A DNA stretch of 64,000 nucleotides from Terriglobia bacterium (lineage in GTDB: Bacteria; Acidobacteriota; Terriglobia; Bryobacterales; Bryobacteraceae), in the NCBI GenBank assembly GCA_020073145.1, contig JAIQFS010000010.1:62001-126000 (forward strand), in the 5' to 3' direction. The notes under the pieces are model-generated. The model did not search any database, was not told the DNA's origin, and saw nothing but the letters and a program-made list of their open reading frames with translations. Of this stretch, positions 1-64,000 are shown in pieces. The position numbers and the translations under genes are program-made. The first letter of the stretch is position 1. Every line of letters begins with the position of its first letter.

Positions 1-2
1 GC

Positions 3-410
3 GCACTCAATTGCGATGCAAATCGACGCCGGCCGAGCTTCGTCCTGGCCCTGCGGAAGACCACCAGGTCCGTGGGCGACAAGAGAACCACGGAAAGTCC
101 CGACAGCCAACCGCAGCGTCGCAGTCGTTGTTTGAAAGAACTGATGACAGCGACCACGTTGGTTCCGGAACCGGAAAGGCCGGATCAATCGTATTTCTAT
201 CGGCGGGTGATTGCTGACGACAACGGGCAATTCACGATTCCGAACCTGGCTCCAGGGGACTACGTTGCGTACGCCTGGGACGATCTGCCTGCAGATGGAG
301 AAACCGACTCAGAGATCCAGAAACGATATCGGGATCAGGCCTCCCCGATCTCGATCAAGAAGAATTCCACCTCAAGTGTGACGCTGCCGTTGATTCATTC
401 TGGCGAATAA
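3..410 (+). pseudogene. C-terminal fragment of a carboxypeptidase-regulatory-like protein, probably frameshifted
   Basis: The last ~70 codons read well as the end of a carboxypeptidase-regulatory-like (Ig-fold) domain: VPEPERPDQSYFYRR, then DDNGQFTIPNLAPGDY and a YAWDD stretch. This is a usual ending of acidobacterial secreted proteins with such domains. The frame is open back to the window edge, but the residues before about base 150 are Arg/Gln-rich and not domain-like. A better upstream continuation (a run ending SVAVVV) lies in frame 1 and stops near base 138. I infer a frameshift or decay. The parent start lies outside the window. It could also be a live gene with a sequencing error. Confidence 0.5.
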
Positions 411-505
411 CCGAAGCGAAACCTCGACACCAGCCGCTGGGATGCACAACAAGCGCGCATCCCTTCTGGAGCCGGCTGATTTTTTTGAGGGGGGACTACC
501 AGGAA

Positions 506-982
506 CTACTCGGAGGGGGAGATCTGCCGCATGACGGACTTCACTCTTTCCGCATACTCGGCATTGGGATTGTAGGTTGCCAGGATCCCGTCCACGTCCT
601 TATCCCGGTACAGGTGAGAGTGACCGAGGCGATAGCCTACGGTATGGATGCTGGCCACGGCCGACGGAAACTCCGCGCGCCCCGAATCCCAGCCAAACAT
701 GTTGTTGTTGGGGGCTGCTTTCCCGCCCGTCGACTCGATAAACGAAATGCTGGGCAGCAGGCGCCAATCCAGGTCGTTCCGATCGGCCGCTTCCAGAAAC
801 ACAGCAGAATACTTTTGGGCCGGACAACCTGCTTTTCGAAAGAATTTCTGCAGGGTTTTCAATCTGGAATCTTGTTGATAAGACGGCTCCGGAGTGCTTT
901 GCGTCTGGTGCTTGGATACGCTAGCCGGCAAACAAACCATTCCCGCGAAGACTGCCATTCCACTGGTCAACAGTTTTCTCAT
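506..982 (-). CDS. Exported lysozyme-like (glucosaminidase/transglycosylase-type) protein
   Basis: This 158-residue protein has a signal peptide (about 1-20) and a short domain with the core of the lysozyme-like superfamily. Residues LDWRLLPSISFIES give the likely catalytic Glu83 at the end of a helix, followed by the NNMFGW motif near 94-98 and a YNP motif near 137-139, as in glucosaminidase and Slt-type folds. It would act on peptidoglycan in the periplasm. The start is supported by an AGGAGG ribosome site just upstream (near 985-995 on the complement). The domain is shorter than most transglycosylases. The substrate bond cleaved cannot be told from sequence. Confidence 0.7.
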   Translation of the reverse strand: MRKLLTSGMAVFAGMVCLPASVSKHQTQSTPEPSYQQDSRLKTLQKFFRKAGCPAQKYSAVFLEAADRNDLDWRLLPSISFIESTGGKAAPNNNMFGWDSGRAEFPSAVASIHTVGYRLGHSHLYRDKDVDGILATYNPNAEYAERVKSVMRQISPSE

Positions 983-1172
983 ACAAAATCCTCCTTGTGT
1001 TTTGAATATGTTGGGCCAGCAGCTACGCCGCTGCCTGAGGCCGTCCTGGCCTCGGAAGGGATGGGAGAGTCTTCTCCCTCAGACGGGGGTTACGGAACTG
1101 ACATAGGATTCGATTGTACCACCAACGTCAGCACGCGCCAGAGGAGTACTGGCTATTTCGCTTGAAATGGGG

Positions 1173-2513
1173 TTACATATCCAGGGATTTACCCAATCTC
1201 TTTGGTGATAAAAATAAGGCTGCCACCAAGCCGCAAATTGCCGCGAAAGACAGCCAAACTCCTGGGATGGCACGGTTTCCCGTGACGTGGATGAGGTACG
1301 TACAGAGGGCCGGGGTGAAACCCCCGAATAAGGCCGTGGCCAGGCTGTACGCCAGGGAAAAACCGGAGATCCGCACTTCGACCGGCATAATTTCGGTGAG
1401 GAATACCGCCATGGCCCCGTTGTAAGTGGCGTAGAGGGAGGCCAGCCACAGCTCCGCCACCAGCAGCCGGGCGAACGACGGCGCGGCCACCAGCCAGGAT
1501 AAGGCCGGGTAGGCGGTGAGCAGGGTGAGTCCTGTGCAGACGAACAAGATCGGCCGGCGCCCGACGCGATCGGACAAGGCTCCCGAGAGCGGCAAGAGCA
1601 CAAAATTGCAGGCGCCGACGCAGAGGGTCACGGCCAGATTCCCCGTGGCAGCCAGGTGGAGCACGGTGCTGCCGAAGGTGGGAGTGTAGGCCGTGATCAT
1701 ATAGAAGCTGACCGTGGTCATGGTGGACATCATCATGCCCAGCAGAACCAGCTTCCAATTGGCAAACAGCGTCCGCACGATGATCCTCATGCTCGGGCGA
1801 TGGCGGCGCGCGCGGAACGCCTCGGTTTCTACCAGCGACCGCCGCAGCAGGAACAGCAGCGGCAGCAGGGTGCAGCCAGCGAGCAACGGCACACGCCAGC
1901 CCCAGGCCGTCATCTGGCTGGCCGATAGCGAAACGCTCAGGATCAGCCCGAGCAGGGCGGCAAACATGACAGCGACCTGCTGGCTGCCCGATTGCCAGGC
2001 GACGTAAAATCCCTTGCGGCCGGGGCTGGCGATCTCCGAAAGATAGACGGAAACGCCGCCGAGTTCGACACCGGCAGAGAGCCCCTGCACCAGGCGGCCC
2101 GCCACCACCAGCAGCGGCGCGGCCAGTCCGATGGCGGCATACCCGGGCACCACTGCAATCGAGAGGGTCCCGACGGCCATCATCCCCAGCGTCACCAGAA
2201 GTCCGGCGCGCCGGCCGTGGTGATCGATGTACGCTCCCAGCAGCACCGCGCCCAGCGGACGCATCAGGAAGCCGGCGCCAAACGTCATGAACGAGAGCAT
2301 CAACCCGGCGAACTCGCTGCCGCCGGGGAAGAACGTGAGGGCGATGGCCGGCGCGTAGTAGCCGAAGATCTGGAAATCATACATCTCCAGCGCATTGCCT
2401 ACCGCGACGCGCACCACCGCGCCGAGCTTCGATTGGCGGGCGGTCAGAGACGGCGCTGGCACTCGTCCAAGCATAGCGAACCGAGGTTGGGAGAGGGCCG
2501 GCCGGCGCAGCAT
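1173..2513 (-). CDS. MFS carboxylate:proton symporter (citrate/tricarballylate type)
   Basis: A 446-residue inner-membrane transporter with about 12 hydrophobic segments. The N-terminal half carries the metabolite:H+ symporter signatures: GNALEMYDF, then FLMRPLGAVLLGAYIDHHGRR between TM2 and TM3, and a block with GLSAGVELGG, YLSEIASPGRKGF and WQSGSQQ that closely resembles CitA/TcuC citrate and tricarballylate permeases. The substrate is probably a di- or tricarboxylate; this is inferred. The chosen start leaves only 33 bases to the divergent SDR gene. An internal Met14 (start at 2474) would be closer to the family's usual N-terminus and leave room for promoters. Confidence 0.85.
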   Translation of the reverse strand: MLRRPALSQPRFAMLGRVPAPSLTARQSKLGAVVRVAVGNALEMYDFQIFGYYAPAIALTFFPGGSEFAGLMLSFMTFGAGFLMRPLGAVLLGAYIDHHGRRAGLLVTLGMMAVGTLSIAVVPGYAAIGLAAPLLVVAGRLVQGLSAGVELGGVSVYLSEIASPGRKGFYVAWQSGSQQVAVMFAALLGLILSVSLSASQMTAWGWRVPLLAGCTLLPLLFLLRRSLVETEAFRARRHRPSMRIIVRTLFANWKLVLLGMMMSTMTTVSFYMITAYTPTFGSTVLHLAATGNLAVTLCVGACNFVLLPLSGALSDRVGRRPILFVCTGLTLLTAYPALSWLVAAPSFARLLVAELWLASLYATYNGAMAVFLTEIMPVEVRISGFSLAYSLATALFGGFTPALCTYLIHVTGNRAIPGVWLSFAAICGLVAALFLSPKRLGKSLDM

Positions 2514-2546
2514 TTGTCAAAAGCAGCTTGTGCTATCTTCGTCACG

Positions 2547-3329
2547 ATGGAGAAACGACTCAACGGAAAAACGGCGATTGTGACAGGATCGAACCGCGGC
2601 ATTGGCAAAGCGATCGCCGGGCGGCTGGCGGCGGAAGGCGCCCGGGTGGTGCTGTGCGCCCGCGACGAGAAGCTCTTGCAGCAAGCGGTCAGCGAGATCG
2701 GAAGCTCGGGCGGCGCCGCAGCGGCGGTGGCGGTGGACCTGAGAAAGCCCGACGCGGGCGCGCGCGTGGCGGACTTCGCCAAGAGCACCTACGGCCAGAT
2801 CGATATCGTGGTGAATAATGCCGGAGCGACCAAGCGCGGCGAATTCGTGGAACTGAGCGACGCCGACTGGGAGGATGGGTTCGCGCTGAAGTTCTTCGGC
2901 GCCATGCGTCTGACCCGTGCCGCCTGGCCGCACTTGAAGGCGAGTTCCGGATCGCTGGTCAATATCTCCGGCGCCGGCGGCCGCATGCCCGGGCCCCATT
3001 TTGCCATCGGCGGTTCGGTGAACGCGGCTCTGCTTTCTTTCACGAAAGCAATGGCAGACGTGGGAATTCGGGACGGTGTCCAGGTGAACGCCATCAATCC
3101 TGGAAACGTGCGGACGGGCCGGTACATCCAAAGACTGGAACAGGTGGCGAAGGAGCACGGCATCGACACGGCTGCCGCGGAGAAGAAGATTGTTTCCGGG
3201 GCGAACGTGACGCGCATCGGCGAGCCGGACGAGATTGCGGCGCTGGTGGCGTTCGTGGTGAGCCCGGAAGGGCGATTCCTGCAAGGGGCGCTGATCGACA
3301 TGGACGGTGGCGCCACCAAAGTGATTTAA
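2547..3329 (+). CDS. SDR-family protein with altered catalytic motif
   Basis: A 260-residue Rossmann protein. TGSNRGIG (13-20) binds the nucleotide and NNAG (90-93) is the usual structural motif. Ser141 is kept, but the YxxxK catalytic pair seems replaced: the aligned GGSVN (155-159) has Gly for Tyr and Asn for Lys. Such members exist among oxidoreductases of unknown substrate, so it may work by another route or be non-catalytic. The open frame runs far upstream, but homology begins at this ATG, so 2547 is chosen. A response-regulator gene follows after 12 bases and may be co-transcribed. It is divergent from the carboxylate transporter. Confidence 0.8.
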   Translation: MEKRLNGKTAIVTGSNRGIGKAIAGRLAAEGARVVLCARDEKLLQQAVSEIGSSGGAAAAVAVDLRKPDAGARVADFAKSTYGQIDIVVNNAGATKRGEFVELSDADWEDGFALKFFGAMRLTRAAWPHLKASSGSLVNISGAGGRMPGPHFAIGGSVNAALLSFTKAMADVGIRDGVQVNAINPGNVRTGRYIQRLEQVAKEHGIDTAAAEKKIVSGANVTRIGEPDEIAALVAFVVSPEGRFLQGALIDMDGGATKVI

Positions 3330-3341
3330 AGCGATGGCACG

Positions 3342-3710
3342 ATGAGCGAGACTCCACGCACGGTTTTGATTGTCGACGACGAACCGCAGGTGCTCCATCT
3401 GGTGGAGAAGATGCTACGCCCGCGGAATTTCCGTATTCAGGTGGCGCCCAAGCCCAGCGAGGCGCTGCGCATCGCGGAAGGCGAGCCCGTACACTTGTTG
3501 ATTTCCGACATCTCGCTGCCGGAGATGGACGGGCACAAACTCACCGAAGAAGTGCTGAAGTTACACCCGGAGGCCGGCGTGCTCCTGATTTCGGGGCTGT
3601 ATCAGGAGAAGCCTGGGCGCGCCAAATCCGGCCGGATCAAATTCTTGAGTAAGCCGTTTTTCCCCTCTGACTTGCTCCGGATGGTGCGGGAGTTGTTCCC
3701 GGACGTGTAG
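3342..3710 (+). CDS. Stand-alone response regulator receiver
   Basis: A 122-residue CheY-like protein with no output domain. All key residues are visible: acidic pair Asp12-Asp13, phosphoacceptor Asp56 in LLISDISLPEMDG, Ser84, and Lys104 in the SKPF motif. It should be phosphorylated by a histidine kinase, none of which is nearby, and act by protein contact. It sits 12 bases after the SDR gene on the same strand, which suggests a shared transcript. Its partner and output are unknown. Confidence 0.9.
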   Translation: MSETPRTVLIVDDEPQVLHLVEKMLRPRNFRIQVAPKPSEALRIAEGEPVHLLISDISLPEMDGHKLTEEVLKLHPEAGVLLISGLYQEKPGRAKSGRIKFLSKPFFPSDLLRMVRELFPDV

Positions 3711-3757
3711 GCAAGGCCGGCATGGGCAGGCGAATCGCCCGCCCCGCGGAAACGCCC

Positions 3758-4624
3758 CTACTTGCCAACCAGGTGCGGGCCGGCTTTGTCGTTTTCCGTG
3801 CAGATGAACTCAATCAGATCCGTACCCACCATGATCTTCTGATTGACCCGAACCGTGAACGGCTTGGTGTAAACTTTAGGGTCTTCGATGGTGACGTCGA
3901 TTTCCAGATTGCCGAAATTCGGGCGGCGAAAGCGCTCCGTCATTTTGCCCGAGTTCGTCAGCGGGCTGCCGTTCACGTCCAGCCAGACGTCGTCGCGAAA
4001 GCCGTTGGTCTCCACGACCAGCACGTCCCCGTCCCACTTTCCGGCCGAATAGCCATACCACCAGGGTTGCGGGTCGTCGTGGGGCACGGGCCGCCCATCG
4101 GTGAAAACCTGCCGGATGCCGGCCTGCGCCTCGTACAGGATGACGGTGACGTTCGGGCTCTGAATGATCTTGCGCGGCTGCGAATGCGTGTGCAGCTGCA
4201 TGAGGCCGAGCGGCAGGCAGTGAGCATCCGGATTGTCCTTGCTGTTTTGGGCCATACGCTGCTTCAAGAAGTCGGCGCCGAACGGCGTGAGCGGCAAGCC
4301 GCCCTGGAAGCCCTGGCCGATGTTAAAGAAGGTGGCAGCGGGTGGCCCGGTGGCAGGCTCCGGCGTTTCAGGCTCGCGAAACGGACCTAACGCGCCGGGC
4401 GGCCCCAGGCCCGGCCCCCGGCCGATTCTCCCCACGTAATTCCAGATTCCAGAGAGATCCGGATGGCCATCGGCAGTGCGCGGCGCCGGCGCATCCAGTT
4501 TGGGCTTGCCATCGGGAGTCCGGGGAATGCCGGCCGCGGCGTAGTCCGGCCATTGGGCGCAGAGGATTCCTGGAATGGCGATGAGTGCCAGCGCGGCAGA
4601 GACCCACATCTTCGCTTGAGGCAT
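3758..4624 (-). CDS. Secreted unknown-family protein, paralog 1
   Basis: A 288-residue protein with a cleavable signal peptide (about 1-23, ending LCA) followed at once by QWPDYAAAGIPRTPDGK. A variable Pro/Gly linker follows, then conserved blocks: NPDAHCLPLGLMQLH, PRKIIQSP, LYEAQAGIRQVFTDGR, WWYGYSAGKWDGD, and GFRDDVWLDVNGSPLT, ending LIEFICTEND. I know this only as a secreted family of unknown function, often multi-copy in acidobacteria. Two further copies lie at 5621-6502 and 48487-49353. The one conserved Cys in the DAHC motif and the final His are candidates for a functional site, by inference. Confidence 0.75.
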   Translation of the reverse strand: MPQAKMWVSAALALIAIPGILCAQWPDYAAAGIPRTPDGKPKLDAPAPRTADGHPDLSGIWNYVGRIGRGPGLGPPGALGPFREPETPEPATGPPAATFFNIGQGFQGGLPLTPFGADFLKQRMAQNSKDNPDAHCLPLGLMQLHTHSQPRKIIQSPNVTVILYEAQAGIRQVFTDGRPVPHDDPQPWWYGYSAGKWDGDVLVVETNGFRDDVWLDVNGSPLTNSGKMTERFRRPNFGNLEIDVTIEDPKVYTKPFTVRVNQKIMVGTDLIEFICTENDKAGPHLVGK

Positions 4625-4804
4625 CCGATTCCGCAGACCTCCCGTCCGGTGGGCGATGGCACCCGAAGGTTGTTCTCCTAGCTTACTTCACGATTCGCTG
4701 TGAGGCTCCATGGGAACCCGCAAGAGGGCCCGGTCCGTACCCCCTCGTGACCCTTGTCTCCCGACGGTGTAGGATGTGGCAACGGACCTGGAGGAGGCAC
4801 GACC

Positions 4805-5539
4805 ATGACACGGATTCTCGCGGTGCTGCTGGCGATCGGCGCTACGCTATCGGCGGCGGAATTGAAAGTGCTGACCATCGGAGCCATCAACCCCGGCTTC
4901 CGGACGATCGCCGACCAATACGGCCGCGAGACGGGCAACACGGTGACGATGCAAGCCGACACTGCGCCCGGACTCAGCCGGCGCATCGCCGCCGGGGAAG
5001 CCGCCGACCTGTTGATTGCGCCCGGCAACGTCATCGACGAAGCCGCCAAGCAAGGCAAAGCGATCGCCTCCACCAAGACGGCGGTGGCGCGGGTGGGCAT
5101 CGGAGTTGAGGTGCGCGCCGGCGCGTCGGTTCCAAACGTCGCCAGCGTGGACGCGCTCCGGGAGGCGCTTCTGAACGCCGATTTCATCATCTACAACCAA
5201 GGCTCTTCGGGGCTCTACATGGAAAAACTCTTCGAGCAGATGGGCATCGCCGCCCGGATCCAAGCCAAGACAGTGCGCTTCGCGAATGCCGCCCAGGTGG
5301 CGGACCGGGTGATGGCCGACACGGGGAACGAGATCGGCTTCGGACCGCTCCCCGAGATTCTATCGAGCGATCCGAAGCGGCTGCACCTGGCGGGGCCGCT
5401 GCCCTCCGGTATTCAGCACTACACCGACTATGATGGCGCCGTCATGAGTTCGGGGCATTCCGACCTGGCGCAGCGCTTTTTGCGTTACCTCACCAGCCCG
5501 GCGGCAAGGCAAATGTTCGCGGCCGCGGGAGTCGACTAG
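4805..5539 (+). CDS. ModA-like periplasmic substrate-binding protein without ABC partners
   Basis: A 244-residue exported protein of the type II periplasmic binding fold related to ModA (PBP_like). After a short signal peptide (AAELKVL after cleavage), it has GAINPGFRTIADQYGRETGN, ADLLIAPGNVIDE, a hinge near IIYNQGSSGLYMEKL, and a C-terminal AQRFLRYLTSPAARQMFAAAGVD, the typical ModA-like ending. ATG at 4805 is chosen because a GAGGAGG site lies about 8 bases before it and the signal peptide begins there. No permease or ATPase gene is adjacent, so the ligand (molybdate, tungstate or something else) and transport partner are unknown. Confidence 0.8.
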   Translation: MTRILAVLLAIGATLSAAELKVLTIGAINPGFRTIADQYGRETGNTVTMQADTAPGLSRRIAAGEAADLLIAPGNVIDEAAKQGKAIASTKTAVARVGIGVEVRAGASVPNVASVDALREALLNADFIIYNQGSSGLYMEKLFEQMGIAARIQAKTVRFANAAQVADRVMADTGNEIGFGPLPEILSSDPKRLHLAGPLPSGIQHYTDYDGAVMSSGHSDLAQRFLRYLTSPAARQMFAAAGVD

Positions 5540-5620
5540 CCGTCCCGGCGCGCATGGAGCCACCGGAAAAGCGATTCAGCCGAACAACTTCTAGCGGGTG
5601 GCCGGCGCGACCCGCCACGG

Positions 5621-6502
5621 TCACTTTCCGACCAGGTGCGGACCGGAGCGGTCGTTTTCCTGGCAGATGAACTCGATCAGTTCGGTGTCCGGCATCAGGC
5701 GCTGGTTCACTTGAACGGTAAACGGCTTGGTGTAGACTTTCGGATCGTCGATCGTCACCTGGATTTCAAGGCTCCCGAAATTCGTCCGGCGGAAGCGCTC
5801 GATCATTCTACCAGCATTGGTCAACGGGCTACCGTCGATGTCCAGCCACACGTCATCGCGGAAGCCGTTGGTCTCCACCACCAGGGTGTCCCCTTCCCAC
5901 TTGCCAACCGAGTAGCCATACCACCAGGGCTGCGGATCATTGTTGGGCAAGGGACGGCCATCGGTGAAAATCTGCCGCACTCCCGCTTGGGCCTCATACA
6001 GAATCACGATGACGCCGGGGGTTTGAATGATCTTTCGGGGCTGCGGATGCTCATGGAGTTGCATGAGCCCCAGCGGCAGGCAATGTGCGTCGGGGTTATC
6101 CTTGCCGTTTTGCGCCTTGCGCTGCTTGAGGAGATCCGCGGCCCACGGTTGGATCGGCAGACCGTCCTTGAAGCCCGCGCCAATGTTGCGGAAGGTGGCT
6201 AGGGGAATCCCTTCGGCGGACACTGGCGGCGGAGGGGGAGGCGGAGGCCCGGAAGGCGGACCGGGTGTTCCTCCACGGCCCGCGCGGCCGCCGCGCCCCA
6301 GCGCGGGTCCTCGGGTCTCCCAGATTCCCGAGAGATCGGGATGGCCGTCGGCCGCCTTCGGCGCAGGCGCGTCCATCTTAATTTTGCCGTCGGGCGTTCG
6401 GGGGACACCCGCCGCGGGGTACGACGGCCACTGCGCAAGCAGAGGCGCTGCCAGCGCCCACATTCCGGCGAGCGCGGCCGCCGAACTTCTTACTGGGAGC
6501 AT
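5621..6502 (-). CDS. Secreted unknown-family protein, paralog 2
   Basis: A 293-residue member of the same family as 3758-4624. It has a signal peptide ending LLA, the QWPSYPAAGVPRTPDGK block, then the longest low-complexity linker of the three copies (a Gly/Arg run followed by eight prolines). The conserved core follows: NPDAHCLPLGLMQLH, QPRKIIQTPG, IRQ/VRQIFTDGR, DPQPWWYGYSVGKWEGDTLVVETNGF written as adjoining motifs, and DDVWLDIDGSPLT. The ATG at 6502 puts the hydrophobic signal at the N-terminus; an ATG at 6526 would add eight residues. The ModA-like gene lies between this copy and paralog 1, on the opposite strand. Confidence 0.75.
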   Translation of the reverse strand: MLPVRSSAAALAGMWALAAPLLAQWPSYPAAGVPRTPDGKIKMDAPAPKAADGHPDLSGIWETRGPALGRGGRAGRGGTPGPPSGPPPPPPPPVSAEGIPLATFRNIGAGFKDGLPIQPWAADLLKQRKAQNGKDNPDAHCLPLGLMQLHEHPQPRKIIQTPGVIVILYEAQAGVRQIFTDGRPLPNNDPQPWWYGYSVGKWEGDTLVVETNGFRDDVWLDIDGSPLTNAGRMIERFRRTNFGSLEIQVTIDDPKVYTKPFTVQVNQRLMPDTELIEFICQENDRSGPHLVGK

Positions 6503-6548
6503 GCGATACAAGATCACCTCATGCAAGGCGCGAGAAACTCGCTCAGGG

Positions 6549-8378
6549 TTACCGGCGCTGGGTGAGAGTGACGGTGACTTCCAGCGGCTTTCCCGCGCGC
6601 ATCACCTTCACGCGCACCGCGTCGCCCGGCATCTTGGCGCGCAAGGCGTAGGTGAAGTCGTACAGATTCTGAATCGGCTTGTGATCGAACTCCACCATGA
6701 CGTCATCCGCCTTGAGGCCCGCCGTAGCCGCCGGAGACCCGGGAGTCACATCGGAGAACTTGACGCCCGTCACGCCCTCGCCAAAATCCGGCACGGAGCC
6801 AAAATAGGGGCCATAGCCCGAAGACCCGGCCGCCGACGTGCCGATGGCGCCTTCCGCATGCGTGGGCGGCGCCAGGCGCACGTATTGCGGCCTCCCGGCT
6901 TCGTCGCGCAGAGTATCCGTGACGTCGGCCACCAGGCGTAACAGCTTGGTCGCTTCGGGCGCGTCGATCTTATCCCAGGTATCGCTCGGTTTGTGGTAAT
7001 CGCCGTGCAGACCCGAGAAGAAGAAGAGCACGGGCACTTCTTTGATGGCGAACGACATGTGATCGCTGGAGCCGTAGCCCGACGTGTCGGAGTAGTCCAG
7101 GTGCAGCCCGTACTTGGGAGTCACCTGATCGAGCAGCGCGCGCAGCGTGGAACCGGTGCCGACGCCGCCGACATACACCTTGTCGTTGCGCACGCGGCCG
7201 ATCATGTCCAGGTTGATCATGGCGACGCCCTTGGCCAGCGGATAGTCGGGATGCGTGACATAGAAGCTCGACCCCAGCAGCCCCAGTTCTTCGCCCGCAA
7301 ACGTCACAAACAGGACGCCGCGTTTCTGCTTGGGCTCGCTCGAGAGGAGGCGGGCCAGTTCGATCACGCCGGCGGTGCCGGAAGCGTTGTCGTCGGCGCC
7401 GGGATGCACCGTGCCGGTCATACTGGGCGCCAGGGAGAAGGGTCCGCCCAACCCGAGGTGGTCGTAGTGAGCGCCGATCACGACGTACTCGTCGGTCTCG
7501 CCCGGGAGGTATCCGGCCACGTTGTGCACGGTCTTGACCACGCGTTCCAGGTCCAGATTGGCGTCAACGCGAAGGGAATCCGGAAAGGCGAACGACTCCG
7601 GGTGCAGCGTACGGTCGATTCCCGCCATGATGGTATCGAGATCCTTACCCGCATCAGCGAACCAGGGCGCTACTTTGTCGGAGGTGACCTGAACAAACGG
7701 GATGCCGGCGTCGGCGGGGCCCTCGGTGGTGCCGAAGGTTTCCAGCTTCTCGGGCTCGTTGCGATGGTTGGCCCGGTCATCGATGAGAATCACGCCGGCG
7801 GCGCCGTGAATCTTGGCGTTACTGGCTTTGCTGGCGAACTGCGAATGCAAGGTGAAGCTCTTGCCTTCGAACACGCTTTTTTCGTCGAATTCCTGGGGTT
7901 CGTGCCGCAACAGCAGGACGACCTTGCCTTCGACGTCGATTCCGGCGTAGTCATCGTAGCCGTATTCGGGGGCGGTGATTCCGTAGCCAACGAAGACGAC
8001 GGGGCCAGTCAGCTTGCCCGCCACGGAAAACCCGAAGGGCACGAAGTCGTACGGAAAGGTCAGCGCGGTCAAGCGGCCGTTCCGGGTGTAATGAAACCGA
8101 TTGGCTTTGCCGAGCTTCGAGTCGGTCGTCACCTGGAAGGCCTGGAAAAAGCTCTTGCCATCCGCCGGCTTCAGGCCAAAGGACTGGAACTTGGACGCGA
8201 TGAACGCCGCGGCCTTCTCGAGCTCGGGACTGCCGGTGGCCCGGCCCTTCATTTCCGGAGAAGCCAGAAACTTGATGTCATCCAGATATTGGTTGGGATC
8301 CAGCGGGGCGGAAGCGCCGAACGCCATCCACGCCGCGGAGCAAACCACAGGCAGCAGCCCGAGCTTCCAAATCTTCAT
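6549..8378 (-). CDS. M28-family zinc aminopeptidase with PA and PDZ domains
   Basis: A 609-residue exported metallopeptidase. Domain order: signal peptide (1-22), N-terminal part, a PA insert (about 115-290, around VFVGYGITAPEYGYDDYAG), the M28 catalytic domain (about 290-490), and a C-terminal PDZ domain (about 520-605). Zinc ligands and catalytic residues are visible: His304 in GAHYDH, Asp329 in GADDNASG, Glu363-Glu364 in AGEELG, Asp391 in NLDMIG and His462 in DYHKPSD. It should trim N-terminal residues from peptides in the periplasm or outside the cell. A DsbA-like gene precedes it by 23 bases on the same strand. Confidence 0.92.
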   Translation of the reverse strand: MKIWKLGLLPVVCSAAWMAFGASAPLDPNQYLDDIKFLASPEMKGRATGSPELEKAAAFIASKFQSFGLKPADGKSFFQAFQVTTDSKLGKANRFHYTRNGRLTALTFPYDFVPFGFSVAGKLTGPVVFVGYGITAPEYGYDDYAGIDVEGKVVLLLRHEPQEFDEKSVFEGKSFTLHSQFASKASNAKIHGAAGVILIDDRANHRNEPEKLETFGTTEGPADAGIPFVQVTSDKVAPWFADAGKDLDTIMAGIDRTLHPESFAFPDSLRVDANLDLERVVKTVHNVAGYLPGETDEYVVIGAHYDHLGLGGPFSLAPSMTGTVHPGADDNASGTAGVIELARLLSSEPKQKRGVLFVTFAGEELGLLGSSFYVTHPDYPLAKGVAMINLDMIGRVRNDKVYVGGVGTGSTLRALLDQVTPKYGLHLDYSDTSGYGSSDHMSFAIKEVPVLFFFSGLHGDYHKPSDTWDKIDAPEATKLLRLVADVTDTLRDEAGRPQYVRLAPPTHAEGAIGTSAAGSSGYGPYFGSVPDFGEGVTGVKFSDVTPGSPAATAGLKADDVMVEFDHKPIQNLYDFTYALRAKMPGDAVRVKVMRAGKPLEVTVTLTQRR

Positions 8379-8401
8379 TGTTCCCCCCCGAGTGCGCGAG
8401 C

Positions 8402-9367
8402 TTATTGGATCGCCGGCGGCCCCGGCGGCTCAGCGGCCTGCGTGAGGCCCGGCACGTTGAGTTTCACCGTGCATCCGCAGTCTTCGCCGGCGTTCTTGGC
8501 CGTCTTCTGATAGTCAATCTCGTAGTCGATAATGGAGCGCAACGTCGGCCAGTCCACCGCCGACGCTACACGCCGTCCGTTGATAAACAACGTCGGCGTG
8601 GAATCCACCTTCAGCGCGTGGCCGTCAGCAATGTCCTTGTCCACCTCGGCCGTGGTGGCCTTGCTATCCATGCAGCTCCCCAGTTGCGCCGAGTCCAGGT
8701 TCTTCTGGCTTTTGGCCCATTCGATGATCTTGGCCTTCACATTGTCCGGCGTGATGTCCGACTGCTTATCGAAGATCCAGTCGTGATAGGCCCAGAAGGC
8801 GTCGGCGTTCTGACGGTAGACGCAGCGCGAGGCAAGGGCCGCCGTGTGAGCCCAGGGGTGCAGGCTATCCAGCGGAAACTGCTTGTAGTAGAAGTGCACA
8901 TCCTTGGGATAAGCGGCCAGCAGATTCTTGCGCAGGACTTCGGCTTCATTCTTGCAATAAGGGCACTCGAAGTCACTGAACTCGACGATCACCACCGGCG
9001 CTCCGGACGTTCCCGTGCTGGGCGCGCCATCGGTTTTGAGCTTGGCCAGTTCGTCATTGAACGGGTTCTGGTTGACGTCGAAAAACGTGAAATTGCCCTG
9101 CACAATTTTCGCTCCGTCCTTGGAAACCAAGAACGGGAAATCCTGGTGAGCCTGCCCCAAGGATGCCGACACCGTGACTTGAAGGTAGCCGGCGAAGGGC
9201 GACGGCTTGGGGTCGCTCACCTGGACTGTGATCTTCTTGTCCATGACGAACATGTGGCGCACGTAGGCCTCCATGGTCGCCTTATCCAGAGCCGATTTCG
9301 TCTGGGCCAAGCCGCTGGCGGCGCACAGCAGAAAGACCGCAACAGAACAGAACAGCGATCGAAACAT
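8402..9367 (-). CDS. DsbA-like exported thiol-disulfide oxidoreductase
   Basis: A 321-residue exported protein with a thioredoxin_4/DsbA-like domain. The active site is CPYC (Cys135-Cys138) in VIVEFSDFECPYCKNEA, with a cis-proline segment STPTLFINGRRV later. An extra N-terminal region (about 25-110) precedes the fold, as in acidobacterial DsbA-like proteins. The start at 9367 is chosen since the signal peptide MFRSLF... begins there; the frame extends further upstream without homology. It probably forms or rearranges disulfides in exported proteins, many of which are encoded nearby, including the M28 peptidase immediately downstream. Confidence 0.85.
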   Translation of the reverse strand: MFRSLFCSVAVFLLCAASGLAQTKSALDKATMEAYVRHMFVMDKKITVQVSDPKPSPFAGYLQVTVSASLGQAHQDFPFLVSKDGAKIVQGNFTFFDVNQNPFNDELAKLKTDGAPSTGTSGAPVVIVEFSDFECPYCKNEAEVLRKNLLAAYPKDVHFYYKQFPLDSLHPWAHTAALASRCVYRQNADAFWAYHDWIFDKQSDITPDNVKAKIIEWAKSQKNLDSAQLGSCMDSKATTAEVDKDIADGHALKVDSTPTLFINGRRVASAVDWPTLRSIIDYEIDYQKTAKNAGEDCGCTVKLNVPGLTQAAEPPGPPAIQ

Positions 9368-9471
9368 ATCCAACCATTGTACTGGAAAACCGCGAAGTGC
9401 GGCCCAAGACTGTCCAGAAACGGGCCCCATCAGGATCGCGGTGCCAGCGGGGTGAGCGAGAATGTAAGCCT

Positions 9472-10194
9472 GTGATCCAGCGATTTCTCTCCGTTGGCGA
9501 CGCGGAGCGCCTAGGGCGCGCTTCGGAGAAGCTGGGCCGGCACGACACTTCGCCTTGGGCGCTCAGCGGCGGGCTGGCCATCGAGATTCACCGCCTCCGC
9601 CGGGGCTGCCGGCCCTCGATCCGCGCCTTAAACGATCTCGACTTCGTCGCCGATTCGTTCGCCTGCATCCCCGGGACGCTGGTGGACGATTTTCTGTTTC
9701 GTCACGTGCATCCCGCCGGCCCACCGGGCAAGCTCATGCTGCAGTTCGTCGATCCGCAGAACGCCCTTCGCGTCGATGTTTTCCGGGCCTCCGGCACCAC
9801 CCTGAACCGAACCGCCCGCGTGGATCTTCCGTGGGGTCCGAACCAGGTTGTCTCCCTGGAGGACTTGACGGCCCGAGCAGCGAGGATTGTGCTCGACCTT
9901 GCCGAAGGAGTTCCGGTGCCATCCAAGCATGCCGATGATTATCTGCGATTGGCGGAACTGGCGGACCCGTCGATCATGGAGACGGCCTGGCAGGATCACC
10001 GAAAGCCGATGCATCCGACTACATTCGCCGAGGCTCTCAGGCTGATTCGGGAGTTGATTCCAGCGCGTTCCCACCTGCTGATCAATCCCGAATATTCGAA
10101 GGACACCCGGCAAAGGTGCTCCCGCTGCGCGCCGACCGCCGCCTTTCCATTGGCCGAGGCCAGCGTGGTTTTGTCCGTGCTGGGATATTGCTAG
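9472..10194 (+). CDS. Nucleotidyltransferase-fold protein (AbiEii-like)
   Basis: About 240 residues. The N-terminal WALSGGLAIEIH and the NDLDFV motif match the first nucleotide-binding and metal-binding elements (GG then DxD) of the nucleotidyltransferase fold used by AbiEii-like and other minimal nucleotidyltransferases. A helical middle follows, and the C-terminus has a CSRC pair, a FPLAEA segment and an LSVLGYC ending, which looks like a small metal or structural motif. GTG at 9472 is my choice of start; the frame is open upstream. No recognisable antitoxin or regulator is adjacent, so a toxin-antitoxin role is not supported by context. Substrate is unknown. Confidence 0.6.
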   Translation: MIQRFLSVGDAERLGRASEKLGRHDTSPWALSGGLAIEIHRLRRGCRPSIRALNDLDFVADSFACIPGTLVDDFLFRHVHPAGPPGKLMLQFVDPQNALRVDVFRASGTTLNRTARVDLPWGPNQVVSLEDLTARAARIVLDLAEGVPVPSKHADDYLRLAELADPSIMETAWQDHRKPMHPTTFAEALRLIRELIPARSHLLINPEYSKDTRQRCSRCAPTAAFPLAEASVVLSVLGYC

Positions 10195-10245
10195 GCCGGT
10201 TCAAAGCCGATCCATCTCGGACAACCTTGGCTCCGTGCGCCCGAG

Positions 10246-12543
10246 TCATTGGTACAGCAGATATGGCTCGCGTTGCTTAACGAATTCCGCCAGTTCGTCC
10301 TGAAAGCTCTGCTGAATGGCGCGCGGGTCCTCGCCGGCGGCGAGGCGGCGGATCGCATCGCTGCTGCCGATCAGCTTGGAATCCGACGGCAAATCCACTT
10401 TCCCGGGATATAGCTTCTGCAGCGCCGCGGCCACTTCCAGCCCCAGGCGCGTGGAATCGAACCCGTCCCGGTTGGTGATGACGAAGCGGACTCCCCCGAC
10501 AGTCCCAACCTTGGCCGGATAGGCGCGGACGCCCGGAATCTCGCGCTGGTTCAGATACGCCGCCAATTCCCTGCCCCCAATGAAGGGGGCGCCAATCTGC
10601 TCGAACGGCGCGTCGGTTCCCCGGCCTACCGAATACCCCCTGGAAGATTCCAGAAGACACAGCCCGGGATACAGCGTGGCGGCGGTGAGGCTGCGCATGT
10701 TGGGAGAGGGATCGACCCAAGGCAGACCGGTCGAGTCGAACCAGTCACCGCGGTGCCAGTCTTCCATGGGGATCACGGTGAGCGCGGCGCCGATCTTGTT
10801 TTCCGCGTTGAAGAGCCGGGCCAGTTCGCCCATGGTCATCCCGTGCCGGACCGGCAAGCCGGCGAAATAACCGGTGAACGAACGATTGCCGGCGTCCAGC
10901 AGTGGGCCTTCCACGTGCGCCCCGGTAATCGGGTTCGGCCGGTCGAGCACGTAGAACGGAAGACGCTCGCGGGCGGCGGCCTCCATGGCATAGGCCATGG
11001 TGGTCTCGTAGGTGTAGAAACGCGCTCCCACGTCCTGGATGTCGAAGACCAGGGCGTCCAGGCCGCGCAGCATCTCCGGCGTCGGCCGGTTGGTGGCGCC
11101 GTAGAGGCTGAACACTTTGATTCCGGTGGCGCGGTCGGTGGTATTGTTAATTCCCGGCTTGTCTTCCTGCCCCGCAATCCCGTGCTCGGGGGAAAACAAA
11201 GCGGAGACGTTGACTCCCGCCTGCACCATGAGGTCGACGTTGCGCCGGCCGGCGCGGTCAATGCCGGTTTGATTGGTGATCAGACCGATTCTCTTTCCTT
11301 GGAGCGGCTGGAATTTTTGATCCTCCAGAACATCGAGGCCGGTGCGCGTGGCTCCGTTGCGCGTCACGGCGCGGCGCGATCCAGCGCCAGCCAGCGTTTC
11401 GTTGTAGCCCGTGAGCGTTACGTTCTGGGCACTGATTCCCACAGCCGCGGCGACAATGGTCGCGACTTTACCCCGCAGTGGCGTCAACGCCGGCCGCGCC
11501 GTGGGGTGCACGCTGTTGGCCAGCAGAATGACGTATGTGTGGGTCGACGGATCGATCCACATCGAGGTGCCGGTGAAGCCCGTGTGGCCGTAAGAGCCGA
11601 TGGGGAACAGCTCGCCGCGATTGCCCGACAGCGGAGAATCGATATCCCAGCCCAAGCCGCGCAGGATGGGCTGATCGGGCGGGCTCTGCGGCTCGGTAAA
11701 CTTTTTCACGGTGAGTGGGCTGAACAGGCGGACGCCGTCGAGCTCCCCGGAGTTGAGCATCATCTGGGCGAAGCGTGCCAGGTCGTCTGCGGTGGAAAAG
11801 ACGCCTGCGTGTCCGGCCACGCCGCCCATGTTGCGGGCCGTAGGGTCATGCACCACTCCGCGCAGCGGCGCTCCGCCGTTGAGCCGCTCGGTGGGCGCGA
11901 TCCGCGGGATCAGGGAAGTTGGCGGCTGGAATAGGGTTTCCTTCATGCCCAACGGAAGGAAGATATTCTCGCGCGCGTAGTCCGAAAGCCCCTGGCCGCT
12001 CAGGCGTTGCACCAGGTCGCCCAGCAGGATGAAATCGATGTCGCTATAGACGAACCGCGCGCCCGCCGGGCCTTCCGGCGCGGTGGTCTCGGCCAGGCGA
12101 AGACCGGTTGGATAGCCAGTCCACGCCCGATCGAGCGGCACATCGGGCGCGAGCCCGGAAAAATGGGTGAACAGGTTGCGGATGGTCACGCTGCTCTTGC
12201 CACCCTGAAACTCAGGAATGTAGTCCGTGATCTGATCGTTCAGCCGGAACTTGCCCTGCTCGAAGAGTTTCATCAAGGCCGGGGTGGTGGCCACCACTTT
12301 GGTCAGCGACGCCACGTCGAAGATGGTGTCGACGGTCATCGCCTCCGGTTTGGGAACCAGCGCGCGCTTGCCGTAGGCTTGGCGATGGACGGTTTTTCCG
12401 TTGTGGCCGACGATCAGCACGGCGCCGGGGAGCCGGTTCTGTTCGATGGCCCGGTTGATGGCGTCGTCTAGGGCCTGCGAGCCCGCGAAGGTTTGCGCAG
12501 ACAGCGTAGCCACCGCCACCGCGGTGCACGCAAGCAGCCTCAT
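10246..12543 (-). CDS. Fusion of a beta-lactamase-fold serine amidase and NamZ (DUF1343) exo-muramidase
   Basis: A 765-residue exported two-domain enzyme. Residues 20-390 are a beta-lactamase/AmiE-like serine hydrolase: SLTK (Ser79, Lys82), YSD at 166-168 and HTG at 320-322. Residues 400-765 are DUF1343, including KRIGLITNQTGID, FSPEHG (about 450-455), DIQDVGARFYTY and PNMRSL. In Bacillus subtilis the DUF1343 protein NamZ is an exo-N-acetylmuramidase working with the separate amidase AmiE, so one polypeptide here would strip stem peptides and then release MurNAc from glycan ends. ATG at 12543 is chosen because the signal peptide starts there; the open frame extends 550 bases further upstream without homology. 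Confidence 0.88.
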   Translation of the reverse strand: MRLLACTAVAVATLSAQTFAGSQALDDAINRAIEQNRLPGAVLIVGHNGKTVHRQAYGKRALVPKPEAMTVDTIFDVASLTKVVATTPALMKLFEQGKFRLNDQITDYIPEFQGGKSSVTIRNLFTHFSGLAPDVPLDRAWTGYPTGLRLAETTAPEGPAGARFVYSDIDFILLGDLVQRLSGQGLSDYARENIFLPLGMKETLFQPPTSLIPRIAPTERLNGGAPLRGVVHDPTARNMGGVAGHAGVFSTADDLARFAQMMLNSGELDGVRLFSPLTVKKFTEPQSPPDQPILRGLGWDIDSPLSGNRGELFPIGSYGHTGFTGTSMWIDPSTHTYVILLANSVHPTARPALTPLRGKVATIVAAAVGISAQNVTLTGYNETLAGAGSRRAVTRNGATRTGLDVLEDQKFQPLQGKRIGLITNQTGIDRAGRRNVDLMVQAGVNVSALFSPEHGIAGQEDKPGINNTTDRATGIKVFSLYGATNRPTPEMLRGLDALVFDIQDVGARFYTYETTMAYAMEAAARERLPFYVLDRPNPITGAHVEGPLLDAGNRSFTGYFAGLPVRHGMTMGELARLFNAENKIGAALTVIPMEDWHRGDWFDSTGLPWVDPSPNMRSLTAATLYPGLCLLESSRGYSVGRGTDAPFEQIGAPFIGGRELAAYLNQREIPGVRAYPAKVGTVGGVRFVITNRDGFDSTRLGLEVAAALQKLYPGKVDLPSDSKLIGSSDAIRRLAAGEDPRAIQQSFQDELAEFVKQREPYLLYQ

Positions 12544-12636
12544 ATACTTTCCATGATAGCGGGTGCATCCAGTTTCAAGCGCCACCCGCTTCCAGCCCCT
12601 CTGCCGAAATCGGGCTGCAGTTACGGCGCACAAGTC

Positions 12637-12666
12637 AAAAAAAACGCCCCCACGCGGGTGGGGGCG
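12637..12666 (-). terminator. Rho-independent terminator
   Basis: Read on the minus strand, a perfect 9-bp stem (CGCCCCCAC pairing with GTGGGGGCG) with a 4-base loop is followed by eight T residues. It lies 27 bases after the stop codon of the Gly-zipper protein gene at 12693-13673 and before the amidase/NamZ gene, so it separates those two genes transcriptionally. Confidence 0.92.
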
Positions 12667-12692
12667 TAAGTTCGGGGAATGAGGTATGATGC

Positions 12693-13673
12693 CTACCGCC
12701 AGCGGCCGCGATAGAAACCGCCGCGGCCATAATAACCACCGCCGCCAATGATGACCCCGAAGCTCGGACCGTACGCAAACGGTCCGTAACCGTAGGGTCC
12801 GTAATACGGATACGGATAACCGTAGGCGTACGGATACGGAGCATAGTAAGGTGCAGGACGGTGCACGGGAGCCGCCGGCCGGTATTGCACGTTCGCGGCC
12901 TGCTGATAGTCGCTCGGATCTACCGTCCGGAACGCCTGCGGCGCCTTGTCCGTCGCAATGAGGACGGGCGCCTCCACGCGGAAAGTCAATGCGGACTCGG
13001 GATAGATCACGGCGGGAGCGCCGTGACTCAGAAGCACTCCGACCAGACCAGCGGCCGCACCGGCGCCTGCGCCAATGGCCGCGCCCCGGCCCCAATCGGC
13101 GGCCGCGCCGATCACGGCGCCCACGCCTGTGGTGGTGGCGACGGTCGCCACGTCACGCCCCACCTCGGAATTGCCGCTTCGGCCGACGAACTGCGTCTGG
13201 ATCGGCAGTTGCTGGCCATCCACGGCGGTCAATTCCGTCAACTGAATTCCCAACCGCGAGACACCCTTGATCCGTCCGCCTTTGTCCACTTCAGCCACGC
13301 GCCCAGCTACCGTCTGCCCGCGTTGGGCCACCACGATGCCATCCACCACCAGAGGCGCCGTCAGGGTTGCCGTAAACAGATCGCCGGCGTGGTTGCGGTC
13401 CGACGATAACAAATCGTTGGTGCGCACCGTCAAGTATGTGCCAGGCTTCAACGTCAGGGCGGACGGAAGTCCAATACTCGGCGGAGCGGCATTTTGTTCC
13501 ACGGGCGCATCGGTGCGCGCCACGGGAGTGGAGGGATCGGCGGATGGATTGGGCCCCGGCTCATCGAACCGCCGCCAGCCGGTGTTTTGCGCGGAAGCCA
13601 CGGCGGCACTCAACAGCAGCCCGGCTGCCAGCCACTTCGCGCTCGAACGAAACGGAGGATTCAAAACTTTCAT
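12693..13673 (-). CDS. Exported Gly-zipper protein with a Tyr/Pro/Gly-rich tail
   Basis: A 326-residue protein of unknown function. A signal peptide (about 1-28) is followed by a Pro-rich spacer, then a beta-rich domain (LKPGTYLTVRTNDLLSS, GDLFTATL, a GRVAEVDKGGRIKG segment) like those in acidobacterial envelope proteins. Next comes a Gly/Ala zipper around residues 195-235 (GVGAVIGAAADWGRGAAIGAGAG), likely to insert in a membrane. The last 70 residues are repeats of PYPYAYGYP type ending in GGYYGRGGFYRGRWR. The start at 13673 (MKVLNPPF) fits the signal peptide; an ATG 18 bases upstream is possible. A strong terminator follows. Confidence 0.65.
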   Translation of the reverse strand: MKVLNPPFRSSAKWLAAGLLLSAAVASAQNTGWRRFDEPGPNPSADPSTPVARTDAPVEQNAAPPSIGLPSALTLKPGTYLTVRTNDLLSSDRNHAGDLFTATLTAPLVVDGIVVAQRGQTVAGRVAEVDKGGRIKGVSRLGIQLTELTAVDGQQLPIQTQFVGRSGNSEVGRDVATVATTTGVGAVIGAAADWGRGAAIGAGAGAAAGLVGVLLSHGAPAVIYPESALTFRVEAPVLIATDKAPQAFRTVDPSDYQQAANVQYRPAAPVHRPAPYYAPYPYAYGYPYPYYGPYGYGPFAYGPSFGVIIGGGGYYGRGGFYRGRWR

Positions 13674-13918
13674 GGCGTTGACCTCGTGCATTCGCTGCTA
13701 TTTATGCATCTTTGTCGCCAACGCTAACCTCTGAAAAATCAGTGGCTCTCTCCTCGTTGGATGGCCCGGTTGCACCGAGGTTGGTGGATTTCGGCCACCG
13801 GCCGCCGCGATTGGTTCGAGCCCTCTTGTGGTGAGTCTGTAACGAAGCCGATGTACTCTGAGATGAGGTTCGGATTCCCATTCGTTTCCAAATCCAGTAC
13901 GGAGGCCCAGGTGGGCGT

Positions 13919-15244
13919 GTGGCGCGGCGCGCGGGCGTGCTGCTGGCGTTGGCGGGCGCGCTCCGGCTGGTCGCGCAAGATGCGCCGAAGGCGGAGAAGT
14001 GGAGTCTCTATTTCCAGGCGACCTCCATCGCTCAGCAGCACGGTGCCGTCACTTCTCCCTATTCATCGGCCTTCAGTTTGGCCAGCCATCCGGAAGCGGA
14101 GGCGTCCCTCACTTCGACCTTGTTCTTCGGCCTCCGGCTCGCGTCCAATACCCAGTTCTATTGCAACCCCGAAGTGGCGGGTGGACGGGCCTTCAGCGCC
14201 ACTAACGGAATCGCCAACTTCCCCAACGGAGAAATGCCGCGCGTGAGCACGGCCACTCCCAAACCGTACATCGCGCGGTTGTACGTCACTCAGGATTTCG
14301 GCTTCGGCGCCGAACGGGAAACCTTCACAAGCGATGAAAACCAGCTAGCCGGCAGCCGGCCCGTGACCCGATACTCGGTCACCGCGGGACGCTTCACTTT
14401 GACCGACTTCTTCGACAACAACCGTTACACCCACGACCCGCGAACCCAGTTCATGGGCTGGGCCATCATGTACAACGGCGCCTGGGACTACCCGGCCGAC
14501 ACCCGCGGCTACACCTGGGGATGGGTTCACGAGTTCCACGCCCGGCGCTGGTCCCTGCGCTACGCCAGCGCCGCGGAGCCGCGCACAGCCAACGGCCTCC
14601 GCTTCGACCGCCGCGTGCTGCGCGACCGCGGCGACGTGTTCGAAGGCGAGGTGCGCGCCAATCCCGGCGGTCACGCGGGCGCCATTCGCGTGCTGAGTTA
14701 TCTGAACCACGCGGATGCCGGCTCCTATTCCGAAGCGCTGCAACACGCCGCCGTCACGGAAACCGCTCCTGACGTCACTTTGACCCGCCACCCGGGCACG
14801 CTCAAGTACGGATTCGGGGTCAATGGGGAGCAGGAGATTCGCAAGGATATTGGCGTGTTCGGACGCCTGGGATGGAACGACGGCAAGACCGAGAGTTTTG
14901 CCTTCGCCGTCATCGACCGGCTGGCCACCGGCGGCGTCTCCTTCAACGGCAACCGCTGGAAGCGGCCCTCCGACACCGTCGCCACGGCCCTCACCGTGAC
15001 CGGGCTCGCGGGTGTGCACGCCCTCTATCTGGCACGGGGCGGACTGGACTTTATGATGGGCGATGGCCGGCTCCGTTACGGGCCGGAGTACGTTTCCGAA
15101 ACCTACTACAGCGCGCGCGTCATCGAGGGATTGTTTGCAACAGTGGATCTGCAGCACGTCACCAGTCCGGCATATAACCGCGACCGCGGTCCCGTGTGGA
15201 TCGGGTCCCTGCGCCTGCACCTGGAGTGGGGCAAAGGGCGTTGA
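13919..15244 (+). CDS. OprB-like carbohydrate-selective porin
   Basis: A 441-residue outer-membrane protein with a signal peptide and alternating-residue beta strands. The C-terminal part is diagnostic of the OprB porin family: a GGLDFMMGDGRLRYGPEYVSE region, YYSARV, TVDLQHVTSPAYNRDRGPV and a final LRLHLEW, the outer-membrane strand ending. The middle (GVFGRLGWNDGKTESFAF) is also typical. It would let sugars or other small solutes diffuse into the periplasm. The start is a GTG with a GGAGG about 13 bases upstream. It converges with the next gene, only 10 bases apart. Confidence 0.8.
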   Translation: MARRAGVLLALAGALRLVAQDAPKAEKWSLYFQATSIAQQHGAVTSPYSSAFSLASHPEAEASLTSTLFFGLRLASNTQFYCNPEVAGGRAFSATNGIANFPNGEMPRVSTATPKPYIARLYVTQDFGFGAERETFTSDENQLAGSRPVTRYSVTAGRFTLTDFFDNNRYTHDPRTQFMGWAIMYNGAWDYPADTRGYTWGWVHEFHARRWSLRYASAAEPRTANGLRFDRRVLRDRGDVFEGEVRANPGGHAGAIRVLSYLNHADAGSYSEALQHAAVTETAPDVTLTRHPGTLKYGFGVNGEQEIRKDIGVFGRLGWNDGKTESFAFAVIDRLATGGVSFNGNRWKRPSDTVATALTVTGLAGVHALYLARGGLDFMMGDGRLRYGPEYVSETYYSARVIEGLFATVDLQHVTSPAYNRDRGPVWIGSLRLHLEWGKGR

Positions 15245-15254
15245 GCGTGCCCGC

Positions 15255-17630
15255 CTATTGGGCCAGCACCACGCGGGTAGCGCCGGGCTCTGGGGCTTCT
15301 TCGGCGTGGATCCGGACGCGGTCCACCACGGCCAGCGCCGCGACATAGAACAGGCCGCCGATGAGCAGGGTCTGGATCAAGCCCAGATAGATGGTGCAGA
15401 CCAGAGCGCCCACCGATCCAAGCACGCTGGCCGCAGCATTGAGCGCCCAGGCCCATCGAATCGAGGGCGCATGCCAGCGCTCCAGGCGCTCCAGACCCGC
15501 CGGGAACGGCATCCCCATGAGGAACCCCAGCGGCGCGATCAACACCACGGTCAGCGCCATCTTCACCGGCAGAGGCAGCCACACCAGCGCCGTCAGCAAG
15601 CTCGAGAGCACCGGGGCCAGCAATGCGGCCAATAGCGCCACGCATCCCAGCACCTTGATCAGCCGCCGTTCCTGGGCCCCCGCGCCGCGGCTCCAGTAGC
15701 TTCCCCATCCGCTAGAAATCAGCATGGAAAAGATCACCACGGTGAGGGCGTAAGTAGGGTGCCCCAAAAACAAGACAAATTTCTGGATCAACCCGACCTC
15801 GATCAGAATGTAGCCGCAGCCAATGAACAGGAAGTAGAACAGAAAGCCGAGCACGCCGCGCTGGCGGGGCAATCGCGTGCCCAGCACCAGGGGCGGCAGC
15901 AGGAGGATCACCAGCGTAGCCACCAGGCTCACGGCCATCAGGGCGAACAGCAACGGCACCGCCTTGTTGACCTTGTAGTCCGCCGTTTTGTCCGAGGCGG
16001 ATTTCACGAAATTCCACAGGTCGCGGGGCTGCACGGTGTAAAAGAAAAATGGCCGGTTGTCGTTGACCGGCGTGATGTCGAAGGTATAGTTTCGCTCGTA
16101 TTGACCGGGATCGGAGCTGTGTAACAAATCGTAGAACGGGTTGCGCACATCCACGCCGGGCACATAGACCGTCTGCATGCCGGCCGCCGCCATCATGGCG
16201 CGAGCGCGATCCAGATCTTCGCCGCGGAAAGGTCTGCGCGCAATCAGAACGGTATCGCGCGCGCCCCAGCCCTCCACCGACCCCTCCCGTCCCACGATCA
16301 GGTGCCGCCAGGCATCTTTCTCGCCAACCTGCGTCAGGGCTTCAATCGCGAGGGAGATCAAGCGCAGCGATTCGCGCGGTGGGTCGAACCCCCAGCGCGT
16401 AAACGCCACCACGCCATCATCGGTAAGGTGCTCCAGATAATCGCGAAAGGCATCCGTGGTGTACAGGTTGTTCTCGGATAGCGCAAACGCGCCGGCTGCG
16501 GTAGAGGCCCAGGTGTCGACAAGCGTGGCCTGTATCACCTGGAATTTGTCGCTGCTCCGGCGCACGAAACTTCGCCCGTCTTCTTTGAAGATATGAACGT
16601 CGGGCCGCAGATAAAGGCCGTTGCTCAAATTGGGGAACCGCTCCTGCATGATGGTTGTGGCGATGATCGGGTTGATTTCCACCCCGGTGATGTCGTGGCT
16701 GCCGGACGCAAGCGCGCGCGCCACATCCCAGCCGCCACCGGGACCGATGATCAACGTCCGGGCTCCGGGCCGCACGGCGTAAGGCAGCGCTGGCCCCTGT
16801 TCCAGCAAGTCGTGGCGGTTTCGCGCGGTCAGATGGTCGAAATCGAAGTCGGCAATCGCCGTGGACGCGTCGGCGTCAATGAAGATGGTGGGCGTGCCCG
16901 ACCCCTTCTCCGGCGCGATGGCGATCCTCGAAAAACTGTTCCACTTCTCGAAGGACTCGTGCTCGATCTTCTGATTCTTGGCGTAGCGAATGGCCAGCAC
17001 GTGAATCTTGGTGTTGAACGCCAGAAACGCCACCAGCAAAAGCGCGAGAGCCACGCTGCCGGCGCGCCCGGTGACCGCGCCGTCCATGCTGTGCCAGATC
17101 GCCGCCGCCACCGCGAACAGGATCCCGGCCGCCAGCACCGTGCTCAGCCCGCCTTGGGGCAGGTTGAGCAGGGGCAGCAGGAGCATGCAGCCGCCCGCGG
17201 CGCCCAGCAGATCGAAAAAGTAGACGCGATGCACGCGCTCGATGGTCTCGGAGATCGCCAGCGACACAATCGTGCCCGCCAGGAAGAACGGCAGGGCCGA
17301 CGTGAAATACACCAGCGCCAGATCCCAGCCGCTGGGGTCCCTAGCCTCTCCCAGGAGTACGGCCAGCGCTACGATCACCAGCAGGCTGTTGAGGGCGCTG
17401 AGTCTTCCCAGCCGCGTAAACAGTGGCGTCTTCCAACCCGCCGCCACGTATGAAAAGACTCCGCCCACGCCCAGTCCAAACAGGGCGATCGAGATGGCCA
17501 AGAACGCGAAGTGGTAGTAGAAGACCACCGAGAAGACGCGCGTGAGCGAAAGCTCCAGCAGCAGGGCTGCCATGGTGGTGAGTGAAATACAGAGATAGAA
17601 CTGGGGCCAGGGGGTGGAGGAGGATTTCAC
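15255..17630 (-). CDS. Polytopic membrane protein with spermidine-synthase-like domain
   Basis: A 791-residue protein with an N-terminal block of six or so membrane segments (1-220), a central Rossmann methyltransferase/aminopropyltransferase-like domain (about 225-520), and a C-terminal block of further membrane segments (about 555-775). In the soluble domain, LIIGPGGGWDVARAL and VEINPI are the nucleotide-binding loop and its acidic residue, followed by DGRSFVRR. The fusion is a known bacterial arrangement (fused spermidine synthase), but true polyamine synthesis is doubtful because the aminopropyl-binding residues are not evident. The function is therefore unassigned. It lies 36 bases after the stop of the lone nuoA gene. 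Confidence 0.75.
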   Translation of the reverse strand: MKSSSTPWPQFYLCISLTTMAALLLELSLTRVFSVVFYYHFAFLAISIALFGLGVGGVFSYVAAGWKTPLFTRLGRLSALNSLLVIVALAVLLGEARDPSGWDLALVYFTSALPFFLAGTIVSLAISETIERVHRVYFFDLLGAAGGCMLLLPLLNLPQGGLSTVLAAGILFAVAAAIWHSMDGAVTGRAGSVALALLLVAFLAFNTKIHVLAIRYAKNQKIEHESFEKWNSFSRIAIAPEKGSGTPTIFIDADASTAIADFDFDHLTARNRHDLLEQGPALPYAVRPGARTLIIGPGGGWDVARALASGSHDITGVEINPIIATTIMQERFPNLSNGLYLRPDVHIFKEDGRSFVRRSSDKFQVIQATLVDTWASTAAGAFALSENNLYTTDAFRDYLEHLTDDGVVAFTRWGFDPPRESLRLISLAIEALTQVGEKDAWRHLIVGREGSVEGWGARDTVLIARRPFRGEDLDRARAMMAAAGMQTVYVPGVDVRNPFYDLLHSSDPGQYERNYTFDITPVNDNRPFFFYTVQPRDLWNFVKSASDKTADYKVNKAVPLLFALMAVSLVATLVILLLPPLVLGTRLPRQRGVLGFLFYFLFIGCGYILIEVGLIQKFVLFLGHPTYALTVVIFSMLISSGWGSYWSRGAGAQERRLIKVLGCVALLAALLAPVLSSLLTALVWLPLPVKMALTVVLIAPLGFLMGMPFPAGLERLERWHAPSIRWAWALNAAASVLGSVGALVCTIYLGLIQTLLIGGLFYVAALAVVDRVRIHAEEAPEPGATRVVLAQ

Positions 17631-17666
17631 GAGTTTAGTTTCTATCGTAGTACGAACCGCAGCCCT

Positions 17667-18023
17667 TCAGACCCACTCCAGCGCGCCCTTCTTGTAGGCC
17701 CAGATGTACCCCACGATAAGGATCGCCAGGAAAACGGCCACTTCCGCGACGCCGAACCAGCCGAGGGAATGGTAGCGCACGGCCCAGGGGAACAGGAAGA
17801 TGGTCTCTACGTCGAAGATCACGAACAGAATGGCGATGATGTAGAACCGCACCGTGTATCGTCCGCGCGAATCCGACGCGGCCTTGATGCCGCATTCGTA
17901 GGCTTCAAGCTTGGTGAGAAACGGCGCCGACGGCCGGAAAAGCTTCGCCAGCAGGATGGCCACGATCGGAAACAGAATGGCCAGCGCCAGAAAAAAGAAG
18001 ATCGGGAGATACCCGCTCGGCAC
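17667..18023 (-). CDS. nuoA: NADH-quinone oxidoreductase subunit A
   Basis: A 118-residue membrane protein with three TM helices and the NuoA signature: KLEAYECGI with the conserved Glu-Cys-Gly in the loop after TM1, then RFYIIAILFVIFDVETIFLFPWA. It is part of the proton-pumping membrane arm of complex I and lines the quinone site. The start is GTG at 18023. It is unusual in standing alone: no nuoB or other complex I gene is adjacent, the upstream gene is divergent 45 bases away, and the downstream gene is the spermidine-synthase-like protein. The remaining subunits must be encoded outside this window. Confidence 0.92.
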   Translation of the reverse strand: MPSGYLPIFFFLALAILFPIVAILLAKLFRPSAPFLTKLEAYECGIKAASDSRGRYTVRFYIIAILFVIFDVETIFLFPWAVRYHSLGWFGVAEVAVFLAILIVGYIWAYKKGALEWV

Positions 18024-18068
18024 GACTCCACTGTATCACCGTGCGGAACGGGCCGGAAACCGGAGACA

Positions 18069-19910
18069 ATGAATGAGCCGATGCAGAGTCCCCGCCTCAT
18101 CTACTCCCAGTTATTGGAAGAACGCCGTCATGAAGGCGCCGCCCGGGAAGCGCGGCACCGGGCGCTCGGCTACGCCAAGATGATCGCCATCCTGGCCGGG
18201 CTGGCGGTCGTCGGGCTCGCGCTCTTCGATCGCCCGTTATGGATTCTTTGGGTGATTGCGCCTGCGGCGGTCTTTGCCGCCCTGGTGGTGCTTCACGAGC
18301 GAATCCTCCAGCGGCTCGAACTGAGCCGCCGCGCAGTCCGATATTTCGAGCGCGCCTTGGCTCGCCTGGATGGCAACTGGGCCGGCACGGGCGAAACCGG
18401 CCAATCCTACCTCGATCCCGCCCATCCCTATGCGCAAGATCTGGATCTGTTCGGCAAGGGTTCGCTGTTCGAATTCCTGTCCACGGCACGAACCCACATC
18501 GGCGAAGAAACGCTGGCGCGTTGGCTGCTCCACCCGGCCCCGCCCGAGACGGTTCGTGCCCGCCACGAAGCCATCGACGAACTGCGCCCCCGCGTCGATC
18601 TGCGGGAAGATCTGGCCGTTTTGGCGGAAGAGGCGCGCACCGGAGTGAATCCCACGTCTCTCGCGGCCTGGGGCGAAGCGCCGCCGCAGCTGAATTCCGG
18701 CGGTCTGAAACTCGCGGCTGCCGTCCTCACCGGCTTGGGCATTGTGGGATTGGCCTTCTTCATCACGTTCGGCCTCGATCGAGTCTCGATCATTCGAATC
18801 TCGGAACGGACTTCGGTCCTGTTGCGGGACTTCTTCCTGGTCGTTCTCCTCGGCAACAGCCTCTTCTGGTATCGCACGCGCGAACGCGTGGAAGCCGTGC
18901 TCCAAGCCGTCGAAGAATCGGCTCACGAGCTCAGGCTCCTCTCGCAGGTCCTGCTGCGGATCGAGCGCGAGCAATTCCGTTCTCCCCTGCTTTCCCGGTT
19001 ACGGGCGCTGCTCGATGTCGGCGGCGAACCTGTCTCCAAGCGGCTGGCCCGCCTGAATCGCGTCATGGAGCATCTGGATTCCCGGGACCACGTGATCGTC
19101 CGCGCGATGGAGCCCTTTGTGTTCTGGGCTCTTCACGGCGCGATCGGCGTTGAGCAATGGCGACGGCATTCGGGTCCGTCGGTGCGGCGCTGGCTGGTGG
19201 CCGTGGGCGAAATCGAAGCCCTCTGCTCGCTGGCCAGCCACGCCTTCGACCATCCGGACGACCCGTTCCCGGAGTTCTCCGAGACTTCGCCTTGCCTCCA
19301 GGCCGAGGCCATCGGCCACCCGCTGCTCCCGGAGAACCAGATGGTGCGCAATGATGTCCAGTTCGGCGGCGACCTGCGGCTCCTCGTGGTCAGCGGGTCG
19401 AATATGTCGGGCAAGAGCACGCTGCTGCGCACCCTCGGAGTGAACGCCGTCCTGGCGCAGGCCGGCGCTCCCGTGCGGGCCAAGCGGCTGGTTCTCTCGC
19501 CCCTGGCCGTGGGCGCCTCAATCCAGGTGGTGGATTCGCTGCACAGCGGCGTCTCACGATTCTATGCCGAGATTCTGCGTATCCGCCAGATTCTCGATCA
19601 GACTTCGGGGCCGCTCCCCGTGCTCTTCTTGATCGACGAGTTTCTGCACGGCACCAACTCGCACGATCGACGCATCGGCGCCGAAGCGCTGGCGCGCGGG
19701 CTGGTGGACCGCGGCGGCCTCGGTTTGATTACCACGCACGATCTGGCTCTGGCGCATATTGCCGACGTCCTCGCGCCGCGCGCCGCCAACGTGCACTTCG
19801 AGGATCACCTGGAAGACGGCCACATGCGCTTCGATTACCGGATGCGCCCCGGTGTGGTGCGCAAGAGCAATGCTCTGGAGCTCATGCGTTCGGTGGGACT
19901 CGAGATTTGA
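18069..19910 (+). CDS. Membrane-anchored MutS-family ATPase
   Basis: A 613-residue protein with the C-terminal MutS core but no mismatch-recognition domain. Two hydrophobic segments lie near 35-80 and two more near 215-275 (around AVLTGLGIVGLAFFITFGL and FFLVVLLGNSLFWY). The ATPase part has Walker A GSNMSGKST (about 442-450) and Walker B LFLIDEFLHGT (about 517-525), followed by THDLALA. Such TM-containing MutS homologs are found in acidobacteria and Bacteroidetes; their role is unknown and not classical mismatch repair. ATG 18069 is chosen over longer in-frame sequence upstream because homology and the nuoA divergence limit it. The stop overlaps the queG start. Confidence 0.82.
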   Translation: MNEPMQSPRLIYSQLLEERRHEGAAREARHRALGYAKMIAILAGLAVVGLALFDRPLWILWVIAPAAVFAALVVLHERILQRLELSRRAVRYFERALARLDGNWAGTGETGQSYLDPAHPYAQDLDLFGKGSLFEFLSTARTHIGEETLARWLLHPAPPETVRARHEAIDELRPRVDLREDLAVLAEEARTGVNPTSLAAWGEAPPQLNSGGLKLAAAVLTGLGIVGLAFFITFGLDRVSIIRISERTSVLLRDFFLVVLLGNSLFWYRTRERVEAVLQAVEESAHELRLLSQVLLRIEREQFRSPLLSRLRALLDVGGEPVSKRLARLNRVMEHLDSRDHVIVRAMEPFVFWALHGAIGVEQWRRHSGPSVRRWLVAVGEIEALCSLASHAFDHPDDPFPEFSETSPCLQAEAIGHPLLPENQMVRNDVQFGGDLRLLVVSGSNMSGKSTLLRTLGVNAVLAQAGAPVRAKRLVLSPLAVGASIQVVDSLHSGVSRFYAEILRIRQILDQTSGPLPVLFLIDEFLHGTNSHDRRIGAEALARGLVDRGGLGLITTHDLALAHIADVLAPRAANVHFEDHLEDGHMRFDYRMRPGVVRKSNALELMRSVGLEI

Positions 19911-20938
19911 CCTCCGCTGAAATTCGCGACCTGGCCTGCCAGTGCGGCTTCGAGCTTGCCGGCGTGGCCCGAGCCGAACCGGTCGATGATCGCTACGGCT
20001 ATCACCAGTGGGCGGCGGCGGGGTTTGCGGGCGAGATGAACTATCTCACCGACCGCCGCGCCGCCGTGCGCGACGACCCGCGCTCTCTCCTGCCCTCGGC
20101 CCGTTCCGTCATCTGCGTCGGAAAACTCTATCACACGCCATGGCCGCACTCGACGGGCTTGGACGACCCAGAGCGCGGCTGGATCTCCCGCTACGCCTGG
20201 GGTGAAGACTACCACCTGGTGGTCCGCCGGGGCCTGGCGCGGCTGGAAGCTCTTCTACGCGAACGCTGCGGCGCCGGCTTCGAATCCAGGATCTGCGTCG
20301 ACACCGTGCCGTTGCTCGAGCGTTCGTACGCACGGCAGGCCGGCCTCGGTTGGATCGGCAAGAATACCTGCCTGATCAATCAGCCGCAAGGCTCTTGGTT
20401 CTTTCTGGGCGAACTGCTGACGTCGCTCGAGATCGCCCCCGATGCTCCCCCGCCCGACCGCTGCGGCACGTGCACCCGCTGCATCGATGCCTGTCCCACC
20501 GCCGCTCTGGTCCCGAGGGACAACGGGTACTCGCTCGATGCCCGGCTCTGCATTTCCTATCTCACCATCGAACTGCGCGGCAGTACCCCCGGAGAGACCC
20601 GCGCCGGAATCGGGCCGCACATTTTTGGCTGCGACATCTGCCAGGACGTTTGCCCCTGGAACCGCCGCGCGCCGGTGACCATCGAGCCCGAGTTTCAACC
20701 GCGCCACTTCGCGCCGCCGCTGGAAGACCTGGCTGCACTCACGGAAGAGGAATTCCGCGCCATGTTTCACGAATCTCCCATGGTGCGGCCGCGCTATGCC
20801 GGCTTTCTCCGAAACGTGGCCCTCGCCATGGGCAACCGCGGCCTGGACCGTTTCCGCACTCCCTTGGAGCGGCTGGCCGCCTGCGGTCACGATACCGTGG
20901 CGGAAGCTGCGCGCTGGGCGCTGGAGCAACTACGATAG
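19907..20938 (+). CDS. queG: Epoxyqueuosine reductase
   Basis: A 343-residue cobalamin and iron-sulfur enzyme performing the last step of queuosine synthesis in tRNA. The N-terminal domain has LLPSARSVICVG and a RYAWGEDYH segment; the substrate region carries DTVPLLERSYARQAGLGWIGKN split over adjoining motifs. The two 4Fe-4S clusters are CGTCTRCIDACP (from about residue 186) and CDICQDVCPWN (from about 242), with a further Cys in LCISY. The start is TTG at 19907, overlapping the stop of the MutS-like gene by three bases, which suggests translational coupling. No other queuosine gene is in the window. Confidence 0.93.
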   Translation: MTSAEIRDLACQCGFELAGVARAEPVDDRYGYHQWAAAGFAGEMNYLTDRRAAVRDDPRSLLPSARSVICVGKLYHTPWPHSTGLDDPERGWISRYAWGEDYHLVVRRGLARLEALLRERCGAGFESRICVDTVPLLERSYARQAGLGWIGKNTCLINQPQGSWFFLGELLTSLEIAPDAPPPDRCGTCTRCIDACPTAALVPRDNGYSLDARLCISYLTIELRGSTPGETRAGIGPHIFGCDICQDVCPWNRRAPVTIEPEFQPRHFAPPLEDLAALTEEEFRAMFHESPMVRPRYAGFLRNVALAMGNRGLDRFRTPLERLAACGHDTVAEAARWALEQLR

Positions 20939-22122
20939 TGATTGTGAGACTCTGGTTGCCGGCCTTGCTGGCCTTGGCCTCGTGTGTGGCGTCGCTTTCC
21001 GCAGCCGAGTCCCTGGTTGACCAGGGTTTCGATCATTTCTATAACCTGGAGTACGAACGCGCAATTGCCGCCTTCGAGCAGGCCATCGCGCAGTCCCCCG
21101 ATTCCCCCGATCTGCACAATCACCTGGCCCAAACTCTGGTGTTCCGCGAGATGTTCCGCGACGGCGCGCTCGAAAGCGAGCTGGTTTCGGGAGACAATTC
21201 TTTCCTGCGCCGGCCCAAGCTGAATCCTTCGCCGGAAACCGAGCGCCGGTTTCTTGATGAGGTGGCCAAGGCCATGGCGCTTTCCCAGGCCCGGCTGAAC
21301 CGCAACCCCAACGATACCGGCGCCATGTACTCGCTGGGCATCTCCTATGGACTGCGGGCGAACTACTACTGGGTCGTGAAGAAATCGTGGCGCGATTCGC
21401 TGCGCGACGCCACCGCCGCCCGCAAGCTGCATAACCGCATTACCGAACTCGAACCTGCCAACGTGGACGCCCGCCTGGTACAGGGCCTGCATGATTACAT
21501 CGTCGGCAGCCTGCCGTTGGTCTACCGGATGCTCGGATTGGTGGCCGGCATTCATGGCGACAAGGAGAAAGGCATTCGGACCATCCAGGATGTCGCGCAC
21601 CACGGCCGCCTCAACCGCGTGGACGCCGAGATCTTTCTCTGCGCCCTCTATCGCCGCGAGAATCAACCGCTGACGGCGGTGCCGCTGATCGAAGATTTGA
21701 TTCGCCGCTTCCCCCGAAATTTCCTGCTGCGCCTGGAACTTTCGCAGATGTATAGCCTGGCAGGTGACGGAGTGCGCGCCCTGGCAGTGGTCGACGAGCT
21801 CAAGAAACTCAAGACCAGTCAGGCCCCCGGATATGACCGGCTTCCGTGGGAGAAGATCTACTTCCAACAAGGCACCATCGAATTCTGGTACCGGGACCTG
21901 GACGGCGCGCTGGAGAACCTCCAGAAGGTGACGGCGTCGGCCCAAGAGATCGATCTCAATACCGGCGCCCTCGCCTATCTGCGGATTGGCCAGATTTACG
22001 ATATGAAGGATCTCCGCGCCCAAGCCTTGCAAGCGTACAGGCAATGTATCGCCTTCGCTCCCGAGGCGGCCGCGGCGCAGGAATCCCGCAAGTATCTGAC
22101 GGCGCCCTACCGCCGCCTCTGA
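20938..22122 (+). CDS. Exported TPR-repeat protein
   Basis: A 394-residue protein with a signal peptide (LWLPALLALASCVASLSAAES) and several tetratricopeptide-like helical pairs, e.g. FDHFYNLEYERAIAAFEQAI and GALAYLRIGQIYDMKDLRAQALQAY (adjoining motifs). The region in between (NDTGAMYSLGISYGLRANYYWVVKK, in parts) resembles a family of acidobacterial outer-envelope TPR proteins of unknown role. The GTG start at 20938 shares one base with the queG stop (TAGTG); a second GTG lies two codons later. It probably scaffolds protein contacts in the periplasm. Coupling to queG and the MutS-like gene suggests a single transcript. Confidence 0.75.
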   Translation: MIVRLWLPALLALASCVASLSAAESLVDQGFDHFYNLEYERAIAAFEQAIAQSPDSPDLHNHLAQTLVFREMFRDGALESELVSGDNSFLRRPKLNPSPETERRFLDEVAKAMALSQARLNRNPNDTGAMYSLGISYGLRANYYWVVKKSWRDSLRDATAARKLHNRITELEPANVDARLVQGLHDYIVGSLPLVYRMLGLVAGIHGDKEKGIRTIQDVAHHGRLNRVDAEIFLCALYRRENQPLTAVPLIEDLIRRFPRNFLLRLELSQMYSLAGDGVRALAVVDELKKLKTSQAPGYDRLPWEKIYFQQGTIEFWYRDLDGALENLQKVTASAQEIDLNTGALAYLRIGQIYDMKDLRAQALQAYRQCIAFAPEAAAAQESRKYLTAPYRRL

Positions 22123-22180
22123 CCCACGAGCTCCGCTGGATTCACCCGGAATCGGCGGCCGCGGACCCCGGGCGGCCCGC

Positions 22181-22522
22181 CTACTGCTGGATCTCTATTT
22201 TGACGGGCTCTTCGAGATACTGCGGAGCGGCGCCGCCCGTCAGAATCAGTAAGGACACGCGCCCGGCATGAATTTTCTCCGGTATTTTGAATTTGATGGT
22301 CGTCGCGGTCTGTTCCGTCACTTCCACCGGTGTATCGTTCTTGCCGTCCGTGAGGAAGACCTTGGCGACTTGGTCTTTCTGCAGATTCTCACCGGTGACG
22401 GCAATCAGATCGCCTTGTTTTCCGCTGGGCGGGTCAACCGAAATCATGCGCGGAGAGGCCTGCTGAGCCCACACCATCAGGCTCGCAACCCCAGCCAAAA
22501 CACAAATTACCGATAATCGCAT
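22181..22522 (-). CDS. Small exported IPT/TIG-domain protein
   Basis: A 113-residue protein consisting of a signal peptide (about 1-20, ending VWA) and one Ig-like IPT/TIG domain: PRMISVDPPSGKQGDLIAVTGEN, a VFLTDG strand, TATTIKFKIPEKIHAG and LLILTGG. TIG domains commonly bind polymers or proteins at the cell surface. ATG at 22522 places the signal at the N-terminus; an upstream frame extension of eight residues is possible. It converges with the TPR gene. Confidence 0.75.
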   Translation of the reverse strand: MRLSVICVLAGVASLMVWAQQASPRMISVDPPSGKQGDLIAVTGENLQKDQVAKVFLTDGKNDTPVEVTEQTATTIKFKIPEKIHAGRVSLLILTGGAAPQYLEEPVKIEIQQ

Positions 22523-22618
22523 CGGATCTGCCGTCCTTTGTAGCACTCAATCCTATGCCAAGGGAGAACCGAATACAAGCGCCCCGGGGCCCGCCGTACC
22601 GGGCATCCAACACCCCAG

Positions 22619-23710
22619 ATGAATTCGGAATCGCTCTGGCGTATGATGCTCGCTATGTCCGCTTTCGCCACCGCACCCGTCCTGATCTCCGGCCGACGGC
22701 CGGGTTGGATTTACAAGCCTTCTTGGGATCTGCCTCTGCTCATCGGCAGCGCCATCCTGGTTCCCCTGCCCTTCCTGGTGGCCTGGGTGGTTCAGACCGC
22801 CGGATGGATGAAGCCCGAGCAAGCCATCGACTTAATCAACATCACGGTGGCGGCGTTAGTCGGCGGACCGCATCTGTTTTCCACTATCACGTACACCATT
22901 CTCGACGGCAACTTTCGCGGGCGGTACCCCTGGTATTCGAAGCTCGCCATTCTGTTGCCCATCGGCGTCGTGTACCTCGGAGTCAAGCAGTACACCCTCC
23001 TCATTACCTTTTTCTTCACGTGGGCTTCGCTGCATGTCCTGCATCAGATCATTTACTTGACCGATTGTTACCGAACCCGCAGCGGCCTCCGGGAGCCGGC
23101 TTGGTCTCGGGCTGTGGACTACGGCCTCATCTTGACCGGCCTCTATCCGATCGGGTTATACAAACTGTCGCTGCGTCAGTTCCGCGTTGGGGGCGTGCTG
23201 CTGCCATATCCCGAATGGGTGACACACCTTCACTTGCCGATCGTCGCTGGCGTGGTCTTCGGCTTGTTCTTGCTGGCTTGGATCGCCAAAACTGTCCTCG
23301 AATTTCGCGAGCGCCGGGCCAGCATCCCCAAGACCCTGTTGATCGGCATCACCACCGTGGTTTCCTTCTGTCTGCCCTTGGGATCAAACCTGGACGTCTT
23401 GTTTCAGGGATACAACACCTGGCATTCGTTTCAATACTTGTTCCTGCTCTGGTTGATCAACCGTCTCCGCGCCCAGCGCGGCGAGATCCATAGCGGTTTC
23501 GTCCAAACCCTGGTCCGCCGTGACAGCATGACGCTGTATTACCTCTGCTTTTTGGGGGCTACGGGCGTGCTGGTGATATTGACCTTAGTGGTACGCGCGG
23601 TCACTTCGCTGGCAGCGGATCAAAGCTATTTTGTGGTAGTCCTCAGCGCCCTGTTAATGCATTATTACTTCGATCACTTCCTGTTTTCGCATCCGAAGTT
23701 CATTGAATAG
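22619..23710 (+). CDS. His-rich polytopic membrane protein, function unknown
   Basis: A 363-residue inner-membrane protein with about 8-9 hydrophobic segments. Histidines are placed at helix ends in recurring motifs: GGPHLFST (about 80), SLHVLHQIIYLTDCYR (about 140-155), YNTWHSFQYLFLLW (about 265) and MHYYFDHFLFSHPKF at the C-terminus. Such a pattern recalls membrane di-metal oxygenases or carotenoid-cleaving Brp/Blh-type proteins, but I cannot assign it to any. It stands alone between a convergent IPT gene region and the 6S RNA gene. The start is uncertain; Met residues at 22643, 22646 and 22655 are alternatives. Confidence 0.7.
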   Translation: MNSESLWRMMLAMSAFATAPVLISGRRPGWIYKPSWDLPLLIGSAILVPLPFLVAWVVQTAGWMKPEQAIDLINITVAALVGGPHLFSTITYTILDGNFRGRYPWYSKLAILLPIGVVYLGVKQYTLLITFFFTWASLHVLHQIIYLTDCYRTRSGLREPAWSRAVDYGLILTGLYPIGLYKLSLRQFRVGGVLLPYPEWVTHLHLPIVAGVVFGLFLLAWIAKTVLEFRERRASIPKTLLIGITTVVSFCLPLGSNLDVLFQGYNTWHSFQYLFLLWLINRLRAQRGEIHSGFVQTLVRRDSMTLYYLCFLGATGVLVILTLVVRAVTSLAADQSYFVVVLSALLMHYYFDHFLFSHPKFIE

Positions 23711-23731
23711 GAACCAGGATTGGGGTAAACT
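23703..23731 (+). promoter_or_regulatory. Sigma-70-type promoter of the 6S RNA gene
   Basis: A -35 element TTGAAT (23703-23708) and a -10 element TAAACT (23726-23731) are separated by 17 bases. The predicted start falls six bases later, at about 23737, which is exactly where the terminal stem of the 6S RNA begins. The -35 overlaps the last codons of the upstream membrane protein gene. Confidence 0.7.
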
Positions 23732-23736
23732 ACCTC

Positions 23737-23958
23737 TTGGAGCGCGTCTGCAATGCAGGTGCCGGCTCGCCTATTTTGATCCTAACACTATCAAAATAGG
23801 GAGTCCGACTCGATTACAACGCGCTGGTGTGCAAGCTCCCGGCGGGGTTGCCTGTGGATCTCGCAAGGGAGAAGCCTGAAAGCGCTCGGAGGACGCCCAC
23901 CCCGTTTACAAACGAGGGTCAATAACGGGGGTCGGCACGGCCGAGTGGTGCGCTCCAA
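23737..23958 (+). ncRNA. ssrS: 6S RNA
   Basis: About 222 nt. Ends pair perfectly (TTGGAGCGC at 23737-23745 with GCGCTCCAA at 23950-23958). The 3' half has the order of conserved elements seen in 6S RNAs: GAGAAGCCT (23869-23877), GACGCCCACC (23892-23901), a GTTTACAAAC-type hairpin, then a GGTCGGCACGG stretch. 6S RNA mimics an open promoter and binds the housekeeping RNA polymerase, mainly in stationary phase. An additional 10-bp perfect AT-rich hairpin (23771-23780 with 23790-23799) sits in the 5' arm, which lengthens the molecule. The identification rests on these remembered elements, not on a covariance search. Confidence 0.8.
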
Positions 23959-24036
23959 TACCTTCTCCCTTCCTGTTCCCGCTATCCTGGTCCTTGCGGT
24001 TTCTCTCCGTATTCATTTCGTCTGCTGCGGTTTCTC

Positions 24037-24400
24037 GTGCGCCAGGATCTCGCGGTGGTTCACGCGCGGATCTTTACCAGCCCGGATGCCGCCCCCAGCG
24101 CGGACGGCACCAGCAGCCTCTCCGATCAGGCTGCCCGACCGTATCCGGATACTCGGCCGGGGCCGCGCGGCCAAGCTCGCCGCGCAATTTGCCGATATAT
24201 GCTCCCGAGCCTGGGACGGGGCCGGCCTCCAAGCCGACGTCGGCTATCTCCCCGATTACGAGCCAACGCTTGACGTTCAGCTCATGGCGCAGAGCGGGTT
24301 GAGTTTTGCCGGATCCTCACCTCGCTGCATTTCGGGCGGGCCGGATTCTGCATGCGGCTCTGCGGCGTTGAGCCCACATACTTATTCTTCGTTCGCCGGC
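24037..24400 (+). pseudogene. Relic of an amidohydrolase with the middle missing
   Basis: Frame 1 from GTG 24037 reads DLAVVHARIFTSPDAAPSADGT, the usual N-terminus of metal-dependent amidohydrolases. About 150 bases later, frame 2 reads VGYLPDYEPTLDVQLMAQSGLSF, and then frame 1 again gives CRILTSLHFGRAG, resembling the C-terminal region of the same enzymes (LMxxAGMSFRQILASLT). The catalytic HxH and metal-binding centre is absent, and at least two frameshifts are needed. I infer a decayed gene with a large internal deletion. It lies directly downstream of the 6S RNA. No intact copy is in the window. Confidence 0.55.
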
Positions 24401-24558
24401 CCTAGTAACCTTCGATAACCCAAGGTGGACATCTGCTGTTGCCAGAAGTTACTACAGCTTGTATATCTATCTGAAAATAATGGGATTTTTGTACTAACTT
24501 CGCGGAGAATGTCTTGCCATTCGGCACAGAATCGGATCTAATAATCGAGGAGGCACCA

Positions 24559-24753
24559 ATGGCTCAATGGCTCGGTAGTTTTTGGGTTGAGGAGGACGGC
24601 CAGGACCTCATCGAATACTCTCTGCTGATCACCTTCATTGCGATCGCTTGCGCCGCACTGATCGGAAGCGGAAGATCTGCGGTAAACACAATCTGGCAAA
24701 CTAGCAATTCGGACATTACTCAGGGTTACAGCGCGGCTACCGGCGGGAGTTAG
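24559..24753 (+). CDS. Flp/Fap-type pilin, divergent copy
   Basis: A 64-residue prepilin: a short hydrophilic leader, then the Flp signature DGQDLIEYSLLITFIAIACAAL with the processing-site Glu and adjacent Tyr, and a variable tail (SGRSAVNTIWQTS). A GAGGAGG site lies a few bases before ATG 24559. It differs clearly from the two near-identical pilins at 27379-27561 and 28896-29078. Flp pilins are cut by a TadV-like prepilin peptidase and assembled by the Tad apparatus; none of those genes is in the window. Confidence 0.88.
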   Translation: MAQWLGSFWVEEDGQDLIEYSLLITFIAIACAALIGSGRSAVNTIWQTSNSDITQGYSAATGGS

Positions 24754-24814
24754 ACAAGCGAAGACCGCCGGACGACGTCTTCGCCGGCGGCCTTGAGCCC
24801 TGCGGGGATCCGTT

Positions 24815-25168
24815 TTACTTGGGCTGGACCTTCCCATTGTGCTTGTCCCGGTAGATCTTCCGGCTGAGCCGGTTTTGCTGCCTGTTGACTTGACTTTTCT
24901 CCTGTGGCGTTAGAGTCCCACTGTTGGCTTTTCGATCCTTGCGAACTTCCCGGTTGACTTTGGCTTCCTTGTGTTCAAGGTTTGCGGTTTCTCCGGCCGT
25001 CAATTGCCCGGACGAAACCCCCTGCGCAATCCGGTCCTGCTGGTTCTCTTTGCGCTTCTGGATACGCCCCTCCGCCGGTTGGGCTGCGGCCGGAGCCGGA
25101 GAGTCCTGAGCAGACAGTCCCAGTACGAAAGCCGCCGACATAGCGGCGCCGAATAGTAACTTCCTCAT
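24815..25168 (-). CDS. Small exported charged helical protein
   Basis: A 117-residue protein with a signal peptide (about 1-20, ending LSA) and a very polar, Lys/Arg/Gln-rich remainder that should be helical: RIQKRKENQQDRIAQGVSSGQL, TAGETANLEHKEAKVNREVRKDRKANSG, TLTPQEKSQVNRQQNRLSRKIY (each in parts). The two segments ending in T(A/P)(G/Q)E look like a repeated helix-turn unit. Function unknown; similar small proteins occur in many Gram-negatives. An AAAGGAG site precedes ATG 25168. Confidence 0.7.
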   Translation of the reverse strand: MRKLLFGAAMSAAFVLGLSAQDSPAPAAAQPAEGRIQKRKENQQDRIAQGVSSGQLTAGETANLEHKEAKVNREVRKDRKANSGTLTPQEKSQVNRQQNRLSRKIYRDKHNGKVQPK

Positions 25169-25289
25169 TGTGGTCTCCTTTCGTGGCTGTATCAACCACG
25201 TCTCTAGCCGTGTAAATGCAGATAGGGCGAGGAAGTTCTCCCGCATTTCGATAACTTCACGTTAAGATTCTTTTACTTCGTGTACTGGC

Positions 25290-26111
25290 TTACAGCACGT
25301 CGGCGAACCCGCGCTTCATGTGGCGGAAGAATAAGCCCCCCACCACGAAGGCAATGCCCCCATAGGCCGCGGCGATCGCTAGATCCCGGACACTCGGAAC
25401 CCGGTGGCTGAGGAGCAGGTCGCGATAGCCTCGGACCACGTAGAACAGTGGATTGGCTAAAAGCAGGAAACGTGTCCCTGGGGGAAATCGTTGGTCGCTA
25501 ATCATGATCGGTGTCAGCCAGAACCAGAAGGTCAGGATCACGCTGACCACTTGCGCGGTGTCCCGCAGGTACACATGCAATCCGGCAACGATCCAGCCAA
25601 CCCCCACCGCGAACAAGCCGATGGCCAGCATATAGAGGGGCAGCAACAGCACAAATACGCTGACTTGCTTCAACGCCACCGCAGCCGCGCCCACCAGCAG
25701 CACCAGCGCCAGGAGGTGGCTGATCAGTGTGGAAAGGAACACCGAAATCGGGATCATCTCCGCCGGAAAGATGGTCTTGGTGATCAGATTGCCCTGTTCC
25801 AACACGCTCGAGGCCGAGCGTTGCACGGTGTCGCTGAACAGCAGCCATGGGAGCATGCCGGCAAACACGAACATCGGGTAGTTTTGCGTGACTTCGGTGG
25901 GGGGCAGTGTCACCTTCAGGGCAACTTGGAACACGAAATACCAGCTCACCAGGAGCACCAGGGGATGGATCAGACCCCAGACCCACCCGATGGCGGAACC
26001 AACGAACCGCTGCTCGAAGTCCCGGCGCACCAGTTGATAGAGCAGACCGCGCTTCTCCACCAAATTACGCAGAAAGAACTTGCCAGGAAGTCGACGGGGC
26101 ACTGTTATCAT
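25290..26111 (-). CDS. ABC-2 type polysaccharide export permease (Wzm-like)
   Basis: A 273-residue inner-membrane permease with six hydrophobic segments, an N-terminal amphipathic region (LLYQLVRRDFEQRFVGSAIGWVWGLIHPL, in parts) and the ABC-2 signature near FWFWLTPIMIS and NPLFYVVRGYRDLLL. Family members export O-antigen, teichoic acid or other glycans as part of a two-gene Wzm/Wzt transporter. The ATPase gene expected right after it is missing; the downstream gene is the small charged protein. It may pair with an ATPase encoded elsewhere. The start is ATG at 26111. Confidence 0.85.
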   Translation of the reverse strand: MITVPRRLPGKFFLRNLVEKRGLLYQLVRRDFEQRFVGSAIGWVWGLIHPLVLLVSWYFVFQVALKVTLPPTEVTQNYPMFVFAGMLPWLLFSDTVQRSASSVLEQGNLITKTIFPAEMIPISVFLSTLISHLLALVLLVGAAAVALKQVSVFVLLLPLYMLAIGLFAVGVGWIVAGLHVYLRDTAQVVSVILTFWFWLTPIMISDQRFPPGTRFLLLANPLFYVVRGYRDLLLSHRVPSVRDLAIAAAYGGIAFVVGGLFFRHMKRGFADVL

Positions 26112-26146
26112 CGGATAATATCAATTCTTTCAACTAGTTGCAAGGG

Positions 26147-26175
26147 TTGACAGGGCAGTGGGAAATTGTTACAGT
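26147..26175 (+). promoter_or_regulatory. Sigma-70-type promoter for the M23 peptidase gene
   Basis: A consensus -35 TTGACA (26147-26152) is followed after 17 bases by TACAGT (26170-26175). Transcription would begin near 26182, giving a leader of about 77 bases before ATG 26259. It lies in the divergent gap with the Wzm-like gene. Confidence 0.6.
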
Positions 26176-26258
26176 CTGTAGTTCGCCGAGTATCGATCCC
26201 ACGGGGTCAACACCCGTGAGCGATTTCTGAAACCACGGGAGTCCGGGGTAGAAACAGG

Positions 26259-27143
26259 ATGAAAAAGCAGGAATACTTCGTGCTGGTGCTGGCCCACTCG
26301 TTGCACGGCCGGCTTCGGCGCATCCACGTCCCGCACCAGGCCGTGTATGCCGTGATGGCGCTGGCCCTCATCGGCAGCTTCTCGGTTTTCGGGTTTGTCG
26401 CGAGTTACGCGCGCATGGCGTGGAAGGTCGCCAACTACAACGCCCTCCGGCGCGAAGCCGATAACCTCCGGGTTCGCTATCAGAATCTGCAAAAGACCGT
26501 CAGCCAGACTAACGATCAGCTCGCCAGTCTGCAGCTTTATGCTCGCGAAGTGTCGGTTGCGTATGGGATCAAACAGAAACTGGAAGGGCCGCCCGATATC
26601 TCCGCCGAAGGTAAGCTGGTCCCCACGTTTGCCGAGAGCGTGGAGGACTACAACTTCCTCCGCAGCGTGAATTCGCTTTCCCTCCAAAGCCGGAAACAGC
26701 AGCAAGTGGTGTCGCAGCCGAGCCTGTGGCCCGTCAATGGCCGCCTGATGGGGCCGTTCGGCGAGCGCGACGACCCCTTCAATGGGGAAGGCGAGTTTCA
26801 CACCGGCGTCGACATCAGCGCCCCGGCCGGCACTCCCGTTCGAGCCACCGCCGACGGCGTGGTCAGCTTCTCCGAGTGGAGAGGGGGCTACGGGCGCCTC
26901 GTGATCGTGGATCACGGCGGCGGCATTCAGACCTACTATGCCCACCTGTCGCGGTTTCTGGCCTACGTGGGCCAAGGTGTCCGCCGTGGGGAGGCCGTGG
27001 GAATGGTCGGGAGCACCGGCCGCGTCACCGCTCCTCACCTCCACTATGAAGTCCGCATCGCCGGGGCCCCCGTCAATCCCTATCGCTATCTGTCGAAGGC
27101 GGGCGTCTACCAGCAGGCTTCCACCCCGGACTTTCCCTTTTAA
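26259..27143 (+). CDS. Membrane-anchored M23 peptidase
   Basis: A 294-residue protein: a cytoplasmic N-terminus, one TM helix (about 28-50), a coiled coil (about 60-100, LRREADNLRVRYQNLQ), a linker, and a C-terminal LytM/M23 domain (about 155-280). Zinc ligands are visible: HTGVD (His and Asp) and HLHYE (second His pair). It either cuts peptidoglycan cross-bridges or works as a division-type regulator; the intact ligands favour catalysis. The coiled coil plus LytM layout resembles NlpD/EnvC-like and acidobacterial division factors. A promoter lies 77 bases upstream. Confidence 0.88.
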   Translation: MKKQEYFVLVLAHSLHGRLRRIHVPHQAVYAVMALALIGSFSVFGFVASYARMAWKVANYNALRREADNLRVRYQNLQKTVSQTNDQLASLQLYAREVSVAYGIKQKLEGPPDISAEGKLVPTFAESVEDYNFLRSVNSLSLQSRKQQQVVSQPSLWPVNGRLMGPFGERDDPFNGEGEFHTGVDISAPAGTPVRATADGVVSFSEWRGGYGRLVIVDHGGGIQTYYAHLSRFLAYVGQGVRRGEAVGMVGSTGRVTAPHLHYEVRIAGAPVNPYRYLSKAGVYQQASTPDFPF

Positions 27144-27325
27144 GCCGGCTTGTCGGGCCGGCCAAGCTCGCCATGAGCCCTGATTCGTGGCCCTCTCGCC
27201 CCGGCAAGCCGGTGCGGGCATCGGCGGCGATCAACGGAACTTTCCGGATTCAGAAGCGATGGAGTGATTTCAATGGATGAAGCTACACGTAGGCATCGGG
27301 CGGGAAGAAACTGAAGGGAAAGGGT

Positions 27326-27359
27326 GGGGCGGCTGGCTTGGTTGACCTGGCACCGCCCC
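27326..27359 (-). terminator. Hairpin downstream of the pilin gene, possible terminator
   Basis: A 7-bp GC stem (GGGGCGG at 27326-27332, CCGCCCC at 27353-27359) with an inner GGT/ACC pair lies 20 bases beyond the pilin stop codon on the minus strand. There is no T-run, so it may stabilise the mRNA end rather than terminate alone. Confidence 0.35.
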
Positions 27360-27378
27360 GAGTGTGATTCCCACGAGG

Positions 27379-27561
27379 CTAGCTGGCGGACGAATTGGCA
27401 GCCGCGAGCTGGGTGTTGGTCACGGACCAGATGCCCTTGATGCTGTTTCCCGCGCCGATGAACAGGGCCGCGGAGGCTAGGGCCACGAACGCCATCAACA
27501 GCGTGTACTCAATCAGGTCTTGTCCTTGGTCGTCCTGCCAGAAGTTTCTGATAAATGTCAT
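27379..27561 (-). CDS. Flp/Fap-type pilin
   Basis: A 60-residue prepilin. The leader MTFIRNFWQDDQ is followed by GQDLIEYTLLMAFVALASAAL with the cleavage Glu/Tyr, and ends IKGIWSVTNTQLAAANSSAS. From residue 13 to the end it is identical to the pilin at 28896-29078. An AAGGAG site lies about 7 bases before ATG 27561; the frame upstream of it is not coding-like. The product is expected to be cleaved, inserted in the inner membrane and polymerised by a Tad-type system encoded elsewhere. Confidence 0.9.
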   Translation of the reverse strand: MTFIRNFWQDDQGQDLIEYTLLMAFVALASAALFIGAGNSIKGIWSVTNTQLAAANSSAS

Positions 27562-27658
27562 TGATCTGCTCCTTGGAGGGTTTGAGTTAGTGTTGAAATC
27601 GACAGCCCTTCGCCGGTCTTTGTGCCCACAGTTCACTGTTCGATTCAACGTACTAGAA

Positions 27659-27685
27659 CTTATAGCACGTTTATCTGATGTGCAA
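27659..27685 (-). promoter_or_regulatory. Possible promoter of the pilin gene
   Basis: On the minus strand, TTGCAC (27680-27685) and TATAAG (27659-27664) are 15 bases apart, a slightly short spacing. The start would lie near 27652, giving a leader of about 90 bases to ATG 27561. This is a weak call. Confidence 0.35.
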
Positions 27686-27799
27686 CAGTTGTTGGTGGTA
27701 GAGTGAATGGGGCTAACTTCGGTTAACCGAGGACTACCGTGCAGCCCAAGAAGCTGCTCTCCCAAGCTTCTCCTCTTTCACGGTACGCTAGACAGAGCG

Positions 27800-28576
27800 A
27801 TGCGAATTCTGGTGGTGGTGGCGGTCTTGTCGGCAGCGGCCTGCGGGCCTGTCTCCCAGGCTAGCGGTATTCCGGAGTATGGCTATCAGGTCGTCCATGC
27901 GTATCCCCACGATCCCGACGCGTTTACCCAGGGCCTGTTCTATCTCAATGGGTTCCTGTATGAGGGTACCGGACTGAATGGCCGATCCTCCATCCGCAAG
28001 GTGCGCCTCGAAACCGGAGAGGTCCTCGACAAGCGAGACCTGCCGGAACAGTACTTCGGAGAGGGCATCATCAACTGGAAGGATCGTCTGCTGGAGATCA
28101 CCTGGCAGACCCAGGCCGGCTTTGTCTATAACCTCGCTAGCTTCGACCTAAAGCGCCAGTTTACCTATCCCGGAGAGGGCTGGGGCCTTACCCAGGATGG
28201 CAACCGCATCATCATGAGTGACGGCACGGCTGATCTTCGTTTCTGGAATCCCGAGACGCTTCAGGAGACCGGCCGCCTGCGAGTCACCGACGACGGACGT
28301 CCCGTCACCGAGATCAACGAGTTGGAATGGGTCAACGGTGAGATCTACGCCAACATCTGGCAGACCGACCGTATCGCGCGCATTGATCCGGCATCCGGCA
28401 AAGTGGTCGGCTGGATTGATTTGACGGGAATCCTCGGCCCCGAGGATCGCCTCCGCCAGGTGGATGTTCTCAACGGGATCGCCTTTGACGCCCAAAGCGG
28501 CCGGTTATTCGTAACCGGTAAACTCTGGCCCAAGCTCTTCGAGATTCGCCTCGTGAAGAAAGCACCTTCGCCGTAG
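27800..28576 (+). CDS. Glutaminyl-peptide cyclotransferase (beta-propeller type)
   Basis: A 258-residue exported protein of the plant/bacterial glutamine cyclotransferase family. It shows the family's repeated blades: HAYPHDPDAFTQGLFY, LYEGTGLNGRSSIRK, LTWQ-like ITWQTQAG, EGWGLTQDG, the INELEWVNGEIYANIWQTDRIARIDP block in parts, and DVLNGIAFD near the end with FVTGKLWP. It converts N-terminal Gln of exported peptides to pyroglutamate. ATG 27800 starts a signal peptide with a possible lipobox (SAAAC at 14-18). The frame is open for 93 bases upstream without homology. Confidence 0.9.
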   Translation: MRILVVVAVLSAAACGPVSQASGIPEYGYQVVHAYPHDPDAFTQGLFYLNGFLYEGTGLNGRSSIRKVRLETGEVLDKRDLPEQYFGEGIINWKDRLLEITWQTQAGFVYNLASFDLKRQFTYPGEGWGLTQDGNRIIMSDGTADLRFWNPETLQETGRLRVTDDGRPVTEINELEWVNGEIYANIWQTDRIARIDPASGKVVGWIDLTGILGPEDRLRQVDVLNGIAFDAQSGRLFVTGKLWPKLFEIRLVKKAPSP

Positions 28577-28895
28577 CGGGCCAGAACCGAATCAACGGAA
28601 GAAGGCCGTACGCGATCACTGCCGGCTAACCAGAGTTCTCAATGGTCGGTCGTATTTTTTCGTAGCTACAGATATGATACGGTTCTCGTTATCAGGTGGA
28701 TAGCCTAGTCCGCGGAGGGAAAGAAAGAGCCGGTAGTGGGTGGTCCAAACCCACTACCTTGAGGGAGAAGGCGCCAAGAAAGAGCGCCGTGTCTCGGCCG
28801 TCACCGAGGCGATCATTCAACACTATCTGAGCAACGAAACGTCACGTCCTATGGACGTCGCCGCTTGACACACCCCCTGACTAATCAGCAAGGTC
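28577..28895 (+). other. 319-base gene-free region with a series of hairpins (candidate structured RNA)
   Basis: No open frame here looks coding. Between 28732 and 28858 four inverted repeats follow one another: GGTAGTGGGT/ACCCACTACC (28732-28741 with 28749-28758), GGCGC/GCGCC (28770-28774 with 28784-28788), CTCGG/CCGAG (28793-28797 with 28804-28808), and ACGTCC/GGACGT (28844-28849 with 28853-28858). A TATGAT at 28673-28678 could be a -10 element, with a poor -35. The decamer AAGAAAGAGC occurs twice. I infer a small RNA or a complex 3' region; strand is a guess, and no known RNA class is recognised. Confidence 0.4.
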
Positions 28896-29078
28896 TTAGC
28901 TGGCTGACGAATTCGCGGCCGCGAGCTGGGTATTGGTGACGGACCAGATGCCTTTAATGCTGTTGCCGGCGCCAATGAACAGAGCCGCCGAAGCCAGGGC
29001 CACGAAGGCCATGAGCAGCGTGTATTCGATCAGATCCTGTCCCTGTTCGTCCCGAAAAAAGTTGGTGAAATACGTCAT
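28896..29078 (-). CDS. Flp/Fap-type pilin, twin of 27379-27561
   Basis: A 60-residue prepilin with leader MTYFTNFFRDEQ and then the same 48 residues (GQDLIEYTLL... to AAANSSAS) as the pilin at 27379-27561. Across those 48 codons I count more than 20 base differences, all silent. An AGGAG site precedes ATG 29078. The region upstream carries a perfect 19-bp palindrome at 29140-29158. Like the other pilins, it is separated from any Tad assembly gene. Confidence 0.9.
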   Translation of the reverse strand: MTYFTNFFRDEQGQDLIEYTLLMAFVALASAALFIGAGNSIKGIWSVTNTQLAAANSSAS

Positions 29079-29139
29079 GGTGTTTGCTCCTAAAAATTGA
29101 ATTGGTTGTCTCTTACCACCTATGCCCACTTCCGGATCC

Positions 29140-29158
29140 CGTGACCGATTCGGTCACG
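29140..29158. promoter_or_regulatory. Perfect 19-bp palindrome upstream of a pilin gene
   Basis: CGTGACCGA (29140-29148), a central T, and TCGGTCACG (29150-29158) form a perfect inverted repeat 62 bases before the pilin start codon. Its symmetry and place fit an operator for a dimeric regulator, or a leader hairpin. It is not present upstream of the twin pilin gene. Confidence 0.4.
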
Positions 29159-29313
29159 ATCTGCATACTTTCAGTACTTTTAGCATAGGAAGCCCCTCAA
29201 TAACAGTTCCTACAGGCCACTAGCCCTCTGTTACCGATAGTTATCAAACCGCTTATAAGTGGTATTGGTTTCTTCGCTGGAATGCGTGTTCACCAACTTC
29301 CACGGGCCGAAAT

Positions 29314-29337
29314 ATCGCTGCCGAAGACGGCAGCGAT
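29314..29337 (-). terminator. Hairpin downstream of hpnE, possible terminator
   Basis: A perfect 10-bp stem (ATCGCTGCCG with CGGCAGCGAT) with a 4-base loop lies about 43 bases after the hpnE stop on the minus strand. It is followed by only three or four T residues, so termination strength is uncertain. Confidence 0.5.
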
Positions 29338-29379
29338 CGGACTCGGGGGAGCAGCCGGCGGCGTCGAAGCCCGAACGAT

Positions 29380-30681
29380 TCAGGCCACGTCCGGAAGAAG
29401 GAATGTGGAAGGCTTCCCAGCCGCCCGCGCCACGGCTTCGGCCGCGGCGTATCCGCTCCGCACCGCGCCTTCCATGGTGGCCGGCCAGCCGGTGCGGGTC
29501 CAGTCTCCCGCTAGAAAAACGTTCGGGATCCCGCACACCGGATCCGGACGCAGCGCATCGGTCTCGGGGGCCGCCGAAAATGTGGCCCGCTGCTCCTTCA
29601 CCACGTGCGCCTTCACCAGGTGAGCCTCTCGCACCCGCGGGAAGAACAGCCGCAGGTCGCCCACCGCAATATCGATGATCTCGTTCCGCGACAGATTCGT
29701 GAGATCGCGCGACGCGCTGACCACTAGTTGCAGATAGCGCCCTCCATTCTTGTTGAACATCCATTGAATGGTCCGGTCCAGCAGCGTGGCGTGCGGCAGC
29801 GTGGTGATTTCGCGGTCGAACCATAGGTGCACCCCGGTAATGGGCGAATGGCTGAACGGCGGCGCCGGCAGGCCCAGACTTTCCAGGCGCTCGAAAGGAA
29901 CCGCGCATACGTAGTGATCCGCCGCATGCAGCCGGCCTCCCACCGTAAAGCCCGCCCCCGTGATCCGCTCCACCGGGCAACGAAAGTGGATGCTGACCCT
30001 GCCGAGACGCTGCCACGCCTCGGCCGAATACAGATCCCCCAGCGGCACCGCGGGCACGCCCATCTCATAGGAATCGGCCCGCGACAGAAAACTCAGCCAG
30101 AAGACTTGAAACCCATGGCGCGCGGCCATGCGGTCCAGATCTTCATTGACCGCGCTGACCAGGACCTGCCGCCAGAAGCGATCGATCGCCCGCGGTGTTT
30201 GGCGCTTTTGCAGCAGCCAGTCCAGCATGCTGATTCGGTCCAGATCCGTGCGCCGCGTGCGCTCGCGCCGCAGCGCCGCCAGGGCGCAGACGATACCGAT
30301 CTTGTCCGCGCGCCCCAGACACTTCATTCGCAGGAATGCGCCCGTAAAATGAAGCGGCGCGGGCAGCCGGCCCCGCCGAAAAATGGAGATCCGGCCTCCC
30401 GGCTCGATGAAGTAGAACTCGCGGTAAAACCGAATGCGGTCGCGGATTCCCAACCGCTCGTAAAAATCCAGCAGGTTGACGCAGCAGCGCAGCAGGATGT
30501 GCTGGCAGTTGTCGATGGTTTCCGCCTCTTCGTCCGGCGACCCCGGCACCGGATAGGACGTTGCCCGGCCGCCCAGGTAGGCCCGAGATTCGAACAGCTC
30601 CACCTCGAACCCGGCGCCGCCCAGCGCCGCGGCTGCCGCCATCCCCGCCAGCCCGCCTCCTGCAATCAGAACCTTCGGCAT
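29380..30681 (-). CDS. hpnE: Hydroxysqualene dehydroxylase (squalene-associated FAD desaturase)
   Basis: A 433-residue FAD enzyme. The N-terminal dinucleotide fold reads VLIAGGGLAGMAAAAALGGAGFEVELFES (in adjoining parts), followed by GGRATSYPVPGS, the amine-oxidase/desaturase signature. Family-specific blocks are DNCQHILLRCC, SVNEDL-like SAVNEDLDRM, and the C-terminal VFLAGDWTRTGWPATMEGAVRSGYAAAE split over motifs. HpnE reduces hydroxysqualene to squalene for hopanoids, after HpnD and HpnC. Those partners are not adjacent, unlike the usual hpnCDE cluster. ATG 30681 is preferred over a TTG one codon earlier. The upstream neighbour is an M1 aminopeptidase 57 bases away on the same strand. Confidence 0.88.
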   Translation of the reverse strand: MPKVLIAGGGLAGMAAAAALGGAGFEVELFESRAYLGGRATSYPVPGSPDEEAETIDNCQHILLRCCVNLLDFYERLGIRDRIRFYREFYFIEPGGRISIFRRGRLPAPLHFTGAFLRMKCLGRADKIGIVCALAALRRERTRRTDLDRISMLDWLLQKRQTPRAIDRFWRQVLVSAVNEDLDRMAARHGFQVFWLSFLSRADSYEMGVPAVPLGDLYSAEAWQRLGRVSIHFRCPVERITGAGFTVGGRLHAADHYVCAVPFERLESLGLPAPPFSHSPITGVHLWFDREITTLPHATLLDRTIQWMFNKNGGRYLQLVVSASRDLTNLSRNEIIDIAVGDLRLFFPRVREAHLVKAHVVKEQRATFSAAPETDALRPDPVCGIPNVFLAGDWTRTGWPATMEGAVRSGYAAAEAVARAAGKPSTFLLPDVA

Positions 30682-30738
30682 CAATCCGCCAGTATGTCAC
30701 GGACGGAGCTTGCCGTCGCGTAAATTCACTCCCGCCGC

Positions 30739-32433
30739 TCAGGCGCCTCCCACCAGAGCGTCGATGGTGGTCTGCGCGATCGGATGATAGCCGGCTCGCG
30801 CGCTCTGATAAATCCGGCGCGCCCGCTCCTTCCCTGCCGGAGTCTTCATCAGTTCCGTGTACAACGGCTTCAGAAATTTTCGTCGCCCTACGGTCTTGAG
30901 GAATTCCTCCATCCGGGGAAATGCCGGTTCGTATCCCGAGCGGACTGCCATGAGCAGCCATTGATGCAGAATCTCCGAGTTGGTGGCGTCCGTGAGATGA
31001 AACTCCCGGTCCAGCCGCGCCTGATCGGGCGTGTCAAGCGTCCGCAGAAAATGCAGCCAGAGCTGCGTGCTCCAACCGCTGGTATCGATCGCCTGACCTT
31101 GCTGCCATCGGGCCGCCGCGGCCTCGATGCGTTGAAACGCGTCGGAGCGCGGCTCGGCGGCGTCCAACGGGACGCCCGGCCGGTAGATCCATTCATCCAG
31201 CGCGGTCGTCACCGGCAGTTCCCTCCGCAAGTAGTCTAAGAAATCGGCCGTGGTGATGCTCTGGAATGCGAAGTGGTCGAAGTAGGAACGCAGAAACGCG
31301 TCGAACCGGTCTCTTCCCACCTCCCGCTCGATGGTGCGCAGCAGCAGCGCGCCTTTCTCGTACGGAACCAGCGTGCATCCGTCATCCGGATCGCGGCCCG
31401 TCAATTCCAGGTGCAGCACGCGGTCGGGTTCCGGCAGGCCCGCCATTTCCCGGTCCAGCTCCCGCCGCCCCAGCACCGCTTCCATCTCCTCCCGATCCTG
31501 CCCGTAGACTTTCTCCAGAATGCGCCGCTCCAGATAGACGGTGAAGCCTTCGTTCAGCCAGAAGTCGCTCCAGGTCGCATTGGTCACAAGGTTCCCGGAC
31601 CAGGAGTGCGCCAGCTCGTGCGCCACCAGCGACACCAGGCTCTTGTCACCAGCCAGGATGGTGGGCGTCGCGAAGGTGAGGCACGGGTTTTCCATGCCGC
31701 CAAATGGAAAGCTGGGAGGCAACACGAGTAGATCGTAGCGGCCCCATCGGTACGGACCATACATTCCTTCCACCGCGCGGACCATGGCCTCCGTGTCGGC
31801 AAACTCGCGCGCCGCCGTGTCGATGAGCTCCGCCTCGGCGAAAACGCCGCACCGCTCCCCCAGCGGCTTGAATTCCAATGCTCCCGCCGCCAGCGCGATC
31901 AAATACGATGGCACCGGCCGCTGCATCCGGAAGTGTTCCCCCGCCCGCTCCGCCGCCATCACCGCGTGTAGGCCGGCTGGCGCACGCACCCGCCCTTGAA
32001 ACGTCACCCGGACTCCCGGCGTGTCCTGCAGCGGAATCCAACTGCGCGCATGAATGGCCTGCGACTGCGTATAGAGAAACGGATACCGTTTGCCGGCGGT
32101 CTGCGCCGGGTCGAGCCATTGCAGGCCGGAAGCATCCGGCGAAGTGGAATACCGCACCCGTACCCACGAACATCCCTGCGCCAGTTGGATGCGCAGCGGC
32201 GCGCCCAGAATCGCGTCCCGCGCGCCCAGCTCAAACCCCGCCGCGTTCTCCACCGAGTGAATCTCCAGGTCGCGCGTGTCCAGCACCAGCTCCGGCTCCG
32301 TCGTGGCGTCAAACCGCAAGGTTACCGAGCCCTCTAGAATCTTTCGGTCAAAGCGCACGTCGAGATTTAATTCGAGATGGCGCACGCGAATTCGTTCGGG
32401 TTGAGACCAGGAGTGGACATCCATGACTTCCAT
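30739..32433 (-). CDS. M1-family zinc aminopeptidase
   Basis: A 564-residue cytosolic-looking metallopeptidase without a signal peptide. An N-terminal beta domain (1-195) is followed by the catalytic domain with FGGMENP (about 244, substrate-binding GxMEN), HELAHSW (about 272, zinc ligands and catalytic Glu) and NEGFTVYLE (about 295, third ligand). A C-terminal helical part (about 430-564) resembles leukotriene-A4-hydrolase/ColAP-type members, shorter than PepN. It removes N-terminal residues from peptides. It is upstream of hpnE on the same strand, probably by chance. Confidence 0.9.
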   Translation of the reverse strand: MEVMDVHSWSQPERIRVRHLELNLDVRFDRKILEGSVTLRFDATTEPELVLDTRDLEIHSVENAAGFELGARDAILGAPLRIQLAQGCSWVRVRYSTSPDASGLQWLDPAQTAGKRYPFLYTQSQAIHARSWIPLQDTPGVRVTFQGRVRAPAGLHAVMAAERAGEHFRMQRPVPSYLIALAAGALEFKPLGERCGVFAEAELIDTAAREFADTEAMVRAVEGMYGPYRWGRYDLLVLPPSFPFGGMENPCLTFATPTILAGDKSLVSLVAHELAHSWSGNLVTNATWSDFWLNEGFTVYLERRILEKVYGQDREEMEAVLGRRELDREMAGLPEPDRVLHLELTGRDPDDGCTLVPYEKGALLLRTIEREVGRDRFDAFLRSYFDHFAFQSITTADFLDYLRRELPVTTALDEWIYRPGVPLDAAEPRSDAFQRIEAAAARWQQGQAIDTSGWSTQLWLHFLRTLDTPDQARLDREFHLTDATNSEILHQWLLMAVRSGYEPAFPRMEEFLKTVGRRKFLKPLYTELMKTPAGKERARRIYQSARAGYHPIAQTTIDALVGGA

Positions 32434-32500
32434 GGTAGAATCATTGCTTCCCTCCTCCTAGTACTCAGAGACAAGGATTTTTCGAAGTAGCCAAATTGCC

Positions 32501-32884
32501 ATGCAGAATCAGGGATCGAAGAGAATCCTGGCGGTCGTCAGCGATCTGTTCTTCTCGGTGAAGCTCTCCGAAGCCGCCAAGCGCGCCAGCCTCGTGCTGG
32601 AGTTCGTTAAGGAGGGTCCGTCGGTCATCGAGAAGGCCCACCACGAAAAACCCGCGCTGATTATTTTCGATCTCAACTTCGAAAGCGTGGAGCCGCTCAA
32701 CTTGATCACCCGGCTGAAGGGAGCGCCGGAAACCAAGGGCATCAACCTCATCGGCTATCTCTCACACATTCAGGCCGAACTCAAGCAGAGCGCCCAGGAA
32801 GCCGGTTGCGATATGGTGATGGCGCGCTCGGCGTTTTCGCAGAACCTGCCGCAGATCTTCAAGCGCTACTCGGGCATCGGATAG
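32501..32884 (+). CDS. Degenerate receiver-domain protein
   Basis: A 127-residue single-domain protein with the response-regulator fold pattern: ILAVVSDLFFSVKLSEAAKRA in parts, then ALIIFDLNFESVEPLNLITRLK, where the Asp of FDLN sits at the phosphoacceptor place. The usual acidic pair at the end of strand 1 is reduced to one Asp (VVSD), and the conserved Lys of the last strand is missing (VMARSAF). It is therefore likely a pseudo-receiver working without normal phosphotransfer. It is divergent from the aminopeptidase gene; no kinase is nearby. Confidence 0.65.
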   Translation: MQNQGSKRILAVVSDLFFSVKLSEAAKRASLVLEFVKEGPSVIEKAHHEKPALIIFDLNFESVEPLNLITRLKGAPETKGINLIGYLSHIQAELKQSAQEAGCDMVMARSAFSQNLPQIFKRYSGIG

Positions 32885-32890
32885 ACGGGG

Positions 32891-33160
32891 TCAGGTGATC
32901 TTCCCCGCCATGATTTCATCCACGTAACACCAGATCCAATCCTCCCCGGGCTCGATCGAACGAATGAGGGCGTGCTTCGTCGCGTGGAAGTGCTTGGTCG
33001 CATGCTTGTTCTTCGAAGAGTCGCAGCAACCCACCTTGCCGCAGAACAGGCACAGCCGCAGGTGAACCCAGGTGTCGCCGGTCTTGACGCACTCTTCACA
33101 GACCTGCTTGCTGGTCCGCAGAATCTTGATCTGATCCTGGTGTTTACACTTTGCAGCCAT
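32891..33160 (-). CDS. UBP-type zinc-finger protein
   Basis: An 89-residue protein that is essentially one ZnF-UBP domain: CxxC in QVCEECVKTGDTWVHLRLCLFCGKVGCCDSSKNKHATKHFHATKH (in parts), giving the Cys and His ligands, followed by WIWCYVDE. In eukaryotes this fold binds ubiquitin C-termini; bacterial stand-alone copies are of unknown role. It converges with the pseudo-receiver gene and lies 12 bases after the DUF5996 gene stop on the same strand. Confidence 0.85.
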   Translation of the reverse strand: MAAKCKHQDQIKILRTSKQVCEECVKTGDTWVHLRLCLFCGKVGCCDSSKNKHATKHFHATKHALIRSIEPGEDWIWCYVDEIMAGKIT

Positions 33161-33172
33161 GAGATCCTCCGA

Positions 33173-34096
33173 TTACCCTGCGTGCGCTGATCCCGGTCGC
33201 GCCTGGTCCCAGCGCCCGGTCGTCGCGCCGGCCTGATAGGTGCTCTCCAGAAACTCCAATAGCGCCTCTCGCGGCGATGCTGATCGCCGCATCTCGTCAT
33301 ACATCAATAGATATTCGCGCAGTCCCGGATGATAGGACGCCGCCGCCGGCCGAACCAACTGCGTGGAATAACCCTCGGGCTCCGGCACGGTGTACGCATA
33401 AAACGCAGCGCCGTCCACTCCCCCGCCCCCCGGCCAGAATCCGGCGCTCGAGCATTCCTGCGAATACGCCTCTCGCGTCATTCGGTCCGCGCCCGGACGC
33501 TCCGGTGCCGGACGTCCCGAAAACCTCGTCACGGCCAGGTCAAAACTGCCCCAGAAGAAATGGACCGGGCTGCATTTTCCCTGAAACCGCCCGCGAAATT
33601 CCTTCAGAATCGAATCGGTCTGCGTCAGGATTCTCCAGAACCGATTCGCGTATTCCGCATCATACGCGGCATGCTGCTCATCTTGATCGAACCGGATCGG
33701 CTCCGGAACCTCCACCGGCATCGGCCAGATCTTCACTTCGATCCCCAGCGATGCCAGCGTCCGCAGGAATTCCCGATAGAAATCCGCGACGGATCGCGGA
33801 TAGAGCGCGATCGATTTCGTTTGACCGTCGCTGACCCGGATCGAAACCTGATGGCCGACCAAATCGAATTCCACTTCGAAGATTCCCGGGCCATACGGAA
33901 TCGGCGACGTGGTCAGCCCGCGCGCGCTCACGTAGAACGTGGCATGCCACCAATGATTGATGGGCGGACTGAGCGCCAGCCGCACCTTCCCCACGATCTG
34001 CGTCCACATGTGCAGCGTGGCGTAGGTTTCTTTCCACGCCGCCAGAGGCAGCTCGGGCCAGTTTTCACTCCGCACGGCAATCTTCTCCGGCCGCAT
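33173..34096 (-). CDS. DUF5996-family protein
   Basis: A 307-residue soluble protein matching my memory of DUF5996: WPELPLAAWKETYATLHMWTQIVGKVRLAL (in parts), NHWWHATFYVSARGLTT, FEVEFDLVGH, and HFFWGSFDLAVTRFSGR, ending with a helical SPREALLEFLESTYQAGA. The function is unknown. Its ATG overlaps the stop of trpD by one base (TAATG on the minus strand), so it is almost surely translated from the trpD mRNA. The zinc-finger gene follows closely, which may extend the operon. Confidence 0.8.
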   Translation of the reverse strand: MRPEKIAVRSENWPELPLAAWKETYATLHMWTQIVGKVRLALSPPINHWWHATFYVSARGLTTSPIPYGPGIFEVEFDLVGHQVSIRVSDGQTKSIALYPRSVADFYREFLRTLASLGIEVKIWPMPVEVPEPIRFDQDEQHAAYDAEYANRFWRILTQTDSILKEFRGRFQGKCSPVHFFWGSFDLAVTRFSGRPAPERPGADRMTREAYSQECSSAGFWPGGGGVDGAAFYAYTVPEPEGYSTQLVRPAAASYHPGLREYLLMYDEMRRSASPREALLEFLESTYQAGATTGRWDQARPGSAHAG

Positions 34097-35118
34097 TATC
34101 CCACGGCCGTAAAACGCGCCAGGGCGTCGGCCTTTTCTTTCGCGGCGCCGCTGTCCACGGAAGCCGCAGCCACGGACATCGCTTCCCGAAAGGACGCGGC
34201 CCGTCCCGCCGCTACCAGCCCCGCGCTGGCGTTCACCAGCACAATGTCGCGCTGCGGCCCGGGACAGCCGCTCAACACCTCCCGCGCGATCATCAGGTTC
34301 CGCGCGCGGTTGCCGCCGCGCAGAGCCTCCGCCTCCGCCACCGCCACGCCAAAGTCATCCGGCGTCACCGTGCGCTGCTCCACCTGACCGCCGCAGACCT
34401 CGAACACCAGCGTGGGCCCCGTGATGGTGATTTCATCCAGCCCGTCCGACCCGTGCACCACGAACCCGTGCTCTAGCCCCAGTGCCGCCAGCGCTCCCGC
34501 AATGAGTTCCGCCGCATGCGCCGACGGCGCCCCCGTCACCTGTGCATTCGCCCCCGCCGGATTCGTCAACGGACCCAGCAGATTGAACACCGTCCGCAGT
34601 TTGAGATCCACCCGCACCGGCTGCGCATGCTTCATGGCGGTGTGCATCGTCGGCGCGAACAAGAAACCGATCCCAATCTCGCGAATGGCGCGCCCTGCCT
34701 GCTCCGCTGTGACTGCCACCTGGATTCCCATCGATTCCAGCAGGTCTGCGCTGCCGCATTGGCTCGAGATCGACCGGTTGCCGTGTTTGGCCACGCGCAC
34801 ACCCGCCCCCGCCACCACAAACGCCGCCAGCGTCGAAATGTTGAACGTCCCGGAGCGGTCGCCGCCCGTGCCGCAGGTATCGAGCAGGGGTTCGCCGCCT
34901 ACCTGCGCATCCACCGGCGTCGCCATCCGCCGCATGGCGCGCGCGAACCCCACCAACTCCTCCACCGTCTCGCCCTTCATGTGGAGTGCCACCAGAAACG
35001 CGGCGATCTGCGGCTGGCTGGCTTGCCCCGACAAGATGGTCTCCATGGCCGCCCGCGCCTCTTCGGCAGACAGGCTGCCTCGCGCAACCACACGCTCAAG
35101 GTAGGGCAGGAGGGACAT
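34096..35118 (-). CDS. trpD: Anthranilate phosphoribosyltransferase
   Basis: A 340-residue enzyme of tryptophan synthesis that joins anthranilate and PRPP. PRPP-binding DTCGTGGDRSGTFNIST, the KHGNRSISSQCGSADLLE region (in parts), FLFAPTMHTAMKH and FNLLGPLTNPAGA are all intact, with the C-terminal LVNASAGLVAAG. ATG 35118 begins at the family's usual MSLLPYLERV; the frame has further Met codons upstream. No other trp gene is in the window, so the pathway is dispersed. The end overlaps the DUF5996 gene. Confidence 0.95.
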   Translation of the reverse strand: MSLLPYLERVVARGSLSAEEARAAMETILSGQASQPQIAAFLVALHMKGETVEELVGFARAMRRMATPVDAQVGGEPLLDTCGTGGDRSGTFNISTLAAFVVAGAGVRVAKHGNRSISSQCGSADLLESMGIQVAVTAEQAGRAIREIGIGFLFAPTMHTAMKHAQPVRVDLKLRTVFNLLGPLTNPAGANAQVTGAPSAHAAELIAGALAALGLEHGFVVHGSDGLDEITITGPTLVFEVCGGQVEQRTVTPDDFGVAVAEAEALRGGNRARNLMIAREVLSGCPGPQRDIVLVNASAGLVAAGRAASFREAMSVAAASVDSGAAKEKADALARFTAVG

Positions 35119-35196
35119 ATTCAATGGAATGCCGGGCTTGTCCGCCATGCTAGCACAAGCCAACCGGGAGTCAGCTTCTAGCGCCACCGGCGAGCT

Positions 35197-35483
35197 CTAT
35201 TGGATCGCCGGCACCCGCCGCCGCACTTCTTCAACCCAGTTGAGGACCACGTGCACCTCGGTCTGCTGGTCGGGCGCGGCGACCGGCTTGAGTAACAAGA
35301 ACCGCTTGCCGTCGGGCGCGACGTCGTAGAACCCGGGCTTGTCGAACAGCATCTTGGGCGTACCGGCGCGAAACACGGGGCCGGTTTGCTATCGCGCGGG
35401 CGATAGACCTCGCCCATCCCACCCTTGCCGACCGAGGTGAGAATCTCGTACGGTCCGAGCTGGTCGCCAGCCGCGAGCGACAT
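35197..35483 (-). pseudogene. Relic of a Ser/Thr kinase-TolB protein with the middle missing
   Basis: From ATG 35483 the frame reads MSLAAGDQLGPYEILTSVGK then GGMGEVYRPRDSK, the start of a PknB-like kinase with its Gly loop. The sequence then jumps, one frame over, to VFRAGTPKMLFDKPGFYDVAP, DGKRFLLLKP and VVLNWVEEVRRRVPAIQ-stop, the C-terminal end of the TolB-like propeller that follows the kinase domain in acidobacterial proteins. Over 2 kb of parent gene is missing. The junction is near 35385-35395. A relic with a deletion is far more likely than a working gene. Confidence 0.8.
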
Positions 35484-35601
35484 CGAATTGCACCGATTCT
35501 ACCAAAGCCCAACGCCCCTGCGCGTTGCGCCGCCCCGCGCCGAGGCCATGTTATAGTGAATTTTCGGCCCTGTTCGTCACCCGAACACCCGCAGATTTTC
35601 C

Positions 35602-36762
35602 ATGAAAATTCACGAGTATCAAGCCAAGGCCATCCTGGCTCAATACCATGTTCCCGTGCCGCGGGGCGAGGTGGCCTTCACCGTCGAAGAGGCCGAAGCG
35701 GCCGCCAAAAAAATCGGCGGCAGCGTCGTGGTAAAGGCCCAGATTCATGCCGGAGGACGCGGCAAAGGCGGCGGAGTCAAAGTGGCCAAAGACGCCGCCG
35801 AGGCCGCAGCCATCGCCGACAAGATCCTCGGCATGACGCTCGTCACCCATCAGACCGGCCCCGAAGGCCGCGTTGTGCAGCGCCTGCTGGTGGAAGAAAC
35901 CCTGCCCATCGAGCGTGAGCTCTACCTCGGCATCGTGCTCGACCGCGTGCAAGGCAAGCCGGTCTTCATGGCTTCCGCCTCCGGCGGCATGGAGATCGAA
36001 GAAGTCGCCGCTAAGACGCCCGACCTGATCCTCAAGGAAACCTTTGAGCCCGGCGACGGCCTTTCCCCCTACCAAGCCCGCAAGCTGGCCTTCGGCATCG
36101 GGATTCCCGCAGCCAGCGTCCCCGCCGCGGCCGCCGCCATGACCGCGCTCGTCAAAGCTTGCATCGCCACCGACGCGTCGCTCGCCGAGATCAATCCCTT
36201 CATCCTCACCCAGGACGGCCGGGTGGTCGCGCTCGACGCCAAGATCAACTTCGACGACAACGCCCTCTACCGTCACAAGAACCTGCTGGAGTTGCGCGAC
36301 ATTAACGAAGAGGATCCGCTCGAGGTCGAAGCCTCCAAGCACAGCCTGAATTACATCAAACTCGAGGGCACCGTCGGCTGCATGGTCAATGGCGCCGGCC
36401 TCGCCATGGCCACCATGGACATCATCAAGTACGCCGGAGGCAGCCCCGCCAACTTCCTCGATGTCGGCGGCGGCGCCAATGCCGAACAAGTCAAGAACGC
36501 GTTCCGGATTCTGCTCTCCGACAAGAATGTAAAAGCAGTTCTTATCAATATTTTCGGCGGCATTTTACGATGTGACACATTAGCTACCGGCGTGGTCGCC
36601 GCCGCGCGCGATCTCAACATCAAAGTCCCCATCGTGGTGCGCATGGAAGGTACCAACGTCGAGCAGGGCCGCAAGATCCTCCTCGAATCGGGATTCAATT
36701 TCACCGTGGGGCAGGACATGCGCGACGCTGCCGAAAAGGTCGTCAAGCTGGCGGCGCAATAG
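35602..36762 (+). CDS. sucC: Succinyl-CoA synthetase beta subunit
   Basis: A 386-residue ATP-grasp subunit of the citric-acid-cycle enzyme. [11 protein letters not shown] opens the protein, [16 protein letters not shown] binds nucleotide, EINPFIL and [16 protein letters not shown] follow, and the ligase part has [23 protein letters not shown] and [10 protein letters not shown]. It pairs with SucD to make ATP or GTP from succinyl-CoA. sucD begins 9 bases after its stop. Confidence 0.96.
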
Positions 36763-36771
36763 GGACAACGG

Positions 36772-37638
36772 ATGAGCGTACTCGTAGATCAACACACGCG
36801 CCTGATCGTTCAGGGATTCACCGGCAAGGAAGGTACCTTTCACGCCCAGCAGGCCATCGCCTACGGCACCCAGGTGGTGGGCGGAGTCACACCCGGCAAG
36901 GGCGGCACGAAACATCTGGACCTGCCTGTCTTCGATACCGTGGCCCAGGCCGTGAAAAACACCTCCGCCAACGCTTCCGTCATCTTCGTTCCCCCGCCCT
37001 TTGCCGCGGACGCCATCATGGAAGCCGCCGACGCCGGCATTGCCCTGGTGGTCTGCATCACCGAAGGCATCCCGGCCTTAGATATGGTCCGCGCCTGGGA
37101 ATTCTTACAAGGGAAGAAGACGCGCCTGATCGGCCCCAATTGCCCCGGCATTATCTCGCCCGGCAAATGCAAAATTGGAATCATGCCGGCGCATATTCAT
37201 AAGCAGGGCCATGTCGGCGTCGTCTCGCGTTCCGGCACCCTCACCTATGAAGCCGTCGGCCAACTGAGCAAGCTCGGTATCGGACAATCCACCTGCATCG
37301 GCATCGGCGGCGACCCAATAATCGGCACCAATTTCGTCGATGCGCTCACGCTCTTCAATCAAGACCCGGACACCCACGCCATCATTATGATTGGCGAGAT
37401 CGGCGGCAACGCCGAAGAAACCGCGGCCGCTTACGTCAAAGCCCATGTGAAGAAGCCGGTGGTGGGCTTCATTGCCGGCCAGACCGCCCCGCCGGGACGC
37501 CGCATGGGTCATGCCGGCGCCATCATCTCCGGCGGCTCCGGCAAGGCTTCCGACAAGATTCAGGCCATGAAGGAGGCAGGCATCACGGTTTGCGCCTCCC
37601 CGGCCGAACTAGGAGAGAAAGTACAAAGCCGTTTATGA
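36772..37638 (+). CDS. sucD: Succinyl-CoA synthetase alpha subunit
   Basis: A 288-residue subunit with the N-terminal CoA-binding fold ([29 protein letters not shown]) and the phosphorylated His246 in [22 protein letters not shown] and the SGTLTYE block are typical. The last codons overlap the ndk start (ATGA at 37635-37638). Confidence 0.96.
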
Positions 37639-38054
37639 GTGTCGAACGCACGTTTTCCGCCATCAAACCCGATGCCGTGGCCGCCGGCCAGGCCGGCGAG
37701 ATCCTGGCCTTGATCCAAAAGGCCGGCTTTACGGTTCTGGGGTTACGGATGACCCGTCTTACCCTAGCGCAGGCCCGGGGATTTTATGCCGTTCACAAAG
37801 AACGCCCGTTCTATGAGAGCCTGGTGAAGTTCATGACCGAGGGTCCCGTCATCGTCATGGCTCTGGAGCGCGAGGACGCCATCGCCAAGCTTCGCGAGGT
37901 CATGGGCGCCACCAACCCAGCGAACGCCGCCGAAGGCACCATCCGCAAGCGGTTCGCCGCCAGCATCGAGCACAATTGCATCCACGGCTCCGATGCTCCC
38001 GAAACCGCCCGGCAGGAATTGGGCTTCTTCTTCTCCACCGCTGAGTTGCTCTAG
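37635..38054 (+). CDS. ndk: Nucleoside diphosphate kinase
   Basis: A 139-residue enzyme that equalises the phosphate groups of nucleoside tri- and diphosphates through a phospho-His, here His117 in [22 protein letters not shown] opens the protein and [19 protein letters not shown] is the conserved mid-region. Its ATG overlaps the sucD stop by four bases, so translation is coupled; SucCD makes the phosphate donor NTP that Ndk spreads. Confidence 0.95.
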
Positions 38055-38152
38055 GTTCGTGGGGCAGGCGATTCTGGCCTTTGTCCCAGTAGAGCCGCAA
38101 AAGCGCTCCGACGGAGCCCCTAGACCCCGTGTCCGCTCGGTCCTGAGCGGTC

Positions 38153-38563
38153 TCAGCCCGCGCGGTGCGCGCGCCGCTTGTGTCCCCTGACCAGCATTTC
38201 AATGACGTCCGCGCAATGGCTGATCCGCTCCGGACCCCGGTCTTCGGGATCCCGCAATTGCGCGGCCAGCCGGTCCGCGCATCGTCGGCAGCGGTGACGT
38301 TCGGAGATTATCCCCACAATCGGCACGCCGGGACGGTCTTGGGTCACCGCCTCGGCAAATCCGCAGGCGCCCGGGCGGCCGCAGTGCGTCACCAGAGCGT
38401 CCAGCTTCAACCGGAACTGCAATAGGAGAGATTGGGCCTCTTGCACCGTGCGGGCCGGAAAGCACGCGATCTGACGTTTGCTCAGCTCCTGGGAAAGAGC
38501 GAGCATGAAACCCAGCTCACTATCGAGCACCAGGACAGTGGGCGGGGATTGTGGCTGCGACAT
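38153..38563 (-). CDS. Degenerate receiver-like protein
   Basis: A 136-residue protein with a receiver-like start (TVLVLDSELGFMLALSQEL) but with THCG at the place of the phosphoacceptor Asp, so phosphorylation is unlikely. The C-terminus has a Cys/Arg-rich RCRRCADRLAAQLRDPED stretch. This kind of pseudo-receiver is often seen in acidobacteria; function unknown. It lies 11 bases after the PilZ gene stop on the same strand, suggesting joint use in c-di-GMP-related control (inference). Confidence 0.55.
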   Translation of the reverse strand: MSQPQSPPTVLVLDSELGFMLALSQELSKRQIACFPARTVQEAQSLLLQFRLKLDALVTHCGRPGACGFAEAVTQDRPGVPIVGIISERHRCRRCADRLAAQLRDPEDRGPERISHCADVIEMLVRGHKRRAHRAG

Positions 38564-38574
38564 AGCATCGTGAT

Positions 38575-38925
38575 CTATGCCGCGAAGGGAGTCGCCCGCT
38601 TCGGACGAATCCTAAAGTCGTATCGGATTATTCCGATCGCGCTTCCCGATTCATCGCTGCGGAGCACCTTTCCCGTGATCACCAGACGCAGTGGACACCG
38701 CTGATCCAGCAACGCGGGCCAGTCGATAAATACCTGGATTTGCTTGCTGACCGGCAGCACGCGGTCGGTCTTGAGGAAGACACCACCACTGCTAATGTCG
38801 GATGTTACGGCCTGCCCTCGGATTCCGGTGAGGATGTACTGGGTCTGCGCGTTGATGGGGAATCGCTGATGGTGCCGACGTTCGTACGGAGCTTTGCCGA
38901 ACCTCAGGTTGGGAGCGGGGGACAT
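38575..38925 (-). CDS. PilZ-domain protein
   Basis: A 116-residue single-domain PilZ protein. The c-di-GMP-binding motifs are seen: an ERRHHQRFPI stretch holding the RxxxR motif near 17-22, and SDISSGGVFLKT (D/NxSxxG) near 42-53. It likely senses c-di-GMP and acts through partner proteins. A strong AAGGAGG ribosome site precedes ATG 38925. It is followed by the pseudo-receiver gene. Confidence 0.85.
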   Translation of the reverse strand: MSPAPNLRFGKAPYERRHHQRFPINAQTQYILTGIRGQAVTSDISSGGVFLKTDRVLPVSKQIQVFIDWPALLDQRCPLRLVITGKVLRSDESGSAIGIIRYDFRIRPKRATPFAA

Positions 38926-39235
38926 TCTCCCTCCTTTTTAAATTACGGATTCTGCATGATTTCACACAGCCGCCATGGCTGTCAAGGTTCAATTTCCGCG
39001 TAATCGAAGATCTTCGCAAAGAACTGCCACACTATTTTTGCGGATTCCCCTCGAGTGCCGGCGTGCACGGAGTCCTTGTGTCAGCACGGTTCGCCGCGTC
39101 TCGCGCCGCGGTTCTTTCCAGTCTCCGCGCATTTCTTCCATTTTCTAAAATCACCGCGGCATTCTCCGCTCCAATTCAACGGAGCGCTCAGGCCGGTTTC
39201 AATTGCGTGAAATCCGCGGCGCTGATGCGCGGAGT
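38926..39235. other. 310-base gap, no gene seen
   Basis: The PilZ leader with its ribosome site occupies the low-coordinate end. A TTGACA reading on the minus strand (38980-38985) could be a -35 element but no good -10 follows. The rest shows no coding frame or strong repeat. Confidence 0.4.
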
Positions 39236-40051
39236 CTATTTTTGCTTTTTGCCCTTTGCCTTTTGACTTTTGCTTCGGTCGGTTTTCACCAGATACTCCT
39301 CAAGCGCCAGACCCACCACAAGCACCGAATCCGGTTGCACTTCGATCCGGTTGACGCCAGGAAACTCTCCACGCAGCGTCGAGAAGTGTTCCAGCACCGC
39401 CGTCGCTGGAATCTCGCCGTGCACCGTCGCCAGATGGCGCCCCACGCTGTCCTCGGTCCATCCCTGTTGGAGCGTGAGGCCGCGTGCCAACAGGAACTCC
39501 AGGAGGAGCCGGGCCGCTTCGAAGCCCGGCGCCGCCGGCGGTTGCTGCGCGTGCAGGCCGAGCCAGTGCGTGATCACCCGGTAGGTGAAGCCCCACAGCG
39601 GAGTTCCGTTCAGCTCGATCGCTGGAAACGCCACTTCTTTTGGCAACCGCGGCACCGCCCGCAGACCATGCTCTGCCGGGTCGCGCAGCCGCCCGAGCGG
39701 GATCCACAGCGCCTCGGCAGCTTCCCTTGGATCGAGCACGGTCGGCTGCTCCCGGTCTACGCGGAACAGAAACGGCGCCACCAGGATCACCCGCCCCAAA
39801 CGCCGGCCGGCATTGGTGGGAGCCAAGGCCTCTTCCATCTGTGCCCGCTCCAACCGGATGCCGCACTCCTCCGCCAGTTCCCGGATGGCCGTGTCGAGCA
39901 AATCCGCGTCCTCCGGCTCGCGCCGTCCCCCCGGGAAGGACCAGTGCCCCGACCACGGATCATCGGCGCGTTCGGCGCGCCGCATCAGCAGCACGGATTC
40001 CTCCGCCCCTCGGGCGTGCACAATGGCAACGGCGGCTTCCGGTTCCGGCAT
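39236..40051 (-). CDS. NUDIX hydrolase with extended C-terminal domain
   Basis: About 271 residues. The Nudix box is present: HWSFPGGRREPEDADLLDTAIRELAEECGI in parts, with the REXXEE-like RELAEE core. It belongs with CoA pyrophosphatase-like or related NUDIX proteins; the substrate is not certain. A second region (about 140-260) contains FTYRVITHWLGLH, EFLLARGL and a final TLRGEFPGVNRIEV domain. The last 11 residues (KSQKAKGKKQK) are coded by a degenerate heptamer tract. ATG 40051 has a GGAAGGAG directly before it, too close for good use, so the true start may lie slightly upstream. Confidence 0.75.
   Translation of the reverse strand: MPEPEAAVAIVHARGAEESVLLMRRAERADDPWSGHWSFPGGRREPEDADLLDTAIRELAEECGIRLERAQMEEALAPTNAGRRLGRVILVAPFLFRVDREQPTVLDPREAAEALWIPLGRLRDPAEHGLRAVPRLPKEVAFPAIELNGTPLWGFTYRVITHWLGLHAQQPPAAPGFEAARLLLEFLLARGLTLQQGWTEDSVGRHLATVHGEIPATAVLEHFSTLRGEFPGVNRIEVQPDSVLVVGLALEEYLVKTDRSKSQKAKGKKQK
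39238..39275. repeat. Degenerate T-rich heptamer tract
   Basis: About five imperfect copies of a CTTTTGC-like heptamer (TTTTTGC, TTTTTGC, CCTTTGC, CTTTTGA, CTTTTGC). On the minus strand it forms the last codons of the NUDIX gene. The same unit in perfect form occurs at 40843-40877. Confidence 0.7.
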
Positions 40052-40118
40052 CTCCTTCCAGTATCGTCGGGCGGACCCCAGACTCTCAAATCGCCGCCAG
40101 GGCCCGCCAGATTCCGCC

Positions 40119-40778
40119 CTATTTCGGCTGGGGAACGATGCGCAGGTACGGCCGCGGCGCTTTCCAGCCACCGGGGTATTTCTGCTTCGCCTGTTCGTCC
40201 GATACCGAACCGGAGATGATCACGTCCTCGCCCGGCTTCCAGTTCACCGGCGTCGAGACCGCGTGCTTGGTTGTGAGCTGAATCGAATCCAGAACCCGCA
40301 GCACTTCGTCGAAGTTCCGGCCGGTGCTCATGGGATAGATCAGCATCAGCTTGATTTTCTTGTCCGGCCCGATCACAAACACGGTGCGCACTGTCGCATT
40401 GGTCGCCGGAGTCCGGCCTTCCGCTGTGCTCCCCGCGTCGGCCGGCAGCATGTCATACAGCTTGGCGACTTTCAGCTCCGGGTCGCCGATCATCGGGTAA
40501 TTCACCTTGTGGCCTTGCGTCTCTTCGATATCCGCCTTCCACTTGCCGTGGCTGCCCACCGGATCCACGCTCAACCCGAGAATCTTGCAGTTTCGCTTGG
40601 CGAACTCGGGCTCGAGCCCCGCCATATAGCCCAACTCGGTCGTGCAAACCGGAGTAAAGTCTTTCGGGTGTGAGAATAAAATGGCCCAGCCATCCCCAAT
40701 CCATTCATGAAAGTGAATCGTACCTTGCGTCGTTTCCGCCGTGAAATCGGGCGCTGTATCGTTAATCCGTAACGACAT
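40119..40778 (-). CDS. 1-Cys peroxiredoxin (Prx6 type)
   Basis: A 219-residue peroxidase. HPKDFTPVCTTELG holds the peroxidatic Cys45, and the long C-terminal extension (about 165-219, WKPGEDVIISGSVSDEQAK, ending GGWKAPRPYLRIVPQPK) is typical of the Prx6 group. No resolving Cys is evident, so it would depend on an outside thiol. It reduces hydrogen peroxide and organic hydroperoxides. It lies 67 bases upstream of the NUDIX start on the same strand. Confidence 0.93.
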   Translation of the reverse strand: MSLRINDTAPDFTAETTQGTIHFHEWIGDGWAILFSHPKDFTPVCTTELGYMAGLEPEFAKRNCKILGLSVDPVGSHGKWKADIEETQGHKVNYPMIGDPELKVAKLYDMLPADAGSTAEGRTPATNATVRTVFVIGPDKKIKLMLIYPMSTGRNFDEVLRVLDSIQLTTKHAVSTPVNWKPGEDVIISGSVSDEQAKQKYPGGWKAPRPYLRIVPQPK

Positions 40779-40842
40779 GTCTCATTTCTCCATTCGACGA
40801 AGATTGTAGGCCCCGCCTATCTCCCTTTGTCAAGCAGTGAGC

Positions 40843-40877
40843 CCTTTTGCCTTTTGCCTTTTGCCTTTTGCCTTTTG
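40843..40877. repeat. Five perfect tandem copies of a heptamer
   Basis: CCTTTTG repeated five times without change (40843-40877), followed by a partial copy. It lies between the peroxiredoxin start and the end of the alpha/beta hydrolase gene. The related degenerate tract at 39238-39275 sits on the far side of the NUDIX-peroxiredoxin pair. Confidence 0.9.
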
Positions 40878-40886
40878 CCTTCTTCC

Positions 40887-42512
40887 CTACTTCACAGAAA
40901 CCGTTCCCGCGGCTGAAATCTTCGCCGCCGCCTCCGCCGGTACTTTCCACGACCGGTCGAAGCGTCCCGAAGCCACGACATGCGCCATCGAACCTTTGAA
41001 CACCACGAAGTCCCCCAGCGTCGACAGTTCCTGAAACAACCTAGGGCCAAACCGGTTCGAGGGGATTCCAGAGCCGTCCCAGCCGGTCCAAAACGGGAGC
41101 CCGGAGTTCACCAGAACGTAGTGTGCCCCCATTGGAGCAAGGAACAACAGCCCATAATCGGCCGCGCCCGGCGACAGCGCCAGCGGAAGCCGGTCGGCGA
41201 AGCGCGCAATCACGGAATTGGTTTCGCGGGTGCCGAACAGCACCAGATCGCCGTTCGCCAAGTCCTGCTCGGTGACGTCCAGATCGGCCTTCACCTTCAG
41301 CTTCAGCCGCAGCCTCTCCCGCGCCGTGGACCAACCCGCCGCCTCCTCCGCTACTTTGCGGCGCTCGTCCATTTCATCGCTCGACGAGGTTCCGCCCGTC
41401 CCGTAGACGTAGATGTGCCTGCCGGACACCGCTTCCGCAATCGGGCCTTCCGCCCCCGGCCCCTTGCCGCTTCGCGCAATCATCCCTTGTTGCCAGACGC
41501 CCCCCTGCTTACGAAAAGACACCGAAGCCGCCTTCGGAAATCGTAGTGCCGTATTGTCGATCGTGACTTCGGCGACTGGATGGTCGAGTGAAATCGTGAA
41601 CCCATCCAGATTCTGAGTGTCCACCCGAACTGCGCCCGGCCCCGTCTGCCGCGCGTCGATCGACGCCGCCACCCCGGGGGTCAGCCCGTCCATCCGCACC
41701 CAGTATGCCGATCCATACCGGTACGAGTCCGAGGTCAGGCGCACCCGCTCCGGAAACCGGTTGCGCCGGAACTGGCGGAACCACTCGAAGACGGCGCCGC
41801 CTCGGTACGCAGAGTCCCAAGCATTGTGTCGCACCGCCGGGTATTCGATGTATTCCGTCGGCACCCCCGCGTCCAACAGCCGCCGTTGCCACTGGCGTGA
41901 GGACTCCGCCGGTACCAGCGGGTCCAGTTCGCCGTGAAACAACCGCACCGGCACATTCAGCGCGTTGCCTGCCAGGACCTCCAGCCCCGGCGTCGGTTCG
42001 CCGCACACCACCGCCACGGCCGCCCACACATCCGGCCGCGTCAGGGCGAGCCGCAAAGCCCCGCCGCCGCCCATCGAGATGCCCGTCAGGTAGACCCGGT
42101 CTTCATCCACCGGAAACCGGCGTTCCACGTCCGCCAGCACGTCATACACATCCCGCTCCGCGATCCCCTCGTATCCCATGGTTCCCCGCGCCAGCGGGCT
42201 CGCCACCAGGAACTCCACATCGCGCGGATGAAACAACCGCAACGGCGCCAGGCTCCCGTCCGCCACCCGGTTGGCCGATCCGAAAACCCTCATTAACCCG
42301 ATCTCGGGGCTGGATTCTTCGGCATGCAGGCTGATGACCAGCGGGTATTTCCGGGCTGGATCAAAGTCCGGAGGCACGTAGAGGGCGTAGGGCTGGTCGG
42401 AATCATCCACTCGCGAAACAAAGCTAGCCACCTGGGGCCCGGTTGCCGCCCCTTGCGCCCATAGCAGCGCCAGAGCAGCAAAAGCAGCGGTTCCAGCTAA
42501 GATTCTCAACAT
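40887..42512 (-). CDS. Exported alpha/beta hydrolase (prolyl-oligopeptidase/esterase-like)
   Basis: A 541-residue exported protein. After the signal peptide (1-20), the hydrolase domain shows YVPPDFDPARKYPLVISLH, nucleophile in GISMGGGGAL (Ser of GxSxG), Asp in FHGELDPLVP and His in RHNAWDSAY, all in the right order by about residue 270. The remaining 270 residues form a second beta-rich region with VRMDGLTPGV, a VRVDTQNLDGF stretch, and a long C-terminal part including DLVLFGTRETNSVI. Similar two-part proteins in acidobacteria are peptidase or esterase candidates; the substrate is unknown. The start puts the signal peptide at the N-terminus. Confidence 0.8.
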   Translation of the reverse strand: MLRILAGTAAFAALALLWAQGAATGPQVASFVSRVDDSDQPYALYVPPDFDPARKYPLVISLHAEESSPEIGLMRVFGSANRVADGSLAPLRLFHPRDVEFLVASPLARGTMGYEGIAERDVYDVLADVERRFPVDEDRVYLTGISMGGGGALRLALTRPDVWAAVAVVCGEPTPGLEVLAGNALNVPVRLFHGELDPLVPAESSRQWQRRLLDAGVPTEYIEYPAVRHNAWDSAYRGGAVFEWFRQFRRNRFPERVRLTSDSYRYGSAYWVRMDGLTPGVAASIDARQTGPGAVRVDTQNLDGFTISLDHPVAEVTIDNTALRFPKAASVSFRKQGGVWQQGMIARSGKGPGAEGPIAEAVSGRHIYVYGTGGTSSSDEMDERRKVAEEAAGWSTARERLRLKLKVKADLDVTEQDLANGDLVLFGTRETNSVIARFADRLPLALSPGAADYGLLFLAPMGAHYVLVNSGLPFWTGWDGSGIPSNRFGPRLFQELSTLGDFVVFKGSMAHVVASGRFDRSWKVPAEAAAKISAAGTVSVK

Positions 42513-42690
42513 CGCGGGAGGTCTGCGAGCCTGACCGAACTGTATCATAACCTTCGGGTGGGGAATCTTCCCGAGCGGCGGCCCAAAACTAGTTTCTCAG
42601 TACGCGGTTCGGTACCCGCACGGTACACTCAGCACTCGTGTCCGGGGGCCTTCTGCGGTGAAATGGGTCCAGGAAGAAGGAACCATCGCC

Positions 42691-42891
42691 ATGACACAGA
42701 TTCAGTCTCTCCTCTACGCCGCCGCGCTGTTCCTGGCGTTGACGTCGCTTCTGAAATGGAAGTACCGCCGGGAGATCAAGACTGTCCGCATGCAGCGGAG
42801 CCTGCGTCTGTATTCGCTGCGCGTGCTCACCGAACTCTCCGGCGGAATCGCGAACGGCTTGTCGGGCGCAAACCTGGGGACCGCCTGCTAA
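42691..42891 (+). CDS. Small membrane protein, 66 residues
   Basis: Begins MTQIQSLLYAAALFLALTSL, one hydrophobic helix, followed by a basic cytoplasmic-looking part (KWKYRREIKTVRMQRSLRLY) and a short tail. No family is recognised. A GAAGGA lies about 12 bases before the ATG. A second tiny membrane frame begins two bases after its stop. Base composition is like the neighbours. Confidence 0.5.
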   Translation: MTQIQSLLYAAALFLALTSLLKWKYRREIKTVRMQRSLRLYSLRVLTELSGGIANGLSGANLGTAC

Positions 42892-42892
42892 T

Positions 42893-42982
42893 ATGATCCT
42901 CGCGCTGCAAGCTCTCTACCCGATCGCGTTCCTGCTGATGCTCTCGTCGTTCCTGGTCTGGCTCCACGAGCAGCAGGATTAA
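42893..42982 (+). CDS. Candidate 29-residue membrane microprotein
   Basis: ATG at 42893, two bases after the stop of the preceding small gene, begins a frame reading MILALQALYPIAFLLMLSSF then LVWLHEQQD and stop. It is a single hydrophobic helix with a short polar end, a layout typical of genuine small accessory subunits (as with KdpF or CydX-like proteins). No ribosome site of its own is visible, so coupling to the upstream small gene is likely. Too short for homology judgement by eye. Confidence 0.4.
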   Translation: MILALQALYPIAFLLMLSSFLVWLHEQQD

Positions 42983-42988
42983 TCGGCG

Positions 42989-43195
42989 CTAGAGGTCGCG
43001 GCGGCGCAGCAGCTCCTGCTCCGCGCGGAACCAGTCTTCCCAGGGCGATCCGCCCTTTTCTCCGCGAGCTTCCCAATACGAATAGGCCAGCCGGGCGATG
43101 TCCGCTTCGGCAGGGGCGCTCAAATCGTCATCCGCGCCCATGGTGCGGACTATGGTGCGGCTGAGCCGGTCATCCAGCATTCTGCTCGGCTTCAT
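42989..43195 (-). CDS. DUF2934-family protein
   Basis: A 68-residue protein whose C-terminal half is the DUF2934 motif: IARLAYSYWEARGEKGGSP then WEDWFRAEQELLRR. These small helical proteins are common in acidobacteria and proteobacteria, with unknown function. ATG 43195 has a GGAGGTGG site just upstream. An in-frame extension to 43291 is possible but lacks support. Confidence 0.8.
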   Translation of the reverse strand: MKPSRMLDDRLSRTIVRTMGADDDLSAPAEADIARLAYSYWEARGEKGGSPWEDWFRAEQELLRRRDL

Positions 43196-43308
43196 CACGC
43201 CACCTCCAAATCTCATTGTAGATCCGCGCACTGCCGGCCGCCTCCGGCGTGGGGTCGCGTGGCAGGAGGCCGCGCCGTACCCCCGCCGCACGGTTTATCC
43301 TGTCCTTC

Positions 43309-44184
43309 ATGAACCTTGCATTCCTTGGGCTTGGTAAGATGGGGGCCGGCATGGCGCGTAACCTGCTCCGCGCCGGCCACCGCGTGGCGGTGTACAACCG
43401 GTCGCGCGAAAAAGCCGAAGCCCTGGCTATCGATGGCGCGCGGGTAACCGAGACGCCCTCCCAGGCGTGCCTCGGCTGCGAAGTCGCGTTCACCATGCTG
43501 GGCGATGATGCTTCGGTAGCAGAGACCGTCTGGAGCGAAAACGGTCTGGCTCGCGGACTCGGCCGGGGGGCCATTCACGTCTCGTCCACCACCATCAGCA
43601 CCGCCCTGGCCCGCCGTCTGGCGGCGGAGCACGCGCGCCGCGGCCAGCGGTTTCTCAGTGCTCCGGTCTTCGGACGTCCCGAAGCCGCCGAAGCGCAAAA
43701 GCTGCTCATCGTGACCGCCGGCCCCGAGGAGATCCGCGTGCGCTGCCAGCTTCTGTTCGACGCTCTCGGCCGCCAGACTTTCGTCGCCGGCAACGAGCCG
43801 TGGCAGGCCAACGCCGTCAAACTCTGCGGCAATTTCATGATCGCCAGCCTCATCGAATCCTTCGGCGAGTCGTTCGCGACCCTCCGCAAAGCCGGCGTCG
43901 TTCCGCGAGTATTTCTCGATGTCATGAACGCCCTGTTCGCCTCGCCCCTCTACGCCAACTACGGCAAGATGATCGCCACCGAGCAGTTCGAGCCTGCCGG
44001 CTTCTCCTTGGCGCTGGGTCTCAAAGACGTCCGCTTGGCCTGTGCCGCCGCGGACGAACTGGCCGCCCCCATGCCCCTGGCCAGCTTGTTGAAGGATCAA
44101 TTCCTCGCCGCCCTGGCCGCCGGCCAAGCCGATCAGGATTGGTGCAGCATGTCCCGCGTGGCCGCGCGGAACGCCGGACTGTAA
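43309..44184 (+). CDS. NAD(P)-dependent beta-hydroxyacid dehydrogenase family
   Basis: A 291-residue two-domain reductase of the 3-hydroxyisobutyrate dehydrogenase/GLYR group. FLGLGKMGAGMARNLLRAGH binds the cofactor, VYNRS fits NADP preference, and the substrate loop reads HVSSTTIS. The catalytic Lys is in ANAVKLCGNFM (about 185-190). The C-terminal helical domain ends GLKDVRLACAAADELAAPMPLA. Likely substrates are small hydroxyacids or semialdehydes. ATG 43309 starts exactly at the Rossmann strand; 60 bases of open frame upstream are not coding-like. Confidence 0.9.
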   Translation: MNLAFLGLGKMGAGMARNLLRAGHRVAVYNRSREKAEALAIDGARVTETPSQACLGCEVAFTMLGDDASVAETVWSENGLARGLGRGAIHVSSTTISTALARRLAAEHARRGQRFLSAPVFGRPEAAEAQKLLIVTAGPEEIRVRCQLLFDALGRQTFVAGNEPWQANAVKLCGNFMIASLIESFGESFATLRKAGVVPRVFLDVMNALFASPLYANYGKMIATEQFEPAGFSLALGLKDVRLACAAADELAAPMPLASLLKDQFLAALAAGQADQDWCSMSRVAARNAGL

Positions 44185-44210
44185 CCGCGTCTCTCCAGTA
44201 TCCTGAGCTC

Positions 44211-45389
44211 ATGGACCAGCCCGCGAATCGAAAGCTCGGCCATGCCTGGCTCCTGCTCTGTCTGGGCCTCCTGTTCCACGTCATCGATGAAGCCGGCACC
44301 GGGTTCCTCTCGGTCTACAATCCCACCGTCCTCGCCATCCGAGAGCGAATTCCCTGGCTGCCCGTGCCGGCCTTCGAGTTTCGTTTCTGGCTGGCGGGGC
44401 TGCTGGCAGCTGTCGCGCTGTTGTTGGCGATGGCGCCGTTCGTCTATCGCGGCGCGGCGTGGACCCGGCCCATCGCCCACCTCTTCTCCGGCATCATGAT
44501 TCTCAACGCCCTCGGCCACACGGCAGGCACCATTGCCGGCCGGACTTTCGCTTCCATCCATTTCCCGCGACCCATGCCGGGCTTCTATTCCTCACCGTTT
44601 CTGCTGGCCGCGGCGGTCTATCTCCTCGTCCGCCTCCGGAAGCCCCTGCCGGATCTTCGGACCTTGCGCGCCATGCGGAGCCAGTGGGATCGCCGCGCCG
44701 TCGAGAACGCCCGCCACTATGTCGCCACCGGCCAAACCGAGTGGACCGCCGGCGAGTTCTTCGCTTCCGGAGAGGAAACCATCCGCAACGTGATCCTCAC
44801 CGACATGGAGAATATCTGCCAGGGGAAGGATCCACGGTCGATGCGCGTGCTCGAAATCGGCTGCGGCGCGGCCCGCGTCACCCGCGGACTGGCCGGGCTG
44901 TTTGGCGAAGTCCACGCGGTCGATGTGAGCGGTGAAATGGTCCGTCTCGCGCGCGAGGCCCTGGCCTCTTGTCCCAATGCGCACGTCTACCAGAACAACG
45001 GCATGGACCTCTCGATGCTACCCGATCTGCGCTTCGATTTTGCCTTCTCCACCATCGTCTTCCAGCACATCCCCACGCGCACCATCATCGAACACTACGT
45101 GCGCGAAACCGGCCGCTTTCTGCAGCCGGGCGCCTTGTTCAAGTTCGAGGTGCACGGCACGAAGGTCCGCCCTCCAGGCTTTCTGCGCCGCCAGGCGCGC
45201 AAAGTGCGCCGCCTTCTCTGGCCGAACGATAGAGACATTGACCTGGACACGCAAAGCTGGTTCGGTGTGAACCTGACGCCGCGCGACGCGCTGCGTATGG
45301 CCGAAGCCACCGGCTTTGAGCTTCGATACCAGCACGGGCACGACACGCAGAATTACTGGCTGTGGTTCTTCAAACAGCCGGTTCCGTAG
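44211..45389 (+). CDS. Fusion of HXXEE-like membrane domain and SAM methyltransferase
   Basis: A 392-residue fusion. Residues 1-145 have about four membrane helices with the HVIDE motif near 24-28, NALGHTAGT near 102-110 and a PGFYSSP loop near 124-130, a pattern like the HXXEE domain. Residues 150-392 form a soluble methyltransferase: VLEIGCGAARVTRGLA (motif I), a VDVSGEMV second strand, FDFAFSTIVFQHI and FKFEVHG. It likely methylates a membrane-associated small molecule or lipid, by inference. ATG 44211 is chosen; the open frame upstream overlaps the dehydrogenase gene in another phase. It lies 26 bases after that gene. Confidence 0.7.
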   Translation: MDQPANRKLGHAWLLLCLGLLFHVIDEAGTGFLSVYNPTVLAIRERIPWLPVPAFEFRFWLAGLLAAVALLLAMAPFVYRGAAWTRPIAHLFSGIMILNALGHTAGTIAGRTFASIHFPRPMPGFYSSPFLLAAAVYLLVRLRKPLPDLRTLRAMRSQWDRRAVENARHYVATGQTEWTAGEFFASGEETIRNVILTDMENICQGKDPRSMRVLEIGCGAARVTRGLAGLFGEVHAVDVSGEMVRLAREALASCPNAHVYQNNGMDLSMLPDLRFDFAFSTIVFQHIPTRTIIEHYVRETGRFLQPGALFKFEVHGTKVRPPGFLRRQARKVRRLLWPNDRDIDLDTQSWFGVNLTPRDALRMAEATGFELRYQHGHDTQNYWLWFFKQPVP

Positions 45390-45393
45390 AGCT

Positions 45394-47052
45394 TCAATCC
45401 GGCATCAACGCGAAGGTCCAGACCGAACCGCCGGCCGGCACTTTGCTCGCCGCATAACGGTTGGCCAGAGTGCCCCCGAGCCCCGACACAACGGTCACGT
45501 ACTGGCGGCCTTTGAAGGTGTAGGTAATGGCCGTCGAGTTGATGCTCGATCCCGTCTTGAACTGCCACAGCGTTTGGCCCGTGTCCTGGTCGAGCGCGAG
45601 GAACTCGCCGGTCAATTTGCCGGTGAACACCAGGCCGCCGCCAGTCGCCAGCATTCCGGCCGAACTGGGCAAATCAGTCAACGCCACTTCCCATTTTTTC
45701 CCGCCGCTCAGCGGATCGATCGCCGCGAAATGTCCGAAGACATCGCTGGCCCGTGAGTCCGGAAAACGCGCGTTGACGCCGGTCGTCGTACCGCCCTTGA
45801 CCGGCGGCCGCGGCGTCGCGAGCTGCTGGATGCGCGGCACGTTCCACGTGCTCGCGTAAATCAGGCCCGTATTCGGATTGAACGCGATCGGCACGGCGTT
45901 CGTTCCGCGCGACGGCCAGATCTCCACTTCTTCGCCGGCGGCGAACCTCTTGTAAATGTCCGTCAGCACCGGCCTCCCGCTGACCGGGTCGATGCCGCTC
46001 GCCCAATTGACCTTGACGTAAGGGTGCACGGCGATCAGCTTGCAGTTGGTGCGGTCCAGAACGTAGAGGAATCCGTTCTTATTCGCCTGGATCATCACCT
46101 TGCGGGGCCGGCCGTTCACCTGGAGGTCCGCCAGCACCTGCTCGTCAGTGGCGTCGACGTCATACACATCGTTGGGCGTGTATTGGAAGTAGCAAGCCAC
46201 CTCGCCCGTCTTCGGGCGGATGGCGAGCACGCTATTGGTGAATAGGCTGTCCAGGCCCTCGCGAGACCTGGGATCGTAGGGCTCCGCGTTGCCCGTTCCC
46301 CAGTACACCAGATCCAGTTGCGGATCGTAGGAGCCGGAGCGCCACGTCGGACCTCCTCCCTGCGACCAGGCATCGGTATTCTTCGGCCATGTCTCGGAAC
46401 CGGGCTCGCCAGGCGCCGGAATGGTGTAACGCCGCCACAGCTTTTTCCCGGTCTCCGGATCCCAGCCATCCAGAAAACCGCGCGTGGTCGACTCTCCGCC
46501 CGCCACTCCCGAAATCAGAACGCCGTTGGCCACAATCGGCCCGCCGGTGGCATAATAGCCCTCGCTCGCATCCGCGAATTTCTGGTTCCAGATCTGCTGG
46601 CCGGTCTTCATGTCAAGGGCCAGCACATGATTGTCCACCGTCACCCGAAAGAGCCTGCCGTTAAAGATGGTCGCCGCGCCCCGGTGAAACCCGATTCGCT
46701 TGATCCCTGGTTCGAGTTCCACCGGCGTCCGCCAGATTTGCCGGCCGGTTTCCACGTCGATGGCGAAGCTCCACTTGCCATTGATCGCGTACAGGACGCC
46801 GTTGTAGATGGTGGGCGCCGCCAATTCGCCCTGGTCGTTCATCAGGCTCGTGCTCCAGATGGGCACCAGCCGCTTTACATTCGATTGGTTGATTTGCGCA
46901 AGCGGGCTGTAGCTCTTTCGGTCATAGCCCATGCTCTCGGTGGTGACGTTGTCCGGATTTCTGCCATCGTGGACCAGTTCTTCCGTGGTTTGGGCCGTTC
47001 CCGGAACGCACCAAACTCCGAGCACCATCGTCAGCAGCCAGACCTTGTTCAT
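45394..47052 (-). CDS. PQQ-dependent alcohol dehydrogenase, methanol-dehydrogenase type
   Basis: A 552-residue exported eight-bladed propeller. The signal peptide (1-20) is followed by YSPLAQINQSNVKRLVPIW. Metal and cofactor residues of the family are seen: Glu in SGVAGGESTTRG, Asn in YWGTGNAEPYDP and Asp in PNDVYDVDATDEQ. The DxD spacing there is like XoxF-type enzymes, where the second Asp binds a lanthanide; this is inference. The usual adjacent Cys-Cys is absent (GFHRGAATIF). It should oxidise an alcohol in the periplasm and pass electrons to a cytochrome, none of which is adjacent. Confidence 0.85.
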   Translation of the reverse strand: MNKVWLLTMVLGVWCVPGTAQTTEELVHDGRNPDNVTTESMGYDRKSYSPLAQINQSNVKRLVPIWSTSLMNDQGELAAPTIYNGVLYAINGKWSFAIDVETGRQIWRTPVELEPGIKRIGFHRGAATIFNGRLFRVTVDNHVLALDMKTGQQIWNQKFADASEGYYATGGPIVANGVLISGVAGGESTTRGFLDGWDPETGKKLWRRYTIPAPGEPGSETWPKNTDAWSQGGGPTWRSGSYDPQLDLVYWGTGNAEPYDPRSREGLDSLFTNSVLAIRPKTGEVACYFQYTPNDVYDVDATDEQVLADLQVNGRPRKVMIQANKNGFLYVLDRTNCKLIAVHPYVKVNWASGIDPVSGRPVLTDIYKRFAAGEEVEIWPSRGTNAVPIAFNPNTGLIYASTWNVPRIQQLATPRPPVKGGTTTGVNARFPDSRASDVFGHFAAIDPLSGGKKWEVALTDLPSSAGMLATGGGLVFTGKLTGEFLALDQDTGQTLWQFKTGSSINSTAITYTFKGRQYVTVVSGLGGTLANRYAASKVPAGGSVWTFALMPD

Positions 47053-47170
47053 GATCGGCCTCCCCCGCACCGCATCAGCCTATCAAAAAACAGAAGTGGC
47101 GGCGTAGGCGAGCGTCCGCCGGCGCTCGCCCATTCCGCGCTCTGTGACCCAAGATCGGCGCTGACCCTGA

Positions 47171-47737
47171 TTACTTGCGCGGCCCGCGCGGCTCTGACGC
47201 TGGCGGCACGATATTCTTGATGCGCAGATACGTGACCATACTTCCGTAGATCTCGTTGTTGTGGCCGTAATTGAGCATCAGCAACGCCATCCGAAGATTC
47301 TTGGTCTGCCGCCCATTCTCCTGGGTGATGTCGATCGTCTCGGCGCCGGCAGCGTCGGTCAGCGCGCCGTACACGCCGTCACAGTAGGCGAATGCGTCGC
47401 TCAGCGCTTTCATGAATTCGGCTTTGCTGGCGAGCTTTTCCAGATTTTTCCCGGCGTTGGGATTCGGCTCGCCCTTGGCCTGAGAGCACCACAGAAAGTT
47501 GAAGTTCGCCACATGGCCCACCTGCTGGCCGAAGGTGCGCACTTCCTCCTGCGTCCCCGGGCGCAGCCCGTAGTTCTCCTCCGGCATCTTCTCGGCGGTT
47601 CGGGTAATCGTATTGTGATTGCGCGTATACGCGTCGCGAAGCCATGTGGACAGCGGGTTGGCCGAAGACGGCTGGCCGCTCTGCGCGAAGGCGGGAGCGG
47701 CCAGCAAGGACAAGGAAACGATGATGAAGAGCTTCAT
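47171..47737 (-). CDS. Exported DinB-family protein
   Basis: A 188-residue protein with a signal peptide (1-18, ending AFA) and a DinB/YfiT-like four-helix domain: TITRTAEKMPEENYGLRPG, VRTFGQQVGHVANFNFL with a candidate metal His, and LNYGHNNEIYGSMVTYLRI with another. DinB-like proteins bind a metal by three His; the third is not clear here. An exported version is unusual for the superfamily but common in acidobacteria. It is 35 bases downstream of the PEBP gene on the same strand. Confidence 0.8.
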   Translation of the reverse strand: MKLFIIVSLSLLAAPAFAQSGQPSSANPLSTWLRDAYTRNHNTITRTAEKMPEENYGLRPGTQEEVRTFGQQVGHVANFNFLWCSQAKGEPNPNAGKNLEKLASKAEFMKALSDAFAYCDGVYGALTDAAGAETIDITQENGRQTKNLRMALLMLNYGHNNEIYGSMVTYLRIKNIVPPASEPRGPRK

Positions 47738-47772
47738 GACTCTCTCCTCCTGCGGGGAAGCCAGGCGCGATC

Positions 47773-48393
47773 CTATTGCGGCGGAGCGTGAAAACGCCCC
47801 ACGTAGGCGGCCTTGCCAATGACGTGGCCATCCATCGCCTTGATCAGATCCTCACGCGTGGTATTGGCGGGCAGATTCAGCTTCGTATCCAGCGCGTAAA
47901 ACTCGAACACGTAGTGATGGAACGGCCCCGGACCGGCGCCCGGTCCGAAATAAGCTCCGGGATTTCCGCCCCGATTCGCGATGCCGGGACCGTTTCGAGT
48001 CCCATCGGCCAAGTCGCCCGCGCCTAATGCCTCTGGCAATCCCTTGGCGCTGCCGGGGATGTTGAACGCAGACCAGTGCAACGTGTCGGTTGTGGTTTTG
48101 TTGGTGGAATTCTCAATGTCATGGAAAATCACGGCGTAGGTTTGCAGAGCCTCCGGCGCGGCGGCCGGTTCGGTGCCTTGCATCCAGTGAAACTCGAAGG
48201 CCGGGGACTTATTTCCGCCGCGGCCGGCATTCACCATGGGCACTTCGCCGCCATCCGGCCAGGCCGTCGAGGTGACCGAAAGCACGATCCGCGGCGGACC
48301 GCCTTTTCGCGCTCCGGGTCCTTGCGCCATGACCAGGGCGCTCGATGACAGGCCGACGATCGCGGACAGCAAAATTTGTTGCGTTCTCTTCAT
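47773..48393 (-). CDS. Exported PEBP/YbhB-family protein
   Basis: A 206-residue protein with signal peptide (1-23) and the phosphatidylethanolamine-binding/Raf-kinase-inhibitor-like fold: SPAFEFHW, YAVIFHDIENS, the HWSAFNIPGSAKGLPEAL block and the glycine-rich YFGPGAGPGPFHHYVFEFYALD. These proteins bind small anionic ligands; the role in bacteria is uncertain. ATG 48393 has an AGGAG site about 8 bases upstream. Likely co-transcribed with the DinB-like gene. Confidence 0.88.
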   Translation of the reverse strand: MKRTQQILLSAIVGLSSSALVMAQGPGARKGGPPRIVLSVTSTAWPDGGEVPMVNAGRGGNKSPAFEFHWMQGTEPAAAPEALQTYAVIFHDIENSTNKTTTDTLHWSAFNIPGSAKGLPEALGAGDLADGTRNGPGIANRGGNPGAYFGPGAGPGPFHHYVFEFYALDTKLNLPANTTREDLIKAMDGHVIGKAAYVGRFHAPPQ

Positions 48394-48486
48394 TGGCATT
48401 TCTCCTGAACTAAAGATCCACAGACTGCTCATGTTGTAGTGTATCCGAGACGCGTCTCCAATAGCGGCCGGCTTCTGTGCCAGAAT

Positions 48487-49353
48487 ATGGAAACGCCGAT
48501 GAGACCGGTCCCTCGATCCGCAATCCGTGTGTTCGTTTTTCTCGCTGTGGCGCCAGGCACGCTCGTGGGACAGTGGCCGGCATACCCAACGCCTGGGGTT
48601 CCCAGGTTACCCGGCGGGCAGCCGAATCTGAACGGGCCCGCCCCGAGAACCGCATACGGCAAGCCGGATTTTTCCGGAATCTGGAGGTTCGTCGATAGCC
48701 CCGATTCGCGGCCGGGGCCGCCGCCTCCCGCGGGGGTGGGCACCATTGGCATCGGCCTGCGCGTTCCGGGATTGAATCAGTTCTTCGATATCGGCTCGAT
48801 GCTCCAGGACGGCCTCCCCTTCCAACCGTGGGCGGCGACTCTTCGCAAAGAGCGGGCCGCGCAAAACAACAAGGACAATCCCGACGCGCATTGCCTGCCC
48901 CTCGGCCTGATGCAACTGCATACCCACCCCGAACCGAGAAAGATCATCCAGAGTCCCGGTGTGATGGTCATGCTGTACGAAGCGAACGGAGGGGTCCGGC
49001 AGATCTTTACCGATGGGCGGCCCTTGCCCAAGAACGATCCGCAGCCGTCGTGGTATGGCTACTCCACGGGAAAGTGGGAGGGCGACACGCTGGTGGTGGA
49101 GACCATCGGCTTCCGCGACGATGTCTGGCTGGATGTCGAAGGCAGCCCGCTCACCGAAGCCGCCAAAATGACCGAGCGCTTCCGGCGCGTGAATTACGGG
49201 AATCTGGAAATCGAAATTACCGTCGACGATCCGAAGGCCTATACCAAGCCGTGGACCGTCAAGGTGGGTCACCGCATCATGCTCGACACGGAGTTGATCG
49301 AATTCGTGTGCCAGGAAAATGAAAAGGACGCGGGACACTATGCCGGCAAGTAA
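48487..49353 (+). CDS. Secreted unknown-family protein, paralog 3
   Basis: A 288-residue member of the family at 3758-4624 and 5621-6502. It has a signal peptide ending LVG, then QWPAYPTPGVPRLPGGQ. The linker is short, and the conserved core has NPDAHCLPLGLMQLH, PRKIIQSPG, VRQIFTDGRPLPKNDPQPSWYGYS in parts and GFRDDVWLDVEGSPLT, ending IEFVCQENEKDAGHYAGK. WW of the other copies is SW here. ATG 48487 or 48499 may be the start. The next gene overlaps its last 14 bases. Confidence 0.75.
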   Translation: METPMRPVPRSAIRVFVFLAVAPGTLVGQWPAYPTPGVPRLPGGQPNLNGPAPRTAYGKPDFSGIWRFVDSPDSRPGPPPPAGVGTIGIGLRVPGLNQFFDIGSMLQDGLPFQPWAATLRKERAAQNNKDNPDAHCLPLGLMQLHTHPEPRKIIQSPGVMVMLYEANGGVRQIFTDGRPLPKNDPQPSWYGYSTGKWEGDTLVVETIGFRDDVWLDVEGSPLTEAAKMTERFRRVNYGNLEIEITVDDPKAYTKPWTVKVGHRIMLDTELIEFVCQENEKDAGHYAGK

Positions 49354-50299
49354 CGGGGCGCGGCGGAAAACCATTCCCGGCGTGCTTCTGGCAGCGCTCG
49401 CCGGTTGGTCGGTCTGGATTGCCGGCGCTCAGCAAGCGGGCGGCCCCGCGCGCAAGGAGCCGCCCCGAGGCGGCGTGGAAGGACGGCTGACCTGGTTCGA
49501 CCGGCAAGGCAAGGTGCTCGGTAGAGCCGGAGAGCCGGGCTTGTATCGCACCCTCACCATCTCGCCGGACGGGAAGCGCGTGGCCTTTGAGCGCACCGAT
49601 CCGCAGACTCAGAATCGCGACCTCTGGCTGCTCGATGTGGCGAGGGGAGCGACGGTTCGATTCACCTCGGACCCAGGCTGGGATGCCTTCCCCACCTGGT
49701 CTCCGGACGGAGGCCGCATTGTCTTCACCTCCAACCGGGCCGGCGCCTTCGACCTGTACCAGAAGGCATCGACGGGCCCCGGAGCCGAGCAGTTGCTGTA
49801 TTCCTCGAGCGAAGGGAAAGGCCCCACCAGTTGGTCGCCCGACGAAAGATTTCTCCTGTATTACAGCATCGGCCAGCCGACCCACTTGCGTCTCCTGACC
49901 GTCACTGGTCCCGCCGATCGCAAACCGGTGCCTCTGGTCGATCCCCGGTTCAGCAGCATCACCGGCAGATTCTCACCGGACGGACATTGGATTGTTTACA
50001 ACTCCAACGAATCCGGCCGCAGTGAGGTTTCCGTGCGGCCGTTCGACGCGGCCACGGGCGCCGCCGGCGACCCGATTGTCGTGACCCAGGGAGGCGGCGG
50101 AACCCCTCTGTGGCGCGGCGACGGCAAGGAGATCTTCTACATCGCCCCGGATGGCACCGCAACCGCGTTGGAAGTGACGACTGGAAGCGCGTTTCACGCG
50201 GGAGTTCCGAAGCCCTTGTTCCCGGTGCCCTCCGGCGTGCTCTTCTGGGACGTCTCTCCGGACGGCCAGCGGTTCCTGATGCCGGCGCCCGACCGGTAG
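49340..50299 (+). CDS. Exported TolB-like (PD40) beta-propeller protein
   Basis: A 319-residue protein with a signal peptide (ending AGA, about residue 28) and five or so PD40/WD40-like repeats: LTISPDGKRVAFERTD, PTWSPDGGRIVFTSNRAG, TSWSPDERFLLYYS, GRFSPDGHWIVYNSNESG and a final WDVSPDGQRFLMPAP. The pattern is the same as the propeller part of acidobacterial kinase-TolB proteins, without the kinase domain. It may bind envelope proteins. The ATG at 49340 overlaps paralog 3 by 14 bases; an ATG at 49319 is also in frame. Confidence 0.75.
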   Translation: MPASNGARRKTIPGVLLAALAGWSVWIAGAQQAGGPARKEPPRGGVEGRLTWFDRQGKVLGRAGEPGLYRTLTISPDGKRVAFERTDPQTQNRDLWLLDVARGATVRFTSDPGWDAFPTWSPDGGRIVFTSNRAGAFDLYQKASTGPGAEQLLYSSSEGKGPTSWSPDERFLLYYSIGQPTHLRLLTVTGPADRKPVPLVDPRFSSITGRFSPDGHWIVYNSNESGRSEVSVRPFDAATGAAGDPIVVTQGGGGTPLWRGDGKEIFYIAPDGTATALEVTTGSAFHAGVPKPLFPVPSGVLFWDVSPDGQRFLMPAPDR

Positions 50300-50388
50300 G
50301 ATAACGGCCTCGATCAGGATCCCGTTCTTGACAGACTCCCGTTCTTGATAAGATATTTTCACATCGTCCGCACTCGGAAGGAGATTGC

Positions 50389-50913
50389 ATGGCTACCATT
50401 CTTGTCAACGGAGTCCGGCGCGAAGTGCAAGCGCCCGCCGACACTCCGCTCCTCTACGTTCTGCGCAATGATCTCGAGCTCTCCGGACCGCAGTTCGGGT
50501 GCGGGCTCGCGCAGTGCGGGGCCTGCTCGGTCCTGCTCGACGGCAAGGAAATCCGGTCCTGCATCACCCCGCTCTCGGCGGCCGGTAATAAAGAAATCAC
50601 TACCCTCGAAGGGCTGCCGGCGCGGTGGGCGCAGCAAAAGGGACTCTCCGCGGCCAACGCCGCGAAGACCCTGCACCCCGTGCAGCAGGCGTGGATCGAA
50701 GAACAAACGCCCCTCTGCGGCTTCTGCCAGAACGGCATGATGATCAAGGCGACCGAGCTGCTGGAGCGTACGGCCACCCCGACCGTCGCCGAAATCAAGG
50801 AGGCGTTCACCACTTCCGGTCCCTCGCCGCATCTCTGCCGCTGCGGCAGCTACGCGGCCATTCTCGATGCCGTGCAACGCGCCGGCGCCTTGATGGCGAA
50901 AGGAGGCAAGTGA
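50389..50913 (+). CDS. 2Fe-2S subunit of a molybdenum hydroxylase
   Basis: A 174-residue electron-transfer subunit. The N-terminal plant-type cluster has FGCGLAQCGACSVLLDG with a further Cys at RSCITP; the C-terminal cluster has CGFCQNGMM and CRCGSY. This is the IorA/CoxS pattern. It carries electrons from the molybdopterin subunit encoded next, with which it overlaps (TGATG), so the two are produced together. No FAD subunit gene follows, as in isoquinoline 1-oxidoreductase-type pairs. Confidence 0.93.
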   Translation: MATILVNGVRREVQAPADTPLLYVLRNDLELSGPQFGCGLAQCGACSVLLDGKEIRSCITPLSAAGNKEITTLEGLPARWAQQKGLSAANAAKTLHPVQQAWIEEQTPLCGFCQNGMMIKATELLERTATPTVAEIKEAFTTSGPSPHLCRCGSYAAILDAVQRAGALMAKGGK

Positions 50914-53270
50914 TGGCGGAGCTCAACGAGAAAAATGCGAAATCCGTCCAAGTGTTTGGCGCCACCCTCACGCGGCGTCAGGTCGTCCAATCGGGCGGCG
51001 CCCTGCTCGTGGGCTTCGGCATGGCCGGCTCCGGCGTCTGGAGCAAAGCCGCTCGCGCGGCCGTCCCCGAGAACACGCTCGACCCCTCCCTGCCCGGTTC
51101 GTGGATTGAGATTCATCCCGATAACACCATCCTGATTCGCACGGGCAAGAGCGATTTCGGCCAGGGCACCACCTATACCGCCTACCGGCAGATTGTGGCC
51201 GAAGAGCTGAACGCGCGATTCGAGGCCATTACTACGGTGGTGATGGGAGACACCGACCGCACGCCCGATGGCAGCGGCGCTTTCGATTTTCTCGGCCGCG
51301 GAACACCGAACATCCGCAAAGCGGCGGCCTATACCTATCAAGCTCTGCTCGATCTGGCGTCAAAGCGGCTGGGCGTTCCCAAAGACCGGCTCGCCGCCAA
51401 AGACGGGGTGGTCTCGGGCGGCGGCAAACGCATGTCCTATGGGGAGCTCGTGAAGGGCCAGCAACTGCAGCTCACCATCCCGGTCTCTGGCGACCTTACC
51501 AGCCCCATGGGCCTGACCGTCACCGGCAACCCGCCGATGAAAGGCGTCAGCGACTACACCATCATCGGCAAGTCGCATCGGAACTCGGTGATCGCGTCCA
51601 AAGTCGCGGCGCGCGAGCAATGGGCTACGGATGTTCGCCTGCCCGGAATGTTGCACGCGCGCATGGTGCACCCCAAGACGCTGGGGTCGACGCTGGTTTC
51701 CGCCGGAGCAGTGGACAAGAAACGCTTTCCCAACGCGCAGGTCGTCGTGAAAGGCAATCTCGTGGGAGTCGTCGCTCCCACCGAATGGGAGGCCATCCGG
51801 GCCGCGGAACAGGTGGCCGGCGCCACAAAATGGTCGGACTGGAAAGGCCTGCCGGGTGATGGGAACCTGCTCGACCACTTACGCAAAGCCGACTGGACCA
51901 CCACCGCCGTTACCAAGAGCGACAAGGCCCGCGGAGACGTGGCGCCGGCCTTGGCGGGCGCCGCCAAGAAACTCTCGGCCACCTACGAGTTTCCCTTTCT
52001 GAAGCACGCCCCGATCGGACCGACCATGGCTTTGGCGGATGCCCGTCCGGATGGGACCGTACACATCTACACACATAACCAAAACCCGCAGGCGCTTCGC
52101 GGCGAAATTGCAAAGATGCTCGGCGCACCGATCGACCAGATTGTGGTGCGCACCTTCTCCGGCGCAGGCCACTACGGAAGATCGAATGGCGGTAATGCCG
52201 GAGCCGAAGATGAAGCCGTCCTCTTGTCGAAAGCGGTGGGCCGGCCGGTGCGCGTGCAGTGGATGCGGCCGGAGGACTTCCAGTGGTCCACGCAGTCGCC
52301 CGCTGCCATCGCCGATATCGAAATCGGTCTGGATGCCAAGGGCAAGATGGTGGCGTATCAGGTGGACCACTACATGCCCGCGATGCAGGATGACCGGCCG
52401 GTTGGCGCGATCCTCGCCGGCCTGCCCACCATGGCGGCACCCAACGAGAAAGGGGATTTCATCGGCTCCACCGTCAACGGGCTTTCCGATCCCTGGATCT
52501 ATGACGGCGTTGCGGTTCTGGCGGAGCGCGGCCATGGAACCTTCCAGATCGGCCAGAAGGAATCGCCGCTCGCCATCGGACTTCGCGATCACAGCATGCG
52601 GACTCCGGGACAGTTCCAGCAGAACTACCCGCGCGAACTGGCGGTCAGCGAAGCCGCCGCGCTGGCCGGCGCCGACGCCATCCAATTCCGCATCGACCAC
52701 GCCACTGAAGATCGTGCCATCGGCGTGCTGAAGGCGGTCCGCGACGCATCGAAGTGGCAGACGCGCTCTTCGCCCATTGCCAGCCCGGTATCGACAGGCG
52801 ACAAGCCGGCGCGCGGCCGTGGCGTCTCGGTGATGTTCCGCTCGGGAACCTATTGGGCGTGCGTCTGCGAAATCGCTGTGACTCCCGCGACGGGCGTGAT
52901 TCAAGTCGAGAGGTACACCATCGCCGTGGACCCCGGTATCGTCGTCAACCCCATGCAGCTGAGGCGGCAGGTGCAAGGCGGAGCCGTGATGGGGATCAGC
53001 CATGCGCTGCTGGAAGAAGCGAAGTTCGACGAGAGCGGAATCACGGCCCGCGACTGGCGGACGTATCCGATTCTGACGATGGCCGATATTCCGGAGATCC
53101 AGGTCGTGCTCCTCCACAAGCCGGAGGTCGGTTCTTATGGCGGCGGATCGGAAGCCGCGAATGCGCTGGCCGCGCCCGCCATCGCCGCGGCGTTATTTGA
53201 CGCCACTGGAAAAGTTGCCCGGCGGCTTCCCTTGAAGCCGGCGTATGTGCAGGCCCTGCTGAAGGCCTGA
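50913..53270 (+). CDS. Tat-exported molybdopterin subunit of an aldehyde oxidase/IorB-like hydroxylase
   Basis: A 785-residue catalytic subunit. TRRQVVQSGGALLVGFGMAG near residues 19-40 is a twin-arginine signal. The enzyme part shows TGKSDFGQGTTYTAYRQI, MGDTDRTPDGSGAFDF, a GAGHYGRSNGGNAGAEDEAV block in parts, and the C-terminal YGGGSEAANALAAP with the likely catalytic Glu. This matches the IorB-like group, where the cofactor is inserted in the cytoplasm and the folded complex exported. Substrates are aldehydes or N-heterocycles; which one is unknown. It overlaps the small-subunit gene. Confidence 0.9.
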   Translation: MAELNEKNAKSVQVFGATLTRRQVVQSGGALLVGFGMAGSGVWSKAARAAVPENTLDPSLPGSWIEIHPDNTILIRTGKSDFGQGTTYTAYRQIVAEELNARFEAITTVVMGDTDRTPDGSGAFDFLGRGTPNIRKAAAYTYQALLDLASKRLGVPKDRLAAKDGVVSGGGKRMSYGELVKGQQLQLTIPVSGDLTSPMGLTVTGNPPMKGVSDYTIIGKSHRNSVIASKVAAREQWATDVRLPGMLHARMVHPKTLGSTLVSAGAVDKKRFPNAQVVVKGNLVGVVAPTEWEAIRAAEQVAGATKWSDWKGLPGDGNLLDHLRKADWTTTAVTKSDKARGDVAPALAGAAKKLSATYEFPFLKHAPIGPTMALADARPDGTVHIYTHNQNPQALRGEIAKMLGAPIDQIVVRTFSGAGHYGRSNGGNAGAEDEAVLLSKAVGRPVRVQWMRPEDFQWSTQSPAAIADIEIGLDAKGKMVAYQVDHYMPAMQDDRPVGAILAGLPTMAAPNEKGDFIGSTVNGLSDPWIYDGVAVLAERGHGTFQIGQKESPLAIGLRDHSMRTPGQFQQNYPRELAVSEAAALAGADAIQFRIDHATEDRAIGVLKAVRDASKWQTRSSPIASPVSTGDKPARGRGVSVMFRSGTYWACVCEIAVTPATGVIQVERYTIAVDPGIVVNPMQLRRQVQGGAVMGISHALLEEAKFDESGITARDWRTYPILTMADIPEIQVVLLHKPEVGSYGGGSEAANALAAPAIAAALFDATGKVARRLPLKPAYVQALLKA

Positions 53271-53336
53271 GCGGCGAGAGCTGAAACCGATTCGCGCGAT
53301 CGAAGGCAGGTGTCGCCGGCCCTCGGAGACGGCCCG

Positions 53337-54659
53337 CTACTCGAGTTGCTCTTGCGCGCGGGTCTCGATCCGGGGCCGCAGAAATCCGAACAGAAGCGCC
53401 AGTAAACCCGCGACGCCGACAATCAGCATCAGCCAGCGCAGGCCGTGCGCCAGCAGCGCGGCGCTCAGCGTGGGCCACTGGAAAGGAAATTGGCGGAGAC
53501 GGTCCCATCGCTCCGTCATCCAATGCCAGCCCGTGTGAGCGACCAGCGCCGAGAGAATGATCGTGCCCATGCGCTCGGCGACCGCATAGCGGAACAGGCC
53601 TTCCAGCAGCGGGATGGCCAGCAACAGCACCAGAAGTTGCCCCAGTTCGACTCCTACATTGAAAGACAACAGCGATGTCAGCAGATGCGAGCCCGCGAAC
53701 TGCAGCGTCTGCCGCAGCGCGAATGAGAAGCCGAAGCCGTGGACCAGACCGAAGCCGAAGGCAATCATCCAGCGCCGGCCGACCGTGGCGCCCCCCACAA
53801 TGTTCTCCAACGCCATGTAGAGGATGGAGGCGGCGATCAGCGTCTCGATGAGCGGAGGGAACCACAACGCATCCGGGCCGAGATCGTATGCCGAGGCGAC
53901 GAGCGTGACGGAGTGCGCCACCGTGAATGCCGTGACGATCGGGAGGAGCCCCCGAAACCGCCGGAACGGAATGACCAGGCAGAACAGAAACAGCAGATGG
54001 TCGGTGCCGCCCAGAATGTGAAAGAACCCGGACCGCACGAATCGCAGGGCGGCTTGATACCAGCGCGGATCGAGGCGGACCAGGCCGGGGTCGCCCGTAA
54101 ACTCGAAGGCGCGCACCACCCCGGTCGGTGGCAGAAAGCGGAGCACCGTGACCACGCGGAGGGCCAGCGTCGCCAGACCGGGATGGATGGAGAAATCAGA
54201 TCGAGCCGATTGAATCGGATATTCGAACCAGACATCTAGGAACGCCTGGTTCCAGAAAACATCGGTGGCATTCGGCAGGCGCGGCCCGTTGAGATGCGCC
54301 AGGGCCTGGTCGTAGGAGGCGAACGAGCGGTCGGACTCCAGGGAGACGTTCGCCTCCACCACTCGCGGCTTCGGCAAACGAACGCTGCCTTCGTCGATCT
54401 CAAGCGAGTCGGAAATCCACTGGGTTGCGGCGTCCTGCAGAAAGGCGCCGGCTCTGTCTAGATCCAGATAGCCCGGCCCGCGCTTCGGAAAATCGATGTC
54501 GCGCATGGCCTTGAGCGGCACGCGCACCAGCAGATTCAGATGTGGTCCGGCGGGTTTAACGAACGCCTGGATGGTAATGGCATTAGGGATGTCGTGGGCG
54601 GCCGCCGGAAGAAGCGCGAAGAGAAAAGCGGCGAATGCCTGCTGCAACCGGTGAGTCAT
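53337..54659 (-). CDS. HupE/UreJ-like membrane protein
   Basis: A 440-residue protein with a signal peptide, a periplasmic N-terminal half (about 25-205, beta-rich), and a C-terminal half with six or seven membrane helices. The HupE/UreJ-type block is clear: GFFHILGGTDHLLFLFCLVI (start of membrane part), then TAFTVAHSVTLVAS, and GFGLVHGFGFSFAL. The conserved His and Asp residues in these motifs may bind a metal such as nickel or zinc. Its task here is unknown. It is 18 bases after the cytochrome c gene on the same strand. Confidence 0.82.
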   Translation of the reverse strand: MTHRLQQAFAAFLFALLPAAAHDIPNAITIQAFVKPAGPHLNLLVRVPLKAMRDIDFPKRGPGYLDLDRAGAFLQDAATQWISDSLEIDEGSVRLPKPRVVEANVSLESDRSFASYDQALAHLNGPRLPNATDVFWNQAFLDVWFEYPIQSARSDFSIHPGLATLALRVVTVLRFLPPTGVVRAFEFTGDPGLVRLDPRWYQAALRFVRSGFFHILGGTDHLLFLFCLVIPFRRFRGLLPIVTAFTVAHSVTLVASAYDLGPDALWFPPLIETLIAASILYMALENIVGGATVGRRWMIAFGFGLVHGFGFSFALRQTLQFAGSHLLTSLLSFNVGVELGQLLVLLLAIPLLEGLFRYAVAERMGTIILSALVAHTGWHWMTERWDRLRQFPFQWPTLSAALLAHGLRWLMLIVGVAGLLALLFGFLRPRIETRAQEQLE

Positions 54660-54677
54660 TCGATCCGAACCCGGGCC

Positions 54678-55142
54678 CTATTTCCTTTCGTCCAGTTTAG
54701 CCGCTTCGATCCGGATCTGCTTCAGCGCTTCGGTCTGATGATCGAGCTCCTGCGGACCTGCTGGAAACTGGTTCATGCTGAGAATGTGCGCGAGGATATC
54801 GGCGTTCTTTTCGCGATTGAGACTGCCTGGGCGATCCGCGGGCATCGACCGGCGGATCCGGTCAAACAGGTCCCCCACCGTGAGACCGTTCCAGTTGGAT
54901 AAAAATTCGCCTCCCGTCAGAGCGGGCGCCATCTCGCCGCCATTCAAGGTAAGACCGTGGCATGCCGCACACTCGGTGCTGTACAGCGCTTCGCCGCGCT
55001 TGGCCTGGTCCCGGGTGTAGACGCCGTCCCAGACCGACCGTGACGTCTGAGCCAGGGCCGCCAGCGCAAGCAACCCTCCCACCGCAACGTCCTTCACAAA
55101 TGCGCGTCTAATCGTTGGGCAGACTATACGCGATGTACTCAC
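54678..55142 (-). CDS. c-type cytochrome
   Basis: A 154-residue or shorter exported cytochrome with one heme site (CAACH in ALYSTECAACHGLTLNGG) and a Met-rich region near RRSMPADRPG that may give the sixth ligand. It overlaps the 3' end of the PQQ dehydrogenase gene by 35 bases if the GTG at 55142 is used; that start has a good GGAGGAG upstream. A later GTG at 55097 would begin exactly at the signal peptide (VKDVAVGGLLALAALA). It probably takes electrons from the PQQ enzyme. Confidence 0.85.
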   Translation of the reverse strand: MSTSRIVCPTIRRAFVKDVAVGGLLALAALAQTSRSVWDGVYTRDQAKRGEALYSTECAACHGLTLNGGEMAPALTGGEFLSNWNGLTVGDLFDRIRRSMPADRPGSLNREKNADILAHILSMNQFPAGPQELDHQTEALKQIRIEAAKLDERK

Positions 55143-57186
55143 CCGAATAGGCTCCTCCGCTCACCGCCACCACGATGTACTGCTTTCCATCCACCGAATA
55201 GGTCATCGGAGAGCCGCTCTGGGGCGCCGGCATCCACACCGAGCCTACCTCTTTCCCGGTGGCCTTGTCGTAGGCCCGAAGCATCGCGCCGCGGGGATGG
55301 GACGAGGTGGTGGTGACCTGGCTATCACCCAGAATCACCAGGGTCTTGGTCACCACCAGCCCGACGCTGCCGGGCTGCCCGGTATTCGGGATGTCCTTGC
55401 CCTTGAGGGCCGGATGATTGCGGACCACGTCGGGAGTCTCCCCGTACGGCGTCTGCCACTGGATGTCTCCGCGGTCGAGATTGATCGCGGAGATCACCGC
55501 ATAGGGCGGTTTGACTATCGACAGGCCTTGCACCGTTAGCCCGCCGGCCTGGACCGCGGGCGCCGCGGCCCGAGTTGTGGCTGGGCGGCGCAGACGCTGC
55601 GGGGCATCCGCGGCCGTCCCGAATCCGGGCCCTTCGGAAACCACGAAGTCGGTGTCGCTCCTCCCCATCACGTAGCGGATGTCTGAAAACCCGTTGGGCG
55701 GCGTGCGCAACGAGATCGGGAACACCGCCGATTGGTTCGCCTGCGCATAGACGACGTGCGTCTCCGGATCGTAGCCCGCTCCCGGCCAGTTGGTGCCGCC
55801 GCTGGCGGTGCCCAACGTAAGAGCGGCCAGCATGCCCTTGGAATCGCCGACGATCGGCGGCAGAAACAGGGGGCCGGTTTTGTAGCGCGACACGTTATCG
55901 CGCGCTTGGGCCCGCATCTCGGGCGTGAAATCGATGAGGTCGTCCGGGATGTTCAGGAAATTCCGGGCGTACGCGGGCGGCTTGGTGGGAAACGGCTGCG
56001 TCGGCGACGTCTTCTCGCCCGGCACATCCGACTGCGGCACCGGCCGCTCTTCAATCGGCCAGACCGGCTCGCCGGTGACGCGATCGAAGACGTACAGGAA
56101 GGCTTCCTTGCTGGGCAGCGCCACCGCCTTGATCGCCTTCCCGCCAACATTGATATCCGCAAGAATCGGCGCCGAAGACAGATCGTAGTCCCAAACGGGA
56201 TGGTGCACGATCTGGAAATGCCACTTCCGTTTTCCGGTTTTCAAGTCGACGCACACCAGGCTTTCGGCGAACAGATTGTCTCCCGGCCGCTCGCCGCCGT
56301 AGAAATCGGAAGTGGGGGTCTCCACGGGCAGATAGACCAGGCCGACGTCTTCGTCTACGCTGATCTGGGTCCACACGCCGGTGTTGCCGTTGGTCGCCCA
56401 GGAATTGTTTTCCCAGGTCTCGTTGCCCAACTCCCCCGGCCGCGGGATGGTGTTGAACGTCCAGAGCAACTTGCCCGTCCGCACATCGAACGCGCGCACA
56501 TTCCCCTTAGTGTTGTTGTGCGTCACAACCGTCATGCCTTCTTTGAACGAGGAGCCGACAATTACCACATCCTTGACAACGGCGGGCGTGGAATGGAGGC
56601 CGGCCTCGCCCGTCTCCGGATCGATCGGCTGCCCGGTTCCGGTGACCATCCCGACCTTCAAGTCCACCATGCCGTCTTTGCCGAACCCCAGGACCGGCGT
56701 GCCGGTGTGCGCATTGAGTTCTACCAGCCGGTAGCCGGTGGTGACGAAGACGATGCGGTCGTCGCCTTTGCCGTTGGTCCAATACGAAAGGCCCCGCCCG
56801 GAGAGCTGCCGCGGAGCGATGGCCGCGCGCTGGCCTTCGCGGAAGCTGTAGACCCACCGTTGCTCGCCGGTCCTGGCATCCAAGGCAAACACGGATCGCC
56901 GCGTGCCGCCCGTCGCGTACAGCATGCCTCTCACGACCAGGGGGGTTCCTTCCAGCTTGTACTCCGGGCGGGGGCCCAGATTATCGGTCTTGAAACGCCA
57001 GGCGGGCTCGAGTTGGCTAAAGTTCGAAGCGTTGATCTGGTCTAACGGAGAATACTTGGTCCCCTTCAGATCCGCGGTATAGTGCGGCCAGTCGCCGTTG
57101 CTGGTCGACGGCTGCCCGCTGCCCTGCCCCCAAGCGGCGGCAGCCCCACAGATCAGGACCGCGGCAAAGATCATCCGAAGCATCAT
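55108..57186 (-). CDS. Exported PQQ-dependent dehydrogenase (glucose/quinate-type propeller)
   Basis: A 692-residue exported propeller protein. After the signal peptide (1-20) come DWPHYTADLKGTKYSPLDQIN, TPLVVRGMLYATGGTRRSVFALDARTGEQRW in parts, and the family-specific HHPVWDYDLSSAPIL, RPVPQSDVPGE, SPTQPFPTKPP and NIPDDLIDFTPE blocks, as in PQQ glucose/quinate/shikimate-type dehydrogenases but without their N-terminal membrane helices. It oxidises a sugar or cyclic alcohol in the periplasm. The start is one of two adjacent ATG codons (57186 or 57183) next to a GGGAGGGG. A cytochrome c gene overlaps its end. Confidence 0.9.
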   Translation of the reverse strand: MMLRMIFAAVLICGAAAAWGQGSGQPSTSNGDWPHYTADLKGTKYSPLDQINASNFSQLEPAWRFKTDNLGPRPEYKLEGTPLVVRGMLYATGGTRRSVFALDARTGEQRWVYSFREGQRAAIAPRQLSGRGLSYWTNGKGDDRIVFVTTGYRLVELNAHTGTPVLGFGKDGMVDLKVGMVTGTGQPIDPETGEAGLHSTPAVVKDVVIVGSSFKEGMTVVTHNNTKGNVRAFDVRTGKLLWTFNTIPRPGELGNETWENNSWATNGNTGVWTQISVDEDVGLVYLPVETPTSDFYGGERPGDNLFAESLVCVDLKTGKRKWHFQIVHHPVWDYDLSSAPILADINVGGKAIKAVALPSKEAFLYVFDRVTGEPVWPIEERPVPQSDVPGEKTSPTQPFPTKPPAYARNFLNIPDDLIDFTPEMRAQARDNVSRYKTGPLFLPPIVGDSKGMLAALTLGTASGGTNWPGAGYDPETHVVYAQANQSAVFPISLRTPPNGFSDIRYVMGRSDTDFVVSEGPGFGTAADAPQRLRRPATTRAAAPAVQAGGLTVQGLSIVKPPYAVISAINLDRGDIQWQTPYGETPDVVRNHPALKGKDIPNTGQPGSVGLVVTKTLVILGDSQVTTTSSHPRGAMLRAYDKATGKEVGSVWMPAPQSGSPMTYSVDGKQYIVVAVSGGAYSGEYIAYSLPND

Positions 57187-57220
57187 CCCCTCCCGGCGCA
57201 AAACGAGTGGAGCCCGGTTC

Positions 57221-58066
57221 CTAGTTCTTCCCGACCGACACCTTGACGAGGGCGTTGGTCCAACAGCATTGGAAACCGCCGCCGCCCTTGCCCGTCCAAT
57301 CGTTCGCCAATACATACAGAAGATATTCGCCCGGCTCGCTGAAGGTGGCGGTGGTGGTCGCCCGGCCCGCGAATGCCGCCGTGACATCTTCGGTCTTCTG
57401 GACTGGTGGCTTCGGAGGCGCGAACGTCACCACGCCCGGCCCGCGATATTTGCTCCACGTCAGGGTCACCGCGGGGGTTCGGGGCGCCCGCATGCCGGGA
57501 ACCAACTTGGCATCGTCGGATGCGAACACGGTCACGGTGAGCGGCTGATTCACGGTGACGGTCAGCGCGACCTGCACGGGGCGCGGGCCCTGCACGGAAG
57601 CGCCGCCTTCAAAGCGGAGCACCGGCGGCGCATTGCCGGTCGCGTCTTTCAAAGGCTCCACCTCCCAAAGCGGAGCCAGGCTGACGGGCACGGCCGTCGT
57701 CTGCCCGTTTGCGGTCAGCGTCCAAGTGAGCTTGCGATCGCCGAAATCCTTCGGCACCGTGATGGTGAACACGCCCCATTGGCGGCCCGGAAGGAAGTGC
57801 GTCGGCTGACCCTGGTCCGGCCCGCCCGGTTCGATATGGTTTTGCGGACCGATGGGGATGTCGAGTTCCTGTTGCTGGTTGCGATTGTAATAACCGAGCA
57901 GAATGCTATAGGCGCCGTCCGGATTCGCAAACCATCCTTCAAACGCCGCGGTGACACCCTGGCCCGAGTTGTGGAACGGTTCCAGCGGCAGGTTCTGCGC
58001 GGGCGCCAGAGCCGCGGCCGCAAGAACGATCACTGCACAGAGAGGTAGATCCTTCAGCCGGCGCAT
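57221..58066 (-). CDS. Exported beta-rich protein of unknown function
   Basis: A 281-residue protein with a signal peptide (1-23, ending APA). It begins NLPLEPFHNSGQGVTAAFEGWF, then YSILLGYYNRNQQQELDIPIG and HFLPGRQWGVFTITVP, and ends with a Cys-Cys pair in GGFQCCWTNALVKVSVGKN. The segments look like two Ig-type or PKD-type beta domains. I do not recognise a named family, though similar sequences accompany PQQ and cytochrome genes in acidobacteria. It lies between the PQQ gene and the cytochrome-monooxygenase gene on the same strand with gaps of 34 and 6 bases, so all three are likely one operon. Confidence 0.65.
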   Translation of the reverse strand: MRRLKDLPLCAVIVLAAAALAPAQNLPLEPFHNSGQGVTAAFEGWFANPDGAYSILLGYYNRNQQQELDIPIGPQNHIEPGGPDQGQPTHFLPGRQWGVFTITVPKDFGDRKLTWTLTANGQTTAVPVSLAPLWEVEPLKDATGNAPPVLRFEGGASVQGPRPVQVALTVTVNQPLTVTVFASDDAKLVPGMRAPRTPAVTLTWSKYRGPGVVTFAPPKPPVQKTEDVTAAFAGRATTTATFSEPGEYLLYVLANDWTGKGGGGFQCCWTNALVKVSVGKN

Positions 58067-58072
58067 CGACGC

Positions 58073-59416
58073 TTACTGGACCGCGAGGGCCGCAACCGCC
58101 GGCCTGGGCCGATGCTGCTCCTGCCATTGCTTGTAGTCGTCCTCGCTGAGGTACGTCACATTGACCCACGCATGCGCCATTTCATCGACGGTGCGGTCAC
58201 CCCAGCCGACCCATTGGTTCGGATCCGGATTGTTGCGGTTGGCCGCGGTGTTGTCGTGCCATGCGGTAATGTGGAGCACCGTGCCTTTCGGCAACACCGG
58301 CGCGGCGTCGTCAGCGTAGATGTAGTTGATCATCCAGTTGAAGTTGAAATGATCGACGTAGCTCAACGTCTGCCTGCGGCCATCCGGCAGAATGGCTTCC
58401 AGCGCCATCGCTTTGCCGCGCAGGTGCATGTGAGGCTGGAAATTCTCCAGCCGCGCCGCCTGCCGGAGCATGAAGAAACCTTGCGTCTCGGCGATCGTGT
58501 TCGGAGCGATATCCAGAACCGCGCCGCCATCGGCCGTCGGCGTCGCATTGAAAATCATCAGGCGCGTCCGGTATTTCGGCTCCTCGCCCTTGGGATAAAG
58601 GTACACGCCCAGTTCGGCGTGATCGCGAATCTGCTCTCCGACGGCGTGCAGATGAAGTTCCCACCAAATGTTCGCGCCCGGTAGCAGCAGCTTGCCGGCA
58701 TTGTTCCGATAGACATCGTAGTTCTTCCCGATCGCCCATTCCATGAGAAGGCCGGGGCCGACGTTTGCGACATCTTCAGCATTGGTGACCGGTTCGTCCT
58801 GCTGGAGGCGCGCCAGCACGTGATGCATGATCTTGCGCCCCGCGGGAGTCCCGGGACGGATCTCTACCGCCCGCACCCAGCGCGGCTCCGTAATCGGAAT
58901 CGCCGTGAGCGGCTTGAACCAGACATCCTGGCCGTGCGCCGGCATGGTGTAGTCTTCGGACTTCAACACCAGATCCGGCTGCCCGAATTGCTTGGCCAAC
59001 TGCCAGCCATCGTAGCTCGGCCACTCTTTCGCGGGAGGCATATCCTTGGGGTCGCCCATCGGAGCGCCCGTATCGACCCATCGCACAATGGTGGCGATCT
59101 GGTCGTCGGAGAGCGAAATGTCGTTCTGAAAATGCTGGATACCGACGGTCTTGTCGAGGTGCCACGGCGGCATCTGGCGGGTGAGCACGCGCTCGCGAAT
59201 GGCTTTCGCCCAGGGACGCGTCTCCTGGTAGGTCATCAAGGACATCGGCGCCATGGAACCTTTGCGGTGGCACTCCTGGCACTTGGCTTGAAAGATGGGA
59301 GCCACATCCCTGGTGAACGTGACTGGTTTTTCGGATAAAGCCGCCGCCATCGAACACCCCGCGGCGATCATCAAACCACCTAAAACCGGGACCGCTACCC
59401 TCACTATTCCCCTCAT
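58073..59416 (-). CDS. Cytochrome c fused to PHM-like copper type II monooxygenase domain
   Basis: A 447-residue exported protein. After a signal with possible lipobox (IAAGC), the cytochrome part has one heme motif CQECH (46-50), MAPMSLMTY and RQMPPWH. The C-terminal half (about 190-440) has the His layout of the PHM/DBH copper monooxygenase superfamily: MHHVLA (about 195), HLHAVG (about 254) and HMHLRGKAM (about 328), and a final TAWHDNT stretch. PHM hydroxylates using two separated copper sites and an ascorbate-type donor; here the fused cytochrome could supply electrons. Substrate unknown. A GGAGAGGAG lies before ATG 59416. Confidence 0.8.
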   Translation of the reverse strand: MRGIVRVAVPVLGGLMIAAGCSMAAALSEKPVTFTRDVAPIFQAKCQECHRKGSMAPMSLMTYQETRPWAKAIRERVLTRQMPPWHLDKTVGIQHFQNDISLSDDQIATIVRWVDTGAPMGDPKDMPPAKEWPSYDGWQLAKQFGQPDLVLKSEDYTMPAHGQDVWFKPLTAIPITEPRWVRAVEIRPGTPAGRKIMHHVLARLQQDEPVTNAEDVANVGPGLLMEWAIGKNYDVYRNNAGKLLLPGANIWWELHLHAVGEQIRDHAELGVYLYPKGEEPKYRTRLMIFNATPTADGGAVLDIAPNTIAETQGFFMLRQAARLENFQPHMHLRGKAMALEAILPDGRRQTLSYVDHFNFNWMINYIYADDAAPVLPKGTVLHITAWHDNTAANRNNPDPNQWVGWGDRTVDEMAHAWVNVTYLSEDDYKQWQEQHRPRPAVAALAVQ

Positions 59417-59482
59417 GATCCGCTCCTCTCCGACTTCGGCCAGTTTACCTGTCAAGCGGTAGGTTGTCAATCCCCGGGGCGG

Positions 59483-60763
59483 CTAGGAATGTTTGGGCCA
59501 GACCACCCCTTGATCCTGCTTCGTCACCGTTCCGATTCCTCTGTAGACAAACTTTTGGACGCGCTGCCCGCGATAGGTTTCGGTGGTATAGATATTGCCC
59601 TTCGCATCGGTGGCGATGCTATGGACCGCATAGAATTGCCCGGGTTGCCGCCCCCCGTCCCCGAAGCTGGTCAACACCTGAAGCGAGTCTCGGTCGAGGA
59701 CATGGATCTTCTCGTTCGAGCCATCCGCCAGGTAGATGTACTTCTGTTGCGGATCCTTGGAGAACGCGATGTCCCAGACAGAGCCGTCGCCCAGAGTGTT
59801 CTTGTAGAGGATCTGCTCTTTGACGAAGGTCCCATCCGGCCGGAACACCTGAATGCGGTCATTGACGCGATCGCAGACGTAGAGCAAGCCGTCGTTGGCA
59901 AGTTGGGCGCAGTGCACGGGATTGCGGAACTGCTGCGCCGGCGGATCGTTCGGATTGTACCGGCCGAGCGGCGTGTCGTCGGGCTTGTGGCCATAGGCGC
60001 CCCAATGCCGCTTGTACTTGCCGGTGTTGGCGTCAAACACGATCACGCGATGATTCCCGTAGCCGTCGGCAACGTATAACTCGTCGGTCTTCGGATCGAC
60101 ATAAAGTTTGGCCGGGCCCTTCAGGTTCTCGAGATCGTTGCTGCCTTTGCTCTGCCCCGGCTTGCCGATCTGCATGAGAAACTTACCGGACTGGGTGAAC
60201 TTGAGGACCATGTTGTCGTTGTAGTAGCCGGGCGGCGTGTTCTGGCTTTCGGGCGCGGCGGCACCGCGTCCGGCGGCGTTCTGTCCCGGGCGCGGACGGC
60301 CGTTGCCGCCGATCCAGACGTTGCCCTTGTAATCGACGAAGACTCCGTGGTTGGTCTCGGGCCAATCGTAGCCTTCGCCCGGCCCGCCCCAGGAGCCGAT
60401 GAGGTTGCCCTCCTGATCGAACTCGAGAACCGGCGGGGCCGGCGCGCAGCATTCGGCCTCGACCACGCCCGCCTGCCGCTTGGGGCCCGGCGGGTTGGGC
60501 GCCGCATATTCTTCCATGGCCTCGAGCGAAGCCTGACGGTGAATGATCCAGATGTGATCCTGGCCATCGACCGCGACGCCGATCGCGTTGCCGATGACCC
60601 AGTGGTTGGGCAGCGGCTTGGGCCACAGCGGGTCCACTTCAAAGCGCGGCGCTTGCATGCCGGCGGCTTCGACGGAGGCCCTTTTTTCGACCAGGATGGA
60701 CGCGATGCCGAGCACGATCACCAAGCCCAGCCAGAGGACACCGAGGGATCGTCTGCGCTTCAT
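59483..60763 (-). CDS. Exported NHL-repeat beta-propeller protein
   Basis: A 426-residue protein with an N-terminal signal or anchor helix (7-25), then NHL-like blades: HWVIGNAIGVAVDGQDHIWIIHR, TNHGVFVDYKGNVWIGGNG, KGPAKLYVDPKTDELYVADGYGNHRV, RNPVHCAQLANDGLLYVCDRVNDRIQVF and VHSIATDAKGNIYTTET (each in parts). An insert with ECCAP lies between blades one and two. Proteins of this kind resemble peptidylglycine lyase in fold but no catalytic residue set is clear. It is 67 bases before the cytochrome-monooxygenase gene on the same strand and divergent from the PAL-like gene. Confidence 0.78.
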   Translation of the reverse strand: MKRRRSLGVLWLGLVIVLGIASILVEKRASVEAAGMQAPRFEVDPLWPKPLPNHWVIGNAIGVAVDGQDHIWIIHRQASLEAMEEYAAPNPPGPKRQAGVVEAECCAPAPPVLEFDQEGNLIGSWGGPGEGYDWPETNHGVFVDYKGNVWIGGNGRPRPGQNAAGRGAAAPESQNTPPGYYNDNMVLKFTQSGKFLMQIGKPGQSKGSNDLENLKGPAKLYVDPKTDELYVADGYGNHRVIVFDANTGKYKRHWGAYGHKPDDTPLGRYNPNDPPAQQFRNPVHCAQLANDGLLYVCDRVNDRIQVFRPDGTFVKEQILYKNTLGDGSVWDIAFSKDPQQKYIYLADGSNEKIHVLDRDSLQVLTSFGDGGRQPGQFYAVHSIATDAKGNIYTTETYRGQRVQKFVYRGIGTVTKQDQGVVWPKHS

Positions 60764-60894
60764 CAATTCCCCTCCACGGTTCAGGTGAGTATACATCAGC
60801 AAGCAGACCGACGCAAAGAATTCCGCGTTGGATTTCCTGCCGATCGACCGGTCGCCGTGGTGTAAGATAAATCGCTGGCGAACAGGAGAGTGTC

Positions 60895-61905
60895 ATGCTC
60901 AATCTGCTGAGATTGCTCATCGCGGTCGCCGTGCTGTCCGGGGCCAGCACGCAAGCGCAGCCGAATCCGTATCGCACCGTCGAAAATTGGTTCTGGCTTC
61001 CCGAGGGCCGGACCTGGGGGTCGACCAGCGCGGTGGACATCGATCGCGACGGCACCAGCATTTGGGTCGCCGAACGCTGCGGCGCCAACTCCTGCGCGGG
61101 CAAAACCGATCCGCCGATTCTCAAATTCGACGCATCCGGAAAACTGGTGACCAGCTTTGGATCCGGCCTGTTCCTTTTTCCGCACGGCATCTCGGTGGAC
61201 CCAGACGGCAACGTCTGGATCACCGACGGTCAAGGCCGGGACGGCAAAGGACACCAAGTCTTTAAATTCAGTCCGGACGGAAAGGTGCTGATGACGCTCG
61301 GCAAGGCGGGCGTCGCCGGTGACGGACCGGATACGTTCAACCAGCCCGACGACGTCGCCATCTCTCCCAACGGCGATATCTTCGTGTCCGACGGCCACAC
61401 GCCGGGAATGGGCAATGCCCGGGTAGTCAAGTTGTCCAAGGACGGAAAGTTTATTAAGCAGTGGGGCAAGCATGGATCCGGGCCGGGGGAGTTTGAAGTT
61501 CCGCACGCGCTGGCGTTCGATTCCCGAGGGCGGCTGTTTGTGGGAGATCGAGCCAACAACCGCATTCAGATCTTCGATCAGGACGGCGCCTACCTCGACC
61601 AGTGGAAACAATTCAGCCGGCCGAGCGGGATCTACATCGACAAGAACGATGTGATCTACGTGACCGACTCCGAGTCGACGGGCAAGCCGGGGTACGGATA
61701 CAACCCCGGCTGGAGGCGCGGGATTCGAATCGGCAGCGCCAAGGATGGCTCGGTAACGGCGTTCATTCCCGACCCGCTCGCGCCCGACGCCGATGGCAAG
61801 CTGCCCGCGACGAGTATTTCCGAAGGCGTGGCGGCAGACGCGCAAGGGAATATTTTCGGCGCCGAGGTGGGGGCCAAAGGCGTCAAGAAATACGTCAGGC
61901 GGTGA
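60895..61905 (+). CDS. PAL-like NHL propeller (peptidyl-hydroxyglycine lyase relative)
   Basis: A 336-residue exported propeller. Several blades closely resemble the PAL domain of peptide-amidating enzyme: FLFPHGISVDPDGNVWITDG (His97), FNQPDDVAISPNGDIFVSDG, and FEVPHALAFDSRGRLFVGDRANNRIQIF in parts (His204). PAL uses three such His ligands for zinc and a Tyr in the SDGY segment; here the third PH is RPSG (Ser244) and the Tyr place reads SDGH (His168). It is therefore a relative with an altered site. Disulfide-like Cys62 and Cys67 are present. It is divergent from the 59483-60763 propeller and near the PHM-like gene. Confidence 0.78.
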   Translation: MLNLLRLLIAVAVLSGASTQAQPNPYRTVENWFWLPEGRTWGSTSAVDIDRDGTSIWVAERCGANSCAGKTDPPILKFDASGKLVTSFGSGLFLFPHGISVDPDGNVWITDGQGRDGKGHQVFKFSPDGKVLMTLGKAGVAGDGPDTFNQPDDVAISPNGDIFVSDGHTPGMGNARVVKLSKDGKFIKQWGKHGSGPGEFEVPHALAFDSRGRLFVGDRANNRIQIFDQDGAYLDQWKQFSRPSGIYIDKNDVIYVTDSESTGKPGYGYNPGWRRGIRIGSAKDGSVTAFIPDPLAPDADGKLPATSISEGVAADAQGNIFGAEVGAKGVKKYVRR

Positions 61906-61958
61906 TGGTCGAGCGGCGCGGCCCACACTGGGGCGGACGCGGGCGTTACAATACCGCC

Positions 61959-62858
61959 ATGAGGCCGCCACGACGTGAATTTCTTCAGACACTGGCCGGC
62001 GGCGCCGCCGCGCTGGGTTTGTCCCGCACCGCCTTCGCTCAGGCTGGCCCGGCCGCAGCCAAGCTCACCGATCGGGTCACGCTGATCACCGGAGCGGGAA
62101 ACAACATCGTCTTGCTGGCGGGTGATGGCGGAAGTCTCCTGGTGGATTGCGGCGAGGCGGCGCACGCGCAGGACGTCCTCAAGCTGACCGGCGCCGTCAA
62201 GACAGTCATCAACACGCACTGGCACCTGGAATCAACCGGGGCGAACGACGCGATGGCCAAGGCCGGCGCGAAGCTGGTCTCTCACGTGAACACGGAATTG
62301 TGGATGACCCAGGAGATCATCCACGATTGGGAGAAGAAGGTCTTTCCGCCGCGCGCGAAGGAAGCGCTGCCGACCGAGACGTTTTACACCACCACGAAGA
62401 CTACGTTCGGCAGCGAGCCAGTGGAATCCGGGATCCTGCCGATGGCACACACCGACGGGGACATTTATGTCTACTTCCGGCAGTCGAACATTCTGATGAC
62501 CGGCGACGCGGTGCAACCCGGCAGGCTTCCGATGCTGGACTGGCGCTGCGATGGCTGGATCGGGGGAATGCAGCAGGCCCAGCGCACCTTGCTCGAGATG
62601 GCCAACGACACGACCAAGATCGTGCCGGGCAGCGGACCGGTAATGACCAAGGTGGAGTTGCAGGCAAATCTCGACACGGTGGCCAAGATTCGCGAGCACC
62701 TGGTGATGCTCATGAAGATGGGGATGGGAGCGAAGGACATGATCGAGGCCAAGGCGATGAAGGATTTCGAAGGCTTGGACGGCGATCCGGATGCCTTCCT
62801 CTATATCGCCTACCGCGGCCTGTGGGCGCATGCCCGCGAGCTCGGCGGGATCGTCTAA
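61959..62858 (+). CDS. Tat-exported metallo-beta-lactamase-fold protein with altered metal motif
   Basis: A 299-residue protein. RREFLQTLAGGAAALGLS is a twin-arginine signal. The MBL fold is clear from LVDCGEAAHAQDV, VINTHWHLESTGAND (86-97), MAHTDGDIYVYF and MTGDAV. In the usual HxHxDH motif, this protein has H87-W-H89-L-E91-S92, so the Asp is Glu and the last His is Ser. One or both metal sites may be changed. Family members hydrolyse lactones, thioesters and other substrates. ATG 61959 is chosen; it is 54 bases after the PAL-like gene and probably in the same transcript. Confidence 0.85.
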   Translation: MRPPRREFLQTLAGGAAALGLSRTAFAQAGPAAAKLTDRVTLITGAGNNIVLLAGDGGSLLVDCGEAAHAQDVLKLTGAVKTVINTHWHLESTGANDAMAKAGAKLVSHVNTELWMTQEIIHDWEKKVFPPRAKEALPTETFYTTTKTTFGSEPVESGILPMAHTDGDIYVYFRQSNILMTGDAVQPGRLPMLDWRCDGWIGGMQQAQRTLLEMANDTTKIVPGSGPVMTKVELQANLDTVAKIREHLVMLMKMGMGAKDMIEAKAMKDFEGLDGDPDAFLYIAYRGLWAHARELGGIV

Positions 62859-62897
62859 GTAAGCCGAAATCCCTGGTTTCTACCTCTCCCGCCGGCG

Positions 62898-62921
62898 TTT
62901 CCGAAAGGATCCTTTCGGAAA
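62898..62921. promoter_or_regulatory. Perfect 24-bp palindrome (site 1)
   Basis: The half-site is TTTCCGAAAGGA followed by its exact complement, centred on GGATCC. There is no loop and no following T-run. Its inner 20 bp match the same pattern as the second palindrome 64 bases downstream. Confidence 0.75.
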
Positions 62922-62963
62922 TTCGGAGAGGTTTGTTCCAACCAAAGCAGTTAACTCGGGGTC

Positions 62964-62983
62964 TCCGATTGGATCCAATCGGA
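62964..62983. promoter_or_regulatory. Perfect 20-bp palindrome (site 2)
   Basis: The half-site is TCCGATTGGA followed by its exact complement, again centred on GGATCC. Compared with site 1, only the two bases at positions 6-7 of the half-site differ, and both copies change in a symmetric manner. Confidence 0.75.
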
Positions 62984-63183
62984 ACTGTGCAGGTCGAGTT
63001 TTCGGCTGGAGCCCCAACGACAATTTCCGCTGCGTATCGACCCGCTCACGCCCTCATTATCTCGCGCGGCCCTGAGCGGACGCGGATGCGGGGAGGCCTA
63101 TTTTTGAGCTTAAGTGGCTATTTCTGATCGGGATAAAAAACTTGTCCGGGCTGTCACCGAGGCTAGGTTCACTTCCGTAACCA

Positions 63184-63213
63184 TTCGACTTCGGGTACCG
63201 CCCCTTATATAAT
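63184..63213 (+). promoter_or_regulatory. Promoter of the DUF1587 protein gene
   Basis: A perfect -10 TATAAT (63208-63213) is preceded by TTCGAC (63184-63189) at 18 bases. The start would be near 63219-63220, so the ATG at 63214 cannot be used and translation should begin at ATG 63235 with a very short leader. Confidence 0.6.
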
Positions 63214-63234
63214 ATGGAGCGGTCCTTGTTGAAA

Positions 63235-64000
63235 ATGCGGAACTTATTACTTGCTGCGTTGGCCGCGGGCGCGTTGAGCGCGGCGCCGCAACCCTCCGAC
63301 CAAGCGGCTTCGGCGGCGAATCCCCATCAGGCGCTCGTGAACCGCTACTGCGTTACTTGCCACAATCAGAGACTCCGGACGGCGAAACTGGCGTTCGATA
63401 CGCTCGATCTGACGCACCCGGAAAAGGACGCGTTGACGTGGGAACGGGCCATTCGCAAGCTGCGCGGGGGCATGATGCCGCCGCCGGGCGCGCCGCGGCC
63501 TCCGGGGGAAGCGGTGAATTCGTTTGCCACGTATCTGGAAGACTCACTGGACCAGGCGGCCGCGGCGAATCCGAACCCGGGGAGCGTGCGGATTCACCGG
63601 CTGAATCGCGCCGAGTATGCGAACGCAATGCGCGACCTGTTCGGCATCAACGTGGATGCGGCCGAACTGCTGCCCACCGATGACATCAGCGACGGGTTCG
63701 ACAACATCGCGGACGTGCTGAAGGTGTCGCCGTCGTTCCTGGACCAATACATCATGGCAGCGCGGGCGGTGGTGAAGCAGGCGATTGGGACGCCGCTGAC
63801 GAACAAGAACGTGAAGACGACATTTCGGGGGATGGATCCGACGGTGCCGCTGCCGCCGGGCGCGCGCAACGGAATCACAGCGGAGTTCATGGCGCCCTAC
63901 GAAGGCGATTACGAACTGCGGGCGGCGGGCAATCCGGTGGTATTCACGGTGGATGGGGCGACGGTCGACACCAAGGGGCGCACGCACCTGAAGGCGGGGC
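63235..64000 (+). CDS. DUF1587-type cytochrome c protein, cut by the window edge
   Basis: The first 255 codons of a large exported protein. The signal peptide (about 1-18, LLLAALAAGALSAA) is followed by a cytochrome c motif YCVTCHNQ, a KLRGGMMPPPGAPRP stretch, then the DUF1587 block IHRLNRAEYANAMRDLFG, LLPTDDISDGFDNIADVLKVSP and DQYIMAAR. A domain starting at EFMAPYEGDYELRAAG suggests the carbohydrate-binding-like part before DUF1592/DUF1588, as in planctomycete and acidobacterial proteins of this type, expected at 700-1000 residues. Role unknown, probably in exported oxidative breakdown. It continues beyond base 64000. Confidence 0.85.
   Translation, partial: MRNLLLAALAAGALSAAPQPSDQAASAANPHQALVNRYCVTCHNQRLRTAKLAFDTLDLTHPEKDALTWERAIRKLRGGMMPPPGAPRPPGEAVNSFATYLEDSLDQAAAANPNPGSVRIHRLNRAEYANAMRDLFGINVDAAELLPTDDISDGFDNIADVLKVSPSFLDQYIMAARAVVKQAIGTPLTNKNVKTTFRGMDPTVPLPPGARNGITAEFMAPYEGDYELRAAGNPVVFTVDGATVDTKGRTHLKAG

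Follow-up and report, generated by a model that had tools for sequence, protein, structure and literature searches.

The window analysed here is a stretch of 64,000 nucleotides from a contig of a Terriglobia bacterium (Acidobacteriota). An ORF check of the window recovered all three ORFs of the initial annotation, a PHM-like monooxygenase and two NHL propellers, at their coordinates. The features of the locus are listed in Table 1.

Table 1. Genes and conserved residues of the monooxygenase locus (positions in the window)
Feature	Position	Strand	Remarks
Predicted cytochrome c + PHM/DBH-type two-copper monooxygenase fusion	58073..59470	-	465-codon ORF
U281, steady partner gene	57221..58066	-	without annotation; linkage counts in the text
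PQQ-type quinoprotein dehydrogenase ORF	55108..57387	-	likely start 57186; PF01011 598 bits
Small c-type cytochrome, after the dehydrogenase	54678..55142	-	
PAL-like NHL propeller	60895..61905	+	divergent; not a kept partner
Second NHL propeller	59483..60802	-	
HupE/UreJ-type membrane protein	53337..54659	-	elsewhere usually next to the second propeller
Haem c attachment motif CQECH, residues 64-68	59267..59281	-	monooxygenase
H216-H217, counterpart of PHM H107-H108 (CuH ligands)	58820..58825	-	89 and 90 of 90 rows
H273, counterpart of PHM H172 (CuH ligand)	58652..58654	-	90/90 rows
H347-M-H349, counterpart of PHM H242/H244 (CuM ligands)	58424..58432	-	89/90 rows each
M431, counterpart of PHM M314 (CuM ligand)	58178..58180	-	89/90 rows

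Fold and conserved residues of the monooxygenase

The likely start of the monooxygenase is Met19 (59416), the start already used in the initial annotation, followed by an N-terminal export signal as judged by eye. Sequence searches gave no signal for its PHM-like nature: PF03712 was without a match in the Pfam search of the window protein, the PDB sequence search returned zero matches, and the PDB profile search returned two cytochrome matches and two chance matches. The predicted structure (mean pLDDT 87.5), however, puts DBH (e-value 1.2e-11) and PHM (e-value 2.2e-10) first. Human DBH is aligned over 295 residues (Z 21.5, rmsd 3.7) and the best rat PHM entry, the H108A mutant, over 242 (Z 21.0, rmsd 2.8). 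The PHM entries listed span Z 16.6 to 21.0; those of the wild type with bound copper reach 19.8. The two-domain fold of DBH and PHM is matched above all other listed folds, the next of which has Z 9.2.

The cytochrome c model PF13442 matches 86 of 90 aligned rows and PF03712 matches three of them (both with e-values up to 0.01); the window protein itself scores 23.2 bits on PF13442 against a cut-off of 27. Paralogues are numerous, with 15 matches in the same genome and 30 in one relative. The same-genome paralogue L001, 34.6% identical to the window protein over 457 residues, scores 24.9 bits on PF03712 in the genome search, just over the cut-off, and 22.8 bits as a protein against a cut-off of 23. 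Among the bacterial paralogues, some are already picked up by Pfam.

The identities of the CuH and CuM ligands of PHM were taken from PMC6123673, and the correspondence to the window protein was set by residue order and the aligned range of the fold match. The six counterparts, H216, H217, H273, H347, H349 and M431, are kept in 33/33 sequences of one alignment and, taken singly, in at least 89 of the 90 rows of another. All six occur together with the haem motif in 89/90 aligned sequences, and the exceptions all fall in a single degenerate paralogue. C64, C67, H68 and M100 are conserved in 90/90 rows, giving CXXCH and a candidate axial Met; M100, within MPPW, is presumably the haem axial ligand. 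Judged by the model, the protein encoded at 58073-59470 (-) joins a cytochrome c domain to a two-copper monooxygenase of the PHM/DBH type. The fusion proposed in the initial annotation is borne out by the predicted fold, the six ligands and CXXCH, and the structure comparison it suggested for this protein matches DBH and PHM first (Z 21.5 and 21.0). Its description as a probably periplasmic two-copper monooxygenase of the PHM type, which the fused cytochrome c could plausibly supply with electrons, is likewise supported.

U281 and its linkage to the monooxygenase gene

U281 consists of two beta-sandwich domains behind an export signal judged by eye. The N-terminal domain is without a Pfam match. 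The C-terminal domain is PKD/Ig-like: the window copy scores 13.4 bits on the PKD model against a cut-off of 23.5, and the distant copy L171 scores 33.6 bits on PF22352 against a cut-off of 27. The fold search, which mostly probed the second domain (residues 143-281), found only common Ig-like and PKD-like sandwiches, the best being 2yhg (Z 11.0, 109 aligned, 2.6 A).

The steady companion of the monooxygenase is U281, a gene that the initial annotation does not mention, and not the PAL-like propeller. Among the best 80 of at least 557 confirmed candidates, ranked by similarity to the window monooxygenase and with several sharing a genome, U281 adjoins the monooxygenase gene in 72 loci and does not in eight, one of which is cut by a contig end. 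When U281 was searched on its own in 61 relatives, 29 matches were obtained, 27 of them counted as strong, some covering only part of the model. All 27 adjoin a monooxygenase gene, on the same strand and at most 264 bases away (lists compared by eye); the two short weak matches are G030:C12 and, at a contig edge, G001:C5. Across the phylum, in 24 other genomes, 93 of 97 matches adjoin a monooxygenase gene, 68 recognized in the first pass and 25 of the remaining 29 on closer look. Ninety of these 93 share the strand of the monooxygenase, and three are opposite (L171 convergent, L191 and L192 divergent). The four copies without the neighbour (L173, L174, L193 and L197) all lie within ~1.2 kb of a contig end. 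The 97 omit five genomes, G000 and G028 (already counted among the relatives), and seven pieces comprising only the C-terminal end, one of which, G272:C18, cannot be clearly assigned to a listed gene. Some genomes have eight or more U281 genes; these copy numbers are lower bounds from eight scored candidates per genome, and some genes are represented by two partial matches. Neither the monooxygenase nor U281 had a match in the plasmid collection searched.

In a FastTree phylogeny, which gave long-branch warnings, the U281-linked monooxygenases form one clade with support 100, in which 104 of 112 rows have U281 and eight do not; many rows were taken because they carry U281, and 10 rows in which the room was unclear were left out. 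L171 was scored as lacking U281 despite the convergent copy beside it. The other monooxygenase clades sampled are without U281 in 26 of 27 rows, a partial copy, L179, being scored as present outside the clade. Thus, the PHM-type fold does not need U281. A natural fusion of monooxygenase and U281 was found in one assembled genome, as a single reading frame of 791 codons, with both domains kept in one chain and no second export signal. Operon mates can also travel together without physical contact.

The NHL propellers and the PQQ-type dehydrogenase

The PAL-like protein matches rat PAL (3fvz) with an e-value of 6.3e-32 in the sequence search, and non-lyase NHL proteins match it equally or better (Thin, 2.1e-41). 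Its PH motifs (H97 and H204) align to those of 3fvz and are kept in 20/20 relatives. His168 stands at the Tyr of the PAL motif SDGY, which is catalytic in PAL, and is also His in 20/20 relatives. The third zinc His of PAL is located in the last blade, and a hand alignment of that blade, where the main HMMER alignment stops short, apparently has Ser at this position. Both PH motifs and the His at the SDGY Tyr had been recognized in the initial annotation. Judged from its sequence, the protein at 60895-61905 (+) is a PAL-like propeller without the catalytic Tyr of PAL.

Gene neighbourhoods were counted in 47 loci, those of the best 80 of at least 557 candidates whose 5-kb flanks on the two sides left room of 8 kb or more. 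In five of these 47, the monooxygenase gene has a PAL-like relative no more than 5 kb away; three are close relatives (60-71% identity; L062, L064 and L082) and two are generic NHL proteins (33-34%). A PAL-like gene is found at 7.9 kb in L069 and, outside the 47-locus sample, a close one (61.6%) lies ~2 kb from the U281-linked monooxygenase in L171. Conversely, a monooxygenase gene adjoins two of 15 PAL-like loci, both convergent (L144 and L146), and is missing from 13; these loci were chosen by hand from the head of the match list, with a single one for each genome and neither the window nor additional same-genome copies included. On this linkage (5/47 and 2/15), a kept pair of PHM and PAL-like genes was rejected, as was membership in PAM, which couples PHM to PAL within a single protein or as a conserved gene pair. 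Conservation of the gene pair was the test that the initial annotation had named beforehand for its two-step PHM and PAL-like system; it was run, and the pair fails. The doubt expressed there about true peptide amidation is upheld, and peptide amidation is not supported. The PAL-like propeller is probably a neighbour rather than the second half of the enzyme.

The second propeller was rejected as a partner: none of its 14 other copies examined has a monooxygenase neighbour, and its usual neighbour, in 8/14 loci, is a gene for a HupE/UreJ-type membrane protein. It lies within 5 kb of the monooxygenase in 5 of the 47 loci from the best 80 of at least 557, and outside the 14 it does adjoin a monooxygenase gene in G003:C238 (L056).

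The order monooxygenase-U281-PQQ dehydrogenase-cytochrome is found in the window and in seven others of the best 80 loci of at least 557. A PQQ dehydrogenase lies within 5 kb in 13 of the 47 loci from that set, and none does in 34. The window's own genome contains 72 matched pieces of quinoprotein genes. For PQQ synthesis, pqqC had no match in this genome, nor in any of the controls, and PqqE scored 121.5 bits, under the cut-off of 381, which was exceeded in 3 of the 31 genomes searched. Without clear PQQ synthesis in its own genome, PQQ would need to be imported. By analogy, the PQQ-type dehydrogenase and the cytochrome c downstream in this subclade may supply electrons.

Interpretation and comparison with known systems

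It is likely that two gene products of the locus, the cytochrome c-PHM/DBH chain and U281, together make up an exported copper hydroxylase, and the best reading of U281 is that it is probably a subunit of this periplasmic, haem-fed C-H hydroxylase. U281 would bind the monooxygenase, probably without catalysis of its own. H216, H217 and H273 would form the CuH site and H347, H349 and M431 the CuM site. The fused haem would take up electrons singly and hand them on to the coppers, taking the place of ascorbate; CuM would activate O2, and the enzyme would hydroxylate a small substrate of the periplasm at a C-H bond. In the subclade of the window, the downstream PQQ-type dehydrogenase and small cytochrome c may oxidize an alcohol, either the product or a different one, and feed the electrons back to the fused haem. 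Beyond this locus, we suggest tentatively that Acidobacteriota possess an unrecognized class of two-subunit PHM-type copper hydroxylases, each a self-contained cytochrome c-PHM chain with an obligate U281, which in some genomes has been amplified to eight or more U281 genes, could replace ascorbate by electrons from the respiratory chain or quinoproteins, and might act on many periplasmic substrates in soil.

The strict linkage would also suit U281 as a maturation factor or metallochaperone, supplying the monooxygenase with its copper without being a standing subunit, similar to the small caddie protein that loads copper into tyrosinase. The vicinal pair C267-C268, present in 70 of 71 close copies, is consistent with such a role. 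The pair is not seen, however, at the ends of 12 distant copies compared, of which two are truncated, although their linkage is equally strict; no His/Met-rich metal motif is conserved in the U281 copies compared, and the fused copy retains both domains in a single chain. This role is unlikely. We also give little credence to a redox-neutral cycle, in which the PQQ dehydrogenase oxidizes the hydroxylated product, its two electrons feed the next hydroxylation via cytochromes, and U281 docks both enzymes. The stoichiometry fits, the four-gene order of the window and seven of the best 80 loci agrees with it, and PQQ-driven LPMOs offer a precedent (PMC5960967); yet most of the U281-pair loci with room (34/47, from the best 80 of at least 557) have no PQQ dehydrogenase within 5 kb, and the many quinoprotein genes stand beside no clear PQQ synthesis.

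Hydroxylation by the PHM-like protein followed by C-N or C-O cleavage of the product by the PAL-like propeller is very unlikely. The relatedness of that propeller to PAL and its two zinc His in 20/20 relatives favour it, as do the close pairs, with three seen in the 47 loci against ~0.4 expected (a rough estimate from five copies per 6.3 Mb), and the ~2 kb distance in L171. Nevertheless, this enrichment is small and several contributing loci are related, the genes are generally not kept together, His replaces the catalytic Tyr, and in the window the PAL-like gene lies on the strand opposite to the monooxygenase operon, in divergent orientation. Finally, the PHM-like domain might be non-catalytic, serving as a copper or redox sensor or a binding module, a role consistent with the lack of a known substrate and the very numerous paralogues. 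Nonetheless, the haem motif and the two copper sites are complete in all rows except the degenerate one and in 33/33 sequences of the other alignment, and two complete catalytic copper sites would not be expected in a sensor, which makes this role highly improbable. The two-gene-product hydroxylase with U281 as its subunit is the reading preferred here.

A large bacterial family with the six-ligand pattern and a built-in haem would offer a simpler system for studying electron passage to and between the two distant coppers, and bears on the origin of the animal PHM and DBH enzymes. U281 gives a concrete handle on a protein family without annotation, and the many copies per genome suggest that soil Acidobacteriota have an oxidative capacity not yet assigned. 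Table 3 of a 2020 metalloproteome review places PHM and DBH in the eukaryote column only (PMC7435645). No description of a bacterial haem-fused PHM-type enzyme was found in titles and abstract openings of the open-licence literature, which is weak evidence of absence.

The window propeller shares with the PAL half of PAM (3fvz) the NHL propeller and two zinc-type PH motifs, and differs in having His for Tyr, an apparent Ser for the third zinc His, and no monooxygenase neighbour in 13/15 PAL-like loci. LPMOs are mononuclear copper enzymes of another fold. In Cellvibrio japonicus, the c-type cytochrome of Cbp2D/CjX183 reduces LPMOs (PMC8981238); a c-type haem is likewise the presumed electron donor to copper in the window enzyme, where, however, the haem and the copper module are in one chain. 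The PQQ pyranose dehydrogenase CcPDH of Coprinopsis cinerea drives LPMOs through its cytochrome domain with strong coupling (PMC5960967). It represents the same route from PQQ dehydrogenase through cytochrome to copper monooxygenase; CcPDH is fungal with the cytochrome fused to the dehydrogenase, whereas the link in the window is one of gene order only. With PHM of PAM, the window enzyme shares the two-domain fold and the sequential order of the six copper ligands at 13-14% identity, and differs in being bacterial, in its built-in cytochrome c and U281, and in having no kept PAL. DBH, the best fold match (Z 21.5, 295 residues), likewise carries an additional domain N-terminal to the copper module. 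In DBH this domain is DOMON, whereas the window enzyme has a cytochrome c in its place.

Genes of the window and the PHM-type monooxygenase

The three ORFs named by the initial annotation, encoding the monooxygenase, the PAL-like propeller and the second NHL propeller, were found as described in an ORF check of the window.

Features around the monooxygenase gene (window positions)
Feature	Position	Strand	Basis or placement
Cytochrome c-PHM monooxygenase ORF	58073-59470	minus	ORF check and Pfam
U281	57221-58066	minus	downstream of monooxygenase, same strand
PQQ-type dehydrogenase	55108-57387	minus	downstream of monooxygenase, same strand
Small cytochrome c	54678-55142	minus	downstream of monooxygenase, same strand
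HupE/UreJ-type membrane protein	53337-54659	minus	downstream of monooxygenase, same strand
Second NHL propeller	59483-60802	minus	upstream of monooxygenase, same strand
PAL-like propeller	60895-61905	plus	divergent from monooxygenase

The window monooxygenase is a bacterial enzyme of a divergent PHM type; it carries its own haem domain and has a dedicated partner, the product of the unannotated gene U281. Pfam recognized a weak cytochrome c domain and nothing else, and PHM was absent from the matches in PDB sequence searches, including the profile search. The structure was predicted from an alignment of 90 sequences (A3) with the mean pLDDT 87.5, and Foldseek with this model returned human DBH as the top match (e-value 1.2e-11) and rat PHM as the second. 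With VIA-align, the model was superposed on DBH (Z 21.5, 295 aligned, 3.7 Å), on the top-scoring PHM entry (H108A mutant with citrate; Z 21.0, 242 aligned, 2.8 Å), and on copper-bound wild-type PHM (3mib and 1sdw, Z up to 19.8); the next matches were PNGase-type folds with Z 9.2.

The residues H216, H217, H273, H347, H349 and M431 are in the same order as the copper ligands of PHM, for which PMC6123673 gives H107, H108 and H172 at the CuH site and names H242, H244 and M314 in connection with the other copper site. All 33 sequences of the first alignment keep these six residues; in the larger alignment each is present in 89 or 90 of the 90 rows, and losses are confined to one degenerate paralogue (L107:14734-15750). 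C64, C67, H68 and M100 are invariant in all 90 rows. The monooxygenase has 15 matches in its own genome and 30 in one relative. One paralogue in its own genome, 34.6% identical to the window monooxygenase over 457 residues, was just above the cut-off for PF03712 in the genome search and scored 22.8 against the cut-off of 23 as a protein.

U281, the partner gene

Linkage was analyzed in 80 loci retrieved with the monooxygenase as query, the best 80 of at least 557 candidates. All 80 are titled as Acidobacteriota, apart from one record titled Bordetella parapertussis. In 72 of them, U281 lies on the same strand as the monooxygenase and at most 600 bases away; it is downstream in 67 of the 76 loci with 1 kb of room there. 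The exceptional record (L108, CALQCC020000001.1) bears an Acidobacteriota-type cluster, and its name looks wrong.

A separate search with U281 in 61 relatives gave 29 matches in nine genomes. The 27 strong matches (e-values <1e-40), compared by eye, all lie at most 264 bases from a monooxygenase match on the same strand, and the remaining two matches are weak as well as short. U281 is present in 31 of 297 genomes across the phylum, and 97 matches from 24 of these 31 were compared. Of these U281 matches, 68 have a monooxygenase at most 700 bases away among the monooxygenase matches listed, and direct inspection of the other 29 revealed an adjoining monooxygenase for 25. Thus 93 of the 97 are beside a monooxygenase, 90 of them on the same strand, and the four others are all near contig ends. 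In a FastTree tree of 139 monooxygenase rows, the U281-linked monooxygenases form one clade of 112 rows (104 linked, 8 not) with support 100, and one of the 27 rows outside is linked; the linkage label changes 9 times on the tree, versus a shuffled mean of 30.6. At locus L202, monooxygenase and U281 share a single 791-codon open frame with no second export signal at the junction.

In its model (pLDDT 89.4), U281 consists entirely of beta structure, arranged as two sandwich-like domains, the second of which is Ig/PKD-like. The first domain has no Pfam match above the cut-off and was barely probed by the fold search, and it contains most of the residues kept in 36 distant copies; G44, D50, G51, N63, G73, N76, Q87, P88, F91 and W115 are examples kept in 35 or 36 of them. 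In the family f53, the U281 copy matches the first domain only and, in all six genomes compared, still adjoins the monooxygenase gene. U281 shows no obvious catalytic or metal motif, which speaks for a subunit with a binding or structural role.

The short form in f53 (L167-L170 and L172), beside the monooxygenase gene, has 190-205 codons in three of five open frames. Close relatives of U281 keep a pair of adjacent cysteines (C267-C268), and so do those of the second propeller (C118-C119).

The PAL-like propeller and other neighbours

The PAL-like propeller, suggested by the initial annotation as the lyase half of a two-step system, most likely does not belong to this enzyme. Within 5 kb of the monooxygenase, a PAL-like match was found in 5 of the 47 loci with enough room, as were the second propeller (5/47), the PQQ dehydrogenase (13/47) and the small cytochrome c (5/47). 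Conversely, a monooxygenase adjoins the PAL-like gene in 2 of 15 other PAL-like loci, both convergent. The second propeller has no monooxygenase neighbour at any of 14 further loci, eight of which have an adjoining HupE/UreJ-type gene. At locus L171, a U281-linked monooxygenase has a close PAL-like gene, and also a HupE/UreJ-type gene, at a distance of 2 to 3 kb; the monooxygenase/PAL-like association, though not kept, may therefore exceed chance.

The PAL-like propeller matched rat PAL in the PDB sequence search (e-value 6.3e-32); higher scores were obtained for the fly protein Thin and for TRIM71, so NHL repeats explain much of this score. Its two PH motifs align to those of PAL, and His replaces the Tyr of SDGY. 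An alignment of 20 rows, one of them the window protein, shows no variation at R61, H97, H168, H204, D218, R219 and E310: the site is consistent and unlike that of PAL. No finding here supports peptide amidation, about which the initial annotation already expressed doubt.

Several other arrangements were observed. L171, from another family (genome G318), carries U281, the monooxygenase, two PAL-like genes and the HupE/UreJ-type gene within about 7 kb. In two genomes of the genus, a different monooxygenase paralogue is convergent with a PAL-like gene (L144, G000:C41:73770-76161; L146, G003:C25), and U281 was not found near it. The second propeller and the HupE/UreJ-type gene are a recurrent pair elsewhere, and in the window the operon sits between them. 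Two kinds of neighbour recur within 6 kb of monooxygenase/U281 pairs, for example at L118 and L092: a secreted family with the motif PWGDPDIQGTY, at 13 loci, and TonB-type receptors that contain a carboxypeptidase-like domain, named by eye, also at 13 loci.

Putative electron supply

By homology, the copper module would be expected to use O2 and two electrons for the hydroxylation of a C-H bond, and the fused haem would be its natural electron entry. The window shares the order monooxygenase, U281, PQQ dehydrogenase and cytochrome c with 7 of 80 other loci, so a local electron circuit could exist but would not be a general feature. The own genome includes 72 matched pieces of PQQ-type quinoproteins, such as the dehydrogenase of the window, and shows no clear PQQ synthesis genes: no PqqE above the cut-off and no pqqC match, the latter from a search without control. 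These quinoproteins may use imported PQQ or be PQQ-free. Precedents have been described: a c-type haem can pass electrons to a copper monooxygenase (PMC8981238), and a PQQ dehydrogenase can do the same by way of its cytochrome domain (PMC5960967).
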